This document shows, in pieces, positions 1 to 64,000 of a DNA stretch of 64,000 nt. Each line of letters starts with the position of its first letter. Position 1 is the stretch's first letter. The DNA comes from Haloterrigena gelatinilytica (lineage in GTDB: Archaea > Halobacteriota > Halobacteria > Halobacteriales > Natrialbaceae): positions 3,224,001 through 3,288,000 of the forward strand of contig NZ_JABUQZ010000001.1 in the NCBI RefSeq assembly GCF_013342145.1. The letters run 5' to 3'. The notes beneath the pieces are model-generated. The model did not search any database. It was not told where the DNA came from and saw only the letters and a list, made by a program, of their open reading frames with translations. The translations under genes were made by a program, and so were the position numbers.

Positions 1-279
1 CTCGAGGTGCGTTCGGGCGCTCTCGATCCGTTCGGTCGGTTCGGCCGGATCGAACTCGACGTCGGTGGGCTCCTCGAAGTCGTCCGCGGCGAACAGGGCG
101 AGGGCGGCCTCGTTCAACTCGCCGACGGCGCGGTCGAGTTCGCGGTCGCCGGTCCGATCGGCGACCGCGACGGAGTCGCCGCTCGAGGCGCTACCGGGGA
201 GATCGTCGAGACAACCGGCCGTTGCGACCAGCGCGGCGAGCGGAATACCAGTGCGCATGAGATACTGCCGACGGTTCAT
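1..279 (-). CDS. Lipoprotein of unknown function, partial (3' end outside window)
   Basis: The frame opens with an ATG at 279 and is still open at base 1, so about 93 N-terminal residues are visible. The N-terminus begins MNRRQYLMRTGIPLAALVA and reaches a lipobox-like TAGC at about residues 20-23. This suggests Tat-type export with a lipid anchor on the Cys. The mature part is acidic and hydrophilic. I do not recognise the family. It faces away from nothing obvious upstream; srp54 follows on the same strand. Confidence 0.75.
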   Translation of the reverse strand, partial: MNRRQYLMRTGIPLAALVATAGCLDDLPGSASSGDSVAVADRTGDRELDRAVGELNEAALALFAADDFEEPTDVEFDPAEPTERIESARTHLE

Positions 280-408
280 CGACTCGAGGATACGTCTAGA
301 GGAACATGAACGTAGTGGCAGATCGCGATTCCAGTCACGAATCCGAAAAGAGGGGACTCGAGGGGGACGACGCCGATCGGCGGTTCGGGTTCGGACGCGA
401 GCTCTCGA

Positions 409-1803
409 TCAGCCGAACGGCCCCATACCGCCCATTCCGCCGCCGCCACCGCCGCCCTGCTGTTGCATCTGTTTCATCATGCGCTGCATCTCCTGTTCGG
501 AGCCCATGCCCTGGAACTGCTTGATCGTCTTCTCCATCATCTTGTACTGCTGGAGCAGTTCCCGGACCTCCTCCTCGCTGGTGCCCGAGCCGCGGGCGAT
601 GCGCTCGATCTGGCTGGCGCCGATGGCCTTCGGATACTCCTTTTCGGCTTCGGTCATCGAGTCCATGATGACCGAGAACGTGCGCATCCGGTCCTGGGTG
701 ACGTCCATCGCGTCGTCGGGGAGCTGGTCCTTGATCCCGCCGCCGAAGCCGGGGATCATGTCCATCACCTGGTCCAGCGGCCCCATGTTGTTCATCGCCT
801 CCATCTGCTTTTGCATGTCGTGGAGGGTGAACGAGCCCTGGAGCATGTCCTCGGGGTCCCAGTCGTCTTCCTCCATCTCGGTCTGCTCCATGGCGCGCTC
901 GACGCGCTCGGCGAGCTGGCCGAGGTCGCCCATGCCGAGCAGCCGCGAGATGAAGCCGTCGGGCTCGAAGCGCTCGATGTCCTGGACCTCCTCGCCGGTC
1001 CCGAGGAAGGCGATCGACGAATCGGTCTGGTCGACCGCGGTCAGGGCGCCGCCACCCTTCGCGGTCCCGTCGATCTTCGTGATGACGACGCCGTCGATCC
1101 CGATCGACTCGTCGAACTGCTGGGCCTGGTCTTTCGCCCCTTGCCCGATCGCCGCGTCGAGGACGAGCAGCGACGTGTCGGGGTCCGCGACGTCCTCGAT
1201 CTCCTCGATCTCGTCGATCAGTTCGTCTTCCAGGGCGTGGCGACCCGCCGTGTCCACGATGTGGACGTCGGCCTCGCTGGTCTCCTCGAGGCCCTTGCGG
1301 GCGATTTCGACGGGATCGTCGTTGTCCGGGTTGCCGTAGAAGTCGACCTCCGCGCGCTGGGTCATCTCCTTTGCCTGCTCGTAGGCGCCGGGACGGAAGG
1401 TGTCGGTCTGGATCACGGCGGGCCGGAGCCCCTTCGTCGAGAACCACCAGGCCATCTTCGCGGCGGAGGTGGTCTTCCCGGATCCCTGCAGCCCCGCGAG
1501 TAGGATCGTCTGCTCCTCGAGGGGGAGCTCCGTCGAGTCGCCGATGAGGTCGACCAGTTCCTCGTAGACGATGCGAAGGACGAAGTCCCGCGCCGGCGTC
1601 CCGGCCGGCGGTTCCTCCTCTAGGGCGCGTTCCTTGATGTTGTCCGACAGCTCCATTACGAGCGAGACGTCGACGTCGGCGGAGAGCAAGGAGCGCTGGA
1701 TCTCCTTGACGATCTCCTCGATGTCCTCCTCGCTAATGCGTGACTTCCCGCGGAGTTTATCTAAGGTGCCCCGCAGAGAACTCCCGAGATCGTCGAGTAC
1801 CAT
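409..1803 (-). CDS. srp54: Signal recognition particle 54 kDa protein
   Basis: This is the GTPase subunit of the signal recognition particle, which binds signal peptides on the ribosome and delivers them to FtsY. The 464 residues show an N domain (about 1-95), a G domain with P-loop GLQGSGKTT (104-112), DTAGRH and TKIDG motifs, and a Met-rich M domain. The C-terminal tail is very rich in Gly and Met, as in other haloarchaea. A CTTTAA box about 27 nt before the ATG suggests a leaderless transcript. Its partner ftsY lies 22 kb away on the same strand. Length and motifs match the family. Confidence 0.97.
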
Positions 1804-1948
1804 TTGCTCAGTCTACGGGGCGATGGCGTTAAAGGCTTTTTCTACTCCCCACGCCGCGAACGGAATCCGGAAGCGAGACCGCGGCCGGCGAAGCCGAACC
1901 CGAAGCGGCGTCGGTGAGTATTTCACCCGACCGGAACAACGTCCGCGT

Positions 1949-2170
1949 ATGAGTTCCGACGCGGACGTAGACCCCTCGGAGTACGAGGCGCTCGAGGACG
2001 CCGACGTCACGATGCGCGAAACCGAACACGGCCTCCACATCGCCGACGACGAGGTCACCGGCGTCTCGAGTCAGGGCCAGACGCCCGAGGACGCCGTCCG
2101 GAACCTCGCGGAGGCGGTGCGATCCTACCGAGAGGCCACGGACGACGATCCGGGCGACGACTGGCTGTAA
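1949..2170 (+). CDS. HicB-like (UPF0150) small protein
   Basis: A 73-residue acidic protein. The core, with GLHIADDEVTGVSSQG and then TPEDAVRNLAEAVRSY, matches the partial RNase H-like fold of HicB-type antitoxins: a short beta region followed by an amphipathic helix. No HicA toxin gene lies next to it, so it is an orphan here; haloarchaea carry many such solo copies. I chose the ATG at 1949 rather than the long upstream extension, because that extension covers the srp54 promoter and is Arg/Ser-rich shadow sequence. Confidence 0.8.
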   Translation: MSSDADVDPSEYEALEDADVTMRETEHGLHIADDEVTGVSSQGQTPEDAVRNLAEAVRSYREATDDDPGDDWL

Positions 2171-2332
2171 GCGCGACAGTACCGGCCGGATCGGGTCGCC
2201 AGTGGAATAGCCGACCAACCGGGGTAAGTTCCATAGCACAGACAAGAAGGAGCGTTCTCCGCGCACAGCAATTCTTTCGACAGACGCACCAGAGTAACTA
2301 TTCTGACGAGCGGTGAACGGGTCTACTGTCGC

Positions 2333-2863
2333 ATGGACCAGACACGATCCGATTCACCGCGCGGAAGCGACTCGACGACCGACTCGGCGATGGCGCGCCG
2401 GCGCGTGCTTCGAGGCGGAACGGGGCTGGCGGCGACGGCCCTCGGTATCGCGACGCTGGGCGGCCAGGCCGCCGCGCACTTCCCGGCGGACCTCGAGATC
2501 GACGTCAAGCCGGGCACCGAGCGAGCGCCGATCAACCCGAACAGTTGCGGCGTGATCCCGGTCGCCGTCCTGCGGACCGACGAGTTCGATCCGACGAGCG
2601 AGGACGTCCGGTACCGGTTCGGCGCCCCTGACGTCGTGGAAGGCGGCGACGGCGCGCGACCGATGCACGGCGGCCACGCGGTCGACATGAACGGCGACGG
2701 ACGGGACGACCTCCTGTTGCTGTTCCCGGCCCCTGACGCCGGATTCGACGGCGACGAATCGACCGCCCGCCTCGAGTGGGAGCGAAGCGAGGACGGCGCG
2801 CACGGACTCGCGGGAACAGCACCGATCAGGATCGTCGGACGGCGCGGCCGAAAACAGGGGTGA
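2333..2863 (+). CDS. Tat-exported protein of unknown function
   Basis: A 176-residue protein with a twin-arginine signal: ARRRVLRGG followed by a hydrophobic Ala/Leu stretch and an AAAH cleavage-like site near residue 48. The mature part starts with an EIDVKPG...INPNSCGVIPVAVL pattern, seen in many secreted proteins, often near dockerin-like or calcium-binding modules. A DMNGDGRDDLLLLF segment resembles a calcium-binding loop. The enzymatic role, if any, is not recognisable. No operon partners are evident. Confidence 0.75.
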   Translation: MDQTRSDSPRGSDSTTDSAMARRRVLRGGTGLAATALGIATLGGQAAAHFPADLEIDVKPGTERAPINPNSCGVIPVAVLRTDEFDPTSEDVRYRFGAPDVVEGGDGARPMHGGHAVDMNGDGRDDLLLLFPAPDAGFDGDESTARLEWERSEDGAHGLAGTAPIRIVGRRGRKQG

Positions 2864-2935
2864 GGGCACGCCAGTAGCTCGCAGCAACGACGGCCGCCGG
2901 AAGCCCGCGGTGACGACTCGTTCCGCACGCGGGCA

Positions 2936-3060
2936 TAACGATCCTATTTTCTATGAGATCACGGACTGCTCCGGGAAGCACGAACGCTCACCGAGACCGG
3001 CTCGTGCCCGGAGTGCGGGCGCTCGTCCGCGAATCACGGTCGAAGGTGTGACGTTCGCGG
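2936..3060 (+). pseudogene. Possible decayed small zinc-finger gene
   Basis: Within the gap before the disulfide reductase, one frame reads YEITDC and an adjacent frame reads TETGSCPECGRSS followed by a further Cys. A single frameshift would join them into a small two-knuckle zinc-ribbon protein, a type abundant in haloarchaea. Neither frame alone has a convincing start plus both Cys pairs. This is a weak call based on a short motif only. Confidence 0.2.
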
Positions 3061-3150
3061 CCAATTCAGTCGCGCACAACGGCTTCGAGTGACGAGACCC
3101 CTCGAGTCGCAGGGTCCGGTTTTACGCCCGCATCCGTGGTCGACGCACGC

Positions 3151-4584
3151 ATGGACGAGTACGATCTGGTCGTGATCGGCGGCGGTTCGGGCAGTCAGGT
3201 CGCGACGGCGGCCGCCGAACGGGGCCTCGAGGCGGCCGTGATCGAGCGCGGCCCGCTCGGCGGCGCCTGCATCACGCGGGGCTGTGTCCCCTCGAAGGCG
3301 CTGATCCACCGCGCCGACATCGCCGATTCGGTCCGCCACGCCGAAGCGTTCGGCGTCGGGGCCGCGCTCGAGGGCGTCGACTACGGCGAGATGACCGCGG
3401 CGATCCGCGACACGGTCTACGAGAAGGCCGACCGCCAGGAGGCGAGCCTCGAGGACGCCGAGAACGTCTCGCTCTACCGCGGCGAGGGCCGGTTCGTCGA
3501 CGAGCGGACGCTCGAGGTCGACTTGAACGACGGGGACGACGTCGAGGTCCGGGGCGACAGCGTCGTCCTCGCGGTCGGGAGTCGACCCGTGGTCCCGCCG
3601 ATCGACGGCCTCGAGGACGCGGATTTCCTCACGAGCGACGACGCGCTCTTCCTGGACGAACGGCCCGACTCGCTGGTCGTCGTCGGCGGCGGCTACATCG
3701 GCGCCGAACTGGGCTACTTCTTCGCCGCGGTAGGGACGGACGTTTCGATCGTCGGGCGAAGCGAGCGCCTCGTCCCGCGGGAGGACGAGGCGGTCGGCGA
3801 GGTCGTGACGGAGTCGCTCGAGCGCTACTGCGACGTCTACACCGGCTACGAGGCGGCCGAAATCAGGGAGAACGATTCGGGCGTCGTCGTGACCGCCGAA
3901 CCGAGCGAGGACGACGCCGGCGGCGACGGCGTCGACCTCGAGGCGGACGACCTGCTGCTCGCGACGGGACGACGTCCGAACACGGACACGCTGAACCTCG
4001 AGGCGACCGGCGTCGAGACCGACGACGGCGAGTACGTCGTCGTCGACGACCGACTCGAGACGACCTGCGACGGCGTCTGGGCGCTGGGCGATATCGTCGG
4101 CGAGCAGCCGTTCAAACACGCGGCGGACTACGAGGCGAAGACCGTCTCGGCGAACCTCCTCGAAGACGCCGACCGGGCGGTCGATTACGGCGCGATGCCT
4201 CACGCTATCTTCACCGAGCCGCAAGTCGCCAGCGTCGGACGGACGGCGGACGAACTCGAGGACGACGGTCGGGAGTACGAATCGGCGACGGTCCCCTTCG
4301 ACGCCGCGCCGCTGGGGCTGATCATGGACGCCGACGACGGGTTCGTGACGGTGCTCGCGGCGCCCGACGGCGAGATTCTGGGCTGTCACATCGTCGGTCC
4401 GCAGGCCTCGACGCTGATTCAGGAGGTCGTCACCGCGATGGACGGCGGGGGAACCGTCGACGACGTCGCCGAACCCGTTCACGTCCACCCGGCGCTTTCC
4501 GAGGTCGTCTACGCCGCGTTCGACGACCTCTCCTCGAGCGAGTTCTCGACGGCGCCGGACTGGCGGGGCGTCAGTGACGGATAG
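3151..4584 (+). CDS. Dihydrolipoyl dehydrogenase-family flavoprotein disulfide reductase
   Basis: A 477-residue class I pyridine nucleotide-disulfide oxidoreductase. It has the N-terminal FAD motif VVIGGGSGSQ, the redox pair in ACITRGCVPSK (Cys40 and Cys45), a second Rossmann motif VVVGGGYIGAE, and the C-terminal HVHPALSEV active-site base. No pyruvate or 2-oxoacid dehydrogenase subunits are adjacent, so this may be a solitary paralogue using lipoamide, mycothiol-like or other disulfides rather than a complex E3. I chose the ATG at 3151; a GTG at 3136 would add five residues. Confidence 0.9.
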   Translation: MDEYDLVVIGGGSGSQVATAAAERGLEAAVIERGPLGGACITRGCVPSKALIHRADIADSVRHAEAFGVGAALEGVDYGEMTAAIRDTVYEKADRQEASLEDAENVSLYRGEGRFVDERTLEVDLNDGDDVEVRGDSVVLAVGSRPVVPPIDGLEDADFLTSDDALFLDERPDSLVVVGGGYIGAELGYFFAAVGTDVSIVGRSERLVPREDEAVGEVVTESLERYCDVYTGYEAAEIRENDSGVVVTAEPSEDDAGGDGVDLEADDLLLATGRRPNTDTLNLEATGVETDDGEYVVVDDRLETTCDGVWALGDIVGEQPFKHAADYEAKTVSANLLEDADRAVDYGAMPHAIFTEPQVASVGRTADELEDDGREYESATVPFDAAPLGLIMDADDGFVTVLAAPDGEILGCHIVGPQASTLIQEVVTAMDGGGTVDDVAEPVHVHPALSEVVYAAFDDLSSSEFSTAPDWRGVSDG

Positions 4585-4615
4585 CTTATACGGGATCATC
4601 GCGTTATAGCCACAG

Positions 4616-6181
4616 ATGGGCGACCGATCAGAACCGACGGAACCGCACGACGGCGACGCGTCCGCCGCCTACGAGCGGATCGCTGACGCCGTGTTCGCAC
4701 TCGACGGAGAGTGGCGGTTCACCTTTCTGAACGACCGAGCCGAGCGGCTGCTCGAGCGGTCCGAGAGCCAGTTGGTCGGGGCGGTCGTCTGGGACGACTA
4801 CGCCGACGCGTTCGAGTCGACCCGGCGAGCGTTCGAGCGCTCGTTCGAGACGCAGGAACCGGTCTCGTTCGACGCGTTCTCCGAGTCCTTCGGTTCGAGA
4901 CTCGAGGGCCGCGTACACCCCTCGGAGACGGGAGTCACGGTCTGCGTGCGCGAGGTGAACGACCGCAACGGTCGAGAGACCGGCACCCGGGAGCGCGAAC
5001 GCGCGTTGCGGGACGCCTACGAGGTCATCGCGGACCCGGAGCGGCCGTTCGACGACCAGCTCGCGGCGCTGCTGGGCGTCGTTCGACGGACGATCGGCAC
5101 GGAGTACGCGGCGCTGTCGTGCGTCCACGAAGACGCCAACGAATACATCTTCGAGGCCGTCGACGCGCCGCCGGACGCCGATATCGAGGCCGGAGATACC
5201 GCCCCGCTCGAGGCGACCAACTGCGAGCGAGTCGTCAGTACCGAGCGAACGCTCGTCCTCGAGGACGTCGACGAAGACGCGCCGGAACTGGCCGATCGCG
5301 CGGGCAACGCCGAGTGGGGGATCTCCTGTTATCTCGGCACGCCGGTCACCGTCGACGACGAGGTCTACGGGACGTTCTGCTTCTACGATCTGGACGCCAG
5401 AACCGAGGAGTTCTCCGACTGGGAGGTCACCTTCGTCGAACTGCTCGGCAACTGGGTGAGCGCCGAACTCGAGCGCCGTCGGTACGAGCGGGAACTCGAG
5501 GAATCGAACGAGCGGCTCGAACAGTTCGCCTACACCGCCAGCCACGACCTCCAGGAACCGCTCCGGATGGTCACGAACTACCTGTCGCTGATCGATCGAC
5601 GGTACGGTGACGAACTCGACGACGACGCCGAGGAGTTCATCGAGTTCGCCGTCGACGGCGCCGAGCGCATGCGGGACATGATCGACGGGTTGCTCGCGTA
5701 CTCCCGCGTCGAAACGCGAGGGAACCCCTTCCAATCGGTCGACCTCGACGCCGTCCTCGAGGACGTGCGGAGCGATCTGGAACTCAGGTTCGAGGAGACC
5801 GACGCGGTCGTCTCGAGCGAGTCGCTGCCCCGCGTCGAGGGGGATCCCGGCCAGTTGCGGCAGGTGTTTCAGAACCTCCTCTCGAACGCCGTCGAGTACA
5901 GCGACGGTCCGCCGCGGGTTCAGATTAGTGCCGAGCGTCGCGGCGACATGTGGGAGATTTCGGTCAGCGACGAGGGCATCGGCATCGATCCCGACGATCA
6001 TGAGCGGATCTTCGAGGTGTTTCAGCGGTTACACAGCCACGAAGAACACGACGGGACGGGGATCGGCCTGGCGCTCTGTCGACGCATCGTCGAGCGCCAC
6101 GGCGGCGAGATCCGCGTCGACGCCGAACCCGACGAAGGGGCGACGTTCCGGTTCACGCTCCCGGCGACTCCAGACTCGTGA
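4616..6181 (+). CDS. PAS-GAF sensor histidine kinase
   Basis: A soluble 521-residue sensor kinase. A PAS-like domain covers about residues 15-115, a GAF domain about 140-290, then a HisKA domain with phospho-acceptor His310 in ASHDLQEPLR, and a HATPase_c domain with N box FQNLLSNAVEYS and G boxes DEGIGIDPDD and GTGIGLALC. No transmembrane segments are seen, so it senses a cytoplasmic signal such as a ligand, light or redox state. No response regulator gene lies nearby; many haloarchaeal kinases are orphans like this one. Confidence 0.92.
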   Translation: MGDRSEPTEPHDGDASAAYERIADAVFALDGEWRFTFLNDRAERLLERSESQLVGAVVWDDYADAFESTRRAFERSFETQEPVSFDAFSESFGSRLEGRVHPSETGVTVCVREVNDRNGRETGTRERERALRDAYEVIADPERPFDDQLAALLGVVRRTIGTEYAALSCVHEDANEYIFEAVDAPPDADIEAGDTAPLEATNCERVVSTERTLVLEDVDEDAPELADRAGNAEWGISCYLGTPVTVDDEVYGTFCFYDLDARTEEFSDWEVTFVELLGNWVSAELERRRYERELEESNERLEQFAYTASHDLQEPLRMVTNYLSLIDRRYGDELDDDAEEFIEFAVDGAERMRDMIDGLLAYSRVETRGNPFQSVDLDAVLEDVRSDLELRFEETDAVVSSESLPRVEGDPGQLRQVFQNLLSNAVEYSDGPPRVQISAERRGDMWEISVSDEGIGIDPDDHERIFEVFQRLHSHEEHDGTGIGLALCRRIVERHGGEIRVDAEPDEGATFRFTLPATPDS

Positions 6182-6241
6182 CCGTCGCGGCTCGAGCCGA
6201 ACGGCGCAGCGACGGGGACGACCGGCGACGCGACGACGGCG

Positions 6242-8110
6242 TTAAACGACCGCGTTCTGTTCGTCGATGAAGGAGTGGTACCAGGCGACGTAGGTGAGGA
6301 TCATCCAGAGCGTCCGGCCGACCGACTCCTCGCCGCGGCGGTGGGCGTCCCGGAGCGCCGTGGCCCGGTTCGCGTCGACGTACGGGGTCTGTCGGAGTTT
6401 CTCCCGCGTGAACCAGGTCTCGATCGAATCGTGCTCCTCCTCGAACCAGTCCTCGACGGGCGGGCGCATCCCCATCTTCTCGCGCTCGAGGATCTGATCG
6501 GGGAGGAGGTCGCTGACGGCGGTCTTGAGCACCCGCTTGACGTCGTCGTCGTTGACCTTGAGTTCGGCCGGCAGCGAGTGGGCGAACTCGACCATCTCCG
6601 TCGAGAGGAAGGGGACGCGAAGCTCGAGCGACTGGGCCATGCTCATGTGGTCGGCCTTGTAGAGGTGGTAGTCGGGTAGCGTGTAGCCCGTCTCGTAGGT
6701 CGACATGTGCTGCTCTAAGGACGGATCCGCGACCTCCGCGGTGACCTCGCCGACGTTCGCCCGCAGGCCGGAGGTCGCGGCGGACTCACCCGTCCGGAGG
6801 AACTCGTCCGGTTCGGGTCGGAAGGTCGTGAAGCCACAGACGTGATTGAGCAGCATCTCCTCGTTGTTCTTCAGCCCGGAGAAGTACCGGAGGTGTTTGT
6901 TCCCGACCGGCGCCACCTGCGCGACGGCCCCGGCGACGTCGTGGGTGAACTCCGGCATGAAATCGACCTTGCGCTTGTGTTCGGGGACGTGCTGGTACCA
7001 CGGGTAGCCCGCGAACAGTTCGTCGGCGCCCTCGCCGGCCAGCGCGACCTTGACGTCCCGGCTGGCCCGCTCGGAGAGGGCGTACATCGGCAGCATCTGC
7101 AGGTGGCCCGTCGGCTCGCCGAGGTACTGCATCATCTCGCCGAACAGGTCCATCGACGAGAGGTCGATGGGAACTTCGGTGTGGTCGGTGCCGAAGTGGT
7201 CCGCGACGAGCCGCGCCTCGTCGCTCTCGTCGAGCATGTCGTTCTCGAAGGCGACGGAATAGGTCTTCAGGGGCTCGTCCTTCAGTTGCGAGGCGATTCC
7301 GGTGACGGCGGAGGAGTCCAGCCCGCCCGAGAGGAACGCCCCGACCGGCACGTCCGCCATCAGGCGCTTCTCGACGGAGCGTTCGAACAGGGTCCGCAGT
7401 CGGTCGGCCGCCGCCGCCATCGACGTCGTTCGGGTTCCGGTCTCGAGGTCGAGCAGGTCCCAGTACTTTCGCGTCTCGACGCCGTCGTCGGTGATCGTCA
7501 CCGACTGGCCCGGCTCGACCTTCCAGACGTCCTCCAGCAGGGTCTGGGGCGCCGGCGTGTACTCGAGCGAGAAGTGGTTGTAGACGGCCGCGGGATCGAT
7601 CGTCCGGTCGACGCCGCCGATCAGCAGCGCCGGGAGTTCGCTCCCCCAGACGTACCCCCGGTCGTTCTTTCCGAAGTACAGCGGTTTGATGCCGAACCGG
7701 TCGCGGGCGAGGAAGACGGTCTCCGCCTCGCGGTCCCAGATGGAGAACGCGAACATGCCCTCGAGGTGAGAGACCATCTCCTCGCCGTACTCCTCCCAGA
7801 GGTGGACCAACACTTCGGTGTCGCACTCGCTCTCGAACCGGTGGCCCTCGCGGGAGAGCCGATCGCGCAACTCGCCGTGGTTGTAGATCTCGCCGTTGAA
7901 GACCACGCCGACCGTCTCGTCCTCGTTCCACTTCGGCTGCGAACCGCCCTCGAGGTCGACGATCGAGAGGCGGCGCGCCCCCATCATGAGCCCCGCGTCG
8001 CGGTCGAGGTACGACCCCTCCTCGTCGGGGCCGCGATGTTCGATCCAGTCGAGCATCGACGAGAGCGTCTCGTCGTGGGTCCACCCGTACGCACCAACGA
8101 TGCCGCACAT
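6242..8110 (-). CDS. asnB: Asparagine synthase (glutamine-hydrolysing)
   Basis: Makes asparagine, or an amide on another substrate, from aspartate, ATP and glutamine. The 622 residues start with Met-Cys, leaving Cys2 as the N-terminal nucleophile of the class II glutaminase domain (1-210). The ATP pyrophosphatase loop SGGLDSS lies at 261-267. The length is typical of AsnB, although some haloarchaeal AsnB-like proteins modify glycans or other molecules. A CTATTACAAG promoter-like box about 27-36 nt upstream of the ATG supports the start. Confidence 0.93.
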   Translation of the reverse strand: MCGIVGAYGWTHDETLSSMLDWIEHRGPDEEGSYLDRDAGLMMGARRLSIVDLEGGSQPKWNEDETVGVVFNGEIYNHGELRDRLSREGHRFESECDTEVLVHLWEEYGEEMVSHLEGMFAFSIWDREAETVFLARDRFGIKPLYFGKNDRGYVWGSELPALLIGGVDRTIDPAAVYNHFSLEYTPAPQTLLEDVWKVEPGQSVTITDDGVETRKYWDLLDLETGTRTTSMAAAADRLRTLFERSVEKRLMADVPVGAFLSGGLDSSAVTGIASQLKDEPLKTYSVAFENDMLDESDEARLVADHFGTDHTEVPIDLSSMDLFGEMMQYLGEPTGHLQMLPMYALSERASRDVKVALAGEGADELFAGYPWYQHVPEHKRKVDFMPEFTHDVAGAVAQVAPVGNKHLRYFSGLKNNEEMLLNHVCGFTTFRPEPDEFLRTGESAATSGLRANVGEVTAEVADPSLEQHMSTYETGYTLPDYHLYKADHMSMAQSLELRVPFLSTEMVEFAHSLPAELKVNDDDVKRVLKTAVSDLLPDQILEREKMGMRPPVEDWFEEEHDSIETWFTREKLRQTPYVDANRATALRDAHRRGEESVGRTLWMILTYVAWYHSFIDEQNAVV

Positions 8111-8654
8111 AACCGATCAACCGAGAATATCGGCCCTTGTAATAGAGGTCTTGCAGCCCGGTAAGCGGCCCGTTACTGTTAGAAGAGCTACAACAACCGC
8201 ATTCGCGGCGAGTATCGCGACAGTCGACCGGCTCCGTCCGTAGCGCTAACCAGACGAATCAATGATTATATAGTCAGAGCGAACGGTACCGTATGCGGCT
8301 CTTAAAACGGACCGTCGGACGGCGGCAGCAGCCGGCCCAACGCGAACGGAATCGATGTGATCGATTCGACTCGAGCGGTTCTCGAGGGGCGCATCGGTCT
8401 CGGCTACGCCTCCCCGCTCCGGCTCGGGGCCTCCCTGCGGTCGACCTCGGCCGTTTCGCGGCTCGCTCCGTTCGCCGTTCCGCCTCGAGGTTTCGCTCAC
8501 TTCGTTCGCTCACCCTCGCCGTGTTCCGCGGCTCCCTACCGGTCGCCGCTCCACTACGCGGTCGACTCGTTCGCTATGCTCACTCGTCGACCGCGCCCTG
8601 CTCGCGGGTCACGTTCGTTCCCCGCTCGCTTTCTCGAGGCCTCGTTCGCTCCGC
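8111..8654. other. Gene-free stretch with GAGCGAA/TTCGCTC repeats
   Basis: About 540 bases without a convincing gene. The left part holds the asnB promoter and an ATTATATAG box near 8264-8272 facing right. From about 8440 to 8660 the sequence is packed with short inverted motifs of the GAGCGAA / TTCGCTC kind in mixed spacing, including CGCTCACTTCGTTCGCTC at 8496-8513. The open frames here are Arg/Ser-rich artefacts of these palindromes. A stretch near 8600-8630 (CTCGCGGGTCACGTTCG) recurs with small changes near 15400. Confidence 0.6.
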
Positions 8655-9452
8655 TCACTCGGCCTCGCCGCTCTCTACTTCCCCGTCGTTCGCCAACCAC
8701 TCCGTCAGACTCCCCTCGTAGAAGGAGACGTTCTCGTAGCCAAGCGCCCGGAGCACGACGTAGGTGTGGCTGATCCGCCGGGCGGTGTTGCAGTAGAGCA
8801 CGATCTCGCGGTCGGGCGTGATCCCGTACTCGGCCAGCAGGTCCTCGAGTTCGTCCGCGGGTTTCAGCCGCCGCGTCTCGTCGTCGACGACCTCGCGCCA
8901 GTCGAACCGGACCGCGCCGGGCAGGCGGGCCTCCTCGAACTCGTGGGCCTCGCGCGTGTCGACGAACAGCGCGCCGCGCTCGAGGGCCGCCTCGACGGCG
9001 GCGTAGTCGACCAGCGGGCTCTCCTCGGGCGCCAGCGGATCGGGTTCGTACTCGGTCGACTCGACGTCGGGGGTCTCGCTCGAGGTCTCGTACTCGCGGT
9101 TCCAGGCGCTGTAATCGCCGTCGAGCAGGCGCACGTCGTCGTGGCCGTACTCGAGGGCCGTGAGCACGAACCGGGCGGCGAAGACGCCGTGGGTGTCGTC
9201 GTAGGCGACGATCGTGTCCTCGGGCGTGATGCCGGCCTCGGAAAGGAGGTCGGCGAAGGCCTCGGCGCCGGGAAGGGTCCCGCGGTCGACGTCGCTCTCG
9301 TCGCGGTAGCTGTCGAACGGGACGCTGACGGCACCTGGAATGTGACCGATGCCGTCGTACTCCCAGGCGTCTCTGACGTCGACGATGCGTACCTGCGGAT
9401 CCTCCCGGTGCGCTGCGAGCCAGTCCGGCGTGACGACGACGGAGTCGTTCAT
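8655..9452 (-). CDS. Tandem-rhodanese sulfurtransferase
   Basis: A two-domain rhodanese of 265 residues, likely thiosulfate or 3-mercaptopyruvate:acceptor sulfurtransferase. The N-terminal domain begins with VVTPDWLAAH and carries HIPGAVSVPFD. The C-terminal domain has the active Cys in LYCNTARRISH. I took the ATG at 9452 because MNDSVVVTPDWL matches the family start; the frame is open 12 codons further upstream. It is transcribed divergently from a second tandem rhodanese, a pairing common in haloarchaea. Confidence 0.92.
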   Translation of the reverse strand: MNDSVVVTPDWLAAHREDPQVRIVDVRDAWEYDGIGHIPGAVSVPFDSYRDESDVDRGTLPGAEAFADLLSEAGITPEDTIVAYDDTHGVFAARFVLTALEYGHDDVRLLDGDYSAWNREYETSSETPDVESTEYEPDPLAPEESPLVDYAAVEAALERGALFVDTREAHEFEEARLPGAVRFDWREVVDDETRRLKPADELEDLLAEYGITPDREIVLYCNTARRISHTYVVLRALGYENVSFYEGSLTEWLANDGEVESGEAE

Positions 9453-9733
9453 TACGCGGTCACTAGGAGCGAAGCTCCGAGAACGCACCGGTTTGGACGT
9501 GAACGACAGGATACCGGGACAGTGGCAACTATTGCTGGTGTCAGCCGAGGAAACGTGTCGCTAACTTGGATAGTTCGCCGAAAATACCGCCGTTCAGCTT
9601 CTTTCAACAGCTGTGATCGGAGACGAACGGCGCGGAATCGCAAAGTGGTGGCAAGTATTTCCGCCAGGATAGATCGGTGTCCGAATTGACCGGTTAAGTA
9701 GTCCCTTTGTGTGTCGCCGTTGAACGGGCGTGT

Positions 9734-10597
9734 ATGGCAACCGACTACGCCAACGACGTACTCGTGTCCGCCGACTGGGTCGAGGAGCGCCTCGACGACT
9801 TCCAGGACGACGACTCCGACCTCCGACTGGTCGAAGTCGACGTCGACACGGAAGCCTACGAGGAAGAGCACGCCCCCGGTGCGATCGGGTTCAACTGGGA
9901 GACGCAGCTCCAGGACCAGACCCAGCGAGACATCCTCGAGAAGGAGGACTTCGAGGAACTGCTCGGCAGTCACGGCATCAGCGAGGACGACACGGTCGTC
10001 CTCTACGGTGACAACTCCAACTGGTTCGCCGCTTACGCCTACTGGCAGTTCAAGTACTACGGCCACGACGACGTCAAGCTGCTCGACGGCGGCCGCGAGT
10101 ACTGGCTCGAGAACGACTACCCGACCACGGACGAGGAGCCCGACTTCTCCGAGACCGAGTACGACGCGGCCGGCCCGCGCGAGAGCATCCGCGCCTACCG
10201 CGAAGACGTCGAGAACGCGATCGAGCGCGGCGTTCCGCTCGTCGACGTCCGCTCGCCCGAGGAGTACTCCGGCGAGGTCCTCGCGCCCCCGGGACTCCAG
10301 GAGACCGCCCAGCGCGGCGGCCACATCCCCGGCGCCAGCAACATCTCGTGGGCGGCCGTCACCAACGACGACGGCACCTTCAAGGACTACGACGAGCTCG
10401 AGGAGCTCTACGCCGAGGAAGGCATCGACGGCGACGAGACGACCGTCGCCTACTGCCGCATCGGCGAGCGATCCTCCGTCGCCTGGTTCGCCCTGCACGA
10501 ACTGCTCGGCTACGACGACGCCGTCAACTACGACGGCTCCTGGACCGAGTGGGGCAACCTGGTCAACGCGCCCATCGAGAAGGGCGAGGGCGACTGA
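9734..10597 (+). CDS. Tandem-rhodanese sulfurtransferase
   Basis: A 287-residue two-domain rhodanese with EEHAPGAIGFNW in the first domain and the catalytic loop AYCRIGERSSV in the second. The loop type CRxGxRSS is typical of thiosulfate sulfurtransferases. The neighbouring divergent rhodanese has a different loop (CNTARRIS), so the two enzymes may differ in donor or acceptor. The ATG at 9734 is preceded by nine open codons that I leave out. Likely cytoplasmic, in sulfide/cyanide handling or sulfur supply. Confidence 0.93.
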   Translation: MATDYANDVLVSADWVEERLDDFQDDDSDLRLVEVDVDTEAYEEEHAPGAIGFNWETQLQDQTQRDILEKEDFEELLGSHGISEDDTVVLYGDNSNWFAAYAYWQFKYYGHDDVKLLDGGREYWLENDYPTTDEEPDFSETEYDAAGPRESIRAYREDVENAIERGVPLVDVRSPEEYSGEVLAPPGLQETAQRGGHIPGASNISWAAVTNDDGTFKDYDELEELYAEEGIDGDETTVAYCRIGERSSVAWFALHELLGYDDAVNYDGSWTEWGNLVNAPIEKGEGD

Positions 10598-10767
10598 GCA
10601 ACGCGAAGGAGCCCTCGTATCGAAACGGGGAGGCGAAGCCGACCCGTGGAGAAGGGCAACTGAGCGACGCGTAACGAACTCCGATTTTCCGTTTTTCTCC
10701 GACTCGAGTAGCGACCGCGCTATCGTCCTAGTCGGCGACGAACCGCAAAACCGGCGACGCGGACCGA

Positions 10768-11214
10768 CTACTTCGAGAAAACGCTGTCCGCCGTCGCGGC
10801 GCCGACGATGCTGAACACGGAGCCGATGCTGACGGCCTTGAGCGTCGTCCACGCTACGTCGACCGTCGTTCCGGGCTCCTGGATCAACGTGGCGGGCGCA
10901 TTAAATAGGAGCGCGAGGATCAGTACCGACCCGAACGAGACGAGCAACAGCGAGATAAAGCGGATCGGTACGCCGGCGACCTCCTGTTCGACGTCCGGAT
11001 CGCGAGTCGTGTCCGCCGTGTACAGCGCGCCGTAGCCGATCGCCGAAACGACGACGATCGTCAGCACCGCCTGTACCGCACTCATGCTACCCGCGAGGGT
11101 CCAGACCTCCTCGGTCACGACGAACGGACCGGCGAGCAGGAAGCCGCCGACGATCTGCTGTGCCGAGTCGGCCCACCGGAACTGGCGGGGACGTCGCGGC
11201 CGTCGGATTTTCAT
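10768..11214 (-). CDS. DUF2391-type integral membrane protein
   Basis: A 148-residue protein with about four hydrophobic segments and a basic N-terminus. The stretch WADSAQQIVGGFLLAGPFVV followed by TEEVWTLA resembles the DUF2391 (TIGR02587-like) membrane family, of which haloarchaea carry a short version. The function is unknown. It stands alone between the rhodanese and a deacetylase-like lipoprotein. Confidence 0.75.
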   Translation of the reverse strand: MKIRRPRRPRQFRWADSAQQIVGGFLLAGPFVVTEEVWTLAGSMSAVQAVLTIVVVSAIGYGALYTADTTRDPDVEQEVAGVPIRFISLLLVSFGSVLILALLFNAPATLIQEPGTTVDVAWTTLKAVSIGSVFSIVGAATADSVFSK

Positions 11215-11348
11215 GGGCCCCCTTTTCGCTCATCTGTGAAATACCGACCGATCGGCACGTCAAACGACCCGGCCGCTGCGATCGCGATCGCCGTCGCTCG
11301 CGAACGATCGCTGCAAGAAAAAACCCGATCTACTGCCGGAATACGACG

Positions 11349-12545
11349 TTATTCGTGCAGGTAGTCCGACGCGAGGTCCGCGGGCGTGATGACTTCGAGA
11401 TCGCCGTTCGACTCGAGGTCGGCGACCAGTTCGAGCGTCGCGTCGAGGTTCTCGAGCTCGCGGAACGAGAGCGTCGTGATCGTCCGCTGGTCGGCGGTCC
11501 ACTCGAGGAGCGTCTCGGCCTCCTCGGCGTCGGGGTTGGTCGCGCGGGGCACCATGGCGGGGTTGGTCACGTGGCCGTGACCGGGGAAGCCGCCGACGAA
11601 CCCGAGGTCGTGGTGCTTCTCGACCAGTTCGAGGGTGGTGTCGTCGTACCGGTTGAGGGGGTACGAGAAGTACTCGGCGTCGAACCCGTGGTCCTCGAGC
11701 CACGAGACGGCGCCGGTGATCTCGGCTTCCTGACTCTCCGCGTCGAGCGCGGTGAGATCGGTGCCGGTCGCGCCCTCGCTGGCGATCGTCCAGCCGTCCT
11801 CCTGGAGCGACTCGAGCTCGTCCACCGAGGGATAGCCGGAGCCGCCCACGTAGTCGGTCTTGACGAACGCGGTCGCGGGGAGATCGTGCTCGGCGAGCGC
11901 CGGGGCGGCGTCGACGGCGGCCGACTCGTCGGGGAACTCGAGCAGCACTTTCCCGGTGTCGGGTCGCTTGACGAAGTGGTAGTCGTCGACCCACAGGGAC
12001 ATCTCTCGATCGCCGGCCCAGAACGAGATCTTTGTGTGTGCGATCGAACTCAGGTCCGGGTCGCCGACGGTCTTGTTGAACCCGAGGTCGTGACGGGCGA
12101 ACGAGCCGTCGGGCTCGACCGCACACTGGAGCAGCAGTCGGTTGCCGTCGGTGTCCGACAGTTGGACGATCGGGTTGACGTCGTGATCGCTCGCGAACGC
12201 CAGCGCGGGGAGCTCGTCGGAGAGGTCGCGCGGCGAGTCGAACTCGCGTTTGATCATGACGCGCGTGTCGGACTCGTCGGCGTCCATTCGGGCGGACTGG
12301 GAGCCGACGTGGGTCCGCTCCTCGTCGGCGCTCATCGAGCCCTCCATCACCGTCCACTTCGAGAGGTCCTCGAACTCGTCGAACGAGCCCGGATCCTCGT
12401 TGATCGGGTCCGACGATCCGTTCTCGTCGCCGTTTTCGTTACCGTTCTCGTCGCCGTTTTCTTCGTCGGTCTCCGAACCGCTCAGGGCGGAACAGCCGGC
12501 GAACAGCGTCGCCCCGGCCGTCGCGAGGTACACTCGTCGTTTCAT
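11349..12545 (-). CDS. Polysaccharide deacetylase-like lipoprotein
   Basis: A 398-residue surface lipoprotein. The signal MKRRVYLATAGATLFAGC ends in a lipobox Cys at residue 18 and is followed by an Asn/Glu/Gly/Asp repeat linker (about 27-55). Residues about 60-200 look like a beta-sandwich carbohydrate-binding module. The C-terminal half resembles a NodB/CE4 deacetylase: LPATAFVKTDYVG, HGFDAEYFSYP, and FVGGFPGHGH late. The canonical Asp-Asp/HxxxH metal set is not clearly complete, so the activity may be altered. Start fixed by the lipobox. Confidence 0.75.
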   Translation of the reverse strand: MKRRVYLATAGATLFAGCSALSGSETDEENGDENGNENGDENGSSDPINEDPGSFDEFEDLSKWTVMEGSMSADEERTHVGSQSARMDADESDTRVMIKREFDSPRDLSDELPALAFASDHDVNPIVQLSDTDGNRLLLQCAVEPDGSFARHDLGFNKTVGDPDLSSIAHTKISFWAGDREMSLWVDDYHFVKRPDTGKVLLEFPDESAAVDAAPALAEHDLPATAFVKTDYVGGSGYPSVDELESLQEDGWTIASEGATGTDLTALDAESQEAEITGAVSWLEDHGFDAEYFSYPLNRYDDTTLELVEKHHDLGFVGGFPGHGHVTNPAMVPRATNPDAEEAETLLEWTADQRTITTLSFRELENLDATLELVADLESNGDLEVITPADLASDYLHE

Positions 12546-12731
12546 TCCGATCGAGGAAATTCGATATAGGGTGATTGTTATAGCTCGGTTATCGTCAGGA
12601 GCGGCGGTATTAACCGGCGGCTGATAGTCGGAATGGACCGGCTACTCTCCCGGTCGGCTCCCGACCGCGCCCCGACGGGCCGCGAGCGCTATCGCGACAG
12701 ACCTAACTCGAGGCCCGTCGAAGGGGCCGGT

Positions 12732-13367
12732 ATGACAGCTGCCGAGGCGTTCGTCGAAGCCGTTGAGGAGGACAACCAGACCGCGCTCTCCCGACTCGGG
12801 TCCTCGAAGTCGCTGTACGCCGACACCGACGGCGACATCGACACCGAACCCGTCCTCCGGGCGACCGCCGACGCCGAACACGCCGCCTGGCAGACGTTCC
12901 TCGAGTGGGCCGACGACGAGAGCCACGAGGCGGCCCGCGAGGCCTTCGAGACCACCGCCGAGGAGGAGCAGGGCCACTACGAGACCGTCCTCGACCAACT
13001 CGGAGACGAGGAGTACGAACCGCAGGAAGTGCCCGCGCTCCACGAGTACCTGCGCGGCCTCGAGTCGACCGTCGAGCGCGTCGGCGCCTTCGTCGGCCGG
13101 ATCCTCGCGAGCCAGCGCTCGAAGGACCAGGTCGTCGGCTACTTCGTCGGCGACGCCGACCCCCAGACCGCGAGCGTCTTCCGCGAGTTCGGCGACGATC
13201 TGGACGCCCAGCTCGAGCGCGCGACGGACCTCCTCGAGGACGTCTGCGACGACGAGGACGACCGCGAGCGCGCCCACGAGGCCGCCGACGGCGCGATCGA
13301 GGCCGCCTACGACGAGTACGTCGAGAGCCTCGAGGCGATGGGCGCGAACCCCAAGCCCGTCTGCTGA
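12732..13367 (+). CDS. Rubrerythrin-like four-helix protein
   Basis: A 211-residue, very acidic, all-helical protein. Pairs of Glu/His-containing helices (TADAEHAAWQTFLEWA, TAEEEQGHYETVLDQL) suggest a ferritin-like/rubrerythrin-type diiron fold. The C-terminus ends KPVC. No rubredoxin CxxC pairs are present, so it is not a full rubrerythrin. The ATG at 12732 is preferred over an upstream in-frame ATG at 12633, because the extension is basic and lacks haloarchaeal composition. Confidence 0.65.
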   Translation: MTAAEAFVEAVEEDNQTALSRLGSSKSLYADTDGDIDTEPVLRATADAEHAAWQTFLEWADDESHEAAREAFETTAEEEQGHYETVLDQLGDEEYEPQEVPALHEYLRGLESTVERVGAFVGRILASQRSKDQVVGYFVGDADPQTASVFREFGDDLDAQLERATDLLEDVCDDEDDRERAHEAADGAIEAAYDEYVESLEAMGANPKPVC

Positions 13368-13438
13368 TCGCGACCGGACGCTGATCGTGACCGTGAACTG
13401 ACCGAAAAACGAGTGATTCCGCGCTGTTTCGAGCGCGT

Positions 13439-13711
13439 TCAGACGCCTTCGACCGTCTCCCGGAACGCCCGGACCGACTCGAGGGCGTCGTCTACCTGGT
13501 CGGCGACCTCGCCGCCTTCTTCGTCGGCGATATCGGAGAGGATGTGCTCGTGACGGGCCAGTTTGCCGTGGTCGGGGCCGCGGTCGGCCTCGGCGAGGGT
13601 GGCGAACTCGTCGGCCTGGTTCTCGAGGCGCTCGCGGGTCTCGTCGTCGGAGGCGGCGTCCGCGGCGTCTCGGAGCGTCGCTGCTGCGTCTTCGAGGTTT
13701 TCTCGTGCCAT
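13439..13711 (-). CDS. Small conserved haloarchaeal helical protein
   Basis: A 90-residue soluble acidic protein, almost wholly helical, with heptad-like Ala/Leu spacing (LEDAAATLRDAADAASDDET) and a His-rich turn in HGKLARHEHIL. It resembles short haloarchaeal proteins of unknown function. No catalytic motif is visible. It sits between the rubrerythrin-like gene and thiM without sharing an operon with either. Confidence 0.7.
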   Translation of the reverse strand: MARENLEDAAATLRDAADAASDDETRERLENQADEFATLAEADRGPDHGKLARHEHILSDIADEEGGEVADQVDDALESVRAFRETVEGV

Positions 13712-13785
13712 ACGCTGACGTTCACCCGGGGCGGTTAAAACGGTTTCAATCGCTCCCGCGAGGTGGACCCTCTCGAAAACTGTCG

Positions 13786-14625
13786 TCAGTCGACGCGCTC
13801 GAGTCGCCCTGCGAGGTCCAGTTCGGCCGCCGTGTCCGGATCGAAGCCGGCGACGGCGTCGTGGAAGTTCGTCCGGAAGCTGGCCGGCCCGTCGTGGGGC
13901 ATCTCGGCCGCGCGTTCGCCGGCGATGCCGAAGGCGAGCGCGCCGTGGACGGCGGCCGTCGGCGCGTCGTCGACGGCGCCGCGGAAGGCCGCGAGCGTGG
14001 CCCCGAGCATGCAGCCGGTGCCGACGACCTCCGAGAGCCGTTCGTGGCCGGCCGCGAGCCGGACCGCGCCGTCGTCGGTCGCGACGACGTCCTCGACGCC
14101 CGAGGCGACGACCGTCGCGCCCGTCGAGTCCGCCAGCGACCGGGCCGCGTCCTCGATCTCGTCGTACTCGCCGACCGACTCGACGCCCTTCACTTCGGCT
14201 TCGACGCCCGCGAGCGCGCTGATCTCGCCGTAGTTGCCCTTGATGATCGAAAAGTCGAGGTCCTCGAGCAGCGCCTCGGCGACCGCCTCCCGCGTGGGCG
14301 TGGCCCCGACGCCGACGGGGTCGAGGACGACCGGGATGTCGCGCTCGGCGGCGGTCGCCCCGGCATCGTGCATGGCCTCGACTTTCCCCTCGGGCACCTG
14401 TCCGGTGTTGAGCAGGATCGCGGCGGCGCCGGCGGCCATCTCGCCGGCGTCGCCCGGCGAGTCGGCCATCACCGGGAGCGCGTCCCAGTGGAGGGTGAGG
14501 TTGGCCACGTCGTTCATCGTCACTTCGTTGGTCAGGTGCTGGACGAGCGGCGACCCCCGGTCGATCGCGCGCAGCGAGTCCGCGAGGTCGTCGCCGGTAA
14601 TACCATCGGGTAGTGAATCACTCAT
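13786..14625 (-). CDS. thiM: Hydroxyethylthiazole kinase
   Basis: Phosphorylates 4-methyl-5-(2-hydroxyethyl)thiazole in thiamine salvage. The 279 residues show family motifs such as LVQHLTNEVTMNDVAN near the N-terminus, VVLDPVGVGATPTR in the middle, and GTGCMLGATLAAF in the C-terminal anion-hole region. The start overlaps the end of thiE by 8 nt, so the two are translated from one message and supply the thiazole and coupling steps together. Confidence 0.95.
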   Translation of the reverse strand: MSDSLPDGITGDDLADSLRAIDRGSPLVQHLTNEVTMNDVANLTLHWDALPVMADSPGDAGEMAAGAAAILLNTGQVPEGKVEAMHDAGATAAERDIPVVLDPVGVGATPTREAVAEALLEDLDFSIIKGNYGEISALAGVEAEVKGVESVGEYDEIEDAARSLADSTGATVVASGVEDVVATDDGAVRLAAGHERLSEVVGTGCMLGATLAAFRGAVDDAPTAAVHGALAFGIAGERAAEMPHDGPASFRTNFHDAVAGFDPDTAAELDLAGRLERVD

Positions 14626-15286
14626 CGGCTACCGATGCGTCCCCGACCCCCTTCGCAGTTTCGACGACGTCCGCGAGCGCCGCGGTCGCGGCCCGCGGAT
14701 CGTCGGCCGCGGTGATCTCGGAGATGACGGCCACGCCGGTCGCGCCGGCCTCGACGACCGGGGCCGCGTTGTCGGCCGTGACGCCGCCGATGCCGACGAC
14801 CGGAATCGAGACCGCGTCGACGATCTCCGCGATCCGCTCCGGGCCGACGCCGTTCTTGTACCGGTCGACGTCCTTCGAGGTCGTCCCGTAGACGGTACCG
14901 ACGCCGAGGTAGTCCGCCCCCGCGGCCTCGGCCTCGAGGGCCTCCTCGACCGTCGCCGTCGAGCAGCCGACGATCGCCTCGGGGCCGAGCAACTCCCGCG
15001 CGACGGCCACCGGGAGGTCCGACTGGCCGACGTGGACGCCGTCGGCGTCGATCGCCTCGGCGACGTCGACCCGGTCGTTGACGATCAGGTCCACGTCCGC
15101 CTCGGCGGTCAGTTCGCGCAGTTCGAGGCCCAGTTCGTACCGCCAGCGGGCGTCGGTGTCCTTCTCGCGCAGTTGGACGACGTCGACGCCGCCCGCGATC
15201 GCCGCGCGGACGACGTCGACCGTCGAGCGGTCGCCGGAGATCGACTGCTGGGTGACGAGGTAGGTGCCGTACTCCGATGGATCCAT
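14618..15286 (-). CDS. thiE: Thiamine phosphate synthase
   Basis: Joins HMP pyrophosphate and thiazole phosphate to thiamine phosphate. The 222-residue TIM-barrel protein has the expected VDVVQLREKD, LIVNDRVDVAEA, DGVHVGQSDLP and GADYLGVGTVYGT motifs. It is the first gene of the thiE-thiM pair. I saw no TPP riboswitch in the 165 nt upstream. Confidence 0.95.
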   Translation of the reverse strand: MDPSEYGTYLVTQQSISGDRSTVDVVRAAIAGGVDVVQLREKDTDARWRYELGLELRELTAEADVDLIVNDRVDVAEAIDADGVHVGQSDLPVAVARELLGPEAIVGCSTATVEEALEAEAAGADYLGVGTVYGTTSKDVDRYKNGVGPERIAEIVDAVSIPVVGIGGVTADNAAPVVEAGATGVAVISEITAADDPRAATAALADVVETAKGVGDASVADE

Positions 15287-15451
15287 GGGAGGAACTGGCG
15301 TGACAGATCCACTAAGCGACTGTGGTTCCCGCGCACGGGCGTTGGGACACGGGAACGCGCGATTCCGATCCGCGGCCGGTGCTCAGGACTCGAGGGAGTC
15401 CTCGCGGGTCACATCCGTTCCCCGCTCGCCGTGCCGAGATCCTCACTGCGT

Positions 15452-16051
15452 TCAGATCTCGCCCGTCCGAACCAGCGCGTCCCAGTCGGCTTCGTCGAGT
15501 CGATCCCGAAGCGCGGGCAGCGGCGTGATCGGCTCCGGATCGGCCGTCTTCTCGCCGATCGATCGGCGCCACCAGGCGACGTCGCGCCACTCGCCTTCGG
15601 CGTAGCCGATCGCGGGAAAGTCGACGCAGCGCTCGAAGCCAAGCCGCTCGTGGAACCGCTCGGTCTCGGGGTTGGGGACCGTCGTCACGGCGTAGCCGTC
15701 GCGGACGCCCTGGCGCTCGAGAACCGCGAACAGCGACTCGTAGAGCGCGCGACCGACGCCCGACTGACGGGCGTCGTCGGCGACGTAGACGGAGAGTTCG
15801 ACCGTCCACTGATGGGCTCGGCGCTCTCGCAGCCGGCTGGCGTAGGCGTAGCCGACGACCGCGCCTCCACGTTCGTAGACGAGCCACGGATAGGTCTCGA
15901 GGGTCGACGCGATTCGATCGGCCATTTCGGCTTCGGTCGGCGGCGCCTCCTCGAACGTGACCGCCGTCGACTCGCAGAAGGGAGCGTAGATATCGCGGGC
16001 CGCGGCGGCGTCGTCCGGCGTTGCGACTCGAATCCGCGCGTCGGCTGTCAT
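15452..16051 (-). CDS. GNAT acetyltransferase of the Pat/Bar (phosphinothricin) type
   Basis: A 199-residue GNAT enzyme. It opens IRVATPDDAAAARDIYAPF and continues with ESTAVTFEEAPPTEAEM, both typical of phosphinothricin/methionine sulfoximine acetyltransferase-like proteins. The acetyl-CoA loop is QSGVGRALYESL and the C-terminal signature is ERFHERLGFERC. The natural substrate is probably an amino acid analogue or another small amine; that is family inference. Confidence 0.85.
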   Translation of the reverse strand: MTADARIRVATPDDAAAARDIYAPFCESTAVTFEEAPPTEAEMADRIASTLETYPWLVYERGGAVVGYAYASRLRERRAHQWTVELSVYVADDARQSGVGRALYESLFAVLERQGVRDGYAVTTVPNPETERFHERLGFERCVDFPAIGYAEGEWRDVAWWRRSIGEKTADPEPITPLPALRDRLDEADWDALVRTGEI

Positions 16052-16137
16052 ACGGTCGTCTCTTGCCGACTTGAGGGATAAGTCCCCTGAAACCAGTGGC
16101 GCCGAGACCCGGGGCTGGTCAGTTGAGCACCTCGAGA

Positions 16138-16675
16138 ACGACGGCTTCCCGTCGTATCTTCAGCTTGTGACCAGAAGCACTTAAAGAGCGGTCGCAGCCA
16201 CTACACCGAACCACCGGGCGAACGGAGTGGTAACTACGCGAAATTGGACTCCGCAGAACGACGCTCTCCCGTCGTATCTCTACCTTGTGACCAGAACCAC
16301 TTAAAGCGACTCAGCGAAATGTGGGCTGCTCACGTGGCGAACGTAGTAACTCCTCGGTCGAGAATCACTCGAGAAGGACCGCCTCTCCGTCGTATCTTGA
16401 CCTTGTGACCAGAGATACTTAAAGGAAATCGCGTTCGCCACACGGAATCACCGAGCGATTCAGCCGCGGCTACTCGAGATTGCGCTCCGGAGAATGACGC
16501 TGTCCCGTCGTAGCTTCACCTTGTGACGAGAAGCACTTAAATTCAGTCCGCGTTCGCAGGGCTGGACCGCCGAGCGAACGACAGTAGCGACTACGAGAAA
16601 GTGTGCCCCGAAGAACCGCGTTCTCCCGTCATAGCTCTACCTTGTGACCAGAACCACTTAAAGGACGAACGGGGC
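16138..16675 (+). repeat. Array of five ~120-bp tandem repeats with a promoter-like core
   Basis: Five units with the sequence CTTGTGAC at 16164, 16284, 16402, 16520 and 16641 (spacing 120, 118, 118, 121). Each core reads about CCCGTCGTATCT, then two to three variable bases, then CCTTGTGACCAGAA, a short gap, and ACTTAAA. The last part matches a haloarchaeal BRE plus TATA box (CAGAA-CCA-CTTAAA) read to the right. Upstream of the core is a dyad ACGACG-N6-CGTCGT in copies 1 and 2 (7+4+7 in copy 1, 16138-16155) and, with a wobble pair, in copy 4. The ~70 nt between cores is also weakly related between copies, for example GTGGTAACTACG, GTAGTAACTCC and GTAGCGACTACG. The spacing is not a multiple of three and no long frame spans it. 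Confidence 0.85.
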
Positions 16676-16840
16676 CGCGACACCGGAAGGAGCAGTCAGT
16701 GCTCCGACCGTAACGCCCATACCGAGCACTGAGAGTATCACAGCCGTGATGCAGGGCACGACTGCGAGGGCGACGCGTCCCTCGAGCCGACCGTCTCGCG
16801 GGGAGGGTGAGCGCTGACCGATGGCCGACCTAATCGGCAT
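16658..16840 (-). CDS. Possible small membrane protein
   Basis: A 60-residue frame whose C-terminal two thirds are hydrophobic (VALAVVPCITAVILSVLGMG then VTVGALTA), enough for one or two membrane passes. It starts inside the AEC permease N-terminus on the opposite strand and ends at the TATA-like box of the last repeat unit. Composition is acceptable but there is no recognised family, so this may be chance. A perfect GGAGCA-N5-TGCTCC hairpin lies within it. Confidence 0.25.
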   Translation of the reverse strand: MPIRSAIGQRSPSPRDGRLEGRVALAVVPCITAVILSVLGMGVTVGALTAPSGVAAPFVL

Positions 16841-17780
16841 CTTCGCCTCGGCGATCGGGCCGATCGTCGCGATCGCGGGGGTCGGTTACGTCCTGGCGAC
16901 CGTCAAGCAGATCGATCCGGAGCCGTTGAACACGGCCGTCGTCTACGTGTTGGCGCCCGCGCTGGTGTTTCACAGTCTCGCCGTCACGGAACTCGCCGCG
17001 GCGACGCTCGCGCGAGTGACGGTCGGCGTCCTCCTCTTTACCGCGGCGATGTGGGGTCTCGCCGAACTGATCGGCCGCGCCACCGGCGAGCGCGAGCCGG
17101 CGTTGAGCGCCCTGGTCCTCGTCGCGATCTTCACTAACTCGGGGAACCTCGGGATCCCCGTCTCCGACTTCGCGTTCGGCGACGTCGGCCGGGAGACGGC
17201 CGTCCTCTACCTCTCGATCCAGTCGGTGCTGATGTACACCCTCGGCGTCTACATCGCCTCCCGGAGCAGCGGCTCCGCCGGACTCGAGGGGGTTCGCCGG
17301 GTGTTCTACATTCCGCTGGCCTACGCCGTCGTCGCCGCGCTGGTCGCCCGAGCGCTGGATCTGGTACCGCCCGCCGACACGGCGGCGATGGAGACGTTGC
17401 AACTCGTCGGCGACGCCTCGATTCCGCTCATGCTGCTCATCCTCGGCATCCAGCTCGCGCGCACCGACACCGCTTCAGCGGTCTCCCGCGCCTGGTCCGC
17501 GACGGCGCTCAAGATGGTCGTCGCACCGCTGATCGGTCTCGGTATCGCGCTGCTCGTCGGCTTCGAGAACCCGACCGTCGCGCGCGTGTTCGTCCTCGAG
17601 ACCGCGATGCCGGCCGCGGTGACGCCGCTGATCCTCGTCATCGAGTTCGCCGGCGGCGTCCGCTCCGACGGGGTGCTCGTCTCGGAGTACGTCTCGACGT
17701 GCGTGTTCCTGACGACGCTGCTGGCGATCCCGGTGCTCACCGTGTTGATCGCGGTGCTGCAGTCCGGCGTCGTGCTGTGA
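16821..17780 (+). CDS. AEC (auxin efflux carrier)-family permease
   Basis: A 319-residue membrane protein with about ten hydrophobic segments and no signal peptide. The first segment has ASAIGPIVAIAGVGYVLA, and the middle repeats NTAVVYVLAPALVFHS and IFTNSGNLGIPVSDFAFG, which carry the discontinuous-helix Asn/Pro pattern of the AEC/BART superfamily. Substrate unknown: malate, malonate and other organic acids are transported by relatives. The five-copy repeat array ends about 145 bp upstream and reads toward it. Confidence 0.88.
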   Translation: MADLIGIFASAIGPIVAIAGVGYVLATVKQIDPEPLNTAVVYVLAPALVFHSLAVTELAAATLARVTVGVLLFTAAMWGLAELIGRATGEREPALSALVLVAIFTNSGNLGIPVSDFAFGDVGRETAVLYLSIQSVLMYTLGVYIASRSSGSAGLEGVRRVFYIPLAYAVVAALVARALDLVPPADTAAMETLQLVGDASIPLMLLILGIQLARTDTASAVSRAWSATALKMVVAPLIGLGIALLVGFENPTVARVFVLETAMPAAVTPLILVIEFAGGVRSDGVLVSEYVSTCVFLTTLLAIPVLTVLIAVLQSGVVL

Positions 17781-17798
17781 CAAAATTCGGGCCGTCGG

Positions 17799-18518
17799 TC
17801 ACCCTCGAGCGGACGACCGGTCGCGACCGCCGCGCGCGAACTGCAACCCGCCGAACACGACGAGCGTGGCGACGAAGACCAAGACGGCGTCGATCGCGGC
17901 GCCGCTCGTCGCGAGGGCGACGACGCCGACCGCGACGGCGATCGCGAACGCGACCGTCTGCTGGTCGGTCGGGTAGCGGGCCGTCAACCGGTCGGCGACG
18001 ATCAAGAACGCCAGCCCGACGGCGACCCCGGCGACGACGTCGACGAGATAGTGGACTCCCAGCGCGATCCGCGAGGCGGAAACGAGCGAGACGACCGTCG
18101 CCGCAGCGGCGGCCCGCTGGCGGGCCGTCCCGATCGAGAGCCGCCAGGCGAGGCCGCCGTAGACGACCGTCGTCAGGAGGGCGTGTCCGCTCGGGAAGCC
18201 GTAGCCGTCGGCGGTCCCCGTCGCCTCGTACAGCGACCGGGCCAGCGGCCCCAGCGCCTCGAGTTCGGCCAGCGGTTGGCCGGGCCGGGGCAGGGCGAAG
18301 GCGTATTTCAGGGCGGTCACCAGCGAGAAGCCGGCCAGCATCAGCCCGACGAGGACGGCGGCGTCCTCGCGGTCGTCCGGGCGGAGCCAGTAGACGACCC
18401 CGACGAGGAGGGCCAGAAACCAGACGTCCCCCAGCTGGGTCAGGAGGGCGACCAGCAGCGCCGCCCACTCGGGAACGAGCTCTTGGATCTGCGGGAGGAC
18501 ACCGATTCCCCGTGACAT
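17799..18518 (-). CDS. PAP2-family membrane phosphatase
   Basis: A 239-residue integral membrane protein of the type-2 phosphatidic acid phosphatase superfamily. Its three catalytic motifs are ALKYAFALPRPGQP, FPSGHALLTT (PSGH, motif 2) and ALGVHYLVDVVAG (motif 3). Likely dephosphorylates a lipid phosphate or pyrophosphate at the membrane, for example a polyprenyl or archaeal lipid intermediate. It is convergent with the AEC permease. Confidence 0.9.
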   Translation of the reverse strand: MSRGIGVLPQIQELVPEWAALLVALLTQLGDVWFLALLVGVVYWLRPDDREDAAVLVGLMLAGFSLVTALKYAFALPRPGQPLAELEALGPLARSLYEATGTADGYGFPSGHALLTTVVYGGLAWRLSIGTARQRAAAAATVVSLVSASRIALGVHYLVDVVAGVAVGLAFLIVADRLTARYPTDQQTVAFAIAVAVGVVALATSGAAIDAVLVFVATLVVFGGLQFARGGRDRSSARG

Positions 18519-18623
18519 GACCGCCGCTACGCCGACGGCGCACTAATTGGTATCGGCTCGCTTCTGCTCGAGTCACGGGTTACGAGGCCGTTTCTTTTCC
18601 GCGAAACTCGTCTCGTGGCGACC

Positions 18624-19061
18624 ATGGACGAGCAGGCGCGGCTGGCGGAACTGGACGCCGAGAACGCGGAACCGCTCGTAGAAACTGCGCTCGAGACCGA
18701 GTACGTCGACCGACTCGAGCGGTATCTCGACGCCGAACACGACGAGGCGGTGCCGATCGAGAACCCCCGCGCGTTCGAGCGCGGCGACGGCGTCCGAGCC
18801 GTCAGCTTCGAGAGCGAGACGACGGTCGCGGACAGGCCGGCCCTCGCGGTGACGGTCCACGTCGACGACGGAGCGGTCGTGCAGGCGACCGCCGAACGGC
18901 GCGGCCCGGACGTCGACGGGACGGTAGAGCTCCTGTTCCCGGCCGAGATCGCTCCCGATCCGGCCGAGGCGGTGCGAGACCTCTTCGAGGCGAGGGGCCA
19001 GTCCGTCTCGGTGACCGTCGACGAATCGGGCGACGTGACGGCGTACGCGATCGAGGCGTGA
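18624..19061 (+). CDS. Conserved haloarchaeal protein of unknown function
   Basis: A 145-residue acidic soluble protein with no known motif. The N-terminal 40 residues are predicted helical; the remainder alternates short strands, with a duplicated-looking VHVDDGAVVQATAE / VTVDESGDVTAYAIEA pattern. I use the ATG at 18624, since a GTG three codons earlier adds nothing recognisable. It is convergent with the FrhB-like gene, 41 nt away. Confidence 0.7.
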   Translation: MDEQARLAELDAENAEPLVETALETEYVDRLERYLDAEHDEAVPIENPRAFERGDGVRAVSFESETTVADRPALAVTVHVDDGAVVQATAERRGPDVDGTVELLFPAEIAPDPAEAVRDLFEARGQSVSVTVDESGDVTAYAIEA

Positions 19062-19102
19062 ACCGAACGAACGGAAACGAAATCGACGCGAACCGACTCA
19101 GT

Positions 19103-20800
19103 TCAGTGACCCTGGTCGTGCGGGTTCAGGGCGGTGCCGTAGTTCTCGGCGTGGTCGGTGTAGTCGATGAACCGGGGCGCGTCGGGGTCGAAGGGACGCT
19201 CGAGGCTCTCGAAGGCCTTCTTCTTGTCCCAGCCCTGGAGCTTGCCGATCGCCGAGCGATCCTCGAGATCGTGGTAGTCGAGTTTCGGCTCGGTCATTTC
19301 CCAGGCCTTCATCCCCTGGTCGGTCCGGATGATGACGCTCGAGTACTCGTCGGAAGAGCCGACGGAGCCGACGGTGATGTCCGAACAGAAGCCGGTGAAG
19401 TCGGCACACTCGTCACAGCCCTTGAGCGCGGCGTCGTGGAAGTTCTCGATGTCCTCCTCGACGATCATCTCGCCGTCGTGGTCGTAGACCATCATCTTCC
19501 CGTTGAGGACGTCCATCTTGCCGATCTCCGACGGGGAGATGCCGCGCTTCTCCTCGAGCTGTTCGCCCATGAGGCTGTGGTAGTTGAAGTTCTTCGTACA
19601 CATCAGCGCGATCGTGTAGTCGACCGCGCGGATGCCCTCGTTCTGGGCCTGGTAGTCCCACTCGAAGTCCTGCAGGGCGCGGATGCCCTCGATCTCACAC
19701 GGCGTGCCGACGATGGCCAGCGAGAGGTCGTCCCAGTCCTTGTCGGGGAGCTTGTGCTCCCACTGTTTCAGGTCGAGGTTACCGAGCGCGAGCGTCTGGT
19801 TGTAGACGGTGCCGGCGTTCTCGATGAGCTCCTCGGTGGTCGTCGCGAGGAAGCTCTCGGCCTTCCACTCTTCCTCTTCGCTCTCGGTCGCGACGAGGGC
19901 GCCGTCGATCTCGCCCTCCTCGAGCAGCGTCGAGAGGACGCCGGTGACGACGCCGCCGTCCTGGGCCTGATCGGTCCAGTCGTCCTCGACCTTCGCGGAG
20001 AACTCCGTGATCGGATCGCCGGCGCCCTTGACGTTGTCCTCGCCGCCGGTGATCTTCCACTGGCGCTCGTAGCGCATGCCGCCGCGGGGACAGAAGTCCC
20101 AACAGAGCGAACAGCCGGTACACATCTTGACCAGCTTCGGGAGATCGTCCTCGCCGACGCCGATCGAGTCGGACGGGCAGGCGGCGACGCAGGTCCCACA
20201 CTGGATACAGCGGCCTTCGTCGATGACGGCCTCGTCCAGTTCCATGAACCAGGTCTTCTCGTCGGGCGTCTCGATGTCGTTCATCTGCGATCGGATCGAG
20301 TACTCGGGGGTGTCGAGGTCGACGCCCTCCGGAATCCCGACGTGGGTGTCGGGCGCGTCGTCGTAGACGTCCTGGCTGACGCCCTCGGCGGGCTCGGTGA
20401 ACTCGAGTTCGCCGAGTTCGCCCATCTCGTCGACGTTGGCGGCGCCAGCGCCGTCGGTGGCGACGCGCTTGTCGTCGGCCGAGCCTGCGGCCGCGGCCGG
20501 TTCGGCCGTCTTCTCGCCGCAGGTGCAGGTGTCGGGCGAGCAGCTGTCGCCCTCAGTATTACCGCCGTCGGCGGCGATGGCGCCGTCTCGAGCGTGCTCG
20601 GTTCCCTCGCGGGAGCGCGGCGCAGCGCCGCCCGTCTCGGGGAACATGACCGCTTCGTCGTCGTCCGTGTTCGACTCGGGGACGGTCGGGAAGACGCGCT
20701 CCTCGGTCTTAGCCTCGTCCTCGCGGCTCGCGGCTTCGCCGCTCGCTCCCGCTCGCTTCTTCGCGGACTCACTGCGTTCGTCCTCGCCGTTAGTCCCCAT
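19103..20800 (-). CDS. FrhB/FpoF-type coenzyme F420 iron-sulfur protein
   Basis: A 565-residue protein. An acidic, Ala-rich N-terminal region of about 190 residues includes a small Cys cluster CSPDTCTCGEK. Then come two 4Fe-4S motifs, CIQCGTCVAACP and CTGCSLCWDFCP, and an FrhB-type F420-binding domain with IVGTPCEIEGIRALQ, ALMCTKNFNYHS and CDECADFTGFCSDI. Relatives oxidise or reduce F420H2 (FrhB, FpoF, the Fsr N-terminal half). It overlaps the end of the sulfite/nitrite reductase gene by 11 nt, so it is a likely electron donor for it. An ATG at 20809 would add three residues. Confidence 0.85.
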   Translation of the reverse strand: MGTNGEDERSESAKKRAGASGEAASREDEAKTEERVFPTVPESNTDDDEAVMFPETGGAAPRSREGTEHARDGAIAADGGNTEGDSCSPDTCTCGEKTAEPAAAAGSADDKRVATDGAGAANVDEMGELGELEFTEPAEGVSQDVYDDAPDTHVGIPEGVDLDTPEYSIRSQMNDIETPDEKTWFMELDEAVIDEGRCIQCGTCVAACPSDSIGVGEDDLPKLVKMCTGCSLCWDFCPRGGMRYERQWKITGGEDNVKGAGDPITEFSAKVEDDWTDQAQDGGVVTGVLSTLLEEGEIDGALVATESEEEEWKAESFLATTTEELIENAGTVYNQTLALGNLDLKQWEHKLPDKDWDDLSLAIVGTPCEIEGIRALQDFEWDYQAQNEGIRAVDYTIALMCTKNFNYHSLMGEQLEEKRGISPSEIGKMDVLNGKMMVYDHDGEMIVEEDIENFHDAALKGCDECADFTGFCSDITVGSVGSSDEYSSVIIRTDQGMKAWEMTEPKLDYHDLEDRSAIGKLQGWDKKKAFESLERPFDPDAPRFIDYTDHAENYGTALNPHDQGH

Positions 20801-22490
20801 GGGCAACACCTCGTGCGACCGGCGCGTCGGCCCCTTGCATGATCTTGCGAAGGCGCTCGTTGTCGACGCGGCGGGTCCACTCGTAGAACTTCTCGCCGTC
20901 GTCGCGACCCTCGCTGTAGGCCTCGAACAGCTGTTCGAGGGCGGGGATCACGGCGTGGGCGGGCACGGCGTTCTCGACCCAGTCGAGGAACTCGTTGTCG
21001 GCGCCGAGCGAGCCGCCGAGACCGAAGTCCATCCCTTCGACGATGTTGTCGCCCTCGGCGTTGGTGCTGTTCTCGTCCTCGACTTTGACCGTCTCGCCGC
21101 GGAAGCCGATGTCGGCGATCTGGGGCTGGGCGCAGGACGCCGAGCAGCCGGACATGTGCATCCGGATGGCCTCGATGTCGTCGGGGACGTCGATGCGCTC
21201 GTCGAGCTCGCGGGCCCAGCGCTTGGTTCGCTTTTTCGTCTCGATGATGGCGTAGTTACAGAACTCGTTGCCCGTACAGCCGACCGCACCGCGGGAGAAC
21301 GGCCCCGGATCGGGGCTGTATTCCCGGGCGAACGGCTCCGCGAGGAGATCGTCGACGTTCTCCTCGGGGATGTGGGTGATCAGGAAGTTCTGATCGGTCG
21401 CCAGACGCACGGAGGCGTCCTCGGTCCCGTACTTCTTCGCGGCGCGGGCCGCCGCGGCGAACTCGTCGCCGCCCATGCGGCCGGCGATCACGTTGAAGCC
21501 GACGTAGTTGAGCCCGTCCTGCTTCTGCTCGTGGACGCCGACGTGGTCGCCCTGGTAGCCGACGGTCAGGTTCTCGCCGCCGGTGGGCAGGTCGATCGTA
21601 CAGCGGTCGCGGACGGCCTCCTCGAACTTCTCGGGACCCATCTGCTCGACGAGGTACCGCATGCGGCAGACGCCGCGGTTGTTGCGGTCGCCGAGTTCCT
21701 TGAACGTCTGGGCGACGGCGCGGCAGAACTCCACGGCGTTCTCGGGTCGGATGAAGACGTCGAGCTCCGAGCCCATCCGCGGACCGTCGGAGAGACCGCC
21801 GCCGACGCGGGCGTGGAAGCCGTAGAGGTACTCGCCGTCGATCTCCTTCTTCGCGGGGACGAGACCGACGTCGTTGATCTGGGACTGCGCGCAGTCGTGG
21901 GCGCAGCCGGTGATCGTGATCTTGAACTTCCGCGGGAGGTTCGCGTACTCGCGGTTGTTCGTGAAGTAGTCGGAGACGGCGTCGATGACCGGTTGCGCGT
22001 TGAAGCACTCGTGGTCGTCGAGACCGGCGGCGGGGCAGCCGAGGACGTTCCGGGCGGAGTCCCCGCAGCCCTGAACCGTCGTCAGGCCGACCTCGTCGTA
22101 CCGTTCCCACATCTCCGGAACGTCCTCGACGCGGATCCAGTGTTTCTGGATGTCCTGGCGGGTCGTGATGTCGAGGTAGGCGTCGCCCCAGAGTTCGTTC
22201 TGCTCTTCGCCGCCGTACTCCTCGGGAGCGACGGCGTAATCCTCGGTGACCTCGCCGATGACCTCGGCCTGCTCGGGCGTGAGCTTGCCGCCCGGCACCT
22301 TGGTCCGGATCATGAAGTAGCCCTCCTGCTTCTGGGCGTACATGCCGGCCCACTTCAGACGCTCCCATTCGCCGCCGCCGGCGCGCTCCTCGATTTCCTC
22401 GAAGGAGAGCTCCTCGTCGGCGTAATCGTAGACGTCGTCGATAACGTCGAGCGGGTGCTTGTTCTGTTTGTATTGTTCCGTCGTATTCAT
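20790..22490 (-). CDS. Siroheme sulfite/nitrite reductase
   Basis: A 566-residue two-repeat siroheme reductase, six-electron reduction of sulfite to sulfide or nitrite to ammonia. The siroheme-4Fe4S ligands are in GCTGNEFCNYA (C-x5-C) and SGCSASCAQPQ (C-x3-C). The first half carries the related but degenerate TGCAHDCAQSQINDVG. The ATG at 22490 is chosen, because the upstream extension is not conserved in composition. The next gene encodes an F420/Fe-S protein and overlaps it, which points to F420H2-linked assimilatory reduction rather than plain ferredoxin dependence. Substrate choice cannot be settled from the sequence. Confidence 0.88.
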   Translation of the reverse strand: MNTTEQYKQNKHPLDVIDDVYDYADEELSFEEIEERAGGGEWERLKWAGMYAQKQEGYFMIRTKVPGGKLTPEQAEVIGEVTEDYAVAPEEYGGEEQNELWGDAYLDITTRQDIQKHWIRVEDVPEMWERYDEVGLTTVQGCGDSARNVLGCPAAGLDDHECFNAQPVIDAVSDYFTNNREYANLPRKFKITITGCAHDCAQSQINDVGLVPAKKEIDGEYLYGFHARVGGGLSDGPRMGSELDVFIRPENAVEFCRAVAQTFKELGDRNNRGVCRMRYLVEQMGPEKFEEAVRDRCTIDLPTGGENLTVGYQGDHVGVHEQKQDGLNYVGFNVIAGRMGGDEFAAAARAAKKYGTEDASVRLATDQNFLITHIPEENVDDLLAEPFAREYSPDPGPFSRGAVGCTGNEFCNYAIIETKKRTKRWARELDERIDVPDDIEAIRMHMSGCSASCAQPQIADIGFRGETVKVEDENSTNAEGDNIVEGMDFGLGGSLGADNEFLDWVENAVPAHAVIPALEQLFEAYSEGRDDGEKFYEWTRRVDNERLRKIMQGADAPVARGVAHGD

Positions 22491-22773
22491 AGATACCACC
22501 GCTGGCGAGCGCTGCCAGTAGCCAGCGCGGTCACAGTATCGTGAAGGACCATCGTTTAGCGGGTAGTAACACCCTAGCCCTATACCACCCTGCAAAGGGG
22601 CGAATCATGACGAGGGTCATCCGAACAAGAAAATATTGCCTCCTTCCGAAGCCGCGACTCTCCTTGCAGTCGAGAGACCCCCTCGAAGCGGACGGTAACG
22701 GAGTTAGATCGGTCCGCTCGATCGAAGGTCGTCACCGATGCATGCAGTATTTTCCGGTAATTGAGCGGCCGTC

Positions 22774-23358
22774 TCAGTGGAAACAGGCGACGGGGTCGCC
22801 CGCGCTCCGCGGGTCGGGATCGAACGTCGGCTCGTCGGCGAGGCCGGCGTAGCGAGCCCGGAGGACGATCCGGTCGTCGAGGTAGTAGGTGACGCGGATG
22901 GACCGCTCCGATTCCTCGGGCGTTCGTCGTATTTTGGTCGTCAGATCGTAGACGAGCGAGACCAGTTTCGCCTCGCGATCGGACTCCGCGTCGACCGGTT
23001 TCGCGTCCCTCGCCTCGAGGTCGAACTCGAACTCCTCGGTCTCAGACCCGTACTCCTCGAGAAAGGCGTTGTGCTGGTACGCCGCTTCGAAATCGCGGAC
23101 GTACTCGCCGGCCGACTCGAGCAGCGGGTCCGGCGGGGTCGGATACGTCGCGGGTTCGAGAGCTTCGTCGCGGACGGGCGGGGACGGGTCAGGCCGATCG
23201 ACGTCGTCGCAGTCGAACTCGTCGGCCGGGACGACGCCGGAATCGAGCGACTCTTCGGACTCCGAATTCGTGAGATCGCCTTCGAAACAGCCTGCAGCCC
23301 CCAGAGACAGCCCCACCATCGATGTGAGAAGGGCGCGGCGGGAACGGGGTTTGCGCAT
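22774..23358 (-). CDS. Lipoprotein of unknown function
   Basis: A 194-residue protein with signal MRKPRSRRALLTSMVG, followed by LSLGAAGC, a lipobox with Cys24. The mature part is acidic, Pro/Glu-rich at first, then mixed alpha/beta. No known domain. The C-terminus ends GDPVACFH, a pattern also found in other haloarchaeal lipoproteins. It sits alone between the reductase pair and ftsY. Confidence 0.75.
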   Translation of the reverse strand: MRKPRSRRALLTSMVGLSLGAAGCFEGDLTNSESEESLDSGVVPADEFDCDDVDRPDPSPPVRDEALEPATYPTPPDPLLESAGEYVRDFEAAYQHNAFLEEYGSETEEFEFDLEARDAKPVDAESDREAKLVSLVYDLTTKIRRTPEESERSIRVTYYLDDRIVLRARYAGLADEPTFDPDPRSAGDPVACFH

Positions 23359-23496
23359 ACATTGGTGTCAGACAGATATTATATGTAAGTTTCGTATTTC
23401 CGTCGAATGCCGGTTCGTCGGTCCGCGCCTCGAAGGAGAATCGACGAGTTGCGACCGCGAAGTAGCCGGAATCGACGCCGGAACGCCGTTCGATCG

Positions 23497-25131
23497 CTAT
23501 TCGTCGTCCTCGAGCAAGCGATCGACCATCTCGTCGGGGTCGAACGGGTCGATGTCGTCGTACCCCTGACCGACGCCGAGGAACAGGATCGGCTTCCCGG
23601 TGACGTGTGCGATCGAGATCGCCGCGCCGCCGTTGGAGTCGGCGTCGGCTTTCGTCAGGATCGCCCCGTCGATCTCGGCGGCCTCGTTGAACTCGCGAGC
23701 GCGGTTGACGGCGTCCTGTCCGGCGACGGCCTCGTCGACGAACAGCGTCATGTCCGGGCCGACGACGCGATCGATCTTCTCGAGTTGGTCCATCAGCCCC
23801 TCGTTGGTGTGGAGCCGACCCGCGGTGTCGCCGAGCACGATGTCGATGTCGTTGGCCTCGGCGTACTCGACGCCGTCGTAGAGCACGGCGGCGGGATCGC
23901 CGCCCTGTTCGTGGGTGATGAGCTTCGTACCGAGCGCCTCGGCGTGTTGCTCGATCTGCTCGTTGGCCCCGGCGCGGTACGTGTCCCCGTTCGCCATCAC
24001 CGTCGAGAAGCCCCGCTCCTCGAAGTAGCGGCTCAGCTTCGCGATCGACGTCGTCTTCCCGACGCCGTTGACGCCGGTGAAGACGATGGTAACCGGCTTG
24101 TCCGCGGCGGCGATGCGCTCGTCGAAGTCGAACTGACCGACGCTGATCACGTCGTAGATCGCGTCGCGTAACGCCTCCTCGATCACGTCGCCCGTCGAGG
24201 TCGTGAACGAGCGGGTTTCCCCGATCAGTTCGTCTCGCAGGTTGTCGAGGATCTCCTCGGTGACGCCCATCTCCACGTCGCTCGAGAGCAACGCCATCTC
24301 GAGTTCGTGCAGGGGGCCCTCGAGGTCTTCCTCCTCGATGACGAACTTCCCCTTGACGAGCGAGCGGGCCTTGGTACCGAACCCGGTCGAGGAGGACTCC
24401 TCGTCGGCGTCCGCGTCCGCGTCCGCGTCCACCTCCTCATCGTCGTCCTCGAGCGCGTCGGCCTCGGCCGCGTCGGCCGTCTCGGCCTCGAGTTCGCTCT
24501 CGGCTGCGTCGGCCGACTCGACGTCGGCAGCCGGTTCGTCCTCGGTCTCGTCCGTCTCCTCGTCGGGCTCGCTGCCGCGTTTGATGATTCCCTTGAGGTC
24601 GAGTCCGGAGCTCTCCTCCTCGTCGGCTTCGGGCTCCGGCTCCGCCTCTGTTTCGGGTTCGGGCTCCGGCTCCGCCTCTGTTTCGGGTTCGGGCTCTGGC
24701 TCCGCCTCTGTTTCGGGTTCGGGCTCGGCCTCGGGTTCCGGCTCCGCGGCCGACGGATCGTCCGTCGACGCCGCGCCGGCTGTCTCGGCCGCGTCGGCCG
24801 TCTCAGCCGCGTCGGGGGTCGACGCGGGTTCCGGCTCGTCGGCCTCCGGTTCGGCGCCGGCCGCCGTCGTCTCGTTCGGCGCCGCCGTCTCGGCCTCGAG
24901 TTCGCTCTCGGGCTCGTCGACCGGTTCACCGGTGGTATCAGGAGCGTCCGGAGTCGTCGCGTCGTCCTCGCCGGCCGCGGCCGCGTCGGCTGCCGGCTCG
25001 GACTCGGCCTCGATCTCCTCGGCTTGCGCCTCCTCGAGTTCGTCCTCGTCGACCTCCTCGACGTTCTCTTCGGCGGCTTCTTCGGCGTCTTTCCGGAAGC
25101 TCCCGAGTTTCTCCTTCAGGTTGTCAAACAT
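23497..25131 (-). CDS. ftsY: SRP receptor GTPase
   Basis: Docks the SRP-ribosome complex at the membrane. The 544 residues comprise an unusually long acidic N-terminal region (about 1-240) rich in Glu, Pro and Ala, then the NG domain. The P-loop GVNGVGKTTS starts at 353, followed by GDTAGRLHTN and TKADADSNGG. The acidic region includes a perfect 30-bp repeat in three copies at 24631-24720. It follows pfdA by 21 nt in a conserved archaeal gene order. Confidence 0.96.
   Translation of the reverse strand: MFDNLKEKLGSFRKDAEEAAEENVEEVDEDELEEAQAEEIEAESEPAADAAAAGEDDATTPDAPDTTGEPVDEPESELEAETAAPNETTAAGAEPEADEPEPASTPDAAETADAAETAGAASTDDPSAAEPEPEAEPEPETEAEPEPEPETEAEPEPEPETEAEPEPEADEEESSGLDLKGIIKRGSEPDEETDETEDEPAADVESADAAESELEAETADAAEADALEDDDEEVDADADADADEESSSTGFGTKARSLVKGKFVIEEEDLEGPLHELEMALLSSDVEMGVTEEILDNLRDELIGETRSFTTSTGDVIEEALRDAIYDVISVGQFDFDERIAAADKPVTIVFTGVNGVGKTTSIAKLSRYFEERGFSTVMANGDTYRAGANEQIEQHAEALGTKLITHEQGGDPAAVLYDGVEYAEANDIDIVLGDTAGRLHTNEGLMDQLEKIDRVVGPDMTLFVDEAVAGQDAVNRAREFNEAAEIDGAILTKADADSNGGAAISIAHVTGKPILFLGVGQGYDDIDPFDPDEMVDRLLEDDE
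24631..24720 (-). repeat. Three 30-bp tandem repeats inside ftsY
   Basis: Three copies of a 30-bp unit (24631-24660, 24661-24690, 24691-24720) in the ftsY acidic linker, identical except for C to T at one base in the third. Each encodes ten residues of Glu/Pro/Thr/Ala. The length is a multiple of three, so copy number can change without breaking the frame. Confidence 0.9.
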
Positions 25132-25152
25132 GGTGGGAAAGGGGGCCCGTCG

Positions 25153-25602
25153 TTACTCGTCGGGCTGTTGACCCTGGCCCATCTGCTGCATCTGCTGTTG
25201 CATCGCCTGCTGCTGAAGCTGCTGGGCCTGCTGCTCGAGCTCCTCGCTCTCGGTCTCGAGCTCGGCGATCTCGCTGTTGATCTCGTCGATCCGGTCGTCG
25301 AGGTTCTCCTTCTTGCTTTCGAGGGCGTCGACGGCGTCGTCCTCCTCGAGTTCCGCGGCGTAGTCGGCGCCGAGTTCGACGATCACTTCGTCGATGTCCT
25401 CGATGGTGGCTCGAAGGTAGGCGCCGCCGCCGATGGGCACCTGTACCGTCGAGTCCGTATCCAGCGTCTCGAGGGCCTCGATGGCCTCGTCGGTCTCGGT
25501 TTTCTGTTGCTGGACGCCCTCGACGCTCTGTTCGAGTGCCTCGATCTGTTCTTCGATCTCCTGTAGCTCCTGGGACAGCTGCTGTAGTTGTTGCTGACTC
25601 AT
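25153..25602 (-). CDS. pfdA: Prefoldin alpha subunit
   Basis: A chaperone subunit that hands unfolded protein to the thermosome. The 149 residues form two long coiled coils at each end (QLSQELQEIEEQIEALEQSV; LDDRIDEINSEIAELETESE) joined by beta hairpins (VPIGGGAYLRATIED), the classic prefoldin-alpha layout. The Gln/Met-rich tail is typical of haloarchaea. The ATG at 25602 overlaps the stop of rpl18a (ATGA), so both are read from one transcript. Confidence 0.95.
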   Translation of the reverse strand: MSQQQLQQLSQELQEIEEQIEALEQSVEGVQQQKTETDEAIEALETLDTDSTVQVPIGGGAYLRATIEDIDEVIVELGADYAAELEEDDAVDALESKKENLDDRIDEINSEIAELETESEELEQQAQQLQQQAMQQQMQQMGQGQQPDE

Positions 25603-25775
25603 TGTTGGGTATCGTCCTCGAGTTCGATCTGTCTTCGCTTCGGTCCGCATCGACTCTCGAGCCGAGAGAGAACGCGTTCGCAACCGACGCTCTCGTTTTC
25701 GGTCACGGCCGCGGTTTCGCGGCGCGCGAAACCGTCGTAATCGGCAACCCGGCCGGTGACCGCAAACCGACTCAT
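25599..25775 (-). CDS. rpl18a: 50S ribosomal protein L18a (LX/L20a)
   Basis: A 58-residue protein with the LX pattern: N-terminal MSRFAVTGRVADYDGFARRE, central ESVGCERVLSRLESR, and the C-terminal KRRQIELED signature. It overlaps pfdA by 4 nt, matching the usual haloarchaeal order rpl18a-pfdA-ftsY. It is somewhat divergent, with two Cys residues. In many relatives tif6 lies directly upstream; here about 1 kb with two other genes intervenes. Confidence 0.85.
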   Translation of the reverse strand: MSRFAVTGRVADYDGFARRETAAVTENESVGCERVLSRLESRCGPKRRQIELEDDTQQ

Positions 25776-26108
25776 GGCTATGACTCCGGCAGGCAGTCGG
25801 AAGAATGTTCCTTTCCATCGAAGCCCCGACACCGTTCGCGGTAGCCGTCGGCGTTCCGGCGGTCTCCGGACCGAACGGCCGATATCTGACCGGGCTGCCG
25901 CCGGAAGAGCCGCCGGGGAACGTACGCGGGCCGCGTTTCCGGCGACCGATCGCGGCGGGTTCGACGCCGTCGAACTCGGAGGGCGGGTTCCCGTCGGTCG
26001 CGTCCTGAGACGGCGCCGTCTCGTCCTGCGGAGTCGCGTCGCTACGACGGTCAGGGTATCGCGAGGGGCTAACTGACTTTGCGCGCGGCGTCGTAGCTCC
26101 GCCGAACC
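25776..26108. other. Gene-free divergent region between rpl18a and ASCH gene
   Basis: About 330 bases between divergent starts. I find no gene or structured element. A GGAA-CATTC-TTCC inverted motif lies near 25799-25814 on the rpl18a side. No strong TATA box is evident for either gene. Confidence 0.5.
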
Positions 26109-26420
26109 ATGACCGAACTCGACGCCGACGACCTGCTGCCCAGCGACCGAATGCGCAATCACGTCCTCGAGGGCGAGGTCACCCAGATCCACCGCGGCCA
26201 CCGGTACGCCGAGGAAGGCGACACGTTCGCCATCGACGACACGACCTTCGAGGTGACCGACGTGACCGAACGGACGCTCGGCGATCTGACCGACGAAGAC
26301 GCCCGAGCCGAGGGGATGGACGACCTCGAGGGGTATCGGCGCCTGCTCGAGCGCGCCCACGACGACTTCGAGTGGGACGACGATAGCGAGGTCGTCCGCC
26401 ACCGGTTCGAACCGCGATAG
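26109..26420 (+). CDS. ASCH-domain protein
   Basis: A 103-residue ASCH domain protein. The family features are VLEGEVTQIHRGHRYAEEGD near the start, FEVTDVTERTLGDLTDEDAR in the middle, and GYRRLLERAHDDFEWDDD near the end. ASCH domains bind RNA or modified nucleosides, and some hydrolyse N4-acetylcytidine; the role here is unknown. It sits reversed inside the ribosomal/targeting block, which fits an RNA-related role but is only context. Confidence 0.85.
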   Translation: MTELDADDLLPSDRMRNHVLEGEVTQIHRGHRYAEEGDTFAIDDTTFEVTDVTERTLGDLTDEDARAEGMDDLEGYRRLLERAHDDFEWDDDSEVVRHRFEPR

Positions 26421-26461
26421 CCGGTCCGTGATCCCGCGATTCGCGGCGTCGTCAGCCGGAG

Positions 26462-26674
26462 TCAGTCGAGTATCGACCGCATCAATGCGGTGACGAGCAC
26501 GAACGTCGTTGCGAACACGATCCCGCTACGCGCCGCGTCGGCGAGCGGTTCGGAGCGGACCGCGGCGTAACCGACGCGGGTGACGAGCGGACAGAGGAAC
26601 AGCAGTCCGTAGTAGGGTACCGGATGGCGTTCGAGATACGCCTCGACCCTCCAGTATCGGGTTCGAAGCGACAT
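26462..26674 (-). CDS. Small membrane protein of unknown function
   Basis: A 70-residue protein with two hydrophobic segments (YYGLLFLCPLVTRVGYAAV and ARSGIVFATTFVLVTALM) after a basic N-terminus with ERHPVPYY. No family is recognised. Convergent with the ASCH gene. Confidence 0.6.
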   Translation of the reverse strand: MSLRTRYWRVEAYLERHPVPYYGLLFLCPLVTRVGYAAVRSEPLADAARSGIVFATTFVLVTALMRSILD

Positions 26675-26762
26675 CTCCCACTCGAGACCACGTCCAGCCC
26701 CGACAAAAGGAGTAGCGTTCCGAAACGTTCCGGAGAGAACGAACCGTCGGTCGAACGGCCGA

Positions 26763-27428
26763 TCAGTCGAGATAGCCGAGCGCGTCCTCGATCCGGCCCA
26801 GTTCCGGTCCGGTGGTGTCCTCGCCGACGACGTAGCCGGACTCGTTGGCGATCAGCCCCGAGCCGACCAGCGGCGCGCCGTAGTTGACGGTGCCGACGTC
26901 AGCCCGGACGTCGAGCGTCTCCTCTAGGACGTCCAGTTCCTCGTCGGTCGCCTTGGGATGACAGAGCACCCCGGAGTTCGTCGCGACCGCGGCGGTTCCG
27001 ACCGTGCGAACGCCCGCGAGGTCGCCGCGTTCGACGGGGACCTCGAGGGTGTCCCTCACGATCTGGACCGTCTCCCGCGGGAGGTCGGGGTGGACGTACG
27101 CGCCGTAGTCGTTGGCGAGCACGACGTTTCCGGCGGCGTTGATGTTCCCCGGCAGCTCCGCGACGGGCACGTCGACCGCCTCCTCGAGCGCCTCGCGCTC
27201 GTACTCGAGGACGCGGGCGCTGACGAGCAGCCCGTTCTCGTTACCCGTGGCTAACGCGCCGACCGTCGAGGAACCGCCGACGGTCGTCTGCACCGCGGGC
27301 ACCTCGAGTTCGTCGGTCAGATCGGCGACGACGTCGTCGTCGACGTCCGGGCGAACGAGTACGCACGAGTCGGTCGCGCGGGCGAAGACGCCGACGTACG
27401 CCGACCCGGCGAAGGCGAGGCGTTGCAA
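26763..27428 (-). CDS. tif6: Translation initiation factor 6
   Basis: The ribosome anti-association factor aIF6, a pentein-fold protein that binds the 50S subunit. The 221 residues show pseudo-fivefold repeats with motifs such as [31 protein letters not shown] and [18 protein letters not shown]. It begins 2 nt after the rpl31e stop, so it is the third gene of the rpl39e-rpl31e-tif6 operon. Confidence 0.96.
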
Positions 27429-27430
27429 GT

Positions 27431-27709
27431 TTAGTCGGCGACCTCGGCCTCGACGACGGCCTCACCCTCTTCGTCGAAGCGGGCCGCGCGGACGCGCAGC
27501 TTTCGCGGCGGGTTGGAGCGACCGTTCGACCAGACTTCCTCGTTGATCGAGGGGTCGAGACGGATGGCGTCCTCGTCGACCGCGAAGTGTTTCGCGAGGT
27601 GTTCGCGAATCAGCCGCATCGCGTAGTCGGCGGCCTCGTGGTTGGCCCCCTTCTTGACGTCGCGCAGCGGAACGGTAACGACGCGTTCCTCGAAATCACT
27701 TGCACTCAT
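27431..27709 (-). CDS. rpl31e: 50S ribosomal protein L31e
   Basis: A 92-residue ribosomal protein with the family pattern [20 protein letters not shown], then [18 protein letters not shown] and [20 protein letters not shown]. It lies 2 nt after the rpl39e stop and 2 nt before the tif6 start, in a tight operon. Confidence 0.97.
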
Positions 27710-27711
27710 CG

Positions 27712-27864
27712 TTACTCGTCAGTGTCGTTGCGCCGCCAGTTGCGTCGCTTGGGGTTGCGCTGGACTTCCATGTCAGTCTTCATCATGACCCAGGCCGGCA
27801 CGCGGCTGTTCTGGTTCTCGAGTTTGGCAAGACGCTTCTTCTTGCCCTTCGATTTCTTACCCAT
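27712..27864 (-). CDS. rpl39e: 50S ribosomal protein L39e
   Basis: A 50-residue, very basic protein starting [20 protein letters not shown] and continuing with VPAWVMMKT and [14 protein letters not shown], which is diagnostic for L39e. A TTTTAAG box at about 27892-27899, some 28 nt before the ATG, is a good leaderless promoter for the rpl39e-rpl31e-tif6 operon. Confidence 0.97.
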
Positions 27865-27942
27865 AGTAGCCGAACGTAGCCCGCGGTGGCTTAAAATCTT
27901 GTCCATCTTCGCGACGCGGGTCGACGGCGCCATCGCCGGCGG

Positions 27943-28908
27943 TTACGGGCCTACAGCCCGCTCGAGATATCGCGTTACCCCCTCGAGCGTCGCCTCGCTC
28001 AGGTCGGTCGTGTACGTCCAGTTCTCGACGCCGTCGGCGCCGTCGTGTCGGTGAAACGCCTCGTGGTCGTAGCAGCCGGTGCCGTGGAACCGGGTGCCGG
28101 AGCCGATCTCGTCCCGGCCGGCGTAGGCCGACGCCATCGGGGACACGCGCAGCGTCTCGTCGTCGGTCCGGATCGCTTCGCCGAGGTCGTGATCGCACGG
28201 CGAGTCGCCGACCGCCTCGGCGACGTCGCTCGAGAGGAACGTGTGCAGCGTCTCGTGGATCGCCATGTTTCGCGTGACGGCCCGGGAATCCCAGACCTCG
28301 CTGGCGCCGACGTTCGCCACCGTCAGCGCGTCGCCGGGGCTCCCGTGGGCGTCGTCGCCGACGTGCGCGTTCGGCGACAGCGTCCCGCCGTAGCCGATCC
28401 GGTAGTTCAGCGGCTCCCAACGCAGCAGCAGGTGGCAGGTCGAGCCCGTCAGCGCGTCGCGTTCCCGAAGCCGACGGTGGAACCCGTCGAGGACCGTCTC
28501 GAGCGAGGGAAGGACGGCGTCGGACGGGCGCTGCACCGCCGAACGGGAGTGCCGAATCGATCCGGCGCGCTCGACGGTGATCTCGAGGGATTCGAGTCGC
28601 GACCGCTCGCGGGCGTAGTCGAGAACCTGTGCGACGGCGTCCTCGACGGCCGCCGTCGCGTCCCGCAGCGCCGGCGGCCAGTCGCCCGATCCGGCGACGG
28701 CGTGTGGCAGTCGGAGCCGCAACGGGAGCGGGCCGGAATAGACGCGGATCCGAAACGGCGTCTCGGCGGCGTCGGCGACCGCTCGAGCGTCGGCTCGAGA
28801 CCACGAGACGCCGGCCGCGCCGCCGACGGCGGCCAGCACCTCTCGGCGCGAGACGACGCGCCCGCTTGCGGCCGCGTCGTCGAGTCCGGTCGGAAGCGAC
28901 GGCGTCAC
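27943..28908 (-). CDS. Exported zinc-metalloprotease-like protein
   Basis: About 321 residues from a GTG at 28908; an ATG at 29037 would give 364. The GTG is preferred because it places a Tat-like signal (VVSRREVLAAVGGAAG) close to the N-terminus. The C-terminal half contains NMAIHETLHTFL, an HExxH zinc-protease motif, followed about 70 residues later by conserved-looking Cys and His residues (GTGCYDHEAFH). Resembles small secreted metallopeptidases, but I cannot name a family. Confidence 0.65.
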   Translation of the reverse strand: MTPSLPTGLDDAAASGRVVSRREVLAAVGGAAGVSWSRADARAVADAAETPFRIRVYSGPLPLRLRLPHAVAGSGDWPPALRDATAAVEDAVAQVLDYARERSRLESLEITVERAGSIRHSRSAVQRPSDAVLPSLETVLDGFHRRLRERDALTGSTCHLLLRWEPLNYRIGYGGTLSPNAHVGDDAHGSPGDALTVANVGASEVWDSRAVTRNMAIHETLHTFLSSDVAEAVGDSPCDHDLGEAIRTDDETLRVSPMASAYAGRDEIGSGTRFHGTGCYDHEAFHRHDGADGVENWTYTTDLSEATLEGVTRYLERAVGP

Positions 28909-29076
28909 GAGCGATCGACGGCGGTCTCGGCCATCGTGTCCGCTCGCTACGCCGGGCGTCGGTATCGATGTCGACCTTGCATTCGCCGAGCGGCCGCTTC
29001 CGGCCCGCACAGCGACTCTCGCGGCGGGGACACTCACTATCGTCGCCGAACCGACGCGGCCGCTATCGGCGGCCGG

Positions 29077-29634
29077 CTACTCGAGGGGGAACGACTCGAC
29101 CGTCGAGTACACCGGCCCCGAATCGGTGAGCGCGCTCTCGGTCAGGCGCACCTCCTCGACCGTCGTCTCGCCGATCGTCGGGTCGCGCTCGCGGACGAGT
29201 TCCTGAACCAGGTCCTTGCCGCCGGCGTGTTCCATCCGCGCGAGCGTGACGTGAGGCGTGAAGTCGTGAGACTCCGCCTCGAATCCCATCGCCGTCGTTC
29301 GCTCCTCGATCGCCTCGTGGAGCCGCGTGAGTTCCTCGCCGCCCGTTTCGGTGCCGAACCAGACCACGCTGATGTAGTCGAGGCTCGGGAAGACGCCGAG
29401 GCCGCCGTAGCGGACCGTGAAGGGGTCGACGTCGGCGTCCGCGACCGCGGCCTCGAGCTCTCCCTCGAGGGCGGGCAGTCGATCTTCGTCCACGTCGCCG
29501 AGGAACTTCAGCGTGACGTGGGTCTGCTCGGGATCCGTGAAGTTCAGCCCGCTGGCGTCATCGAACTCGGCTTGCAGGTCGGCGACCGACGCCGCGAGGT
29601 CGTCGGGGAGGTCGACGCTAACGAACAGTCGCAT
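29077..29634 (-). CDS. thpR: RNA 2',3'-cyclic phosphodiesterase
   Basis: A 185-residue 2H-superfamily enzyme. The two catalytic motifs are THVTLKFLGDVD (first His at 39) and PHVTLARMEHAG in the second half. Opens MRLFVSVDLPDDL as in the LigT/ThpR family. Hydrolyses 2',3'-cyclic phosphates on RNA ends, including tRNA halves. Confidence 0.95.
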   Translation of the reverse strand: MRLFVSVDLPDDLAASVADLQAEFDDASGLNFTDPEQTHVTLKFLGDVDEDRLPALEGELEAAVADADVDPFTVRYGGLGVFPSLDYISVVWFGTETGGEELTRLHEAIEERTTAMGFEAESHDFTPHVTLARMEHAGGKDLVQELVRERDPTIGETTVEEVRLTESALTDSGPVYSTVESFPLE

Positions 29635-29757
29635 ATCGGGCGTCCGGTCGGCAGGCTATTGAATCGTGTGCCGGGCGACGTCGGCGGCGCGGCGCTCGTC
29701 GCCGTCGACGCGGAGAAAAACCAGTGCGGGACTATGCGGTCGACGGCCCGGGACCGA

Positions 29758-30489
29758 TCACTCGAACTCGTCCTCGAGGTCGCTGAAGTCCTCGATGACG
29801 TGGTAGCTGATCAGGTCGGCCGGCTCGTCCTGCGCGATGCCGATCACGAGGCTCTGCTCGTCGGTATCGTCGATCGACACGGTGTCGGTCTTGCTCGGGC
29901 CGCTCTGTGACGGGTCGTCGGAGTCAGTCTCGTTGTCGGTCTCGTTCCCGTCAGTTTCGTTGGCGGCGTCGGGCTCGACGTCGCCGTCCTCGACGGACGC
30001 GTTGGCCAGCTCCTCGTCGGCCGTCGAGTCGGATTCGTTCGTCTCGTTCGTCTCGTTTCCGGAGTCGTCGCTCGAGTCGTCGGTGGTTCCCTCTTCGAGG
30101 GGGTCGTCGAGCGCGACCGTGACCTCGTAGTCGCCGGAATCGGTCCAGACGTCGTCGTACTGGGCCGTCGCCTCGGTGTTCTCGTCGGACTCGTCGTCCT
30201 CGGACGACGCCTCGAGATCGAACGTCTCCTCGAGGACGGTCTCGTCGTCGGGGTCGACGACCTCGATCGTTCCGCTGACCGATTCGTCGGCGCCGTTGAA
30301 GACGTTCACCTCCTGGAGCGCCATGTCGGCGAGGAAGTCGGCGACCGCCGAACAGCCGGCGAGCGAGGCCAGCGCGGTCGCGCTCCCGGCGGCGATGAAC
30401 GTGCGCCGGGAGCAGAGGCGATCGGTTCGAGAGCGGTCCGTCGACGCGGAGGGCGTCGCTGTCGATCGGGGACGATTTGGCGGGGACAT
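29758..30489 (-). CDS. Tat lipoprotein with acidic repeat region
   Basis: A 243-residue protein with twin-arginine SRRTFIAAGSATALASLAGC, in which the lipobox Cys is near residue 46. Residues about 65-110 look like a beta-domain (VNVFNGADESVSGTIEVVD). A long Asp/Glu/Ser/Thr/Asn-rich region follows, then a short ordered C-terminus. Probably a surface-anchored protein; no function is recognisable. The ATG at 30489 is chosen over one eight codons upstream because it is followed by a normal Tat n-region. Confidence 0.7.
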   Translation of the reverse strand: MSPPNRPRSTATPSASTDRSRTDRLCSRRTFIAAGSATALASLAGCSAVADFLADMALQEVNVFNGADESVSGTIEVVDPDDETVLEETFDLEASSEDDESDENTEATAQYDDVWTDSGDYEVTVALDDPLEEGTTDDSSDDSGNETNETNESDSTADEELANASVEDGDVEPDAANETDGNETDNETDSDDPSQSGPSKTDTVSIDDTDEQSLVIGIAQDEPADLISYHVIEDFSDLEDEFE

Positions 30490-30592
30490 GCAACTTCCAC
30501 TAAGCAGTTGCATTACTAAAATTTTTGCGTTGACATCTTGTGAAAGAGTGCCGCAGTCAGGGGACGACAGCGACCAAATCGGTCGTCTCCGG

Positions 30593-31402
30593 TCAGAGGT
30601 CGGCGTCCCTGAAGCGGAGGTAACCGATTGCGACGGGACCGAGGACCCAGCCCGCCAGAACGACCAGTGCGGTCCAGGAGTTGATGACCACCGGGGCCTC
30701 CGCGGCGAGGTGGGCGTGTGCGGAATCGACCTCGAACCGGACGGCGACGAGGTGACGGTACGCCTCGCTCGGCGACGCCAACTGGAGGGCCACCGCCCAG
30801 TCGGGGATCGGCGACGGGGCGTTGAAACGGAACAGAACCGAGACGATCGTGTCCACCAGCCAGATCCAGACCCGGTCGAGCGCGACGTAGAGGCCGATCG
30901 CCCTGACGAGAACCTGCCGATCGGTCTCGAAACTCATCGAGCAGGCGATCGCGATCGAAACGAAGGCGACGCCGTACAGCACGGTCGCGCCGACGAAGAC
31001 CAGATACGACGCCGGCGCCGCGGAGTCGTACTGCGCGGCCGCGACCGCGCCGGCGACGACCAGTCCGGCGACCAGCGGGAACCCGAGCACGAGCGAGCGC
31101 CCGACGAGTTTGCCGGCGACGAAGTCCCGGCGCGACTGGGGCAGCGACAGCGCGAGGACGAGACTTCCCGATTCGCGCTCGTAGAGCACGGCCTTGTAGC
31201 CCAACGCGATGCCGATCAGGGGTACCAGCCCGTAGACGTTCCCGAACGCCGTCCGAACGAACGCCGGGAACGCTCCGGACTCCGGACCGAAGACCGCGCT
31301 CCCGAGAACGAACAGGCCGACGAGCGCCGCGAGCAGGACCCAGATCGTCCGCGAGCGGATCGAATCCCGGAAATCCTTTCGTGCGGTCGGTCGCCAGCTC
31401 AT
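30593..31402 (-). CDS. ABC-2 type transporter permease
   Basis: A 269-residue membrane protein with about six hydrophobic segments, starting with an ARKDFRDSIRSRTIWVLLA N-terminus typical of NosY-like permeases. The YERESGSLVLALSLPQSRRD coupling segment is shared with the neighbouring permease. Likely forms a hetero-dimeric exporter with the upstream permease and ATPase. Substrate unknown. Confidence 0.88.
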   Translation of the reverse strand: MSWRPTARKDFRDSIRSRTIWVLLAALVGLFVLGSAVFGPESGAFPAFVRTAFGNVYGLVPLIGIALGYKAVLYERESGSLVLALSLPQSRRDFVAGKLVGRSLVLGFPLVAGLVVAGAVAAAQYDSAAPASYLVFVGATVLYGVAFVSIAIACSMSFETDRQVLVRAIGLYVALDRVWIWLVDTIVSVLFRFNAPSPIPDWAVALQLASPSEAYRHLVAVRFEVDSAHAHLAAEAPVVINSWTALVVLAGWVLGPVAIGYLRFRDADL

Positions 31403-31463
31403 CCGCGATCACCGCCGTCGAAGGCCGTTCGGAGAACCGTACCGTCGGAGGGTGTGCGATCGA

Positions 31464-32288
31464 TCATAGGTCTGTGGTGCGAAATCGCAGATAGCCGAGC
31501 GCGACGGGGACGACGGCCCAGGCGAGAAACAGCGGGAGCGCGAGCCACTCGCTGAGGTACCAGGCGCTCGATTCCGCGTAGGGGCCGGCGCCGCCGTCGA
31601 CGAAGAACCCGGTCACCAGCCGATCGTACAGCGTTACCGGGTTCAGTCCGAACAGGAACAACGCGGGGTCGGGCAACGCGCCGTCGATCAGTCCGACCGT
31701 CTCGAGGCCGAACACCAGGGCCGCGCGAACGGTCCGCCAGACGAGGACGAACAGCCCGTACGCGCCGAACGCGCCGGCGGTCGCGAGGTGTTTCGACCGG
31801 GTGAGCATCGAGATCGCGGTCGCGATGCCGACGAAGATCACGCCGTAGAGGACGGTCAGCGCGACGAAGGCCAGATACCAACCCGGCGAGAGCGAGCCGA
31901 AGGGGTAGACCACGAGCGCGCCGGCGACGGCCAGCGCGGCGACGAGCGTCGTCGCGAACGCCAGCGAGCGCCCGACGAGTTTGCCGACGACGAGATCGCG
32001 GCGGCTGTACGGCAGCGACAGCAGCAGCGTCAACTGGCCGGACGTCCGCTCGGTGACGACCGCGCCGTAGCCGAGGAAGACGCCGATCAGCGGCAGGAGG
32101 TAATCGATGCTCCCGGTCAGGAAGCCGAAGCCGGCGAACGCTTTCGTGGTGTAGGGCTCGCTGCCGAGAATCGGATACAGGTAGCCGCTCAGGACGCAGG
32201 CGCCGGCGAGCAGCGCCAGCAACCATCGGATCGCTCGAGAGTCGCCGGTCGTCGCGTACTCCCGGCGCGCGATCGTCGTCCACGACAT
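31464..32288 (-). CDS. ABC-2 type transporter permease
   Basis: A 274-residue paralogue of the neighbouring permease, with TIARREYATTGDSRAIRW at the start and TERTSGQLTLLLSLPYSRRD as coupling segment. About six membrane segments. Its ATG shares one base with the stop of the ATPase gene, so ATPase and permease are translationally linked; the second permease follows after 61 nt. Confidence 0.88.
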   Translation of the reverse strand: MSWTTIARREYATTGDSRAIRWLLALLAGACVLSGYLYPILGSEPYTTKAFAGFGFLTGSIDYLLPLIGVFLGYGAVVTERTSGQLTLLLSLPYSRRDLVVGKLVGRSLAFATTLVAALAVAGALVVYPFGSLSPGWYLAFVALTVLYGVIFVGIATAISMLTRSKHLATAGAFGAYGLFVLVWRTVRAALVFGLETVGLIDGALPDPALFLFGLNPVTLYDRLVTGFFVDGGAGPYAESSAWYLSEWLALPLFLAWAVVPVALGYLRFRTTDL

Positions 32289-33202
32289 CAGTTCGCTCCG
32301 CTCGTGTACTCGACGAACATCTCCTCGAGCGACGCCTCCTCCGTCCGGAAGTTCTCGATGTCGACGCCGGCCTCGTTGAGCGTGATCAGCACGTCCATCT
32401 TGGCGTCGTTCGAGCAGGTCACCTCGACCCTGTCGGCCTCGGGGTTCGGCCAGGCGCGCTCGACGCCCGCGAGCGATTCGACCCGCTCGAGGACGTCCGC
32501 TTCGGCGCGGTCGACCGTGATCAGCAGCTTCGTCGTGCCGCCGACCGACTGGCGCAGCCCCTCGATCGTGTCCGTCGCGACGAGTTCGCCGTCGTAGAGG
32601 ATGCCGACGCGGTCACAGACCGCCTCGACCTGCTCTAAGATGTGACTCGAGAAGAAGACGGTCGCGCCGCGCTCGCGTTCCTCGCGGATGACCGTTCGGA
32701 TCCGCTTGATCCCGTGGGGGTCGAGCCCGCTGGTGGGCTCGTCGAGGACGAGCAGGTCGGGCTCGCCGACCAATGCCATGCCGAGGACGAGCCGCTGGGC
32801 CATCCCCTTCGAGTAGCCGCCGGCCCGTTGGTCGGCCGCGTCGCGGATGCCGACCCGATCGAGGACGGCCATCGGTTCGACGTCGGCCTCCTTGGCCTCG
32901 ATCGCGTACTCGAGGTGCTGTCGTCCGGTCAGTCGGTCGTAGACGGTGTAGCCGTCGGGAAGGACGCCCATTCGGGACTTGGCCGCGACGGACTCCGCCT
33001 GGCAGTCGTGACCGAAGATCGCCGCCCGACCGTCGTCCGGTTGAGCGAAGTCGAGGAACACGTTGATCAGCGTCGACTTGCCCGCGCCGTTCGGTCCGAG
33101 GAAGCCGAAGATCTCGCCCTCGTCGACCGTCAGGTCGACGCGATCGAGCGCCGTCACGGTCCCGTACCGCTTCGAGACGTTCTCGACCGTTATTGCAGCC
33201 AT
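32288..33202 (-). CDS. ABC transporter ATP-binding protein
   Basis: A 304-residue ATPase with Walker A GPNGAGKST, signature YSKGMAQRL, Walker B LLVLDEPTSGLDPHG and the H-loop FSSHIL. The C-terminal 80 residues form the accessory domain found in NosF/CcmA-like exporters. It heads the ATPase-permease-permease operon. A TATAAAAC box about 25 nt before the ATG supports a leaderless start. Confidence 0.93.
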   Translation of the reverse strand: MAAITVENVSKRYGTVTALDRVDLTVDEGEIFGFLGPNGAGKSTLINVFLDFAQPDDGRAAIFGHDCQAESVAAKSRMGVLPDGYTVYDRLTGRQHLEYAIEAKEADVEPMAVLDRVGIRDAADQRAGGYSKGMAQRLVLGMALVGEPDLLVLDEPTSGLDPHGIKRIRTVIREERERGATVFFSSHILEQVEAVCDRVGILYDGELVATDTIEGLRQSVGGTTKLLITVDRAEADVLERVESLAGVERAWPNPEADRVEVTCSNDAKMDVLITLNEAGVDIENFRTEEASLEEMFVEYTSGAN

Positions 33203-33211
33203 GTATTGTTA

Positions 33212-33239
33212 GAAGAATAACTGTTTTATAGTTCTTTTC
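33212..33239. promoter_or_regulatory. Dyad over the ABC operon promoter
   Basis: The sequence AAGAATAACT, then GTTTTAT, then AGTTCTTTT forms an imperfect inverted repeat that encloses the TATA box of the ABC operon on the minus strand. The position would suit a repressor such as a TrmB- or MarR-type regulator. No such regulator gene is adjacent. Confidence 0.45.
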
Positions 33240-33318
33240 ACTCGATACGTTCGACGGCGGTCGGTCGGCCACTCCCGAGGTCGCAGCCCTTAACAGTCGT
33301 CACCGCTAGTTTCCGACA

Positions 33319-34215
33319 ATGACTGACCGAGAAGGCGATCGCGAGGGCGATCACCGATTCTCCGACGGCGAGGGATTCGACGACGCCTACGAGGAGTTCG
33401 ATCTGGACCCGCCGGAGCTGGCCGTCGATCCGGGGAAGGTCGACCCCATCGACTCGCGGGTCGTCACCGACACGCTCGACGACCAGAACATCGCCACGGA
33501 CGACGTCGACGCCGAGGAACTGCTCGACGTCGGCCTGAACTACATGCAGATCAACCGCTACGAGCAGGCCACCGACGCCTTCGAGCGAACCGCCCAGTTC
33601 ACCGAGGACGAGCGCTTAGAGCAGGAGGCGTGGGTGAACAAGGGCGTCGCCCACGCCGAACTCGAGGAGTACGACGCGGCGATCGGCGCCCACCGCGAGG
33701 CCATCAACATCGACGACTCGAGCGAGCACGCGGCGACCGCCGAGACCAACCTCGCGTACGCGCTCTGGGAGTTCGGCGAGACCTCCCAGGCCCTCGACCA
33801 CGCCGAGCGCGCCGTCGAGATCGACGAGCGGTTCGCCGAGGGCTGGTTCAACCGCGCCTTCTTCCTCTCGGAGCGCGGGCTGGCCGAGGAGGCCTTACAC
33901 TGCATCGACAACGCCATTCGGCTGGGTCTGCGCAACACGAAGGTCCTCGAGGAGAAGGCCGAGATTCTGGAGGAACTCGGCGAGTACGACGAGGCCGAAG
34001 AGATCGCCGAGGAGGCAAACGAGATGCGCGAGCGCGCCGAACAGCGCGTCATGGAGGAACGCACGGACGCCCAGTCCCAGGGACGAGGCCAGGGCGGCTC
34101 CCTCGGCGGTCCGCAGTCCCAGCCCCAGCGCGGACAGGAGCCACAGGGCGGGTTCGACATCGCCGATCCCGGTCAGGCGTCCGACCGAGACGAGGAAGAC
34201 TGGCGGCTCGAGTAA
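33319..34215 (+). CDS. TPR repeat protein
   Basis: A 298-residue soluble protein. After a disordered acidic N-terminus (about 1-70), at least four tetratricopeptide repeats cover about 70-240, with units such as LNYMQINRYEQATDAFERTA and NKGVAHAELEEYDAAIGAHR. The C-terminus is Gln/Gly/Arg-rich and disordered. A protein-protein scaffold; the partner is unknown. The DUF424 gene follows after 3 nt. Confidence 0.88.
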   Translation: MTDREGDREGDHRFSDGEGFDDAYEEFDLDPPELAVDPGKVDPIDSRVVTDTLDDQNIATDDVDAEELLDVGLNYMQINRYEQATDAFERTAQFTEDERLEQEAWVNKGVAHAELEEYDAAIGAHREAINIDDSSEHAATAETNLAYALWEFGETSQALDHAERAVEIDERFAEGWFNRAFFLSERGLAEEALHCIDNAIRLGLRNTKVLEEKAEILEELGEYDEAEEIAEEANEMRERAEQRVMEERTDAQSQGRGQGGSLGGPQSQPQRGQEPQGGFDIADPGQASDRDEEDWRLE

Positions 34216-34218
34216 CGA

Positions 34219-34518
34219 ATGCTCGTCAACGAACGACAGACCCAGGAGGGACTGCTCGTGGCGGTCTGCGACGAGGACGTCCTCGGCGAGACCTTCGAGA
34301 GCGACGACATCTCGCTGACCGTCACCGAGGAGTTCTACGGCGGCGAGAGCGCCGACGAGCGCGCCGTCGTCGACAGCCTCTCGCGGGCGGCCGTCGCCAA
34401 CCTCGTCGGCACGCGCGCCGTCGAACTCGCCATCGAAGAGGGCTTCGTCGACGAGGCGAACGTCCTCGAGGTCGGGTCGACGCTGCACGCGCAGTTGCTG
34501 CGGATGCAGCAGTTCTGA
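34219..34518 (+). CDS. DUF424 family protein
   Basis: A 99-residue archaeal protein of the DUF424 family, with MLVNERQTQEGLLVAVCDED and the conserved TEEFYGGE then NLVGTRAVELAIEEGFVDEA. DUF424 proteins are often found near translation or RNA-processing genes and have no established function. Co-transcribed with the TPR gene. Confidence 0.85.
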   Translation: MLVNERQTQEGLLVAVCDEDVLGETFESDDISLTVTEEFYGGESADERAVVDSLSRAAVANLVGTRAVELAIEEGFVDEANVLEVGSTLHAQLLRMQQF

Positions 34519-34541
34519 GACCGAAGTTTTGCTCTGTCGTT

Positions 34542-34671
34542 CGAGAGAGCGAAGCTCTCTCGTGACTGAGCGAATCTTCGATTCGCGAGGTCCGCGAGAC
34601 CGGAGGTCTCGCTTGATGACGAAAGACGCCTTCGGCGCCTTTCGAACCACGGGCGCGGCGAAGCCGCGCCC
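34542..34671. repeat. Run of five consecutive hairpins
   Basis: Directly after the DUF424 gene come five inverted repeats with 3-nt loops: CGAGAGAGC-GAA-GCTCTCTCG (34542-34562), GCGAATC-TTC-GATTCGC (34570-34586), GCGAGACC-GGA-GGTCTCGC (34594-34612), an imperfect GAAAGACGCC-TTC-GGCGCCTTTC (34621-34643) and GGGCGCGGC-GAA-GCCGCGCCC (34651-34671). TGATGACGA precedes the fourth and GAACCAC follows it. The rest of the gap to 34816 holds a GCTCGCTCACTTCGTTCGCTCG palindromic stretch and no gene. Transcription termination is one possible role. Confidence 0.85.
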
Positions 34672-34816
34672 TCGGCAAAAATTCGATTAAAAGCACTCCT
34701 CCTTCCCCTACGGGTCAGTCGTCGGCCCGCTCGCTCACTTCGTTCGCTCGCGGTGACTGCACGCTTTCTGCTCTATACTGACTGGATTCACGATCGAACC
34801 GTGCGGCGCTCGAGCG

Positions 34817-35692
34817 CTACAGATCCGTCCGATTGAACCGATAGTAGCCGACCGCGACGGGGACGACCAGCCAGCACAGCAGGACGACGACGCCGAACTC
34901 GTCTTGCAGGTAGAACGGCGCGTCGCCGGGATAGCGCTCGGCGGGCGTCATGCCGTAGGCTTCGACCGACTGGAGGCCGTACTGGAACTGGAACGGGAAC
35001 ACCGATCCCTCGACGATCTGGCTGATCAGGTTGGTGTAGGCGAAGATCGGGTTGAACTGCTCGACGACGAGGTACCAGGTTTCGGCCTCGACCGGAGGAC
35101 CCTCGCCGTAGATGAGGTAGTAGGGACCGGCCGTGATGAGCTCCCACAGCGCGATGAGAATCATGTAGATCCCGACGACGATCGCCATCGACTTGCCCCG
35201 CGTGGAGACGGCGGCGGAGGTGCCGACGGCCAGTCCGGCGAAGGCCGCCCCGAACAGCGCGGAGACGGCGGCGAAGCCGAGCCAGTCGACGAACGGAACC
35301 GAGCCGAACAGGACCGCGCCGAGGACCAGGGAGACGAGACACGCGAGCGCGACGGCGGCGGTGACGACGGCCGTCCGGCCGAGTAGCTTCCCGAAGACGA
35401 CGTCGGTCCGGTTCGGCGGCAGGCCCAGGAGGAGCTTGATGCTCCCCGAGCGTCGCTCCCCGACGACGGCCATGTAGCCGGCGATCAGCGCCGCGATGGG
35501 GAGGATCACCTGCAGGGGCGTGCCGACGAAGCTGAGCACCTCCGCTGCAGTGACGTCGTCGGCCGTGTACCAGATGGCGACGTAGCCAATGGTGACCAGT
35601 CCGACGAGCAGTCCGATCAGCGACCAGAGCAGTTTCGAGCGCCCGGCGTCCTCGAACTCCTTGCGGGCGACGGTACCGATGTGCCCGCTCAT
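34817..35692 (-). CDS. ABC-2 type transporter permease
   Basis: A 291-residue membrane protein with about six segments. The N-terminus VARKEFEDAGRSKLLWSLIG and the coupling segment GERRSGSIKLLLGLPPNRTD make it a paralogue of the permeases at 30.6-32.3 kb. Its start overlaps the stop of the adjacent ATPase by 4 nt (ATGA). Confidence 0.88.
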   Translation of the reverse strand: MSGHIGTVARKEFEDAGRSKLLWSLIGLLVGLVTIGYVAIWYTADDVTAAEVLSFVGTPLQVILPIAALIAGYMAVVGERRSGSIKLLLGLPPNRTDVVFGKLLGRTAVVTAAVALACLVSLVLGAVLFGSVPFVDWLGFAAVSALFGAAFAGLAVGTSAAVSTRGKSMAIVVGIYMILIALWELITAGPYYLIYGEGPPVEAETWYLVVEQFNPIFAYTNLISQIVEGSVFPFQFQYGLQSVEAYGMTPAERYPGDAPFYLQDEFGVVVLLCWLVVPVAVGYYRFNRTDL

Positions 35693-36675
35693 CGGGCCAC
35701 CTCCGACTCCGACGCGGTCGCCGGAGCAGCCTCGGTCTCGGTCGCTGTCTCGCGTTCGTCACCGTTCGTCAGCGCCGTGAACAGCGTCTCGAGCGAGACG
35801 TCCTCGATCCGCACGTCCTCGATCGTTGCTCCCGCACCGTCGAGCGCGACCACGAGATCCGCTTTCGCGGCCGAATCGGTGACCGTACACTCGAGGGCGT
35901 GATCGGACGCGACGACGTCGGTGATCCCGGCGACCGACGCGGCGGTCTCGCGCAGGCCCGCGGCCGCCTCGACGAGGGTCAGTTCCATCGCCGCGCCGCC
36001 GCCGATCTCCTCGCGGAGCCCCTCGATGGTGTCGACGGCGACGAGTTCGCCGTCGTTCAACACGCCGACGCGGTCGCAGACCGCCTCGACGTGCTGGAGG
36101 ATGTGACTCGAGAAGAAGACGGTCGTTCCGCGCTCGGCCTCCGCGCGAACCAGGTCCTGCATCTCCCGGATACCGTGGGGGTCGAGCCCGCTCGAGGGCT
36201 CGTCCATGATCAGCAGATCGGGGTCGCCGACGAGGGCCATCCCGGTCGCGAGTCGCTGGCACATCCCCTTGGAGTAGTCGCCCGCGGGTCGATCGGCGTC
36301 GTCGGCCGAGAGGCCCACGCGCTCGATGATCGCGTCGGGATCGTCGTCGGCGCCCTTGGTCTCGATCGCGAACTCGACGTGCCGGCGCCCCGAGAGGCGC
36401 GGGTAGATGTCGAATCCCTCGGGGAGGACACCGACCCGGGGGCTGATCGCGTCGGTCTCGGTCTGTGCGTCGTAGCCGAGCACCGTCGCCGAGCCCGCGG
36501 ACGGGCGGGTGAAATCGAGCAACATGTTGATCGTCGTCGACTTCCCGGCGCCGTTGGGCCCCAGAAAACCGAACACCTCTCCCTCCTCGACCGAGAGGTC
36601 GAGGTCGTCGACGGCGACGAGATCGTCGTACGTTTTCGTCAGACTGGACGTCTCTATCGCGGTCAGACACCGCAT
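35689..36675 (-). CDS. ABC transporter ATP-binding protein
   Basis: A 328-residue ATPase with Walker A GPNGAGKST, signature YSKGMCQRL, Walker B LLIMDEPSSGLDPHG and H-loop FSSHIL. The C-terminal accessory domain and a Thr/Glu/Ala tail follow. I start it at the ATG at 36675 (MRCLTAIETSSLTKTYDD); the same frame is open for a further 1.7 kb upstream only because it is antisense to the cysteine desulfurase gene. Forms an exporter with the following permease; substrate unknown. Confidence 0.92.
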   Translation of the reverse strand: MRCLTAIETSSLTKTYDDLVAVDDLDLSVEEGEVFGFLGPNGAGKSTTINMLLDFTRPSAGSATVLGYDAQTETDAISPRVGVLPEGFDIYPRLSGRRHVEFAIETKGADDDPDAIIERVGLSADDADRPAGDYSKGMCQRLATGMALVGDPDLLIMDEPSSGLDPHGIREMQDLVRAEAERGTTVFFSSHILQHVEAVCDRVGVLNDGELVAVDTIEGLREEIGGGAAMELTLVEAAAGLRETAASVAGITDVVASDHALECTVTDSAAKADLVVALDGAGATIEDVRIEDVSLETLFTALTNGDERETATETEAAPATASESEVAR

Positions 36676-37086
36676 TCGAGACGCACGAGTCACATAATCG
36701 CTGGGCCGCGGCTTCACGACCGGAGACTCCGACGGCATCGAACGCCCGCCACGGAATGCCCTCCGCAGAACGACCGTTCGAGACCGACTACGCCCGCAAT
36801 CGGAGACTCGAGTCGGCGTTCCAACAGAATCCCAAAACAGTTTGGGAACATCGATATGTCGATCGAAAGAGAACACGAAGATGGCAGGGCGGGATACTGG
36901 ACGATTCGACAACATCCCTGCCGAGGCACCCACCCACCGACCCACCATTCCCAAACCACTCCCCACCACTCCGTCCACTATCCACCGCTTCCCGCATCCC
37001 GTTTTTCGCGCATCGTCCGTCGCAGACGACGGCTTCGAGTGCCTCGACCGAAGGAGTGTTTTGTCTGGGGTTCCTCCGGGTAGACA
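36676..37086. other. Gene-free divergent region with hairpin and C-rich tract
   Basis: About 410 bases between the ABC ATPase and cysteine desulfurase starts. It holds a perfect inverted repeat TCCCAAA-ACAG-TTTGGGA at 36830-36847, and a tract from about 36928 to 37000 that is almost free of G and rich in CCACC and CCCA units. No convincing gene. The tract is unlike the surrounding sequence in base skew. Confidence 0.6.
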
Positions 37087-38331
37087 ATGAGTCAACAGAA
37101 CCTCGAGTCGCTCGACGTCGGAGCGATTCGCGACGAGTTCCCCATCCTCGAGCGCGAGTTCGACGGCCAGCAGGTCGTCTACCTCGACAACGCGGCGACG
37201 ACCCAGACCCCCGACCCGGTCGTCGACGCGATGAGCGACTACTACCGCGAGTCCAACGCGAACATCCACCGGGGGATCCACCACCTCAGCCAGGAGGCCT
37301 CCATCATGTACGAGGAGGCCCACGACCGCGTCGCCGAGTTCATCAACGCCGACGGCCGCGAGGAGGTTATCTTCACCAAGAACACGACCGAGAGCGAGAA
37401 CCTCGTCGCCTACGCGTGGGGCCTGAACGAACTCGGCCCCGGTGATCGGGTCGTCCTCACGGAGATGGAACACCACGCCTCGCTGGTCACGTGGCAACAG
37501 ATCGGCGAGAAGACCGGCGCCGACGTCGAGTACATCCGCATCGACGATGACGGCCGTCTGGACATGGACCACGCCCGCGAACTCATCGACGACGATACCG
37601 CCATCGTCTCCGCGGTCCACGTCTCGAACACGCTGGGGACGGTCAATCCCGTCTCCGAACTCACTGATCTCGCCCACGAACACGGGGCGCTCTCCTTCAT
37701 CGACGGCGCGCAGGCGGTCCCCAACCGCCCCGTCGACGTCGAGGCCATCGACGCCGACTTCTACGCCTTCTCCGGTCACAAGATGGCCGGCCCCACCGGG
37801 ATCGGCGTCCTCTACGGCAAGCAGCACCTCCTCGAGGAGATGGAGCCGTACCTCTACGGCGGCGGCATGATCCGGAAGGTCACCTACGAGGAGTCCACGT
37901 GGGGCGACCTCCCCTGGAAGTTCGAGCCCGGCACGCCCCAGATCGCCGAGGCCGTCGGTCTCGAGGCCGCCATCGACTGGCTCGAGGACATCGGCATGGA
38001 GCGCATCCAGACCCACGAGGAGGAGATCGCCCGCTACGCCTACGAGCAACTCGAGAGCGAGGACGACGTCGAGATCTACGGCCCCGAGCCGGGCCCCGAC
38101 CGCGGCGGCCTCGTCAGCTTCAACGTCGAGGGCGTCCACGCCCACGACCTTGCCTCGATCATGAACGACCACACGATCGCGGTCCGGGCCGGCGACCACT
38201 GTACCCAGCCGCTCCACGACAAGCTCGGCGTGCCGGCCTCGACTCGAGCGTCGTTCTACGTCTACAACACGCGCGAGGAGGTCGACAAGCTGGTCGCGGC
38301 GCTCGAGGACGCTCGCGAGCTGTTCGCGTAA
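37087..38331 (+). CDS. sufS: Cysteine desulfurase (SufS type)
   Basis: Removes sulfur from cysteine for Fe-S cluster and other sulfur chemistry. The 414-residue PLP enzyme has YLDNAATTQTP near the N-terminus, the PLP lysine Lys232 in FSGHKMAGPTG, and the catalytic Cys in RAGDHCTQPLH, which is the group II (SufS-like) active-site form. It is likely to work with the scaffold protein encoded at 41.4 kb, although they are not in one operon. Confidence 0.94.
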   Translation: MSQQNLESLDVGAIRDEFPILEREFDGQQVVYLDNAATTQTPDPVVDAMSDYYRESNANIHRGIHHLSQEASIMYEEAHDRVAEFINADGREEVIFTKNTTESENLVAYAWGLNELGPGDRVVLTEMEHHASLVTWQQIGEKTGADVEYIRIDDDGRLDMDHARELIDDDTAIVSAVHVSNTLGTVNPVSELTDLAHEHGALSFIDGAQAVPNRPVDVEAIDADFYAFSGHKMAGPTGIGVLYGKQHLLEEMEPYLYGGGMIRKVTYEESTWGDLPWKFEPGTPQIAEAVGLEAAIDWLEDIGMERIQTHEEEIARYAYEQLESEDDVEIYGPEPGPDRGGLVSFNVEGVHAHDLASIMNDHTIAVRAGDHCTQPLHDKLGVPASTRASFYVYNTREEVDKLVAALEDARELFA

Positions 38332-38454
38332 TCGGTTCTCAGTCCCCGCGATATCGTCCACGATTTCGGTTTCGCGTCTTCTACTACCCACTCGAGGAGC
38401 CGAGGCCCTCGAACAACCGCGCGAGCTATCGCCGTCGGCGACCTAGACGCGGCG

Positions 38455-39009
38455 ATGACCCGCGGGACCGTCACGCTGTACATCGCCGCCAGTCTGGACG
38501 GGTTCATCGCGACCGAAGACGGCGGCGTCGAGTGGCTCGAGGAGTACGCGAGCGACGACGAGAGCGAAGACGACGGGAGTTTCGAGGCGTTCTTTGCCGG
38601 CGTCGACTGCCTCGTCATGGGCTCGCGGACGTACGAACAGATCCTGTCGTTCGACGAGTGGCCCTACGGCGAGAGACCGACGTTCGTCGTCACGAGCCGG
38701 GACCTCCCGCTCGCGACCGACCGCGTCGAACTGGTCGCCGGCGATCTCCGCGAGTCGGTCGACGGGCTCGAGGAACGGTACGACCGCATCTGGCTCGTCG
38801 GCGGCGCGGCGCTCGCGCAGTCGTTTCTTCGGGAGAGACTCGTCGACGAGATCCGGCTGACGGTCGTTCCGGTGTTGCTCGGCGGCGGTATCCGCCTCTT
38901 CGGCGATGACGGTACGGAACGCGCCCTCGAGACGGTCGAGTGTACGTCGTTCGAGAGCGGACTCGTCGAACTTCGATACGACGCGTCCGGGTGCACTCCG
39001 TCGATTTGA
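38455..39009 (+). CDS. Dihydrofolate reductase-like (RibD C-terminal) protein
   Basis: A 184-residue protein of the DHFR/RibD_C superfamily, with LYIAASLDGFIATEDGGVEW at the N-terminus, DCLVMGSRTYEQIL in the middle, IWLVGGAALAQSFL for NADPH binding, and VPVLLGGGIRLF near the C-terminus. It probably reduces a pterin- or flavin-related substrate with NADPH. The true substrate is not evident. Confidence 0.87.
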   Translation: MTRGTVTLYIAASLDGFIATEDGGVEWLEEYASDDESEDDGSFEAFFAGVDCLVMGSRTYEQILSFDEWPYGERPTFVVTSRDLPLATDRVELVAGDLRESVDGLEERYDRIWLVGGAALAQSFLRERLVDEIRLTVVPVLLGGGIRLFGDDGTERALETVECTSFESGLVELRYDASGCTPSI

Positions 39010-39051
39010 CCCGGTTGAACCGCGATCCGGCGAAGGTATTAGTCGACTCGC

Positions 39052-39522
39052 GTGGGTGCCACGAGCACGAGCAGCGTGACGGTCGTACTTCGGCGGGCCG
39101 ACGAGAGCGACCTCCCGTACGTCGAGCGCCTGCTGTCGGACGAGGAGTTGCCGTCGGCGGACGTCCGGTCGTCGCCTGCGCGGTTCTACGTCGGCTATGA
39201 CGGAGACGAGCGAATCGGTATCGGCGGCCTCGAGCGCTACGGCACCGACGGGCTGCTCCGCTCGATCGTCGTCGAGCGATCGGCGCGAGGCAACGGGTAC
39301 GGCGCGGCCCTCTGTGCGGCGCTGGAGCGGCGGGCTCGAGCCGCCGGCGTCGAAACGCTGTACCTACTGACGACGACCGCGGCCGAGTTCTTCGCGACTC
39401 GAGGCTACGAGTACGTCGAACGGGCCGACGCGCCGCCCGCGATTCGGGAGACGGCCGAGTTCGACGACCTCTGTCCCGCGTCGGCCGCGTGTCTACGGAC
39501 GTCCGTGCTCGAGGGAGCGTGA
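39052..39522 (+). CDS. GNAT acetyltransferase
   Basis: A 156-residue GNAT protein beginning with a GTG at 39052. It has LRRADESDLPYVERLL at the N-terminus, the acetyl-CoA loop VERSARGNGYGAALCAALER, and the YLLTTTAAEFFATRGYEYVE signature. The latter half resembles ArsN2-type acetyltransferases linked to arsenic resistance, but no ars genes are nearby. Substrate unknown. Confidence 0.82.
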   Translation: MGATSTSSVTVVLRRADESDLPYVERLLSDEELPSADVRSSPARFYVGYDGDERIGIGGLERYGTDGLLRSIVVERSARGNGYGAALCAALERRARAAGVETLYLLTTTAAEFFATRGYEYVERADAPPAIRETAEFDDLCPASAACLRTSVLEGA

Positions 39523-39572
39523 CCGGACCCGGACACGGGTGTGACGCGACGGAATCCGTCCGACGAAACCGG

Positions 39573-39974
39573 TCAGGGCGATCGCGTCCGGTTCGCTAGA
39601 TTCGACCGACGGTCGATCGCCGTCTCGAGAGCGGCGCCGAGGAGAACGCCGACGAGCACCTGCCCGTACACGACGTACGGCAGGGGATCGTGTAACGTGA
39701 AAAACGCAGTCAAGACCGCCATCCAGCAGACGTAGGCGAGGACGCCGCCGATAGCGAGGTTCGACAGTCGCAGCCCGGCGACCGCCGTTAGCGAAAAGCC
39801 GACGACCCCCGTTCCGAGCATCGCCAACGCCAGGATCGCCGCGTCCCCGCTCGCGGCCTCGGGGAGGTACAGGAACCACTTCCAGGCGTCGCCGCCCCGC
39901 CACGGCCACGCGACGTAGCCGACGACGGAAAGCAGTATCGCGCTCGTGACGATTTCCTGCGGTCGTCGTCCCAT
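39573..39974 (-). CDS. Four-helix membrane protein of unknown function
   Basis: A 133-residue hydrophobic protein with about four membrane segments (ILLSVVGYVAWPW, ILALAMLGTGVVGFSLTAVA, IGGVLAYVCWMAVLTAFF, VVYGQVLVGVLLGAALETAI) and a basic C-terminus. No known family. A GTATAAAAC box near 39991-39999 lies about 20-25 nt upstream of the ATG. Confidence 0.72.
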   Translation of the reverse strand: MGRRPQEIVTSAILLSVVGYVAWPWRGGDAWKWFLYLPEAASGDAAILALAMLGTGVVGFSLTAVAGLRLSNLAIGGVLAYVCWMAVLTAFFTLHDPLPYVVYGQVLVGVLLGAALETAIDRRSNLANRTRSP

Positions 39975-40189
39975 AGTTACTCCTCTGACGATCGAGTATA
40001 AAACGATCTAGTAGTATCTGGTTGATATTTACGACGGGCCGAACCGACGCGAGTTCCGACCGAGCGCGCTCGCGGTAGTAGTCTGCAATCGGTCGCTCCG
40101 ATCGGCGTCGCCGCGAACCCGACCGCGGAGTGGCGACCTCGACCGCTCGAGGACGGCGCGTTTATTTCCCTTCGGAAAAAGCGACGGCT

Positions 40190-40825
40190 ATGCTCGAGGC
40201 AGTCCGAACCCGCGCGCGCAGCTATTTCCAGGCGGCCCCGCCGGCCCACGACTGGCACCACGTCCGACGCGTCGAGACACTCGCCGAGACGCTGATCGAC
40301 CGCCATCCGAGCGACGGAATCGACGAGCGGGTCGTGCGCCTCGCCGTCTCCCTCCACGATATCGGCCGCGAGAGGGAGGACGCCGGCGAGATCGACGACC
40401 ACGCGGTGTGGGGCGCCCGCGAGTCGCGTCGCATCTTCGAGGACGTCGGCGCCGATCCGGCGACGATCGATGCCGTCGCCCACTGCGTGCGCGCCCACCG
40501 CTATTCGAACGCCGTCGAACCCGAGACCCTCGAGGCCGAGATCGTCAGCGACGCGGACGACCTCGACGCGCTCGGGGCGGTCGGGATCGCGCGCACGTTC
40601 AGTTACGGCGGCGCGCTGGGCCAGGAGATCCACGATCCCGCGGTGCCGGTCGCCGACGACGAGACCGCATCGGGCGCCACGCAGTACAACCACCTCCACA
40701 AGAAGATCCTCGAGCTCCCGGAGCGGATGTACACCGACGTCGGTCGCGAACTCGCCGAGCGGCGCGCGGCGTTCGTCCGCGAGTACGTCGCGCAGTTCGA
40801 CGCCGAACTGACCGGCGAGCGCTGA
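40190..40825 (+). CDS. HD-domain phosphohydrolase
   Basis: A 211-residue HD superfamily protein. Metal ligands are in APPAHDWHHVRRVE (first His), LAVSLHDIGRERED (the HD pair), and the later HCVRAHR and SDADDLDALG. Relatives hydrolyse nucleotides or cyclic nucleotides; the substrate is unknown. A TTTATTT box at 40161-40167, about 25 nt before the ATG, supports the chosen start. Confidence 0.9.
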   Translation: MLEAVRTRARSYFQAAPPAHDWHHVRRVETLAETLIDRHPSDGIDERVVRLAVSLHDIGREREDAGEIDDHAVWGARESRRIFEDVGADPATIDAVAHCVRAHRYSNAVEPETLEAEIVSDADDLDALGAVGIARTFSYGGALGQEIHDPAVPVADDETASGATQYNHLHKKILELPERMYTDVGRELAERRAAFVREYVAQFDAELTGER

Positions 40826-40933
40826 TTCGATCCGAGCCGATCGATCCTCGAGCCATCAATTCTGAAACAACAACAAACTCGCGTAGGGTTTTTGGTGATC
40901 GCTCCGGTACTAGTCCCTGCCGAGGTGAGAACG

Positions 40934-41182
40934 ATGCAAGAGAGTACGCTCGGTCGTCCCGGACGGGATCCCTTCGAGACCCTGGTCGATGTTCTCGCCG
41001 AGGCCAGCCGGTACGACCTCCTCCTGGGGGTCGTCCCGGTCGCGTTTACGGTTGCGCTGGTCGCGGCACACGTTCTGCGCCTGCCGGTAGTGCACGCGAT
41101 GTTCGTCGCGGCGACTATCGGCGCGCTCGTGGTCATCGATGCCTGCTACCTCAATCCCCCCGTCGACCAGGGATCGCCGTAG
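40934..41182 (+). CDS. Small membrane protein of unknown function
   Basis: An 82-residue protein with two hydrophobic segments (LLLGVVPVAFTVALVAAHVL and VVHAMFVAATIGALVVIDAC) after a short hydrophilic N-terminus. The ATG at 40934 (MQESTLGRPGRDPFETLVDV) is preferred over a GTG 14 codons upstream. No family is recognised. Confidence 0.68.
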   Translation: MQESTLGRPGRDPFETLVDVLAEASRYDLLLGVVPVAFTVALVAAHVLRLPVVHAMFVAATIGALVVIDACYLNPPVDQGSP

Positions 41183-41364
41183 CGGTATCGACCGCCAACC
41201 GTTTCCCGCGGTCGATGGGCCGCGTCGAGGGAGAACTGTACCGACGCCAGCGACGCGTCCGCCGAGTAGCGCCCGTTTGTGACCGCAGTCGGACCGCTCG
41301 CGATACCGGAGCAGCGTCGGCCCCGGAACCCTTTTACAACTCTCGCGTCTATTCGGGACTACCA

Positions 41365-41784
41365 ATGGGACTGGGCTCGGATATGTACCGACAGCAGATC
41401 CTCGACCACTACAAGAACCCCCGTAACTACGGGGAGCTCGAGGATCCGACGTTCACCCATATCGGCGAGAACCCGATGTGTGGCGACGAGATTCGCATGG
41501 ACGTCAAGCTCGGCGACGACGAGGAGACGATCGAGCACGTCGCGTTCAAGGGCGACGGCTGTGCGATCAGCCAGGCCTCCGCGAGCATGCTCTCGAAGGA
41601 GCTCCGCGGGAAGACCCTCGAGGAGCTCCAGGAGATGAACCGCGACGACGTCATCGACATGCTCGGTGTCGACATCTCGCCGATGCGGGTCAAATGTGCT
41701 GTTCTGGCGGAGAAGGTCGCCCAGGACGGTGCGGAGATCTACCAGGGCGAACTCGACGTCGAGAAGACGACGACCGAGGACTGA
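41365..41784 (+). CDS. sufU: IscU/SufU-type iron-sulfur scaffold protein
   Basis: A 139-residue U-type scaffold or sulfur-transfer protein. It starts MGLGSDMYRQQILDHYKNPR and carries the three ligand Cys residues at 39 (NPMCGDEI, with Asp41), 66 (GDGCAISQAS) and 111 (RVKCAVLAEK). The insert between the second and third Cys fits SufU. It probably accepts sulfur from the SufS at 37 kb. A CTTTTAC box about 33 nt before the ATG fits a promoter. Confidence 0.92.
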   Translation: MGLGSDMYRQQILDHYKNPRNYGELEDPTFTHIGENPMCGDEIRMDVKLGDDEETIEHVAFKGDGCAISQASASMLSKELRGKTLEELQEMNRDDVIDMLGVDISPMRVKCAVLAEKVAQDGAEIYQGELDVEKTTTED

Positions 41785-42081
41785 GCGGCTTTCGGCGGCA
41801 GCATCGCGCGGTACCGGCTGACCGATCGACGGAGCCGAGGCCTCGAAACTCGACGGTCCCGACGTCCCTTTTTCGTTCGCGGTCAATTCCGCCGTCCGCG
41901 CTCGATTCCAAGCGTTCGTTCGACATCGCGTTCCTCGTCGGGTCACCGGCCGTCGTCTCGATCGCCGCCCCGGGCGGCTAAGCGCGACGATCTACAGTCA
42001 AACATAGGACACTGTTTAGCACGGGGTTCGGTCCGTACGCCACATATACGAGTTCACGGTCGAGTCGTGGAATGACGGAGT

Positions 42082-42846
42082 ATGGCCTCGCAGCCACCGC
42101 TCGAGATCGACGCACAGTACGCCGACGGGCTGATCCCGTCTCGAGGACAGCTCCCGCAGGAGCCCGAACCGGCCAACTACGTCGTCATCGACGTGACCCA
42201 CTACTCGACGACCGTGCTGGAACTGTTCGCCGCCGGCGCCGAGTGCGTTCACGTGCCCGAGGAACGCGGCGACGAGTTCGCGTTCCGGAAGGACCACCCG
42301 GACGCGAAGATCGGCGGCGGCAGCACCGACGACTACACGCCGACGGAGGGGTACGACTTCTTCAACTCGCCCAGCTACGTCCACGAGGTCGACGTCGAGG
42401 GTCGACCGACCGCGATCACGTCGACGAACGGCGGCGCCGCGGTCACCGACCTGCGCAAGCGCGGCGGCGACGACGTCGACGTCTACATCGGCGCGACGGC
42501 GAACGCGGCCGCCGTCGCCGACCACCTGCGCGGCGACGACAAACCGACCGTCCCGGTCGCCGCGGGGTCGGAGCTGAAGCCGTCGCCGGAGGACACCGTC
42601 GGGGCCGTGCTCGTCCGGCGCTATCTCGACGGGAACCCGCCGAGCGAGGCGGAGCTCGCCGCCTACCAGGAGATCATCGAGGCCGGCAAGCTGGCGAAGT
42701 GCGTCGACAAGGCCGACATCCGCGTTCGCGACCTGCTCGAGTACAGCAAGCGGATCGACGTCCACACCGCGGTGCCGAAGCTGGAAGGACAGCGCCTCGT
42801 CGACGTGGCCGGCGACGAGGAGGAGCGGAATGCGCCGTCGGCCTGA
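42082..42846 (+). CDS. comB: 2-phosphosulfolactate phosphatase-family protein
   Basis: A 254-residue ComB-family protein: DVTHYSTTVLELFAAGAECV near the N-terminus, TAITSTNGGAAVTDLRKRGG in the middle, YIGATANAAAVADHL and AAGSELKPSPEDTVGAVLV later. ComB dephosphorylates 2-phosphosulfolactate in coenzyme M synthesis; the substrate in a non-methanogen is uncertain. It overlaps a decayed PHP-type gene by 17 nt downstream. Confidence 0.88.
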   Translation: MASQPPLEIDAQYADGLIPSRGQLPQEPEPANYVVIDVTHYSTTVLELFAAGAECVHVPEERGDEFAFRKDHPDAKIGGGSTDDYTPTEGYDFFNSPSYVHEVDVEGRPTAITSTNGGAAVTDLRKRGGDDVDVYIGATANAAAVADHLRGDDKPTVPVAAGSELKPSPEDTVGAVLVRRYLDGNPPSEAELAAYQEIIEAGKLAKCVDKADIRVRDLLEYSKRIDVHTAVPKLEGQRLVDVAGDEEERNAPSA

Positions 42847-43045
42847 GGGCGCCGGCGGGTCGGACTGCGAGCGCGGCGACGACCCGGCCCCGCGGTACGA
42901 CCTCCACACGCACACGCGGTTTTCGGACGGCTCCGAGATGGCGTCGATGATCGAGGCCGCCGTCGCGATCGGTTCGATCCGGTCGAGACGTACGAGCGGC
43001 GCCGCCGCTGCGGTCGCGTCCGTAACGATGGGGAGCGTGTCCGTC
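42830..43045 (+). pseudogene. Remnant of a PHP-domain phosphoesterase
   Basis: The frame starts at an ATG overlapping the end of comB and encodes YDLHTHTRFSDGSEM, the first metal motif of PHP-domain histidinol-phosphatase-like enzymes, then stops making sense near 42970. A second fragment in another frame (about 42980-43045) reads FDPVETYERRRR, a pattern from the middle of the same family. The stretch between, normally carrying the second metal motif, is missing, so an internal deletion plus a shift broke the gene. It borders the 3' end of the siderophore operon. Confidence 0.6.
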
Positions 43046-43067
43046 TCCGAGCCGCGGACCGCTCAGG

Positions 43068-44797
43068 TCACCGGTCGGGGTCGACTTCGGACAGCGGGTT
43101 CGGCACGGTGCCGTGCTCGATGGCGTGGGGCCGCTCGGGGCGGTCGCCGTAACCGAAATCGACGATCCGGTTGCGGTTCAGCGTCAGTTTCGGGAGCGTC
43201 GGCTCGAGCAGGTCGAACAGCTCGAACCGATCCTCGAGTTCGGGGAACCGCTCGTGGTAGTCCTCGATCGCGGCCCGGACCTGCCCCCAGAACCGTTCCT
43301 CCGGGTAGTCGTGATGGCGGGCCAGCAGGTCCGGACGTCGTCGACGAAGTCCTTGACGGCGAGGCGCGACGGCCGGTCGTCCTCGAGGACGAGGATCGTG
43401 TTCTCGCCGTGGGGCGAGAAGGCGGTCCCGTACCGGTAGAGGTAGTGCAGCAGCGGCGGGAGCATCGTGGCGAACAGCTCGTCGAGCCACTCGGAGAGCT
43501 CGAGGTCGGAGCGGGCGACCAGCTTCGAGACGACCGGTTCGCCGTCCTCGACGTGTAGCAGCGACGAGAGGGTCATCGCCCGCTCGCCGTCGTCGATCAG
43601 GCCCGTGACGCTCTCGCGCCAGACGGTGCCAAGCAGTTCCTTGTACTGGTAGGCCGGGGCCTCGAGCGCGTCGAACGTCGGGTGATCGAAGTTCACGCCG
43701 GCGATCTCGCCGGGGAGGACGACCTCGCACTCGTCGCGCAGGAACGGGTCCGAGTCCCGAACGTCCTTGACGTACTCCGTGACCAGCGGGGCGGCCTCGG
43801 TGCGCTCGCCGGGGAGCCCGCGCCAGACTAACGTGTTGCTGATCATCATCGGGAGCTTCACGTTGTGCTTACCGGGCTCGTCGGCGTTGACGAACGTCCG
43901 GATCGACTGCATCGGCAGGTACTCGTCGGGACCCCGCCCCAGCGGCACGATGTCGTCCGTCGCGATCTGTTTGCCGAACAGCGGTACGACGGTGTTCTCC
44001 CACTGCCAGTCGTGAACCGGCAGGAAGCGGTAGTCGTCGGGGTCGAGCCCGCGGTCCTCGAGTTCCGCGCGGAACCGCCCGTAGTGGCTTCCGAGTTCCG
44101 ACTCGAGCAGCGACTCGTGGTCGAGTCCCTCGACGCTCACGAACTCGGCCGCCTCGCGAGAGACGGCACACCACGAGAGCCGGATCGACTCGGCGCGCTC
44201 GGGCGCGTAGTCGCGGTAGTCGTCGTACCCCCAGCCGACTCGGCCCTTGTTGAACGTGAGCCACGGGTGGCCGGTCATCTCGCCCTCGATCTCGGCGTAG
44301 GACATGTCGAGGACCGATTTCTCGGCGTCGGTCTCGTCGCCGTCCGCGGCGTCGATGTGGGCGTCCGCGAGCAGCGTGTTCGTGTACTCGCGGACGAGGT
44401 GGCTGGCCGTGATCGAGTCCATGTCGATCGTCGGCTCGATGTCGACGACGAACTCGAGAGGGTCGTCGGCGGGTTCGAACCCGTCGCCGGCGTCGCGCTC
44501 GATCGAATCGGCGCGAACGCCGAGGGTGTCCCAGAACCGCTCGACGGCGTCGAAGCGGTAGCGCGTTCCCTCGAGGTCGATCTCGTAGGTAGTCCACTCG
44601 CCGTCCGAGTCGTCATCGGCTCGGTCGCCGTCGACCGGTTCGGGTTCGATCAGATCCTCGTAGGTGAACTCCCGTAGGATCTTCGCGAGCAGCTCCTGCC
44701 CGACGTCGGCCCAGCGGTCCTCGGTCAGCACGTCGTCTAGCGTGTCGATACCGTCGAGTCCGTACTCCGTCTCGGTGTCGTGTCGTGGATTCTGCAT
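43068..44797 (-). pseudogene. rhbF: NIS siderophore synthetase (IucC/RhbF type), frameshifted
   Basis: The last gene of the siderophore operon. Residues 1 to about 490 read as a normal IucA/IucC synthetase, for example HPWLTFNKGRVGWGYDDYRD and FLPVHDWQWENTVVPLFGK. A one-base deletion near 43330 (after KDFVDDVR) shifts the frame; the correct C-terminus (LLARHHDYPEERFWGQ to SEVDPDR) continues in the next frame to 43068. If real, the protein loses about 85 C-terminal residues. It starts 3 nt after rhbE stops. The predicted role is the second citrate-hydroxamate condensation. Confidence 0.85.
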
Positions 44798-44800
44798 GGG

Positions 44801-46294
44801 TTACTCCGTATCAGGTGCAAGCGATCGCGGCGCGTCGGTGCGAACCGGCGCGTGGTCGGCGAACCGTTCGACGTCGAAGTCCTGGAAGACGGTGTCCCGA
44901 TCGATCGGGTACACCTCGCGGTCGGCGAGTCGCTCGATGATGACCGCGTTCCGGTAACAGCCGAGTCCGAGGTCCGGCGTGCCGACGCCGTGGGTGTGCA
45001 TCTCGGCGTTCTGGACGAACACGCGACCGCCGGCGTCGTCCGCCCCGCCGAGGTCCCCCTCGAGGCGGTAGTCCTCGCTCACCTGGAACCGACCCCGGTC
45101 GTCGAACGCGATCCGGTCGGCGATCGACTCGAGGAAGGTCGGCGTCGGCCGCTGATAGCCCGTTCCGAAGATCACGGCGTCGGTCTCGAGGGCGAACCGA
45201 TGGTCCTGCTGGCGGTGTTCGCACTCGAGCCAGTAGCTGCCCTCGAGGCGCTCGATATCGCGGACCGCGGTCGTCGCGAGCATCCCGAAGTCGGGGTCGC
45301 GGTCGCCGATCGAGCGCTCGTAGAGGGTGTCGTAGATCCGCTCGCTGGTCTCGGGATCGATCCCCTTGTACAGCAGGTCCTGGTCGGGCAGCAACTCGTC
45401 CTTGCGAGACTGGGGCAGGTCGTAGAAGTACTCCGTGTACTCGGGCGTGAAGTGCTGGAGCCCGAGCTTCGAGTACTCCATCGGGAAGAAGCCGTCCGAG
45501 CGGGTGAGCCAGTCGAGTCGGAACCCGCGCCCGGACTGGCGCTCGAGCAGGTCGAGGACGACTTCGGCGGCGCTCTGCCCGGAGCCGACGACGGTGATCG
45601 AGTCGGCCTCGAGGACGTCCGCGCGACGGTCGAGGTAGTCGGCGGTGTGGAACAGGGGGGAGTCCCCGTCGGCGTAGTCGCGTGCGAACTCGGGCAGCGC
45701 GGGCCGGGAGCCGACGCCCATGACGAGATCGTCGGCCCGGTAGCGGTAGCGCTGGCCCGTCTCGGGGGCGACGGCCTCGACGACGAACGTCCCGGCGTCG
45801 GCCGTTTCGTCGGCACCGTCACGCCCGCTGTCCGCGTCCGCAGCCTCGTACTCGACGCTCGTCACCTCCCGGCCGAACTGCGTCGTCGGCACCGTCTCGG
45901 CGACCCAGCGCAGGTAGTCGTCGTACTCGCGGCGGGGGATCTGGAACGTCTCGTAGAAGTAGAACTCGTAGATCCGATCCCGCTCGCGGACGTAGTTGAG
46001 GAAGCTGTAGGGGTTCGTCGGATCGGCCATCGTCACCAGATCCGCGAGGAACGGCACCTCGAGCGTGGCCCCCTCGATCAGCATCCCCTCGTGCCAGGCG
46101 AACTCGGGTTCGCGCTCGAGGAAGACGGCCTCGAGGTCGCAGTCGGGATCCGCGCCGTCGAGCAGCGCCGCGAGCCCGAGGTTGAACGGCCCGAGACCGA
46201 CGCCGAGGACGTCGTAGCGACCGCGATCGATGACGGGTTCGGACGCGTCGTCGTCGCCGTCGACGACGGGCACGGAGCCGTCGTCCTCAGTCAT
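44801..46294 (-). CDS. rhbE: Siderophore amine N-monooxygenase (IucD/RhbE type)
   Basis: N-hydroxylates a diamine, here most likely 1,3-diaminopropane or its acyl derivative. The 497 residues have the FAD motif LGVGLGPFNLG (30-40), GMLIEGATLEVPFLADL typical of IucD/SidA enzymes, an NADPH motif VVGSGQSAAEVVLD, and the C-terminal FGTGYQRPTP. It overlaps rhbD by 8 nt and precedes rhbF by 3 nt. Appears intact. Confidence 0.93.
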   Translation of the reverse strand: MTEDDGSVPVVDGDDDASEPVIDRGRYDVLGVGLGPFNLGLAALLDGADPDCDLEAVFLEREPEFAWHEGMLIEGATLEVPFLADLVTMADPTNPYSFLNYVRERDRIYEFYFYETFQIPRREYDDYLRWVAETVPTTQFGREVTSVEYEAADADSGRDGADETADAGTFVVEAVAPETGQRYRYRADDLVMGVGSRPALPEFARDYADGDSPLFHTADYLDRRADVLEADSITVVGSGQSAAEVVLDLLERQSGRGFRLDWLTRSDGFFPMEYSKLGLQHFTPEYTEYFYDLPQSRKDELLPDQDLLYKGIDPETSERIYDTLYERSIGDRDPDFGMLATTAVRDIERLEGSYWLECEHRQQDHRFALETDAVIFGTGYQRPTPTFLESIADRIAFDDRGRFQVSEDYRLEGDLGGADDAGGRVFVQNAEMHTHGVGTPDLGLGCYRNAVIIERLADREVYPIDRDTVFQDFDVERFADHAPVRTDAPRSLAPDTE

Positions 46295-47091
46295 CGTCGC
46301 TCACCTCCGGCCGTCGCGGCGCCGCCTCGTCCGCGGTCGCGCCCGGCGGCCAGACCTCGCGTTCGAACCGCTCGCGTTCGCAGACGACGAGCCTGGCCGT
46401 CTTCTCCTCCTCCGCGAACTCGAACCGGCGCTCGAGCTCGCAGCCACACCGTTGGGCGGCCGCCAGCACCGCGTCGTTGCGGGCGTCGGGTTCGGACGAC
46501 CGCCGGGTCTCAGGGGTGGCGGAACTGGAACGCGCGTTCGCAGACGACGAGCCTGGCCGTCTTCTCCTCCTCCGCGAACTCGAACCGGCGCTCGAGCTCG
46601 CAGCCACACCGTTGGGCGGCCGCCAGCACCGCGTCGTTGCGGGCGTCGGGTTCGGCGACGACCCGCCGGGTCTCGGGGTGGCGGAACTGGAACGCGATCA
46701 TCGCCCGGAGCAGCGCCGTCCCGTACCCCTGCCCGAGATACTCCTCGGGGCCGATCAGGAGGTGAATTCCCTGGTCGGCGGGGTCGGCGTCGTAGTAGGC
46801 CGCCAGGTCGTCCTCAGCGACCCAGTAGCGCTCCCAGTAGCTCATCGGCACGTGATCCAGACAGCCGACGTACAGCGTCTGGTGGTCGTCCGCGAGCTTC
46901 TCGCGGAGCGTCGCCCGGAACTCGGGCAGCGGCTCGTCGAGTCGCCAGTAGGGCTTGACGTGATCCGAACCGAGCCAGGCGTGCAGGCGACCCAGATCCC
47001 GCTCGAGGTCGACCGGGCGGAACCCGATGTGACGGTCGATCGTCTCGTCGTAGTACTCGAAGGCTCCGGCGCGTCCGGCGAGTCGGCCGCG
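46287..47091 (-). pseudogene. rhbD: Siderophore hydroxylamine acyltransferase (GNAT, RhbD type), disrupted
   Basis: A GNAT enzyme of the IucB/RhbD kind, acylating the N-hydroxylamine. The N-terminus (RHIGFRPVDLERDLGRLHAW) has no start codon in its own frame; a TGA at 47092-47094 precedes it, and it would be joined to the end of rhbC by one extra base near 47062. Then LLIGPEEYLGQGYGTALLRA is intact. A 160-bp tandem duplication (two copies offset by 160 bp) then breaks the C-terminus; collapsing it restores one frame to 46287. So at least two lesions are present. Confidence 0.8.
46377..46690. repeat. 160-bp imperfect tandem duplication in rhbD
   Basis: The sequence GTTCGCAGACGACGAGCCTG occurs at 46377 and again at 46537. 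The repeat runs through the CACACCGTTGGGCGGCC and GCGTCGGGTTCGG blocks and ends near 46690 with GGCGGAACTGGAACGC. The copies are identical except near the end, where the left copy lacks three bases and has one extra, giving a 160-bp offset that is not a multiple of three. Confidence 0.9.
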
Positions 47092-48977
47092 TCAGTGGAA
47101 CCGTCCGCCGGCGGGTCGGCGAGCGGGTTCCGCACGTCGGCGTAGACCGACTGCTCGTCGAGCGAGGAGGCCTCGAGTTCGTCCAGCCCGCGGAAGCGAG
47201 TCAGCAGGTTCGCCTTGCGCGGCACCGTGTCGGACTCGAGCAGCGGGTCGAGGATCGACGTTCCGGGCCGGTCGAACTTCCGCAGGGACTCGAGTTCCTC
47301 GCGGAGGACGGCGAGCAGCCGCTCTTCGTCGACCAGTCCCGCGGTCCCGAAGGCGTTGACCACGCCGAGGGCGTTGTTGAGCACGACGTAGTAGCGGATC
47401 CGCTCGTCGGCGACCGCGTCGGGGCAGACGGTGCCGGCGCGTTCGCCGATGCCGGGACAGACGGCCTCGACGCGGTCGTAGGCGTTCTCGGGGAAGTAGT
47501 AGCCCTGGTTGTCCCGGTAGCGGAACTCGTCGGGGTAGCCCGCCTCGTCCAGCGTGAGCACGCTGTTCTGCTGGTGGGCCTCGAGCCCGATCCCCCGCTC
47601 GAGGTAGAGCCACAGCAGCGGTCGCACCGAGATTTCGAGGTAGCGGCGGAACCACTCCTCGCTGACCGCGGCGGCGTCGCGGCCCTCGCGCTCGGCGATC
47701 GAGGCGACGACGCGACCGAGTCGGGAGGTCCCGTCTCCGATCGCGTCCTGACAGAGCGCGACGACGGGCGTCGCCCGCCGGACGTCCTCGCCCCGGAAGG
47801 GGTTCGCCCGGAGAACGACCTCGAAGCCGGATTCGTCGCCCTCGACGCCCAGCGCGTCGGGATCGATCGTCAGGTAGGCCGGATCACGGATCACGTCGAA
47901 GTCGGGGAACCGATCGCGCAAGTCGTCGCCGAGCTCGGTCGCCAGCAGGTCCGAAATGGCGACCCCCCGCTCGAGTTCCGGCCGCTTGTTCGTCCGCAGC
48001 GAGTTGGTGATCTCGACGGCGAGCGAGCCCTTGACCATGAACGGCGAGTCGGGCGCGTACAGCGTCCGCACGGAGGTCGTCGGGTGGAACTCCCGTCCCA
48101 GTTCTCCCAGCGACTCGAGTTTGCCCGCGGAGACCAGATCCCGTACCTCGGGGCGCTCGAACAGCCGCTCGGCCTGCCACGGATGGACCGGCAGGAGCAC
48201 GTCGTCGTCCGCGAGGCGCTCGAGGAACGCCTCGTCGACGGTCGGGTCCTCGCGAAGCGCCTCGCGGACCCACGCCGCGGCGGAGTCGTCGCGCGCGGAC
48301 CCGCTCTCGACGATCGAGGGGTCGGCCCGAACGTAGTGCAGCGGGAACGAGCCCTCGAGTTCGGGGGCGTAGCGCTCGGCGTCGCGTTCCATCCCCCGGC
48401 GGCTCTTCGGCGTCGGGTGACGGAGGTGCCCGAAGACCAGCGACTGTTCGGCCTCACGGAAGGTGAAGTCCGTTCCGTACAGGGTCTCTTCGTCGCCTGC
48501 GCGGGCGTCGACGTACCGCTCGACGTTCCGGCAGGAGCGGACGACCCGCTCGATGAGGTCGTCGCGGTTCGGGTCGGCTCCCCGCTCGAGTTCGAGTTCC
48601 TTCGTCGCGAGCGTCGCCAGCGTGGTGTAGTCCAGTTCGACCGGTTCGCCGCCGGACTCGAGGGCGGTCGAATCGCCCTCTCCCGCGCCGGTTGCGGCGC
48701 GGTAGGCGGCGGGCAGATCGAACAGGTGGCGGCCCGTCGGGGACCGGTAGTCGACGGGGACGAAACACTCGATCCCCTGGCTCGCCAGCGGGATCCGCAG
48801 CACCTGCCCGCTGGCCGGTTCGCGGTCGATCGGCGCCTCCGAAGCCGGGACGAACTCGCCGACCCCGGTCTCGTGGCGGTAGCAGTTCAGGAAGCTGTGC
48901 AGCGTGGCCTCGCGCGCGATTCGCGTCGCGTCGACGCCGTGTTCGTCGGTCTCGGGTGTCGTCTGTCGTGGGCTCAT
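46842..48977 (-). CDS. rhbC: NIS siderophore synthetase (IucA/IucC family, RhbC type)
   Basis: Condenses citrate with an N-hydroxy-N-acyl diamine. The synthetase proper covers about residues 1-630: HSFLNCYRHETGVGEF, GHLRHPTPKSRRGMERDAER, LLPVHPWQAERLFERPEVRD, TTSVRTLYAPDSPFMVKGSL, and RPLLWLYLERGIGLEAHQQN. After LADPPADGSTDAADSPD the frame runs on out of phase through rhbD to 46842, because of the junction frameshift near 47062. The original may have been a separate rhbC or a fused rhbC-rhbD. Start ATG overlaps the rhbB stop (ATGA). Confidence 0.88.
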   Translation of the reverse strand: MSPRQTTPETDEHGVDATRIAREATLHSFLNCYRHETGVGEFVPASEAPIDREPASGQVLRIPLASQGIECFVPVDYRSPTGRHLFDLPAAYRAATGAGEGDSTALESGGEPVELDYTTLATLATKELELERGADPNRDDLIERVVRSCRNVERYVDARAGDEETLYGTDFTFREAEQSLVFGHLRHPTPKSRRGMERDAERYAPELEGSFPLHYVRADPSIVESGSARDDSAAAWVREALREDPTVDEAFLERLADDDVLLPVHPWQAERLFERPEVRDLVSAGKLESLGELGREFHPTTSVRTLYAPDSPFMVKGSLAVEITNSLRTNKRPELERGVAISDLLATELGDDLRDRFPDFDVIRDPAYLTIDPDALGVEGDESGFEVVLRANPFRGEDVRRATPVVALCQDAIGDGTSRLGRVVASIAEREGRDAAAVSEEWFRRYLEISVRPLLWLYLERGIGLEAHQQNSVLTLDEAGYPDEFRYRDNQGYYFPENAYDRVEAVCPGIGERAGTVCPDAVADERIRYYVVLNNALGVVNAFGTAGLVDEERLLAVLREELESLRKFDRPGTSILDPLLESDTVPRKANLLTRFRGLDELEASSLDEQSVYADVRNPLADPPADGSTDAADSPDAPEPSSTTTRRSTVTSGSARSTSSGIWVACTPGSVRITSSPTGDSTSRCPSSGRRSARSSRTTTRRCTSAVWITCR

Positions 48978-50566
48978 GCGGAATCGATCACCTCTCGGTC
49001 GGTTTCGAGCGCCTCGCCGCGGTCGACGACCGCCTCGAGGACGCCTCGAAGGTCGGAGAGCGTCGTTCGCGGGTTCAGGAGCGTGAGCTTCAGCGCGGCG
49101 GTGCCGTCGACCTCGGTGCGGGCGAGGATGGCCTCGCCGTCGGCCAACAGCTCGTCGCGAATCGCCCGGTTCACGCGGTCGACGGCGGCGGCGGTGGAGG
49201 AGGAATCGGGACCGGATCCGGATTCGTCGTCCGGCCGGTAGCGGAAGACCACCGCGCTCAGTTCGGGGTCGCAACACAGTTCCAGCGCCGGGTCGGCCCG
49301 GATCTCGTCGGCGACCGCGTCGGCCAGCTCGCAGACGTACTCGACGCAGTCGGCCACGCCCGTCCGGCCGAGAGCGTTGAACGTCACGAACGGCTTCAGC
49401 GCGTCGAACCGGCGGGTCGTCCGGGTCGACTTCGAGACGAGGTTCGGCACCCCGGCCGCGTCGTCGCGCTCGGGGTTGAGGTAGGCCGCGTTGCGCTCGA
49501 GGTGCCGGTAGCGGTCGCCGTCGCGGAGCAGGAAGGCCCCGCAACTGATCGGCTGGTAGAACAGCTTGTGGAAGTCGACGGCGATGGAGTCGGCGCGATC
49601 GATACCCTCGAGCTTCGGCCGTAGCCGGTCGCTGATGGCGCACGCCCCGCCGTAGGCGGCGTCGACGTGGAGCCACAGGTCGCGGTCGGCGGCTCGGTCC
49701 GCCAGCGCCGCGAGCGGATCGATGCTGCCGAAGTCGGTCGTCCCGGCCGTGGCGACGATCGCGAACGGGTGGCGGCCGTCGGCCTCGAGGCGCTCGAGGG
49801 TCGCATCCAGCGCCTCGAGGTCGATCCGTCGGTCGCCGTCGGTCGGGACGGAGACGACCGCGTCCTCGCCGAGCCCGAGGTGGTGGGCGGCCTGTTCGGC
49901 GGTGAAGTGGGCGGCGTCCGAGCAGAGGAGGCGGAGGTCGGATACCGCTTCGGGTCCGAGCCCCTCCGTCTGGACGTCGCGGTCGAACCGCCGCTCGCAG
50001 TACCAGTCGCGGGCGAGCAGGAGGCCGAGGAAGTTCGACTCCGTGCCGCCGCCCGTGAAGACGCCGTCCGCGCCGGTCGGGTAGTCGAACAGGTCACAGC
50101 AGGCGTCGACGACCCGCTCTTCCAGCACGGACGCCGCGGGCGCCTGGTCGAACGAGTCCATCGACTGGTTCGTTCCCGACAGCAACAGCTCCGCGGCCAG
50201 CGCCGGGACCGTCGGCGGGCAGTGGAGGTGGGCGACGCAGCCGGGATCGTGGACGCGAACGGAGTCCGCGAGCACGTCGTCGGCGACCGTCTCGAGGGCG
50301 TCCTCGATCGACGATCCGTCGTCGGGGACGACCTCCAGGTCGGCCAGTCGCTCGCGAAGCGCCCCGTGGTCGGTCCCCGCGTAGGGGCCCTCGGCCGTCG
50401 CGAACGACTCGAGGAGGACGTCCCGCGCCCGGTCGATCGCGTCCGCGTAGGCGGCGTTGCCGTCCGGGCCGCCGAGGAACGCGGTCGCGGCCGTCGGCGG
50501 CGGCGTCGGGTCGGCGTCCGCGGCGGGAGATCGGTCCCGGTCGACCGCCCTGCGCTGGCCCGTCAC
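48974..50566 (-). CDS. rhbB: L-2,4-diaminobutyrate decarboxylase
   Basis: A 530-residue PLP-dependent group II decarboxylase. The PLP lysine is in AVDFHKLFYQPISCGAFLL; the upstream WLHVDAAYGGA gives the cofactor-binding Asp, and FVTFNALGRTGVADCVEYV follows. It lies directly after the diaminobutyrate aminotransferase, so its likely substrate is L-2,4-diaminobutyrate and its product 1,3-diaminopropane. Starts within the rhbA stop (ATGA overlap). Confidence 0.92.
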   Translation of the reverse strand: MTGQRRAVDRDRSPAADADPTPPPTAATAFLGGPDGNAAYADAIDRARDVLLESFATAEGPYAGTDHGALRERLADLEVVPDDGSSIEDALETVADDVLADSVRVHDPGCVAHLHCPPTVPALAAELLLSGTNQSMDSFDQAPAASVLEERVVDACCDLFDYPTGADGVFTGGGTESNFLGLLLARDWYCERRFDRDVQTEGLGPEAVSDLRLLCSDAAHFTAEQAAHHLGLGEDAVVSVPTDGDRRIDLEALDATLERLEADGRHPFAIVATAGTTDFGSIDPLAALADRAADRDLWLHVDAAYGGACAISDRLRPKLEGIDRADSIAVDFHKLFYQPISCGAFLLRDGDRYRHLERNAAYLNPERDDAAGVPNLVSKSTRTTRRFDALKPFVTFNALGRTGVADCVEYVCELADAVADEIRADPALELCCDPELSAVVFRYRPDDESGSGPDSSSTAAAVDRVNRAIRDELLADGEAILARTEVDGTAALKLTLLNPRTTLSDLRGVLEAVVDRGEALETDREVIDSA

Positions 50567-51936
50567 GTCGGCACCTCCGTCGGCGCCCGATCGTCGGCGA
50601 CGACCGCGCGAACGCTCTCGCGGACGATTTCGCCGACCTCGTCGACTTGCGATTTCGATATCGTCAGCGGCGGCAGGAACCGGACGACGCTCCCGTGGCG
50701 GCCGCCGGTCTCGACGATCAGGCCGCGGTCGAACGCTTCCGACTGGACCGCCGACGCGAGGTCTCCGTCGGCGGGGTAGTGCCCGAGCGAGTCGGGCTCC
50801 CCGTCGGGATCGACGAGTTCCATCCCGAGCATGAGCCCGCGCCCGCGGACGTCGCCGACGACGTCGACGGTCGCGGCCGTCTCCTCGAGGTGGTCCCGCA
50901 GCCGGTCGCCCATCTCGGCGGCGCGGTCGTCGAGGTCGTTCTCGAGGACGTGCTCGATGGTGGCGACGCCGGCGGCCATTCCGAGCTGGTTACCCCGGAA
51001 CGTGCCGGCGTGGGCGCCGGGCTCCCAGACGTCAAGCGACTCGTCGTAGACGACGACCGAGAGCGGGAGTCCGCCGCCGACGGCCTTCGAGAGCGTCATC
51101 ACGTCGGGAACGACGTCCGCGTGCTCGACCGCGTACAGTTCGCCCGTGCGGCCGAGTCCGGTCTGGATCTCGTCGACGATCAGCGGAATGTCCCGTTCGC
51201 GGGTGATCCGGCGCATCTCCCGGAGCCACTCGGCGGGCGCCGGCACCGCGCCGCCCTCGCCCTGAACCGGCTCGACGATCATCCCCGCGGGGTCGACGAT
51301 CCCGCTGTCGGGGTTCGAGAGCGTCCGCTCGACGTACTCGGCGCTCGTCCGCCAGCAGTCCTCACCGCCCAGCCCGAACGGGCAGCGGTAGGCGTGGGGG
51401 TAGGGCAGGTGGTGGACGTCCGGCATCAGTCCCGGAATCGGCTCCTTCGCTTCCGTGTCGCCCATCAGGCTGAGGGCGCCGTTGGTCATCCCGTGGTAGC
51501 CGCCCTGGAAGGCCAGCATCGACCGGTTCCCCGTCGCCGTCTTGGCGAGTTTCAGCGCGGCCTCGACGGCGTCCGTCCCGGCCGGGCTACAGAACTGGAC
51601 CTTCGCGTTCGCGGCGAACTCGTCGGGGAGGCTCTCGAGCAGGCGGTCGACGAACCGCTCTTTCACCGGCGTCGTCAGATCGAGCGTGTGGACCGCCCGG
51701 CCGCGTTCGAGCAGTTCCTCCATTCGCTCGACGACCGCGGGGTGGTTGTGCCCGAGCGCGAGCGTCCCGGCGCCCGCGAGGCAGTCGACGTACTCGTTTC
51801 CGTCGACGTCCTCGATGACGGCGCCTTCGGCGCGGTCGATGGCCAGCGGCAGCGACCGCGGATAGGTCCGCGCGTTCGACTCGCGGCGGGCCTGCTGGGC
51901 GAGGAGGTCGTCCGCGTCGGAACCGTCACCGATCAC
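50563..51936 (-). CDS. rhbA: Diaminobutyrate-2-oxoglutarate aminotransferase
   Basis: First gene of the siderophore operon, converting aspartate semialdehyde to L-2,4-diaminobutyrate. The 457 residues match class III aminotransferases: LAGAGTLALGHNHPAVVERM, FCSPAGTDAVEAALKLAKTA, IVDEIQTGLGRTGELYAVEH, and the PLP lysine in MTLSKAVGGGLPLSVV. The promoter with two iron boxes lies 70-125 nt upstream. Confidence 0.93.
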   Translation of the reverse strand: MIGDGSDADDLLAQQARRESNARTYPRSLPLAIDRAEGAVIEDVDGNEYVDCLAGAGTLALGHNHPAVVERMEELLERGRAVHTLDLTTPVKERFVDRLLESLPDEFAANAKVQFCSPAGTDAVEAALKLAKTATGNRSMLAFQGGYHGMTNGALSLMGDTEAKEPIPGLMPDVHHLPYPHAYRCPFGLGGEDCWRTSAEYVERTLSNPDSGIVDPAGMIVEPVQGEGGAVPAPAEWLREMRRITRERDIPLIVDEIQTGLGRTGELYAVEHADVVPDVMTLSKAVGGGLPLSVVVYDESLDVWEPGAHAGTFRGNQLGMAAGVATIEHVLENDLDDRAAEMGDRLRDHLEETAATVDVVGDVRGRGLMLGMELVDPDGEPDSLGHYPADGDLASAVQSEAFDRGLIVETGGRHGSVVRFLPPLTISKSQVDEVGEIVRESVRAVVADDRAPTEVPT

Positions 51937-52327
51937 GGCTGCACACCTCGCGTCGCCGATCGGTCATCGAGACGATCCGGTTGATATTTCAGGTCCGGCA
52001 TACGACCTTTAGGCCAACCTAAACCGATAAAAGTGCACCGATTTTTAGGCCAACCTAAAATATATGCCGGATGGGCTGACGGCCCCGATATTCGACGGTA
52101 GAAGGCCTGAACGGAACTCGGTGGAACACCGGATGCCGAATATGTTCACCATCCTACGAGAACGGTGGGGCGGACGGCACAGGATCGAGTTGACAGCGGA
52201 CCGGGGAATTCGATCGGCCGGTCGAGGATTTCACTCGGGAGACGGTCGCAGAATAGCTGAAGTTCGAATTTCGCGACCGATTGCGGCCACAGACAGCTAT
52301 ATACTAACACGGAGCGTACCGTTTTCG
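51937..52327. other. Divergent intergenic region, rhbA to HalOD1 gene
   Basis: About 390 bases. Besides the twin iron boxes and the rhbA promoter, an AGCTATATACTAAC box at about 52299-52312 gives a good leaderless promoter for the HalOD1 gene. The open frame beginning near 52064 has no protein-like composition. Nothing else is evident. Confidence 0.7.
52008..52060. promoter_or_regulatory. Twin DtxR-type iron boxes at the siderophore promoter
   Basis: Two copies of a perfect dyad: TTTAGGCCAACCTAAA at 52008-52023 and TTTTAGGCCAACCTAAAA at 52043-52060. They flank a TATA-like ACTTTTATCGG (52026-52036, minus strand) for the rhbA operon, so the nearer box covers the expected start of transcription. 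The sequence is the type bound by DtxR-family iron repressors. The right box could also affect the divergent HalOD1 side. A 160-nt AT-richer region around it contrasts with the local G+C. Confidence 0.85.
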
Positions 52328-52717
52328 ATGATTATCCGCTCGCTGTCGACGGACTCCCCGCCGTCCGACTCGATAACCGAAGCCGTCGTCGACGCGGTGA
52401 GCGACGTCGAACGCTGCGATCCGCTGACGCTGCCGCCGCTGTGGGACGTGATCGACTCCGAAGCGCTGGACGAATTGTTCGCACCGACCAGACGTGGTCA
52501 TCCTCGCGCCGGTCGCGTCGCGTTCGACTACGCAGGGTACGAGGTCACCGTCGCGGTCGACGTTCTCGAGGGCGAAGTCGTTCGAGAGGCGCAAAGCGCC
52601 TCTCGTGATGACGAGACGCCGGAGGCGTCTCGAACCACTCCCGCGAGCCAATCGGAAGCGGCCGGTTCCGATGACGGCGACGAGACGATCAGCGTCTCGC
52701 TCGAGGCGCTCGCGTAA
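52328..52717 (+). CDS. HalOD1 output-domain protein
   Basis: A 129-residue protein with a HalOD1-type domain at the N-terminus (SITEAVVDAVSDVERCDPLT and PPLWDVIDSEALDELFAPTR, then VAFDYAGYEVTVAVD), found in many haloarchaeal signalling or regulatory proteins; function unknown. The segment AQSASRDDETPEASRTT near residue 90-106 is encoded by a two-hairpin element inserted in frame (52583-52638). The C-terminus ends ISVSLEALA. Confidence 0.8.
   Translation: MIIRSLSTDSPPSDSITEAVVDAVSDVERCDPLTLPPLWDVIDSEALDELFAPTRRGHPRAGRVAFDYAGYEVTVAVDVLEGEVVREAQSASRDDETPEASRTTPASQSEAAGSDDGDETISVSLEALA
52583..52638. repeat. Two-hairpin element in frame in the HalOD1 gene
   Basis: Perfect inverted repeats CGAGAGGCGC-AAA-GCGCCTCTCG (52583-52605) and CGAGACGCC-GGA-GGCGTCTCG (52612-52632), separated by TGATGA and followed by AACCAC. 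The spacing sequence TGATGACGA and the trailing TCGAACCAC are the same as around the fourth hairpin at 34.6 kb, so this is a copy of the same family. Confidence 0.85.
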
Positions 52718-52754
52718 CCGACCGAAAAACGAAAATCGAACGCGGAACGGCGCG

Positions 52755-53786
52755 TTATTCCGGCTTCAGGCCTTCGTCCTGGACGCGCATGACGGCCTCG
52801 CCGTCGGCGAGGTTCGGCGCGTCGACCAGGCGGACGATCCGCTTGTCGCCCTTGGACTTGCGGAGGTAGATGCGGAACGTGGACTTGTGACCGAGGATGT
52901 TGCCACCGATCGGCTGGGTCGGGTCGCCGAAGAACGAGTCGGGGTTCGAGGCGACCTGGTTCGTGACGATGACGGCGGTGTTGTAGAGGTTGCCGACCTT
53001 GTCTAAGTCGTGGAGGTGCTTGTTGAGCTTCTGCTGTCGGTCCGCGAGTTCACCGCGGCCGACGTACTCGGCGCGGAAGTGGGCGGTCAGCGAGTCGACG
53101 CAGAGCAGGCGGACGGGGTACTCCGAGTCCTCGTGCTCGCCCGCGAGTTCCTTGGCCTTCTCGGCCAGCAGCATCTGGTGGTTGGAGTTGAACGCCTTCG
53201 CGACGTGGATCTTGTCGAGGACGTCCTCGACGAGTTCGTCGACGGCGGCCTCGTCGTCGGCCGAGCCCTCGATCTCGCGGTCCTCGAGCGTCGCGTTGAT
53301 GGCCTCGTCGGGCAGGCCGCGGACCATGTCGTCGATTCGCTCGGGGCGGAACGTGTCCTCGCTGTCCACGAAGATCGCACAGCCGTGGAGGCCGCCGACC
53401 TCCTTGGGTAGCTGGACGTTGACCGCCATCTGGTGGGTGACCTGGGACTTGCCGGCCCCGAACTCACCGTAGACTTCGGTGATCGACTGGGTCTCGATGC
53501 CGCCGCCGAGGAGGTCGTCGACCTCGTCGATGTGCCAGCTCAGTTTGCCGATCTCGTTTCGTCGCTCGAGGACGGTCGAGCCGGTCTCGAAGCCGCCGAT
53601 GTCGGCCGCGTCGCGGGCGGCGCGGACGATGTCGGACGCGGTGGACTCGCCGACGTCCGCCGTGTTCGACAGTTCCGAGGGCGAGGCGACGGCGAGACTC
53701 TGGAAGGAATCGAAGCCAGCGTCGTGGAGCTTGTCTGCGGTTGCCGGTCCGACGCCGGGGAGCGTCTCGAGGTCTGCTTCAGGCAT
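52755..53786 (-). CDS. radA: DNA repair and recombination protein RadA
   Basis: The archaeal RecA/Rad51 recombinase. The 343 residues have an N-terminal helix-hairpin-helix domain ([20 protein letters not shown]), Walker A GEFGAGKS at 107-114, Walker [14 protein letters not shown] and the L2-region [18 protein letters not shown]. The ATG at 53786 follows the family; nine codons upstream are also open. A GTTTATGAG box lies 25-30 nt before it. Confidence 0.97.
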
Positions 53787-53941
53787 ATCCACTCCTTGTG
53801 CCGGACCCCTCATAAACCCTCGTTAACAGGGAAGTGAAAGTGAAACTGTGGGCGGGCACGGGGGTCGCTCGCGGATCCATCAGCAGGTTTATCAGAAATA
53901 CCGAGACCGAACCGCGGACGAAACGAGCGGTTCTCGGCCGG

Positions 53942-55135
53942 TCACGGCGTCGACCGATCGGACTCCCACTCGAGGCGGTGGAGCCGACCGTCGTCGGTTC
54001 CGACGAACAGCGCGTCGGCGGCGAGCGCGGGCGTTCCCGCGACCCCGCGTTCGAGGTCGACGAACCAGTCCAGATCGCAGTCCTCGGCGTCGCCGGAGAC
54101 GTCGACGCCGTACAGCGAGCCGGTGGCGTCGCCGATACAGAGCACGTCGCCGGCGACGACGGGACTCGAGCGAACCGGGCCGTCGAGGGCGACGCCCTGC
54201 TTCGAGAACAGCCACCCCCGCAGTTTGCGCCGGCCGAAGGTGGTGTCGGTGACGTGGAGGTAGCCGTCGGCGGCGCCGGCGAACGTCGCGTCGGCCGCGG
54301 GGAGGACGGTCGGGGACGACGTGAACGCGTCCCGGATCTCGTAGGTGAACCACGACTGCCCGGTGTCGGCGTGGAACGCGACCAGCGTGCCGTCCTCGTC
54401 GGCGACGTACACCCGTCCGTCGGCGACCGTCGGCCCGTCGACGATCGCGCCGCTGGTCGGTGCGTTCCACAGTTTCTCGCCCGTGTCAGCCTCGAGCGCG
54501 ATCACCGTCCCGGCGTCGGTGCCGACGTAGACTCGATCCCGGTCGACCACCCCCTCGTCCATCTCGGCGTCGTCGAGCGACAGCAGGTCGATCTCCGTTT
54601 CGTCGGGGTCCGCTCCCCACTCCCGTCGCTCCCGGTCCGCGGCGCGGTCGACCGCCGGCGCGCCGGCGACCGCGGTCTCGGTCTCGTGGGTCCAGACGCG
54701 GGTGCCCGTCTCGGCCTCGAGCGCCGAGAGGCCGGCCGCGTGGCCGGCGTAGAGCAGGCCGTCGGACAGCGCGAGCGGCGACTCGAGCGCGCCCGCGAGT
54801 TCGGTTTCCCAGCGCTGCTCGCCTGTCCCGGGGTCGAGCGCGCGAACGATCCCGTCGCCGACGGCGAGGTAGAGGCCGTCGCGTCCGACGACCGGCGCCG
54901 TCTTCACTTCGCCTTCGGTCTCGACCGTCCAGCGACGGCGGCCGGTCTCGCGCTCGAAAGCGTAGCAGTCGCCCCGCCGCGTGCCGACGAAGACGGTGTC
55001 CCGGTCGAGAACCGGCGACTCCGGCGGGCCGGCGAGGTCGGCCGTCCAGGCTTTCGTGACGCGGTCCGGTCCCGCTGCGTCGCGACGGACGCCCGAACGG
55101 TGCGGGTCGCCCTTGAACTGGTTCCAGTCGCTCAC
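53942..55135 (-). CDS. PQQ-like beta-propeller protein
   Basis: A 397-residue protein of repeated PQQ-type blades, e.g. VYVGTDAGTVIALEADTGEK, VYVADEDGTLVAFHADTGQS, and LCIGDATGSLYGVDVSGDAE. No signal peptide is visible (MSDWNQFKGDPHRSGVRRDA), so it is likely cytoplasmic or loosely exported. The propeller may be a scaffold rather than an enzyme, since PQQ-binding catalytic residues are not evident. Confidence 0.82.
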   Translation of the reverse strand: MSDWNQFKGDPHRSGVRRDAAGPDRVTKAWTADLAGPPESPVLDRDTVFVGTRRGDCYAFERETGRRRWTVETEGEVKTAPVVGRDGLYLAVGDGIVRALDPGTGEQRWETELAGALESPLALSDGLLYAGHAAGLSALEAETGTRVWTHETETAVAGAPAVDRAADRERREWGADPDETEIDLLSLDDAEMDEGVVDRDRVYVGTDAGTVIALEADTGEKLWNAPTSGAIVDGPTVADGRVYVADEDGTLVAFHADTGQSWFTYEIRDAFTSSPTVLPAADATFAGAADGYLHVTDTTFGRRKLRGWLFSKQGVALDGPVRSSPVVAGDVLCIGDATGSLYGVDVSGDAEDCDLDWFVDLERGVAGTPALAADALFVGTDDGRLHRLEWESDRSTP

Positions 55136-55225
55136 TGGATGGTGCTACCGAACGGACGGGTATTAATCGATGCGACCGCGGCGAATCGATGCCGCCGCTC
55201 GAACTCGCCGGATCGAACCCGCTCG

Positions 55226-56875
55226 TCAGGAGGAGGCGGACTCCAACTCGGTCGACTCGAGACCGGTGAACTCGAAGCGGACGCCCCCCGAAGGGCTCTC
55301 GCCGACCGAGACGTTCCAGCCGTGGGCCTCGGCGATGCTTCGGACGATGTTGAGTCCGAACCCGGTACCCGAATCGCTCGTCGTGTACCCCATTTCGAAC
55401 ACCGACTGGCGACTCGCGGCCGGGATTCCGGGGCCGTCGTCTTCGACGACGAACCCCTCGTCCGTCCGGCGGACGGTCACGGTCACCGCCGGGTCGGCGC
55501 TCGCCGTGCGTTCCGCGCCCTCGTCGGCCGCGGGCCGGCCGTTCGTCGTGCCGTGCTCCAGGGAGTTTCGAAACAGGTTCTCGAGGAGCTGCTGCAGTCG
55601 GTCTCGGTCGCAGGAGATGACGCCGAGGTCGCCGTCGATCCGGAGCGCCGCCGCGGACGTCCCGACCGTCGACCACGCCGCCTCGACGACGGGACGAAAC
55701 GGGACGCGCGTGCAGTCGTCGACCAGCTTGCCCTGTCGCGCGAGCGTCAACAGATCGCCGATGAGGGCGTCCATCCGGGTTAGCGCATCCGCGGCCTGAT
55801 GGAGGGAGTCGTCGTCGTGCTCCTCGAGCGCGAGCTCGAGGTTGCCCGCCACGACGTTCAGCGGGTTTCGGAGGTCGTGGGAGACGACGCCGGCGAACGC
55901 GTCCAGCCGCTCGTTCTGCCGGGCCAGTTCGCGCTCGCGTTCCGCGAGGCGCTCGCGCGTGTCGATCGAGGCGATGGCGTGACCGATCGTCTCCCCGAGT
56001 TCCGCGAGCACCTCCCGCTCGTGGTCGCCGAACACGTTCCGGCGGTCCGCGTAGATGCTGAAGAACCCGTAGACGGTGTCGCCGTGATCGATCGGGACGA
56101 CCGCGAGCGACTCGACGCCGTGGCTCTCCATCTGGTCCCACCACGGCTCCATCGTCGGATCCTCGAACACGTTCGGCACGGACTGAAGTTCGCGAGTCTT
56201 GATCGCGCGCCCGCCGGCGCCGGTTCCGGTCGGGCTGTCGTCGACCGAAACCTCGAGCGACTCGAAGTACTCGTCGTCGAACCCGGACCACGCCGCGGGG
56301 CGAACGTGGGCGTCGCCCTCGTCGTACCGGCCGATCCAGACGGCCTCGTAGGGATCGGATTCGCTCAGTTGGTCACAAACCGCCTGCTCGAGTTCCGCCC
56401 GCTCCGTCTTGTCCACCAGCTCCCGCGTCGCGATCCGAAGCGTGTCGTTGATCCGATTTAACTGTTCGATCGACTGCTGGCGCTCCAGCCCCCGGACGTC
56501 GTAGATACCGACCAGCAGGCCGACGAGCGCGCCGACGGTCGCGACGTTGACCATCGCCGCGAGCGGGTTCAAAAGCGAGACCCTGCCGGCGACGGTCGCG
56601 GCGAACAGCCACGCGCCAAGCGCCGAGAGCGCCAGCACGCCCGCGCAGGTCCACGCCAGTATCCGCCCGGCGAACCGCGCGGAGAACAGCCGGCCTCGAG
56701 CGAGCGGGACGCCGACGGCGACCAGTCCGAGAGACAGCAGGAAGGGGGTCACCGCGACGAGCGCCCGCGCCGACGCCCCCCGCAGGTCGACGAGGGTGGT
56801 CAGGTGGAACACCGAGAGAACGAACCCTGCAGCGACGAGGAGCCGGCCCGCGAGCGGGTTGGAAACACCTCTCAT
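55226..56875 (-). CDS. Membrane sensor histidine kinase with GAF domain
   Basis: A 549-residue kinase. About four membrane segments fill residues 8-125, a coiled-coil follows, then a GAF domain (about 150-305), HisKA with His333 in VVSHDLRNPLNVV, and HATPase_c with N box LENLFRNSLEHG and G boxes DDGPGIPAAS and GTGFGLNIVR. It probably senses a membrane or cytoplasmic signal. No response regulator is close. Confidence 0.9.
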   Translation of the reverse strand: MRGVSNPLAGRLLVAAGFVLSVFHLTTLVDLRGASARALVAVTPFLLSLGLVAVGVPLARGRLFSARFAGRILAWTCAGVLALSALGAWLFAATVAGRVSLLNPLAAMVNVATVGALVGLLVGIYDVRGLERQQSIEQLNRINDTLRIATRELVDKTERAELEQAVCDQLSESDPYEAVWIGRYDEGDAHVRPAAWSGFDDEYFESLEVSVDDSPTGTGAGGRAIKTRELQSVPNVFEDPTMEPWWDQMESHGVESLAVVPIDHGDTVYGFFSIYADRRNVFGDHEREVLAELGETIGHAIASIDTRERLAERERELARQNERLDAFAGVVSHDLRNPLNVVAGNLELALEEHDDDSLHQAADALTRMDALIGDLLTLARQGKLVDDCTRVPFRPVVEAAWSTVGTSAAALRIDGDLGVISCDRDRLQQLLENLFRNSLEHGTTNGRPAADEGAERTASADPAVTVTVRRTDEGFVVEDDGPGIPAASRQSVFEMGYTTSDSGTGFGLNIVRSIAEAHGWNVSVGESPSGGVRFEFTGLESTELESASS

Positions 56876-57257
56876 TACACCGGTCGTTCGGTAATACGGA
56901 GCCGCGACTATAGGTACTCCGGCCGAGCGGGTCAGCCGTCTACCCGTGGTTCCGAACGGACGACTGACCGGTGATCGGACGCCGAGAAACGGACGCGAGC
57001 GGTCGGACAGACGCGACGCTGTTCGAGGCCGTGACTACCGGAAACGGGTGGGAAGCGGCAGGAAAAGGGGGGGCAACTGGTGTATGGCGCAGTTGGTGAT
57101 GATGTGGCTTGGAGTGATTCCTGCCGTGTCTCCGAGTATGGCGTGGTCGGGCATAGCGGTGATGCCAACACGATTTGGTATCGGCCCGAACGGCGGTTCG
57201 GCAGGGACAGCGCGCTCGAGTCGAAAGCGCGAGAACGACGACCGACGCTCGGCCGGC
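56876..57257. other. Gene-free stretch before pspAB
   Basis: About 380 bases between the kinase start and the end of pspAB. I found no gene, hairpin array or repeat. A G-rich run GGGGGGG near 57068-57074 and AT-richer sequence about 57100-57180 are the only irregularities. It is the downstream region of pspAB and the promoter region of the kinase. Confidence 0.5.
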
Positions 57258-57911
57258 TCACTCCCAAGGGTGGGTCCCGCCCTCGCTGGGCCAGAGCGGA
57301 TACCAGTACTCCTTGTCGCGTTCGATCTCGAGTTCGCCGTCCAGTGTCGACTCGAGTTTGAACTCCGCGCTCGAGTCGCGCTCCCGGCCCGAGCGGGGGG
57401 CGAACGGATAGAATCGGCCGCGGCGGAACGAGTAGATCCAGTAGGCGGGCTCCGTCACTTCGGCGGCTTCGCCGCCTCCGTCTCGATGCCGCAAAGCGGC
57501 ATCGCCCTTCTCGTAGGCGAACACCGCCGCGAGCAGCCGCGAGCCGTAGCCGCGTTCGATGAACGTGTCCGCGGCGAAGTGCATGCTCGTGATGAGGTCC
57601 TCCGGGTCGTCGTCTCGGAGGACGACCCAGTGGTAGCCGTGGTCGTCGCTGGTGACCGAGAACTCGGTGCCGGTCTCCTCGCGGCCGGCCTCGAGGATGG
57701 CCTCGACCTCGTCGACGGCGTCGCGAAAGCTCGCCGAGTCGACGCCGGAGAAACAGAGTGCGCCGACGTCGGCCGACTCGTAGCCCAGATCGGCCTCCAT
57801 CGTCATGTAGGCGGTGCTCATCCCGAACAGGTCCTCGGGGTCGGCGTCGCGTCTGGCGTCGGTCTCGGCGCGCAAGCCGAGCACGGAGCGGAGTCCGTCG
57901 AGTAGTCCCAT
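57258..57911 (-). CDS. pspAB: PspA-associated protein PspAB
   Basis: A 217-residue protein starting MGLLDGLRSVLGLRAETDAR and having EDLFGMSTAYMTMEADLGYE, DDHGYHWVVLRDDDPEDLIT, and MHFAADTFIERGYGSRLLAA, which match haloarchaeal PspAB proteins, thought to work with the PspA/Vipp-like membrane stress protein. No pspA lies adjacent. Residues near 138-152 (KGDAALRHRDGGGEAAE) are encoded by two hairpins inserted in frame. Confidence 0.78.
   Translation of the reverse strand: MGLLDGLRSVLGLRAETDARRDADPEDLFGMSTAYMTMEADLGYESADVGALCFSGVDSASFRDAVDEVEAILEAGREETGTEFSVTSDDHGYHWVVLRDDDPEDLITSMHFAADTFIERGYGSRLLAAVFAYEKGDAALRHRDGGGEAAEVTEPAYWIYSFRRGRFYPFAPRSGRERDSSAEFKLESTLDGELEIERDKEYWYPLWPSEGGTHPWE
57462..57504. 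repeat. Two-hairpin element in frame in pspAB
   Basis: GGCGGC-TTC-GCCGCC at 57462-57476 and CGATGCCGC-AAA-GCGGCATCG at 57484-57504. The arms and the AAA and TTC loops resemble the hairpin elements in HalOD1 and at 34.6 kb, though the TGATGACGA/GAACCAC flanks are not conserved here. The encoded residues form a charged, Gly-rich loop. Confidence 0.7.
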
Positions 57912-57955
57912 ACGTTACCGTTCGAAGGCGACCGGATAGAAAGCATCGTTCGCGA

Positions 57956-58513
57956 TCAGCCGACGCGCCACCGCGTCTCGTAGGGATACCGCTCGGCGCG
58001 GTAGAGGGCGACGTGAACGACGAGCGCGATGACGATCAATCCGAGGTTCACCGGCGTCGAGTCGTAGGCGACGATATTGAGGACGACCTCGTCGCGGTAC
58101 AGCGGCCAGAGGGGTGCGATCCCCGCGTCCGGTTCGGCCGAGAGCAGATCAACCCCGATGTGGCTGAGCCCGCCGGCCCAGAACGCCGCCGTCGTGAACA
58201 CGAACGTCGTCCCCGGGGTGATCGAGTCGCTGTGGATCAGCCGATTGGCGTTCAGGACGGGCGTCAACGCGTACGCGGCGCCGACGCCGAAGACGACGCC
58301 CACGGCCAGCATGAACGGCACCGTGTGGGTGATCCCGTGGTGCTGGAGCAACGGGTGCACGAAGTGCTCTCGGAGGAAGAGATCGACGTCGGGGAGCAGC
58401 GCCGTCGCCTGCGTCAGGACGGCGAAGGTGACCGCGGGACGGCGCCCCCACAGGAGCCACGCTGGGACCGCGAAGAGGAGGGCCATCGCGACGTGACCGA
58501 TCGGTTCGACCAT
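57956..58513 (-). CDS. YdjM/DUF457-type membrane metal-dependent hydrolase
   Basis: A 185-residue protein with about four membrane segments. The His/Asp motifs GHVAMALLF, LPDVDLFLREHFVHPLLQHH and HGITHTVPFM, plus GGLSHIGVDLL, match the membrane-bound metal-dependent hydrolase (DUF457/YdjM) family. Substrate unknown. Confidence 0.87.
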   Translation of the reverse strand: MVEPIGHVAMALLFAVPAWLLWGRRPAVTFAVLTQATALLPDVDLFLREHFVHPLLQHHGITHTVPFMLAVGVVFGVGAAYALTPVLNANRLIHSDSITPGTTFVFTTAAFWAGGLSHIGVDLLSAEPDAGIAPLWPLYRDEVVLNIVAYDSTPVNLGLIVIALVVHVALYRAERYPYETRWRVG

Positions 58514-58650
58514 GCCGGTACGGTCCGTCGATTCACGCTTACGTAATCGCCGCCATGCGAATACCCGGGAGGGATGAGTCCAACTCGAACGGAACGTGTT
58601 CGGGAGAAGCGGTCGGCGCGTCGATCAGAGTGAACGTCCGGGGCTCTCGA

Positions 58651-59532
58651 TTACGCGGCGAGTTCGCGCTCGAGCGAGCGGAGCTGTTCGACGCGCTTCT
58701 CGGTCGGCGGGTGGGTGCTGAAGAGGCGGCCGACGACGCCGGACTTGATCGGGATGATGAAGAAGGCGTTCATCTCGGCCTCCTCGCGCATGTCCTCCTT
58801 CGGCACCTTGTCCATCTCGCCGGAGATCTTCAGCAGCGCCGAGGCGAGCGCGGAGGGGTTGCCGGTGATGGCGGCCGCGCCGCGGTCGGCGGCGTACTCG
58901 CGGTACCGCGAGAGCGCCCGGATGAGCAGGTAGCTGATGATCCAGACGACCAGCGAGACGAGGATAGCGACGACGATGCCGCCGCCCCCGCCCTGCCGGC
59001 CGCGGCCGTGACCGCCGCCGAAGAACGCGCCCCAGCGGACGATCATGAACGCGATGGTCGAGAGGAACGAGGCGATGGTCATCACCATCATGTCCCGGTT
59101 CTTGACGTGGGCGAGTTCGTGGGCGAGCACGCCGTCGAGTTCGTCCCGATCGAGCGTGCGCATGATCCCCGTCGTCACGCAGACGGCCGCGTTCTTCTGG
59201 TTGCGGCCGGTCGCGAAGGCGTTCGGCACCTCGGAGTCGACGACCGCGACCTTCGGTTTCGGGAGGTCGGCCTGCTGCGAGAGCCGCTCGATCGACGCGT
59301 GCAGTTCGGGATACTCGTCGGCCGAGACCGTCTTCGCACCCATGCTCCGCAACGTGAGCGTGTCGCTGAAGTAGTACTGGACCAGCGACATCCCGCCGAA
59401 CAGGACGACGAAGACGACGAAACTACCCATGTACGCGGCGATTACGCCCGCGAAGACGATGTACAGCGCGAACAGCAGAAACATCGTCAGGAACATCCGG
59501 AAGCGTAATCCCCAGTCCGCCTGCCAGTTCAT
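58651..59532 (-). CDS. htpX: HtpX-family zinc metalloprotease
   Basis: A 293-residue membrane protease for protein quality control. Two membrane segments lie in residues 12-55, the zinc motif AHELAHVKNRD has HELAH at 138-142, then two more membrane segments, and the third zinc ligand region with YREYAADRGAA. The ATG at 59532 gives the standard MNWQADWGLRFRMFLT start. The last residues contain STHPPTEKRVEQL, typical of the family. Confidence 0.95.
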   Translation of the reverse strand: MNWQADWGLRFRMFLTMFLLFALYIVFAGVIAAYMGSFVVFVVLFGGMSLVQYYFSDTLTLRSMGAKTVSADEYPELHASIERLSQQADLPKPKVAVVDSEVPNAFATGRNQKNAAVCVTTGIMRTLDRDELDGVLAHELAHVKNRDMMVMTIASFLSTIAFMIVRWGAFFGGGHGRGRQGGGGGIVVAILVSLVVWIISYLLIRALSRYREYAADRGAAAITGNPSALASALLKISGEMDKVPKEDMREEAEMNAFFIIPIKSGVVGRLFSTHPPTEKRVEQLRSLERELAA

Positions 59533-59659
59533 AGCTGGACGAAGGGGCTCCGGAGAAATAAGTGCCCTGACGAGACGCGCGACGGGACACCGTCCGGGTC
59601 GACGGCGACGGCGCGCACGAAAGACGTATTTTCGTTGACCAATTCTGCCGAACCAGGAA

Positions 59660-60421
59660 ATGTCTGCCCCCAGTTCGGTTCGCCTCGAGGAGCGTACCTG
59701 GCCGGAAGTCGAAACGGCGCTCGAGAACGGACGACGAACGGCGATCGTGGCGGTCGGTTCGATCGAGCAGCACGGACCCCACCTGCCGCTGAACATGGAC
59801 GCGTTGGACGGCGACGAGCTCTCGCGGCGCATCGCCGAAGAACTCGGTGACGCGCTGGCCGCGCCGACGATTCGTCCCGGGTGCTCCGGCCACCACATGG
59901 AGTTTCCGGGCACGATCACGGTCCCGCCGGAGACGCTGATGGATCTGATCCGCGCCTACTGCCGCTCCCTGGACGACCACGGGTTCGAGCACGTCGTCCT
60001 CGTGCCGACCCACGGCGGGAACTTCGCGCCGGTCTCGACCGTCGCGCCCGACATCGCCCGCGAGATCGACGCGAACGTGATCGCGCTCGCGGACCTCGAC
60101 GACCACATGGCCCTGTTGAACGAGGGGCTCCGCGACGCCGGGATCGACTACCAGGAGGACGTCATCCACGCCGGGGCCGCCGAAACAGCCATGATCCTCG
60201 CGATCGACGAGGGATCGGTCCGGACGGATCGGCTCGAGGCGGGGCCGGAGGGATCGATCTCCACCGCGCGCTTGCTCAGCGAGGGGTTCGAATCGATCAC
60301 CGAAAACGGCGTGTTGGGCGATCCCGACGAAGCGACCGCCGAGGCCGGCGAGGCGATTTTCGACGCCGTCACCGACGCCTACGTCGAGCGGATCGAGGCC
60401 GAACGCGACGCGGTTCGATGA
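59660..60421 (+). CDS. Creatininase-family amidohydrolase
   Basis: A 253-residue creatininase-fold protein. The metal-binding motifs are VAVGSIEQHGPHLPLNMDAL and LVPTHGGNF, with GCSGHHMEFPGTITVPPETL between. Haloarchaeal relatives of this family include the F420-synthesis-linked MfnC-like proteins and riboflavin-degradation amidohydrolases, but the substrate here is not evident. A GTATTTTCG box about 30-35 nt upstream supports the start. Confidence 0.88.
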   Translation: MSAPSSVRLEERTWPEVETALENGRRTAIVAVGSIEQHGPHLPLNMDALDGDELSRRIAEELGDALAAPTIRPGCSGHHMEFPGTITVPPETLMDLIRAYCRSLDDHGFEHVVLVPTHGGNFAPVSTVAPDIAREIDANVIALADLDDHMALLNEGLRDAGIDYQEDVIHAGAAETAMILAIDEGSVRTDRLEAGPEGSISTARLLSEGFESITENGVLGDPDEATAEAGEAIFDAVTDAYVERIEAERDAVR

Positions 60422-60511
60422 CGGTTTCGTCGGTCCGACCCGGGTCCGAAATCCGCGTCGGGAGATCGGAACGTAACTGGGTTCTGAGATACAGGGTCAG
60501 CGATCGGTCGG

Positions 60512-60533
60512 ACCCCTTCATTTCGCATGGAGA
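60512..60533 (-). other. ORB-like origin-recognition box 1
   Basis: Minus-strand CTCCATGCGAAATGAAGGGGT. It matches the archaeal Orc1/Cdc6 box pattern CTCCA-nnn-GAAA-nn-AGGGGT at most positions. Confidence 0.45.
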
Positions 60534-60630
60534 CACCGGTACGGGAGGACGTCCGACGGATCGAGACCCACCGCCGCCTGACGCTCGTCCGACTGATTCG
60601 AGGGATGTCGATCGACGCCGGCTGTCGCCG

Positions 60631-60652
60631 ACCTCCTTCGTTTCGTGTGGAG
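60631..60652 (-). other. ORB-like origin-recognition box 2
   Basis: Minus-strand CTCCACACGAAACGAAGGAGGT. It matches the pattern better in the CTCCACA-GAAAC part, less well in the G-rich tail. Same orientation as box 1. No orc1/cdc6 gene is in this window. Confidence 0.45.
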
Positions 60653-60825
60653 TAGCCAACTGGTCGGGTGCGGTCACCGTTCGAGGAGAAGCGCCGATAT
60701 CGGCGCCTGTTTCGGCCGGACGCGCCGACAGTTGTCACTGTGAGAACTGTTACAGTCACTGATTCGGAGGTGACAACGATTCTACCAAGTCGATAGCTAT
60801 TGACTCGAGTGCCCGACGGCTGGCC

Positions 60826-62472
60826 ATGGTCGAACGCGAAAGACGACGAGTGCTGCAGTACGCGGGACTCGCGATCGCAGGTGGATCGCTCACGACTAGC
60901 GCCGCGGCTGCCGGAGAGGGGGACGAACCGGCGTCGATCGGAGAAGCCGCCGGCTGGTCGTCGGTGGGCGGCAACCCGGGGAACAACGCCGCCATTCCCG
61001 AGAGCGGGCCGGAAGCGCCGGTCACCGTCGCCTGGGAGTACGATCACGGCGGCCCGACCGCGGTCGTCGACGGCACGGTCTATCTGACGACCGGCGGCGA
61101 AGTTCACGCGCTCGACGCCGCCGACGGCTCGGTCGAATGGAAGACCGACGATATCGGCGCGAGCGGGACGCCCGCGGTAACGGACGAGGCGGTGTACGTC
61201 GGCGGCGGACGCCTGGCGAAGATCGAACGCGACGGCACGCTCTGTTGTCAGGCCAACTTCGGCTCCGACGAGGCGATTCCGTCGCCCGTCGTCGCGGACG
61301 GGCTCGTCCTCGTCGTCACGGACGGGACGCTCTACGCCGCCGACGCTCGCGACCTCACGGTCCAGTGGCGGTTCGACCCGGCCGACGGAACGCTGTACGA
61401 ACAGCCGGTCGCCGTCGGCGGCGGCGCGGTGTTCGCCACGAGCGAGTCGCGGCTGTTCGCTCGCGAACTCGCGGACGGATCCGAGCGCTGGACCGACGAC
61501 GACCCGGCGGGAACGGACGAGTACAGTCGCTTTACGGCGCCCACCGACAGGCAGGTCAGTCACCCCGTCGCGACAGACGACGTCGTCGTCGTCGGCAGCG
61601 TGGACTCGACGCCGGATGCGGTATGGTGGAACGGCTACACGTCGATCTACGGCGCGGAAACCGGCGTGAAACACACGAACAGCGAACGGGCGCCGACCAC
61701 GCCCGGACCGATCACCGACGAGCAGTTCTTCGCCCGAACGATGCACGATCTGTACGGGTTCGACCGGGAGACCGGCGGGAAGAGCTGGGAGACGCCGTAC
61801 AACATGTACCACGTTTCGTCCGCGGTCGTCACCGACGGGATCGTCTACGCGAGCGCGACGATCAACGGAGATGCCTACGGGCCGGAGGACATGCCCGAAC
61901 CCGAGACCGGCGTCTACGCCTTCGACGAGAACGGCGAGGTCGCGTGGGCGATCGGCACCGACGAACGGCCGACTCTGGCGCTGGCCGACGGAACGATTTA
62001 CGCCAGCGGTGAGACGCTGCGCGCGATCCGATCCGAAGCGGACGAGGCCGGCGACGAGTCAGACGGCGACGAGTCGGACGGCGAGGGCGACACCGGTGAC
62101 GACGATCCGGAAGGCGACGGCGGCGACGCCGAAGACAGCAGTGAGGGAGCGAACGGCGACGAGGAAGCGGCGGAATCCGACGACGGACCGACGAACGAAA
62201 CCGGACAAAACTCCGGTTCTGACGACGTAGACGGCGGAAACGGGACGAACGAGGAGGGCTCCGCATCCGAGGGGTCCACCGGCACGACCGACGGATCGAA
62301 CGGCGACGACGCGAGCGGTGACGGCAACGATACCGCTACCGAGGACGACGGCGACGGCATGCCGGGATTCACCGCGGGAGCGGGGATCGCCGGCGGCGCG
62401 CTCTCGGTCGAGTGGCTCCGCCGACGCGAAACCGACGAGGGGTCGGAGGCCGCCGACGAGCGGAACTCGTAG
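60826..62472 (+). CDS. Exported PQQ-like beta-propeller protein with PGF-CTERM-type tail
   Basis: A 548-residue protein. A signal sequence with RERRRVLQYAGLAIAG fits Tat export. Seven or so propeller blades follow (VVDGTVYLTTGGEVHALDAA, VVADGLVLVVTDGTLYAADA). A long linker of Asp/Glu/Ser/Gly (about 400-500) leads to PGFTAGAGIAGGA and then RRRE, resembling a PGF-CTERM archaeosortase tail though the hydrophobic stretch is short and includes Glu and Trp. Probably anchored at the cell surface. Confidence 0.82.
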   Translation: MVERERRRVLQYAGLAIAGGSLTTSAAAAGEGDEPASIGEAAGWSSVGGNPGNNAAIPESGPEAPVTVAWEYDHGGPTAVVDGTVYLTTGGEVHALDAADGSVEWKTDDIGASGTPAVTDEAVYVGGGRLAKIERDGTLCCQANFGSDEAIPSPVVADGLVLVVTDGTLYAADARDLTVQWRFDPADGTLYEQPVAVGGGAVFATSESRLFARELADGSERWTDDDPAGTDEYSRFTAPTDRQVSHPVATDDVVVVGSVDSTPDAVWWNGYTSIYGAETGVKHTNSERAPTTPGPITDEQFFARTMHDLYGFDRETGGKSWETPYNMYHVSSAVVTDGIVYASATINGDAYGPEDMPEPETGVYAFDENGEVAWAIGTDERPTLALADGTIYASGETLRAIRSEADEAGDESDGDESDGEGDTGDDDPEGDGGDAEDSSEGANGDEEAAESDDGPTNETGQNSGSDDVDGGNGTNEEGSASEGSTGTTDGSNGDDASGDGNDTATEDDGDGMPGFTAGAGIAGGALSVEWLRRRETDEGSEAADERNS

Positions 62473-62533
62473 CCCGGCCCCCGCCGCGGAGAGCGCGGCG
62501 CTTAACTCCGCGAGACCCCAAACGGGGACACTA

Positions 62534-63739
62534 ATGAGTGAGTCGCGTGCGTTCTGTCCCCGGTGCGGGGATCCCGTTCCGGAGCGATCGGCAGCCGACG
62601 CGGACGACGAAACCGCCGCGGATCCGCTCCGGCCGGGCGCGGAGGTCGAACTCTGCGATTCGTGTTACTTCGAGAGCTTCGACTTCGTGGACGCGCCGGA
62701 TCGGATCGACGTCCGGGTCTGCGCCCAGTGCGGGGCGGTCTACCGCGGGAACCGGTGGGTCGACGTCGGCGCGCAGGATTACACCGACATCGCCATCGAG
62801 GAGGTCAGCGAGGCGCTGGCCGTCCACGTCGACGTCGAGGACGTCGCCTGGCAGGTCGAGCCCGAACAGATCGACGAGAACACCATCCGGATGCACTGTT
62901 ACTTCACGGGCGTCGTCCGCGGAACGCCCGTCGAGGAACAGGTGATGGTCCCCGTCAAGATCGCCCGCCAGACCTGCCTGCGCTGCGGGCGGATCGCCGG
63001 CGACTACTACGCCAGTATCGTCCAGATCCGCGCCGAGGATCGGACGCCGACGGCCGAAGAGACGGATCGCGCGAAGGAGATCGCCAACACCGTCGTCGCC
63101 GACATGGAGGCGACCGGCGACCGCAACGCCTTCGTCACCGAGATGGGTGAGGTCGACGAGGGGCTGAACATCAAGGTCTCGACCAACAAGATCGGCAAGA
63201 AGATCTCGAACAAGATGGTCGAGGAGTTCGGCGGCACCGTCAACGACGCCGAGACGCTCGTGACGGAGGACGAGGACGGCAACGAGGTCTACCGGGTCAC
63301 CTTCGCCGTCCGCCTGCCGCCCTACACCCCCGGCGACGTCATCGACCTCGCCGACGACGACGGCGGGCCCGTGATCGTCCGCAGCGCCCGCGGCAACCTC
63401 AAGGGCGTCCGCGCGACGACCGGCGAGCGCTACGAGGCCGGCTACGAGGAGGGGAACGCGCCCGACGCCCGGAAACTCGGCGACCTCGAGGACGCCGTCG
63501 AGACCACGGTCGTCACCGTCGAGGACGAGAACGCCGTGCAGGTGCTCGATCCCGAGACCTACCAGGCGACGACCGTCTCCCGGCCGGACTACTTCGATCC
63601 CGAGGCCGAAACGGTGCCCGTCCTGAAGAGCCGCGCCGGGCTGCACATCTTGCCCGATCCCGACCCCGAGACGGGCGACGAGGCGGACGACCCCGGCCAC
63701 TACGATCCGTACGCGACCCGCGGCGAGGACGATGTCTGA
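62534..63739 (+). CDS. nmd3: NMD3-family 60S ribosomal export-like protein
   Basis: A 401-residue archaeal NMD3 homologue. Zinc-binding Cys pairs are in AFCPRCGDPVP, ELCDSCYFES, RVCAQCGAVYR and TCLRCGRIAG; the middle contains NIKVSTNKIGKKISNKMVEE, a family signature. Likely a 50S subunit maturation factor. A GCGCTTAACTCC box 25-35 nt before the ATG fits a leaderless promoter. The start of trm5 overlaps its end by 8 nt. Confidence 0.95.
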   Translation: MSESRAFCPRCGDPVPERSAADADDETAADPLRPGAEVELCDSCYFESFDFVDAPDRIDVRVCAQCGAVYRGNRWVDVGAQDYTDIAIEEVSEALAVHVDVEDVAWQVEPEQIDENTIRMHCYFTGVVRGTPVEEQVMVPVKIARQTCLRCGRIAGDYYASIVQIRAEDRTPTAEETDRAKEIANTVVADMEATGDRNAFVTEMGEVDEGLNIKVSTNKIGKKISNKMVEEFGGTVNDAETLVTEDEDGNEVYRVTFAVRLPPYTPGDVIDLADDDGGPVIVRSARGNLKGVRATTGERYEAGYEEGNAPDARKLGDLEDAVETTVVTVEDENAVQVLDPETYQATTVSRPDYFDPEAETVPVLKSRAGLHILPDPDPETGDEADDPGHYDPYATRGEDDV

Positions 63740-64000
63740 GGAACCGGACGCGATCGACGTCCTCGAGCGCGCGGAGGCGGACGCGCCGCTCGCGGCGATC
63801 GTCGAAAAGCCCCGCGCCGAGACGGCCATCGAGTCGCTGCGCGCCGAGGGCGTCTACGACGATTCGCGGACGGTCCGTGAGGACGGTTCCGACAAGGTCG
63901 CCCTCCCCGTCACCGAGCCGCCCGCGGAGACCCGCGTCCTCGAGGTCGTCCGCCAGCTCGAGCCCGAGCCCCGCAGCCCCGACCTCGAGGACCTGCTTTC
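63732..64000 (+). CDS. trm5: Trm5-type tRNA (guanine37-N1)-methyltransferase, partial
   Basis: The N-terminal ~89 residues of a protein that runs off the window. It begins MSEEPDAIDVLERAEADAPL, then AAIVEKPRAETAIESLRAEG, VYDDSRTVR and KVALPVTEPP, the D1 domain pattern of archaeal class I SAM-dependent Trm5b. The catalytic part lies beyond base 64000, so the call rests on this domain and on the nmd3 context. Confidence 0.72.
   Translation, partial: MSEEPDAIDVLERAEADAPLAAIVEKPRAETAIESLRAEGVYDDSRTVREDGSDKVALPVTEPPAETRVLEVVRQLEPEPRSPDLEDLL

Follow-up and report, generated by a model that had tools for sequence, protein, structure and literature searches.

A family of tandem promoter-like intergenic elements in haloarchaea that co-occurs with the gene for RNA polymerase subunit epsilon

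Introduction

What is the function of five promoter-like repeats that stand in tandem between a GNAT acetyltransferase gene and an AEC-type permease gene of Haloterrigena gelatinilytica? The preliminary description of this locus, which lies in a window of 64,000 nucleotides (the whole stretch of DNA analysed here), had read the repeats either as tandem small RNA genes or as stacked promoters for the permease gene, and its author knew of no described family of this kind. Indeed, we found no published description of the element family in open-licence papers; homologous cores are present across haloarchaea, and the intergenic element family is apparently undescribed.

The main finding of our analysis is the tie of this family to the subunit epsilon of RNA polymerase. 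A review describes epsilon as present in only part of the haloarchaea and calls its biological relevance enigmatic (PMC8305020, 2021). The only gene that it lists is that of Hbt. salinarum, where epsilon is OE_1279R, which suggests that Hfx. volcanii has no epsilon. A passage of the same review, which cites Madon & Zillig 1983 and Leffers et al. 1989, states that epsilon-containing polymerase transcribes native templates efficiently (PMC8305020).

Results

The window contains five cores of about 62 bp at positions 16134-16672, arranged as direct repeats with a start-to-start spacing of 120, 118, 118 and 121 bp, which agrees with the five tandem units of about 120 bp reported before. The cores and the flanking genes are located as follows.

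15452..16051, minus strand: GNAT acetyltransferase gene behind the array (Pfam PF13420; ArsN1/PPT-like NCBIfam matches below cut-off)
16072-16091, minus strand: promoter-like site of the GNAT gene itself (promoter score 7.7)
16134..16195, plus strand: core copy 1, class I (E 8e-16 with model R1); upstream half 16148-16163, CTTGTGACCAGAAGC 16164-16178, TATA-like ACTTAAAG 16179-16186
16254..16315, plus strand: core copy 2; upstream half 16268-16283, TATA-like 16299-16306
16372..16433, plus strand: core copy 3; upstream half 16386-16401, TATA-like 16417-16424
16490..16551, plus strand: core copy 4; upstream half 16504-16519, TATA-like 16535-16542
16611..16672, plus strand: core copy 5, closest to the AEC permease gene; upstream half 16625-16640, TATA-like 16656-16663
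16802-16810, plus strand: Shine-Dalgarno-like GGAGGGTGA of the AEC permease gene
16821..17780, plus strand: AEC-type permease gene in front of the array (Pfam PF03547)

Alignment of the five units yielded 36 invariant columns, the majority of which are located within the core. The PWM of the element, whose training set included the window's five copies, assigns them 67.8-80.5 bits, compared with -34 for the next best site in the 64-kb window and a maximum of -18.8 in 4.5 Mb of Markov-1 random sequence; the array is real and lies far above chance. In an alignment with five congeners the cores are kept and the intervals diverge, and the arrays of the congeners comprise 2, 2, 3, 3, 5 and 5 copies, the difference always being whole units. 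The weak likeness of the intervals, which had also been pointed out, is thus explained by tandem duplication. The ACGACG-N6-CGTCGT dyad described upstream of some copies did not turn out to be a feature of the family, other copies reading for example CGAAAAGCCCTTCGTAGC.

The extent of the element was derived from an alignment of 403 non-redundant copies from many genomes, in which position zero is the first C of CTTGTGACC. Conservation extends from about -30 to +31 around CTTGTGACC, ending 9 bp past the TATA box, and then drops abruptly to background. From these sharp limits we conclude that the unit is an element of about 62 bp, embedded in unrelated spacers of about 58 bp. Downstream of the core, the 403 copies display no conserved start codon, T-run or initiator or transcription-start signature, and T-runs past the cores occur at chance level. 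RNAalifold returned no pairs and no consensus RNA structure for the core, the folding of the five intervals did not exceed that of shuffled sequences (z-scores -1.2 to +1.7), and an Rfam scan of the window at gathering thresholds gave 0 matches. Since there is neither a downstream signal nor an RNA structure, the element is best regarded as a DNA site and the spacer as filler. A row of five small RNA genes with individual promoters would account for the regular spacing of promoter-like cores, but this is very unlikely, given that nothing is conserved after +31, that structure, terminator-like T-runs and Rfam matches are missing, and that the intervals diverge even among congeners. The earlier judgement that the array is non-coding was supported: plus-strand coding is contradicted by spacings of 118-121 bp, which are mostly not multiples of three, and no frame is kept; a 60-codon minus-strand ORF (16658-16840) was rejected because its frame is poorly kept in one congener (G005) of the alignment.

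The genome from which the window derives (G000) harbours exactly 12 copies, i.e. the window's five and seven located between mptA and rpoeps, the product of which is annotated in RefSeq as DNA-directed RNA polymerase subunit epsilon; within each of the two clusters, all cores share one orientation. Throughout Natrialbaceae, the rpoeps-mptA cluster shows conserved synteny. Other haloarchaeal families have cores on the upstream side of rpoeps, at a distance of about 60-170 bp, that point away from the gene, and cores also lie upstream of plasmid-borne rpoeps copies. Such plasmid-borne copies, each with a core upstream, are those of Halorussus halophilus and Halococcus dombrowskii (L326, L327). 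In addition, solitary copies occur between unrelated genes, some of them on plasmids; for one in G003, an insertion-site comparison revealed flanks without a clear counterpart in congeners. Named hosts of cores include Natrinema, Natrialba, Natronococcus, Halobacterium, Halococcus and Halorussus. The genes next to cores have no common function, and a metabolic regulon was rejected on account of these heterogeneous neighbours. A terminator of the facing gene would suit many solitary copies, but not the arrays that face mptA or the AEC permease gene.

The array beside rpoeps contains further genes. An RlaP-type nucleotidyltransferase (NTase) gene of an RNA repair family is located inside the rpoeps-mptA array (L012:6366-7325); it is present in many Natrialbaceae and absent in others, and in G000 its predicted promoter overlaps, or lies within, a core. 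The same genome encodes, between array copies beside rpoeps, a 35-aa mini-ORF with two CxxC motifs, which is zinc-ribbon-like (L012:7616-7723).

A promoter matrix was learnt from 802 haloarchaeal upstream regions and represents a CCGAA..TTTWW motif about 40 nt before the ATG. The forward core matches this matrix at +6/+7, with scores above the 95th background percentile in 97% of the 403 copies and above the 99th in 44%, and the BRE/TATA-adjacent half is constant across copies. The promoter-like end of the core, which had been noticed in the five units, is thus a property of nearly all copies at the expected position. The CAGAA-N3-CTTAAA of the core resembles the BRE (CGAAA) and following TATA box of haloarchaeal promoters determined by dRNA-seq in Hfx. 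volcanii (PMC4983044); these ordinary promoters, however, lack a 60-bp consensus and a conserved upstream half, do not form tandem arrays and are not tied to a single polymerase subunit. Because ACTTAAAG is nearly palindromic, the reverse strand of the core also scores with the matrix, and forward transcription is likely without being certain. Where the first copy adjoins a divergent gene, it has an additional reverse-facing promoter-like site more often than inner copies do (68% vs 30%, p 3e-6). Many of the solitary copies point at the 3' end of a convergently transcribed gene, a placement that is odd for a simple promoter.

Similar elements are known from halovirus HF2, whose class I intergenic repeats of 56-58 bp contain BRE and TATA and were identified as promoters by reporter assay (PMC8707807). 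The cores, for which a promoter role is predicted here, are likewise intergenic, of similar length and equipped with BRE and TATA. The HF2 repeats are viral and conserved in their start-site region (PMC8707807), whereas the cores are cellular, tandem and accompany rpoeps, and their conservation ceases 9 bp past TATA. A virus origin of the core was rejected, since the exact core pattern was found in 0 of 2.9 million contigs of IMG/VR.

The array also resembles haloarchaeal rRNA promoters, which occur in tandem, several in a row and about 100 bp apart. Tandem promoters of the rRNA type were rejected, since no core copy was found near any of the three 16S genes in G000.

With regard to the window itself, mptA, rpoeps and the GNAT gene each possess their own promoter-like site about 40 nt before the start codon and the AEC permease gene does not; a promoter-matrix scan of the stretch from core 5 to the AEC start codon detected no strong promoter. 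Since the permease gene has a Shine-Dalgarno-like sequence and lacks a promoter-like site of its own, core 5 (BRE/TATA score 4.8 at 16647) is a candidate AEC promoter, and the array may serve this gene. Stacked promoters for the permease gene, as suggested in the preliminary description, are therefore possible at this locus, but they leave unexplained why the family is mostly found beside rpoeps and among unrelated genes. A 22-codon upstream ORF (16749-16817), the length of which is kept in congeners, ends just before the AEC start codon.

The co-occurrence of core and epsilon was surveyed in 391 Halobacteria genomes, applying a threshold of E <= 0.01 for the class I core. The core was detected in 155 and a clear epsilon gene in 160 of these genomes, and 153 of the 155 core genomes possess a clear epsilon gene; 2 have the core only, 7 epsilon only and 229 neither (Fisher p 3e-97, uncorrected for kinship). 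Of the two core-only genomes, one shows a chance-level match (E 0.0096) and the other is 87% complete. Co-inheritance of linked genes can be a source of this correlation. Concordant contrasts are also seen within families and within one genus (f1 g12), in which two genomes (G016, G231) carry both core and epsilon and three (G109, G138, G375) neither. The seven epsilon-only genomes encode a diverged epsilon, and six of them (G011, G283, G292, G343, G192, G205) contain a variant core, termed class II; in the seventh (G207), which has a distant epsilon, no core of class I or II was found. Another genome (G154) combines epsilon with cores at several unlinked places (L175, L176, L177, L201, L202) that have their own shared upstream half; its family is otherwise mostly without clear epsilon.

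In the class II core, first seen upstream of rpoeps in lineages with diverged epsilon, TCACTAYGAACC replaces the TCRTAKCTYYAC of class I; the BRE/TATA half is the same and the copies are often in tandem. A class II model trained on rpoeps-linked class II cores only gave near full-length matches in the six epsilon-only genomes, unlinked loci included, and its matches in class I genomes were mostly limited to the shared half. The class II cores of the g69 genomes are located away from rpoeps, beside which no core was found. On the epsilon tree the core switches between class I and II once, although two host families contain both classes, whereas host family requires 14 changes on this tree.

The upstream half also changes in concert within genomes. 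At physically separate loci its distance is 0.20 within a genome vs 0.51 between genomes, and the flanks of unlinked copies are unrelated (0.70-0.73 within genomes). Low-information core positions differ by 0.50 within genomes vs 0.63; as these are partly alike, some copying of cores may have taken place. Upstream-half distance and epsilon distance are correlated (Mantel r 0.50, 0/2000 permutations, uncorrected for phylogeny and with noise added by the epsilon sequence of G203, which is cut by an internal stop). Concerted change at unlinked sites with unrelated flanks is the outcome expected of a trans-acting reader of the site. Within Halocatena, the cores of G220 are of class I, and those at four separate loci of its congener G246 all carry another, third version of the upstream half, similar to CTTACTTCACCC. 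The epsilon of G246 stays in the class I clade despite the changed cores, which means that the clade alone does not predict the site. Epsilon sequences of class I and II differ partly at residues 32-56; no specificity determinant is assigned to them, since G246 retains the class I-like QRD there.

Sequence searches in Pfam, NCBIfam and PDB revealed no relative of epsilon, and neither a DNA target nor a fold of epsilon was found in open-licence papers. Its AlphaFold model has a mean pLDDT of 67 and is good only at residues ~76-220 (pLDDT 72-94 per ten-residue block). Foldseek gave no match at E <= 0.001, and the matches listed were almost all cyclin folds. Residues 90-230 of the model adopt a cyclin fold that aligns with TFIIB and Brf2 at a VIA-align Z of about 10, with Pyrococcus TFB (1d3u) at 9.5 and with cyclin C at up to 11.5; cyclins that do not bind DNA match the model as well as TFIIB does, and helical folds readily give middling Z values. 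The likeness to TFB/TFIIB and Brf2 consists in the cyclin fold of the model and in the proposed epsilon site adjoining BRE/TATA. In contrast to TFB, the model contains one cyclin domain instead of two repeats, and epsilon has no TFB sequence match in Pfam, NCBIfam or PDB. Judging from the model, a TFB-like role of epsilon is plausible.

Discussion

We propose, with a probability of roughly 60%, that each core is an "epsilon box", i.e. an epsilon recognition site fused to a BRE/TATA, which would act as an epsilon-dependent promoter or as an epsilon-sensing, autoregulatory site. Recognition of the core by epsilon is inferred, with good support, from the comparative data, and the promoter output, the direction of transcription and the target genes of the cores are predictions. 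The upstream half (about -16 to -1) would be read by epsilon and the downstream half, as BRE/TATA, by TBP/TFB, and core-bound epsilon would recruit or commit the polymerase. Copies beside rpoeps could thereby mediate autoregulation, and the effect of a tandem arrangement could be greater strength or titration of epsilon. At the locus in the window, the five copies would govern expression of the AEC permease gene on one side, influence the divergent GNAT gene on the other, or both. If this is true, the observation from 1983 that epsilon enables the halobacterial polymerase to transcribe native DNA gains a concrete DNA target, and we face one protein and one 62-bp site, which appears, disappears and changes with it in two or three natural specificity classes.

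Epsilon might also bind the cores as operators, decoys or roadblocks, resulting in autorepression, titration or blocked transcription of convergent genes, so that the cores would not be promoters of a product. This would agree with the lack of a conserved product downstream, with the common orientation toward a convergent 3' end, with the overlapping reverse-facing promoters of first copies and with the NTase promoter predicted inside a core of G000. We nevertheless consider it unlikely from the sequence comparison, since the BRE/TATA half, which is conserved, matches the promoters of the respective genomes and keeps its sequence where the upstream half varies; this is the pattern to be expected of a sequence that is read by TBP/TFB.

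As all evidence is correlative, another regulator co-inherited with rpoeps could read the core and epsilon be a bystander; genes for a TrmB-like DUF7436 protein and other regulators indeed lie near the locus in Natrialbaceae. The neighbours vary among families while rpoeps stays, however, the class switch follows the epsilon tree, and genomes in which no core was found by rpoeps retain unlinked cores, which makes such a regulator improbable. Whole-unit variation in copy number among congeners and the scattered solitary copies, including those on plasmids, could moreover point to a selfish or inert intergenic repeat that is spread by copying and expanded in tandem by recombination. Mobile or REP-like repeats share sequence beyond the binding site, whereas unlinked cores have unrelated flanks and differ at low-information positions, with the functional positions being shared; furthermore, inert repeats leave the dependence on epsilon unexplained, and we regard this origin as very unlikely.

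Going one step further, epsilon could be a haloarchaeal promoter-specificity factor, a cyclin-fold analogue of sigma factors, with the boxes as its dedicated promoters, co-evolving in classes and gained or lost jointly; to this more far-reaching version of the epsilon-box reading we give slightly less than even odds. Should this be confirmed, the TBP and TFB paralogues of archaeal transcription would be joined by a lineage-specific specificity factor.

Two minor observations concern relatives of epsilon and the surroundings of class II cores. Further weak epsilon paralogues occur in genomes without cores, and a distant paralogue (33%) is encoded on a plasmid of Halobacterium hubeiense (L332:2899-3864), near a gene for a TATA-box-binding protein and with a core-like site 152 bp upstream. 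In genus g10, two inward-facing class II cores flank a gene for 486 aa, which is found in either orientation (L388:4618-6078, L389:4161-5621, L391:4091-4281); in G237 the gene is absent and both cores remain, and the segment is possibly invertible or excisable.

Follow-up and report, generated by a model that had tools for sequence, protein, structure and literature searches.

An in-frame palindromic dimer in a haloarchaeal HalOD1 gene, probable copy of a non-autonomous element widespread in Halobacteria

The HalOD1-domain gene located in the window (the whole stretch of 64,000 nucleotides analysed here) carries in frame a palindromic dimer, which is probably a copy of a non-autonomous element that would be mobilised in trans after folding of a single strand and whose stems would be recopied. 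We infer the movement of this dimer from presence/absence patterns among related sequences. The window belongs to the 4.29-Mb main contig of the haloarchaeon G000, whose whole genome reaches 4.55 Mb; G001 (Haloterrigena salina), G002 and G004, which we take to be Haloterrigena turkmenica, are other genomes of the same genus.

The gene (52328-52717, + strand) is adjacent to radA and encodes a protein of 129 aa that matches the Pfam family PF18545 (E 5.6e-20). The full dimer lies at 52577-52638 on the + strand (within residues 84-104), where it is recognised by a covariance model with an E value of 5.8e-17. It is made, in this order, of a head (GTCGTT), hairpin 1, a linker (TGATGA), hairpin 2 and a tail (AACCAC), the stems and linker overlapping at their edge bases. 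Hairpin 1, CGAGAGGCGC-AAA-GCGCCTCTCG (52583-52605, + strand), has a perfect 10-bp stem and the 3-nt loop AAA, and hairpin 2, CGAGACGCC-GGA-GGCGTCTCG (52612-52632, + strand), a perfect 9-bp stem and the 3-nt loop GGA. The reading frame stays open through the dimer, which is translated as VVREAQSASRDDETPEASRTT and adds 20 aa in frame. The two perfect hairpins with 3-nt loops, held without any stop codon by a HalOD1 gene, had already been noticed in the sequence-only reading and are borne out by the sequence and by the PF18545 match. The extent of 56 bp proposed at that time has to be corrected: the hairpins (52583-52632) are real, but the conserved unit is 62 bp long, since the head GTCGTT belongs to it, and the net insertion is 60 bp. 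Perfect hairpins with a 3-nt loop and a stem of at least 9 bp are found seven times in the window, whereas 10 dinucleotide shuffles gave 1.0 on average and never more than 2.

The comparison of orthologues supports an insertion into coding DNA, since two genomes lack exactly these 60 bp whereas G001 has the dimer. Thus, the segment 52579-52638 (+ strand) has no counterpart in G002 and G004, where the gene and its flanks are present and exactly 20 codons are missing, the empty sites being GAAGT^TCCC and GAAGC^TCCC, respectively. No target duplication is seen at the HalOD1 insertion when it is compared with these two sites. The empty site of G004 is a hairpin by itself, GGGAGC-GAA-GCTCCC. In G001, the dimer is intact and shows 0/62 differences with that of G000, whereas 25 of the 325 other positions of the gene are different; this identity amid a diverged gene could result from a recent exchange or from a copying mechanism. 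The gene is adjoined by radA in G000 and in eight of the nine other orthologous loci examined, L020 being the locus without radA. Orthologues that would all carry the segment as non-palindromic DNA, which would have spoken against a mobile element, are not what is found, the site being empty in G002 and G004 and the palindrome intact in G001.

The dimer is inserted in the loop separating the last two beta strands of the domain. In the AlphaFold model, these strands correspond to residues 71-79 and 119-127, and the region between them is of low confidence (mean pLDDT 68.4). An alignment of 13 homologues reveals a short loop in the nine distant ones, a longer loop in G002 and G004 and the longest in G000 and G001; the protein length is 91 residues in G009, 109 in both G002 and G004 and 129 in G000. 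This loop also includes an older extension at the genus level, whose 3' part, PASQSEAAGSDDGDE (52640-52684, + strand), is itself able to form a hairpin. The older extension is present in G000, G001, G002 and G004 and missing in the nine other aligned homologues.

Further copies are carried by the same genome, as the genome-wide pattern search suggested from sequence alone reveals: TGATGACGA-N8..35-TCGAACCAC has six matches in the 4.55 Mb of G000 versus none for the backward-read control. With the covariance model, for which 150 of 8375 candidates were scored, G000 has at least 29 two-strand matches that correspond to at least about 13 sites, the weakest of which (L296) has no heads; six genomes of the genus have 11 to 31 two-strand matches each. 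The intergenic relative found at 34536-34650 (+ strand), directly 3' of a gene end (covariance-model matches G000:C1:3258536 and 3258587), does have TGATGACGA and TCGAACCAC in common with the HalOD1 element, as first noticed; it is, however, a four-hairpin version rather than a simple copy. Its two further linker hairpins have their own joints, CTGAGCG..CGCGAGGTCCGCG..CGCTTGA. The four-hairpin form is found also in G002 and G005, and its second dimer type seems nested in the first one.

Some other arrangements were observed. In G000, an open frame of 519 codons holds, around position 2037 of L296 (near G000:C1:2445546), a further multi-hairpin and stop-free stretch devoid of GTSG heads. In G000 and G002, one gene end carries a dimer inside a TTTTGC..GCAAAA palindrome (L090 9331, L086 11739, L083 about 5555), and in G001 the outer palindrome is kept while a single hairpin replaces the dimer. 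Another module, CGAGCGG-N-CCGCGAG (L116 1582, window 20727 and other loci), encodes ASG..PRA-like peptides in inserts and occurs 32 times in 1.16 Mb, versus 5 times for the reversed control.

The element is not restricted to this genus. The unit pattern GTSGTTCGA-N-TCGTSATSA is present in 118 of 125 genomes of the family, with 819 matches summed and one control match, and a scan of 84,980 species yielded at least 120 loci, all haloarchaeal (120/120) among the matches listed. From these 120 loci, 105 can be parsed into 107 full dimers, the other 15 not being full dimers. The heads begin with GTCG or GTGG and are fixed, as are the linkers, while the stems vary freely but remain complementary. 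In 106 of the 107 dimers, the base following GT in each head is the complement of the linker base found on that same side of the dimer. No dimer has identical stems on the left and on the right, 194 of the 214 hairpins have no mismatch and 187 have 3-nt loops, mostly GAA/TTC and GGA/TCC. The sequence GCGAAGC forms an unusually stable DNA mini-hairpin. The context, open-frame and TnpA/TnpB-distance counts given below relate to the 68 dimers (56-68 bp in length) from 80 of the 120 loci, whereas the parse and coding counts relate to all 120. Several sites of one genome can hold near-identical dimers. In G014, G062 and G030, copies have some flanking sequence in common, so that a larger carrier may be the moving unit there. 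The single match to a viral contig corresponds to a sequence without palindromic stems and was taken as a chance match. TGATGA was not retained as a box C motif, since GTGATCAC is also found as a linker.

Besides HalOD1 (L163), dimers were found in frame in six other coding sequences (seven of the 107 dimers; this count excludes the minus-strand reading of L116 as well as L211, a weak row, and includes L163). They lie in the genes of a dihydroorotase PyrC (L114), a glutamate synthase large subunit GltB (L116) and an AMP-ligase (L218), and in those of an IS200 TnpA (L134), the zinc-ribbon region of a TnpB (L190) and a 3' extension of another TnpB (L156). As for HalOD1, in-frame copies of other genes are missing in orthologues. 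Three of the six aligned dihydroorotase orthologues have no insert and the remaining three have different inserts; four of the five glutamate synthase orthologues have none and the fifth has a different one; all three AMP-ligase orthologues are devoid of insert. In these three enzymes, the insert reaches 37 residues (111 bp each), the dimer being included in a larger hairpin-rich piece. The dihydroorotase loop following VTVHAED (L114, L222, L223, L224) holds different palindromic inserts according to the lineage, and none in L229-L231. The tolerance of dimers in genes may be partly explained by their five open reading frames out of six, seen in 57 of 68 dimers.

The most likely explanation of these data is mobilisation in trans; hairpin copying is its main rival and probably also explains why the stems are perfect. 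The element, whose two hairpin units are inverted, provided with fixed heads and joined by a common linker, would have been inserted without visible target duplication in the common ancestor of G000 and H. salina. A single strand would fold, and an enzyme acting in trans on single-stranded DNA would excise and insert the dimer; this enzyme would most likely be an IS200/IS605-type Y1 transposase, either resident or transient. The perfect stems could arise from hairpin template switching during replication, one arm being copied from the other. The survival of copies in genes could be due to the near absence of stop codons and to landing in flexible loops.

No match to the Y1 transposase family (PF01797) was found in G000, G001 and G002. 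Among the 125 genomes of the family, 32 have no Y1 gene and 29 of these 32 carry the element. The number of Y1 genes is weakly correlated with the number of copies (Spearman 0.32), and copy counts do not differ significantly between genomes with and without Y1 (p 0.12). A Y1 transposase as sole owner of the element was therefore rejected, on account of this weak rank correlation, of the non-significant difference between groups and of the many Y1-free genomes with copies. No dimer was found near the TnpA loci of the genus in the flanks examined; among the 68 dimers, five have TnpA/TnpB at no more than 400 bp, versus 2.8% of random positions. Palindromes located at TnpB elements house some copies, for example in the CTCGGGGTC..GACCCCGAG context of L010, L055 and L151. 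The proposal that dimers always sit in the apex of an outer palindrome was abandoned, no excess of flank complementarity over shuffled flanks being found for 65, then 63 dimers; such a placement stands only for HalOD1 (G004), L010 and the G030 set.

Several other explanations have to be weighed against mobilisation in trans. According to one of them, the segment would be an old protein sequence deleted in G002 and G004. The genus does have both states and the GGGAGC-GAA-GCTCCC hairpin of G004 could be what remains from a precise loss; however, the segment is missing in all nine more distant aligned homologues, so that the loss would have to be exact and to have occurred at least twice, and its DNA is that of the family repeat, which makes this scenario very improbable. 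As for an effect of chance or of codon bias, high-GC coding DNA is indeed rich in short hairpins (25 with a stem of at least 7 bp and a 3-nt loop, versus a shuffle mean of 15), but this explanation is refuted by the pattern controls, which give zero or nearly zero matches, and by stem covariation, which is above that of every shuffle. Thus, for 30 distinct 60-nt dimers, 98.3% of the pair cells are complementary, with 83 two-sided changes versus 6 one-sided (G-U) ones, and none of 500 shuffles equals these dimers in share of paired cells, number of two-sided changes or covariation score. Stems that change strictly by Watson-Crick pairs, and hardly ever through a G-U step, are in keeping with a process acting on DNA. 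It is thus unlikely that the element acts as RNA, i.e., as a terminator, a 3' UTR stabiliser or a structured RNA that would be read through at HalOD1. Strong RNA folds and the position of several G000 copies close behind stop codons would suit such a role; against it stand the near absence of G-U pairs, the absence of any Rfam match in the window, the copies inside coding genes and the gene context. In this respect, the rough counts obtained with our own gene caller, which did not detect the HalOD1 gene of L163, a short one, reveal no preferred orientation of dimers with respect to the nearest gene 3' end (21 in the same direction, 20 in the opposite one), and place 13 of 68 dimers between divergent genes.

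The main rival would dispense with any transposase: template switching between hairpins would seed, lengthen and copy the palindromes, and recombination would spread them. Various data fit this explanation, such as the persistence of elements in Y1-free genomes, the strictly paired stem changes, the nested arrays and the other hairpins that arose at the PyrC site in other lineages. Furthermore, three of the 31 loops changed between G000 and G002 have been exactly inverted while their stems remained nearly intact, which is what hairpin inversion or recopying should give. However, slippage alone would not be expected to produce heads and linkers fixed throughout the class, nor cleanly empty 60-bp sites remote from any other copy, and template switching as the whole explanation is possible but rather doubtful. 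Flipped loops (GGA->TCC, GAA->TTC, GCG->CGC) were also noticed at 34594-34671 and 25712-25734 of the window by comparison with G002 (L084, L085) and G004.

REPINs and BIMEs consist of REPs arranged as inverted doublets, whose movement is ensured by RAYT Y1 transposases (PMC3116915). As described there, they resemble the haloarchaeal dimer by their inverted pair of imperfect palindromes, their conserved ends, the compensatory changes of their hairpins, their mostly intergenic location and their lack of coding capacity, whereas the dimer has a GTSG instead of a GTAG head, an archaeal host and units that are each a complete hairpin, joined by a short common linker. REPs usually exceed 100 copies per genome, according to PMC2817692, whereas G000 has about 13 sites, which is a lower bound, and no RAYT/Y1 gene. 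The view of a mobile REP-like palindrome entering coding DNA must therefore be qualified: the insertion and the form are those of such an element, but the GTAG tag, the RAYT/Y1 gene and the high copy number are lacking. The element thus works like a non-autonomous palindromic mobile element of REPIN/RPE type and falls outside REPs on GTAG tag, copy number and Y1.

Intragenic REPs and Rickettsia palindromic elements (RPEs), grouped in CGTC and GTAG super-families, are dimers that have entered unrelated genes in frame and lengthen their products by 20-30 residues, and the CGTC families apparently have no dedicated transposase (PMC3733652). The seven in-frame cases among 107 haloarchaeal dimers are comparable. 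However, CGTC-tagged REPs and RPEs have their CGTC tag by a stem starting with AT and a CCA-like tail, whereas the dimer has CGTC at the stem foot and on one strand only, and its stems do not start with AT and are far more variable. Neither "halo" nor "natr" occurs in the accessible text of PMC3733652.

The closest haloarchaeal precedent, compared by description only, is that of the SMR repeats of Haloquadratum, which according to PMC3119063 are short, have inverted ends, cause no target duplication, have no related transposase and move by an unknown route. One of them, SMR-A, is about 110 bp long, is highly conserved in sequence and targets the palindromes of IS605-type elements and PATEs. 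The dimer is likewise short, with inverted ends and no duplication (at the HalOD1 site), and some dimers lie in palindromes near TnpB; this likeness to the SMR-A set (HqIRS42, 43, 55) is drawn from their descriptions. By contrast with the 110 bp of SMR-A, the dimer has 56-68 bp and variable stems, although three coding inserts reach 111 bp. No earlier description of the dimer was found in a mainly open-access literature.

More broadly, it can tentatively be proposed that Halobacteria have a grammar of palindromic DNA words, in which heads and linkers would be invariant and stems would be continually rewritten by hairpin copying at the DNA level. These words would move without any dedicated transposase, could be nested and would supply new in-frame protein segments, so that loops of conserved proteins would grow step by step. 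The in-frame insertion of palindromes, which Rickettsia and some REPs of bacteria already illustrate, is now extended to archaea, with clean empty and filled sites, and the two-sided stem changes point to a copying process at the DNA level. This also bears on how small mobile repeats of the Haloquadratum type move without a matching transposase, and the genus analysed here lets the gain of a protein loop be tracked step by step.
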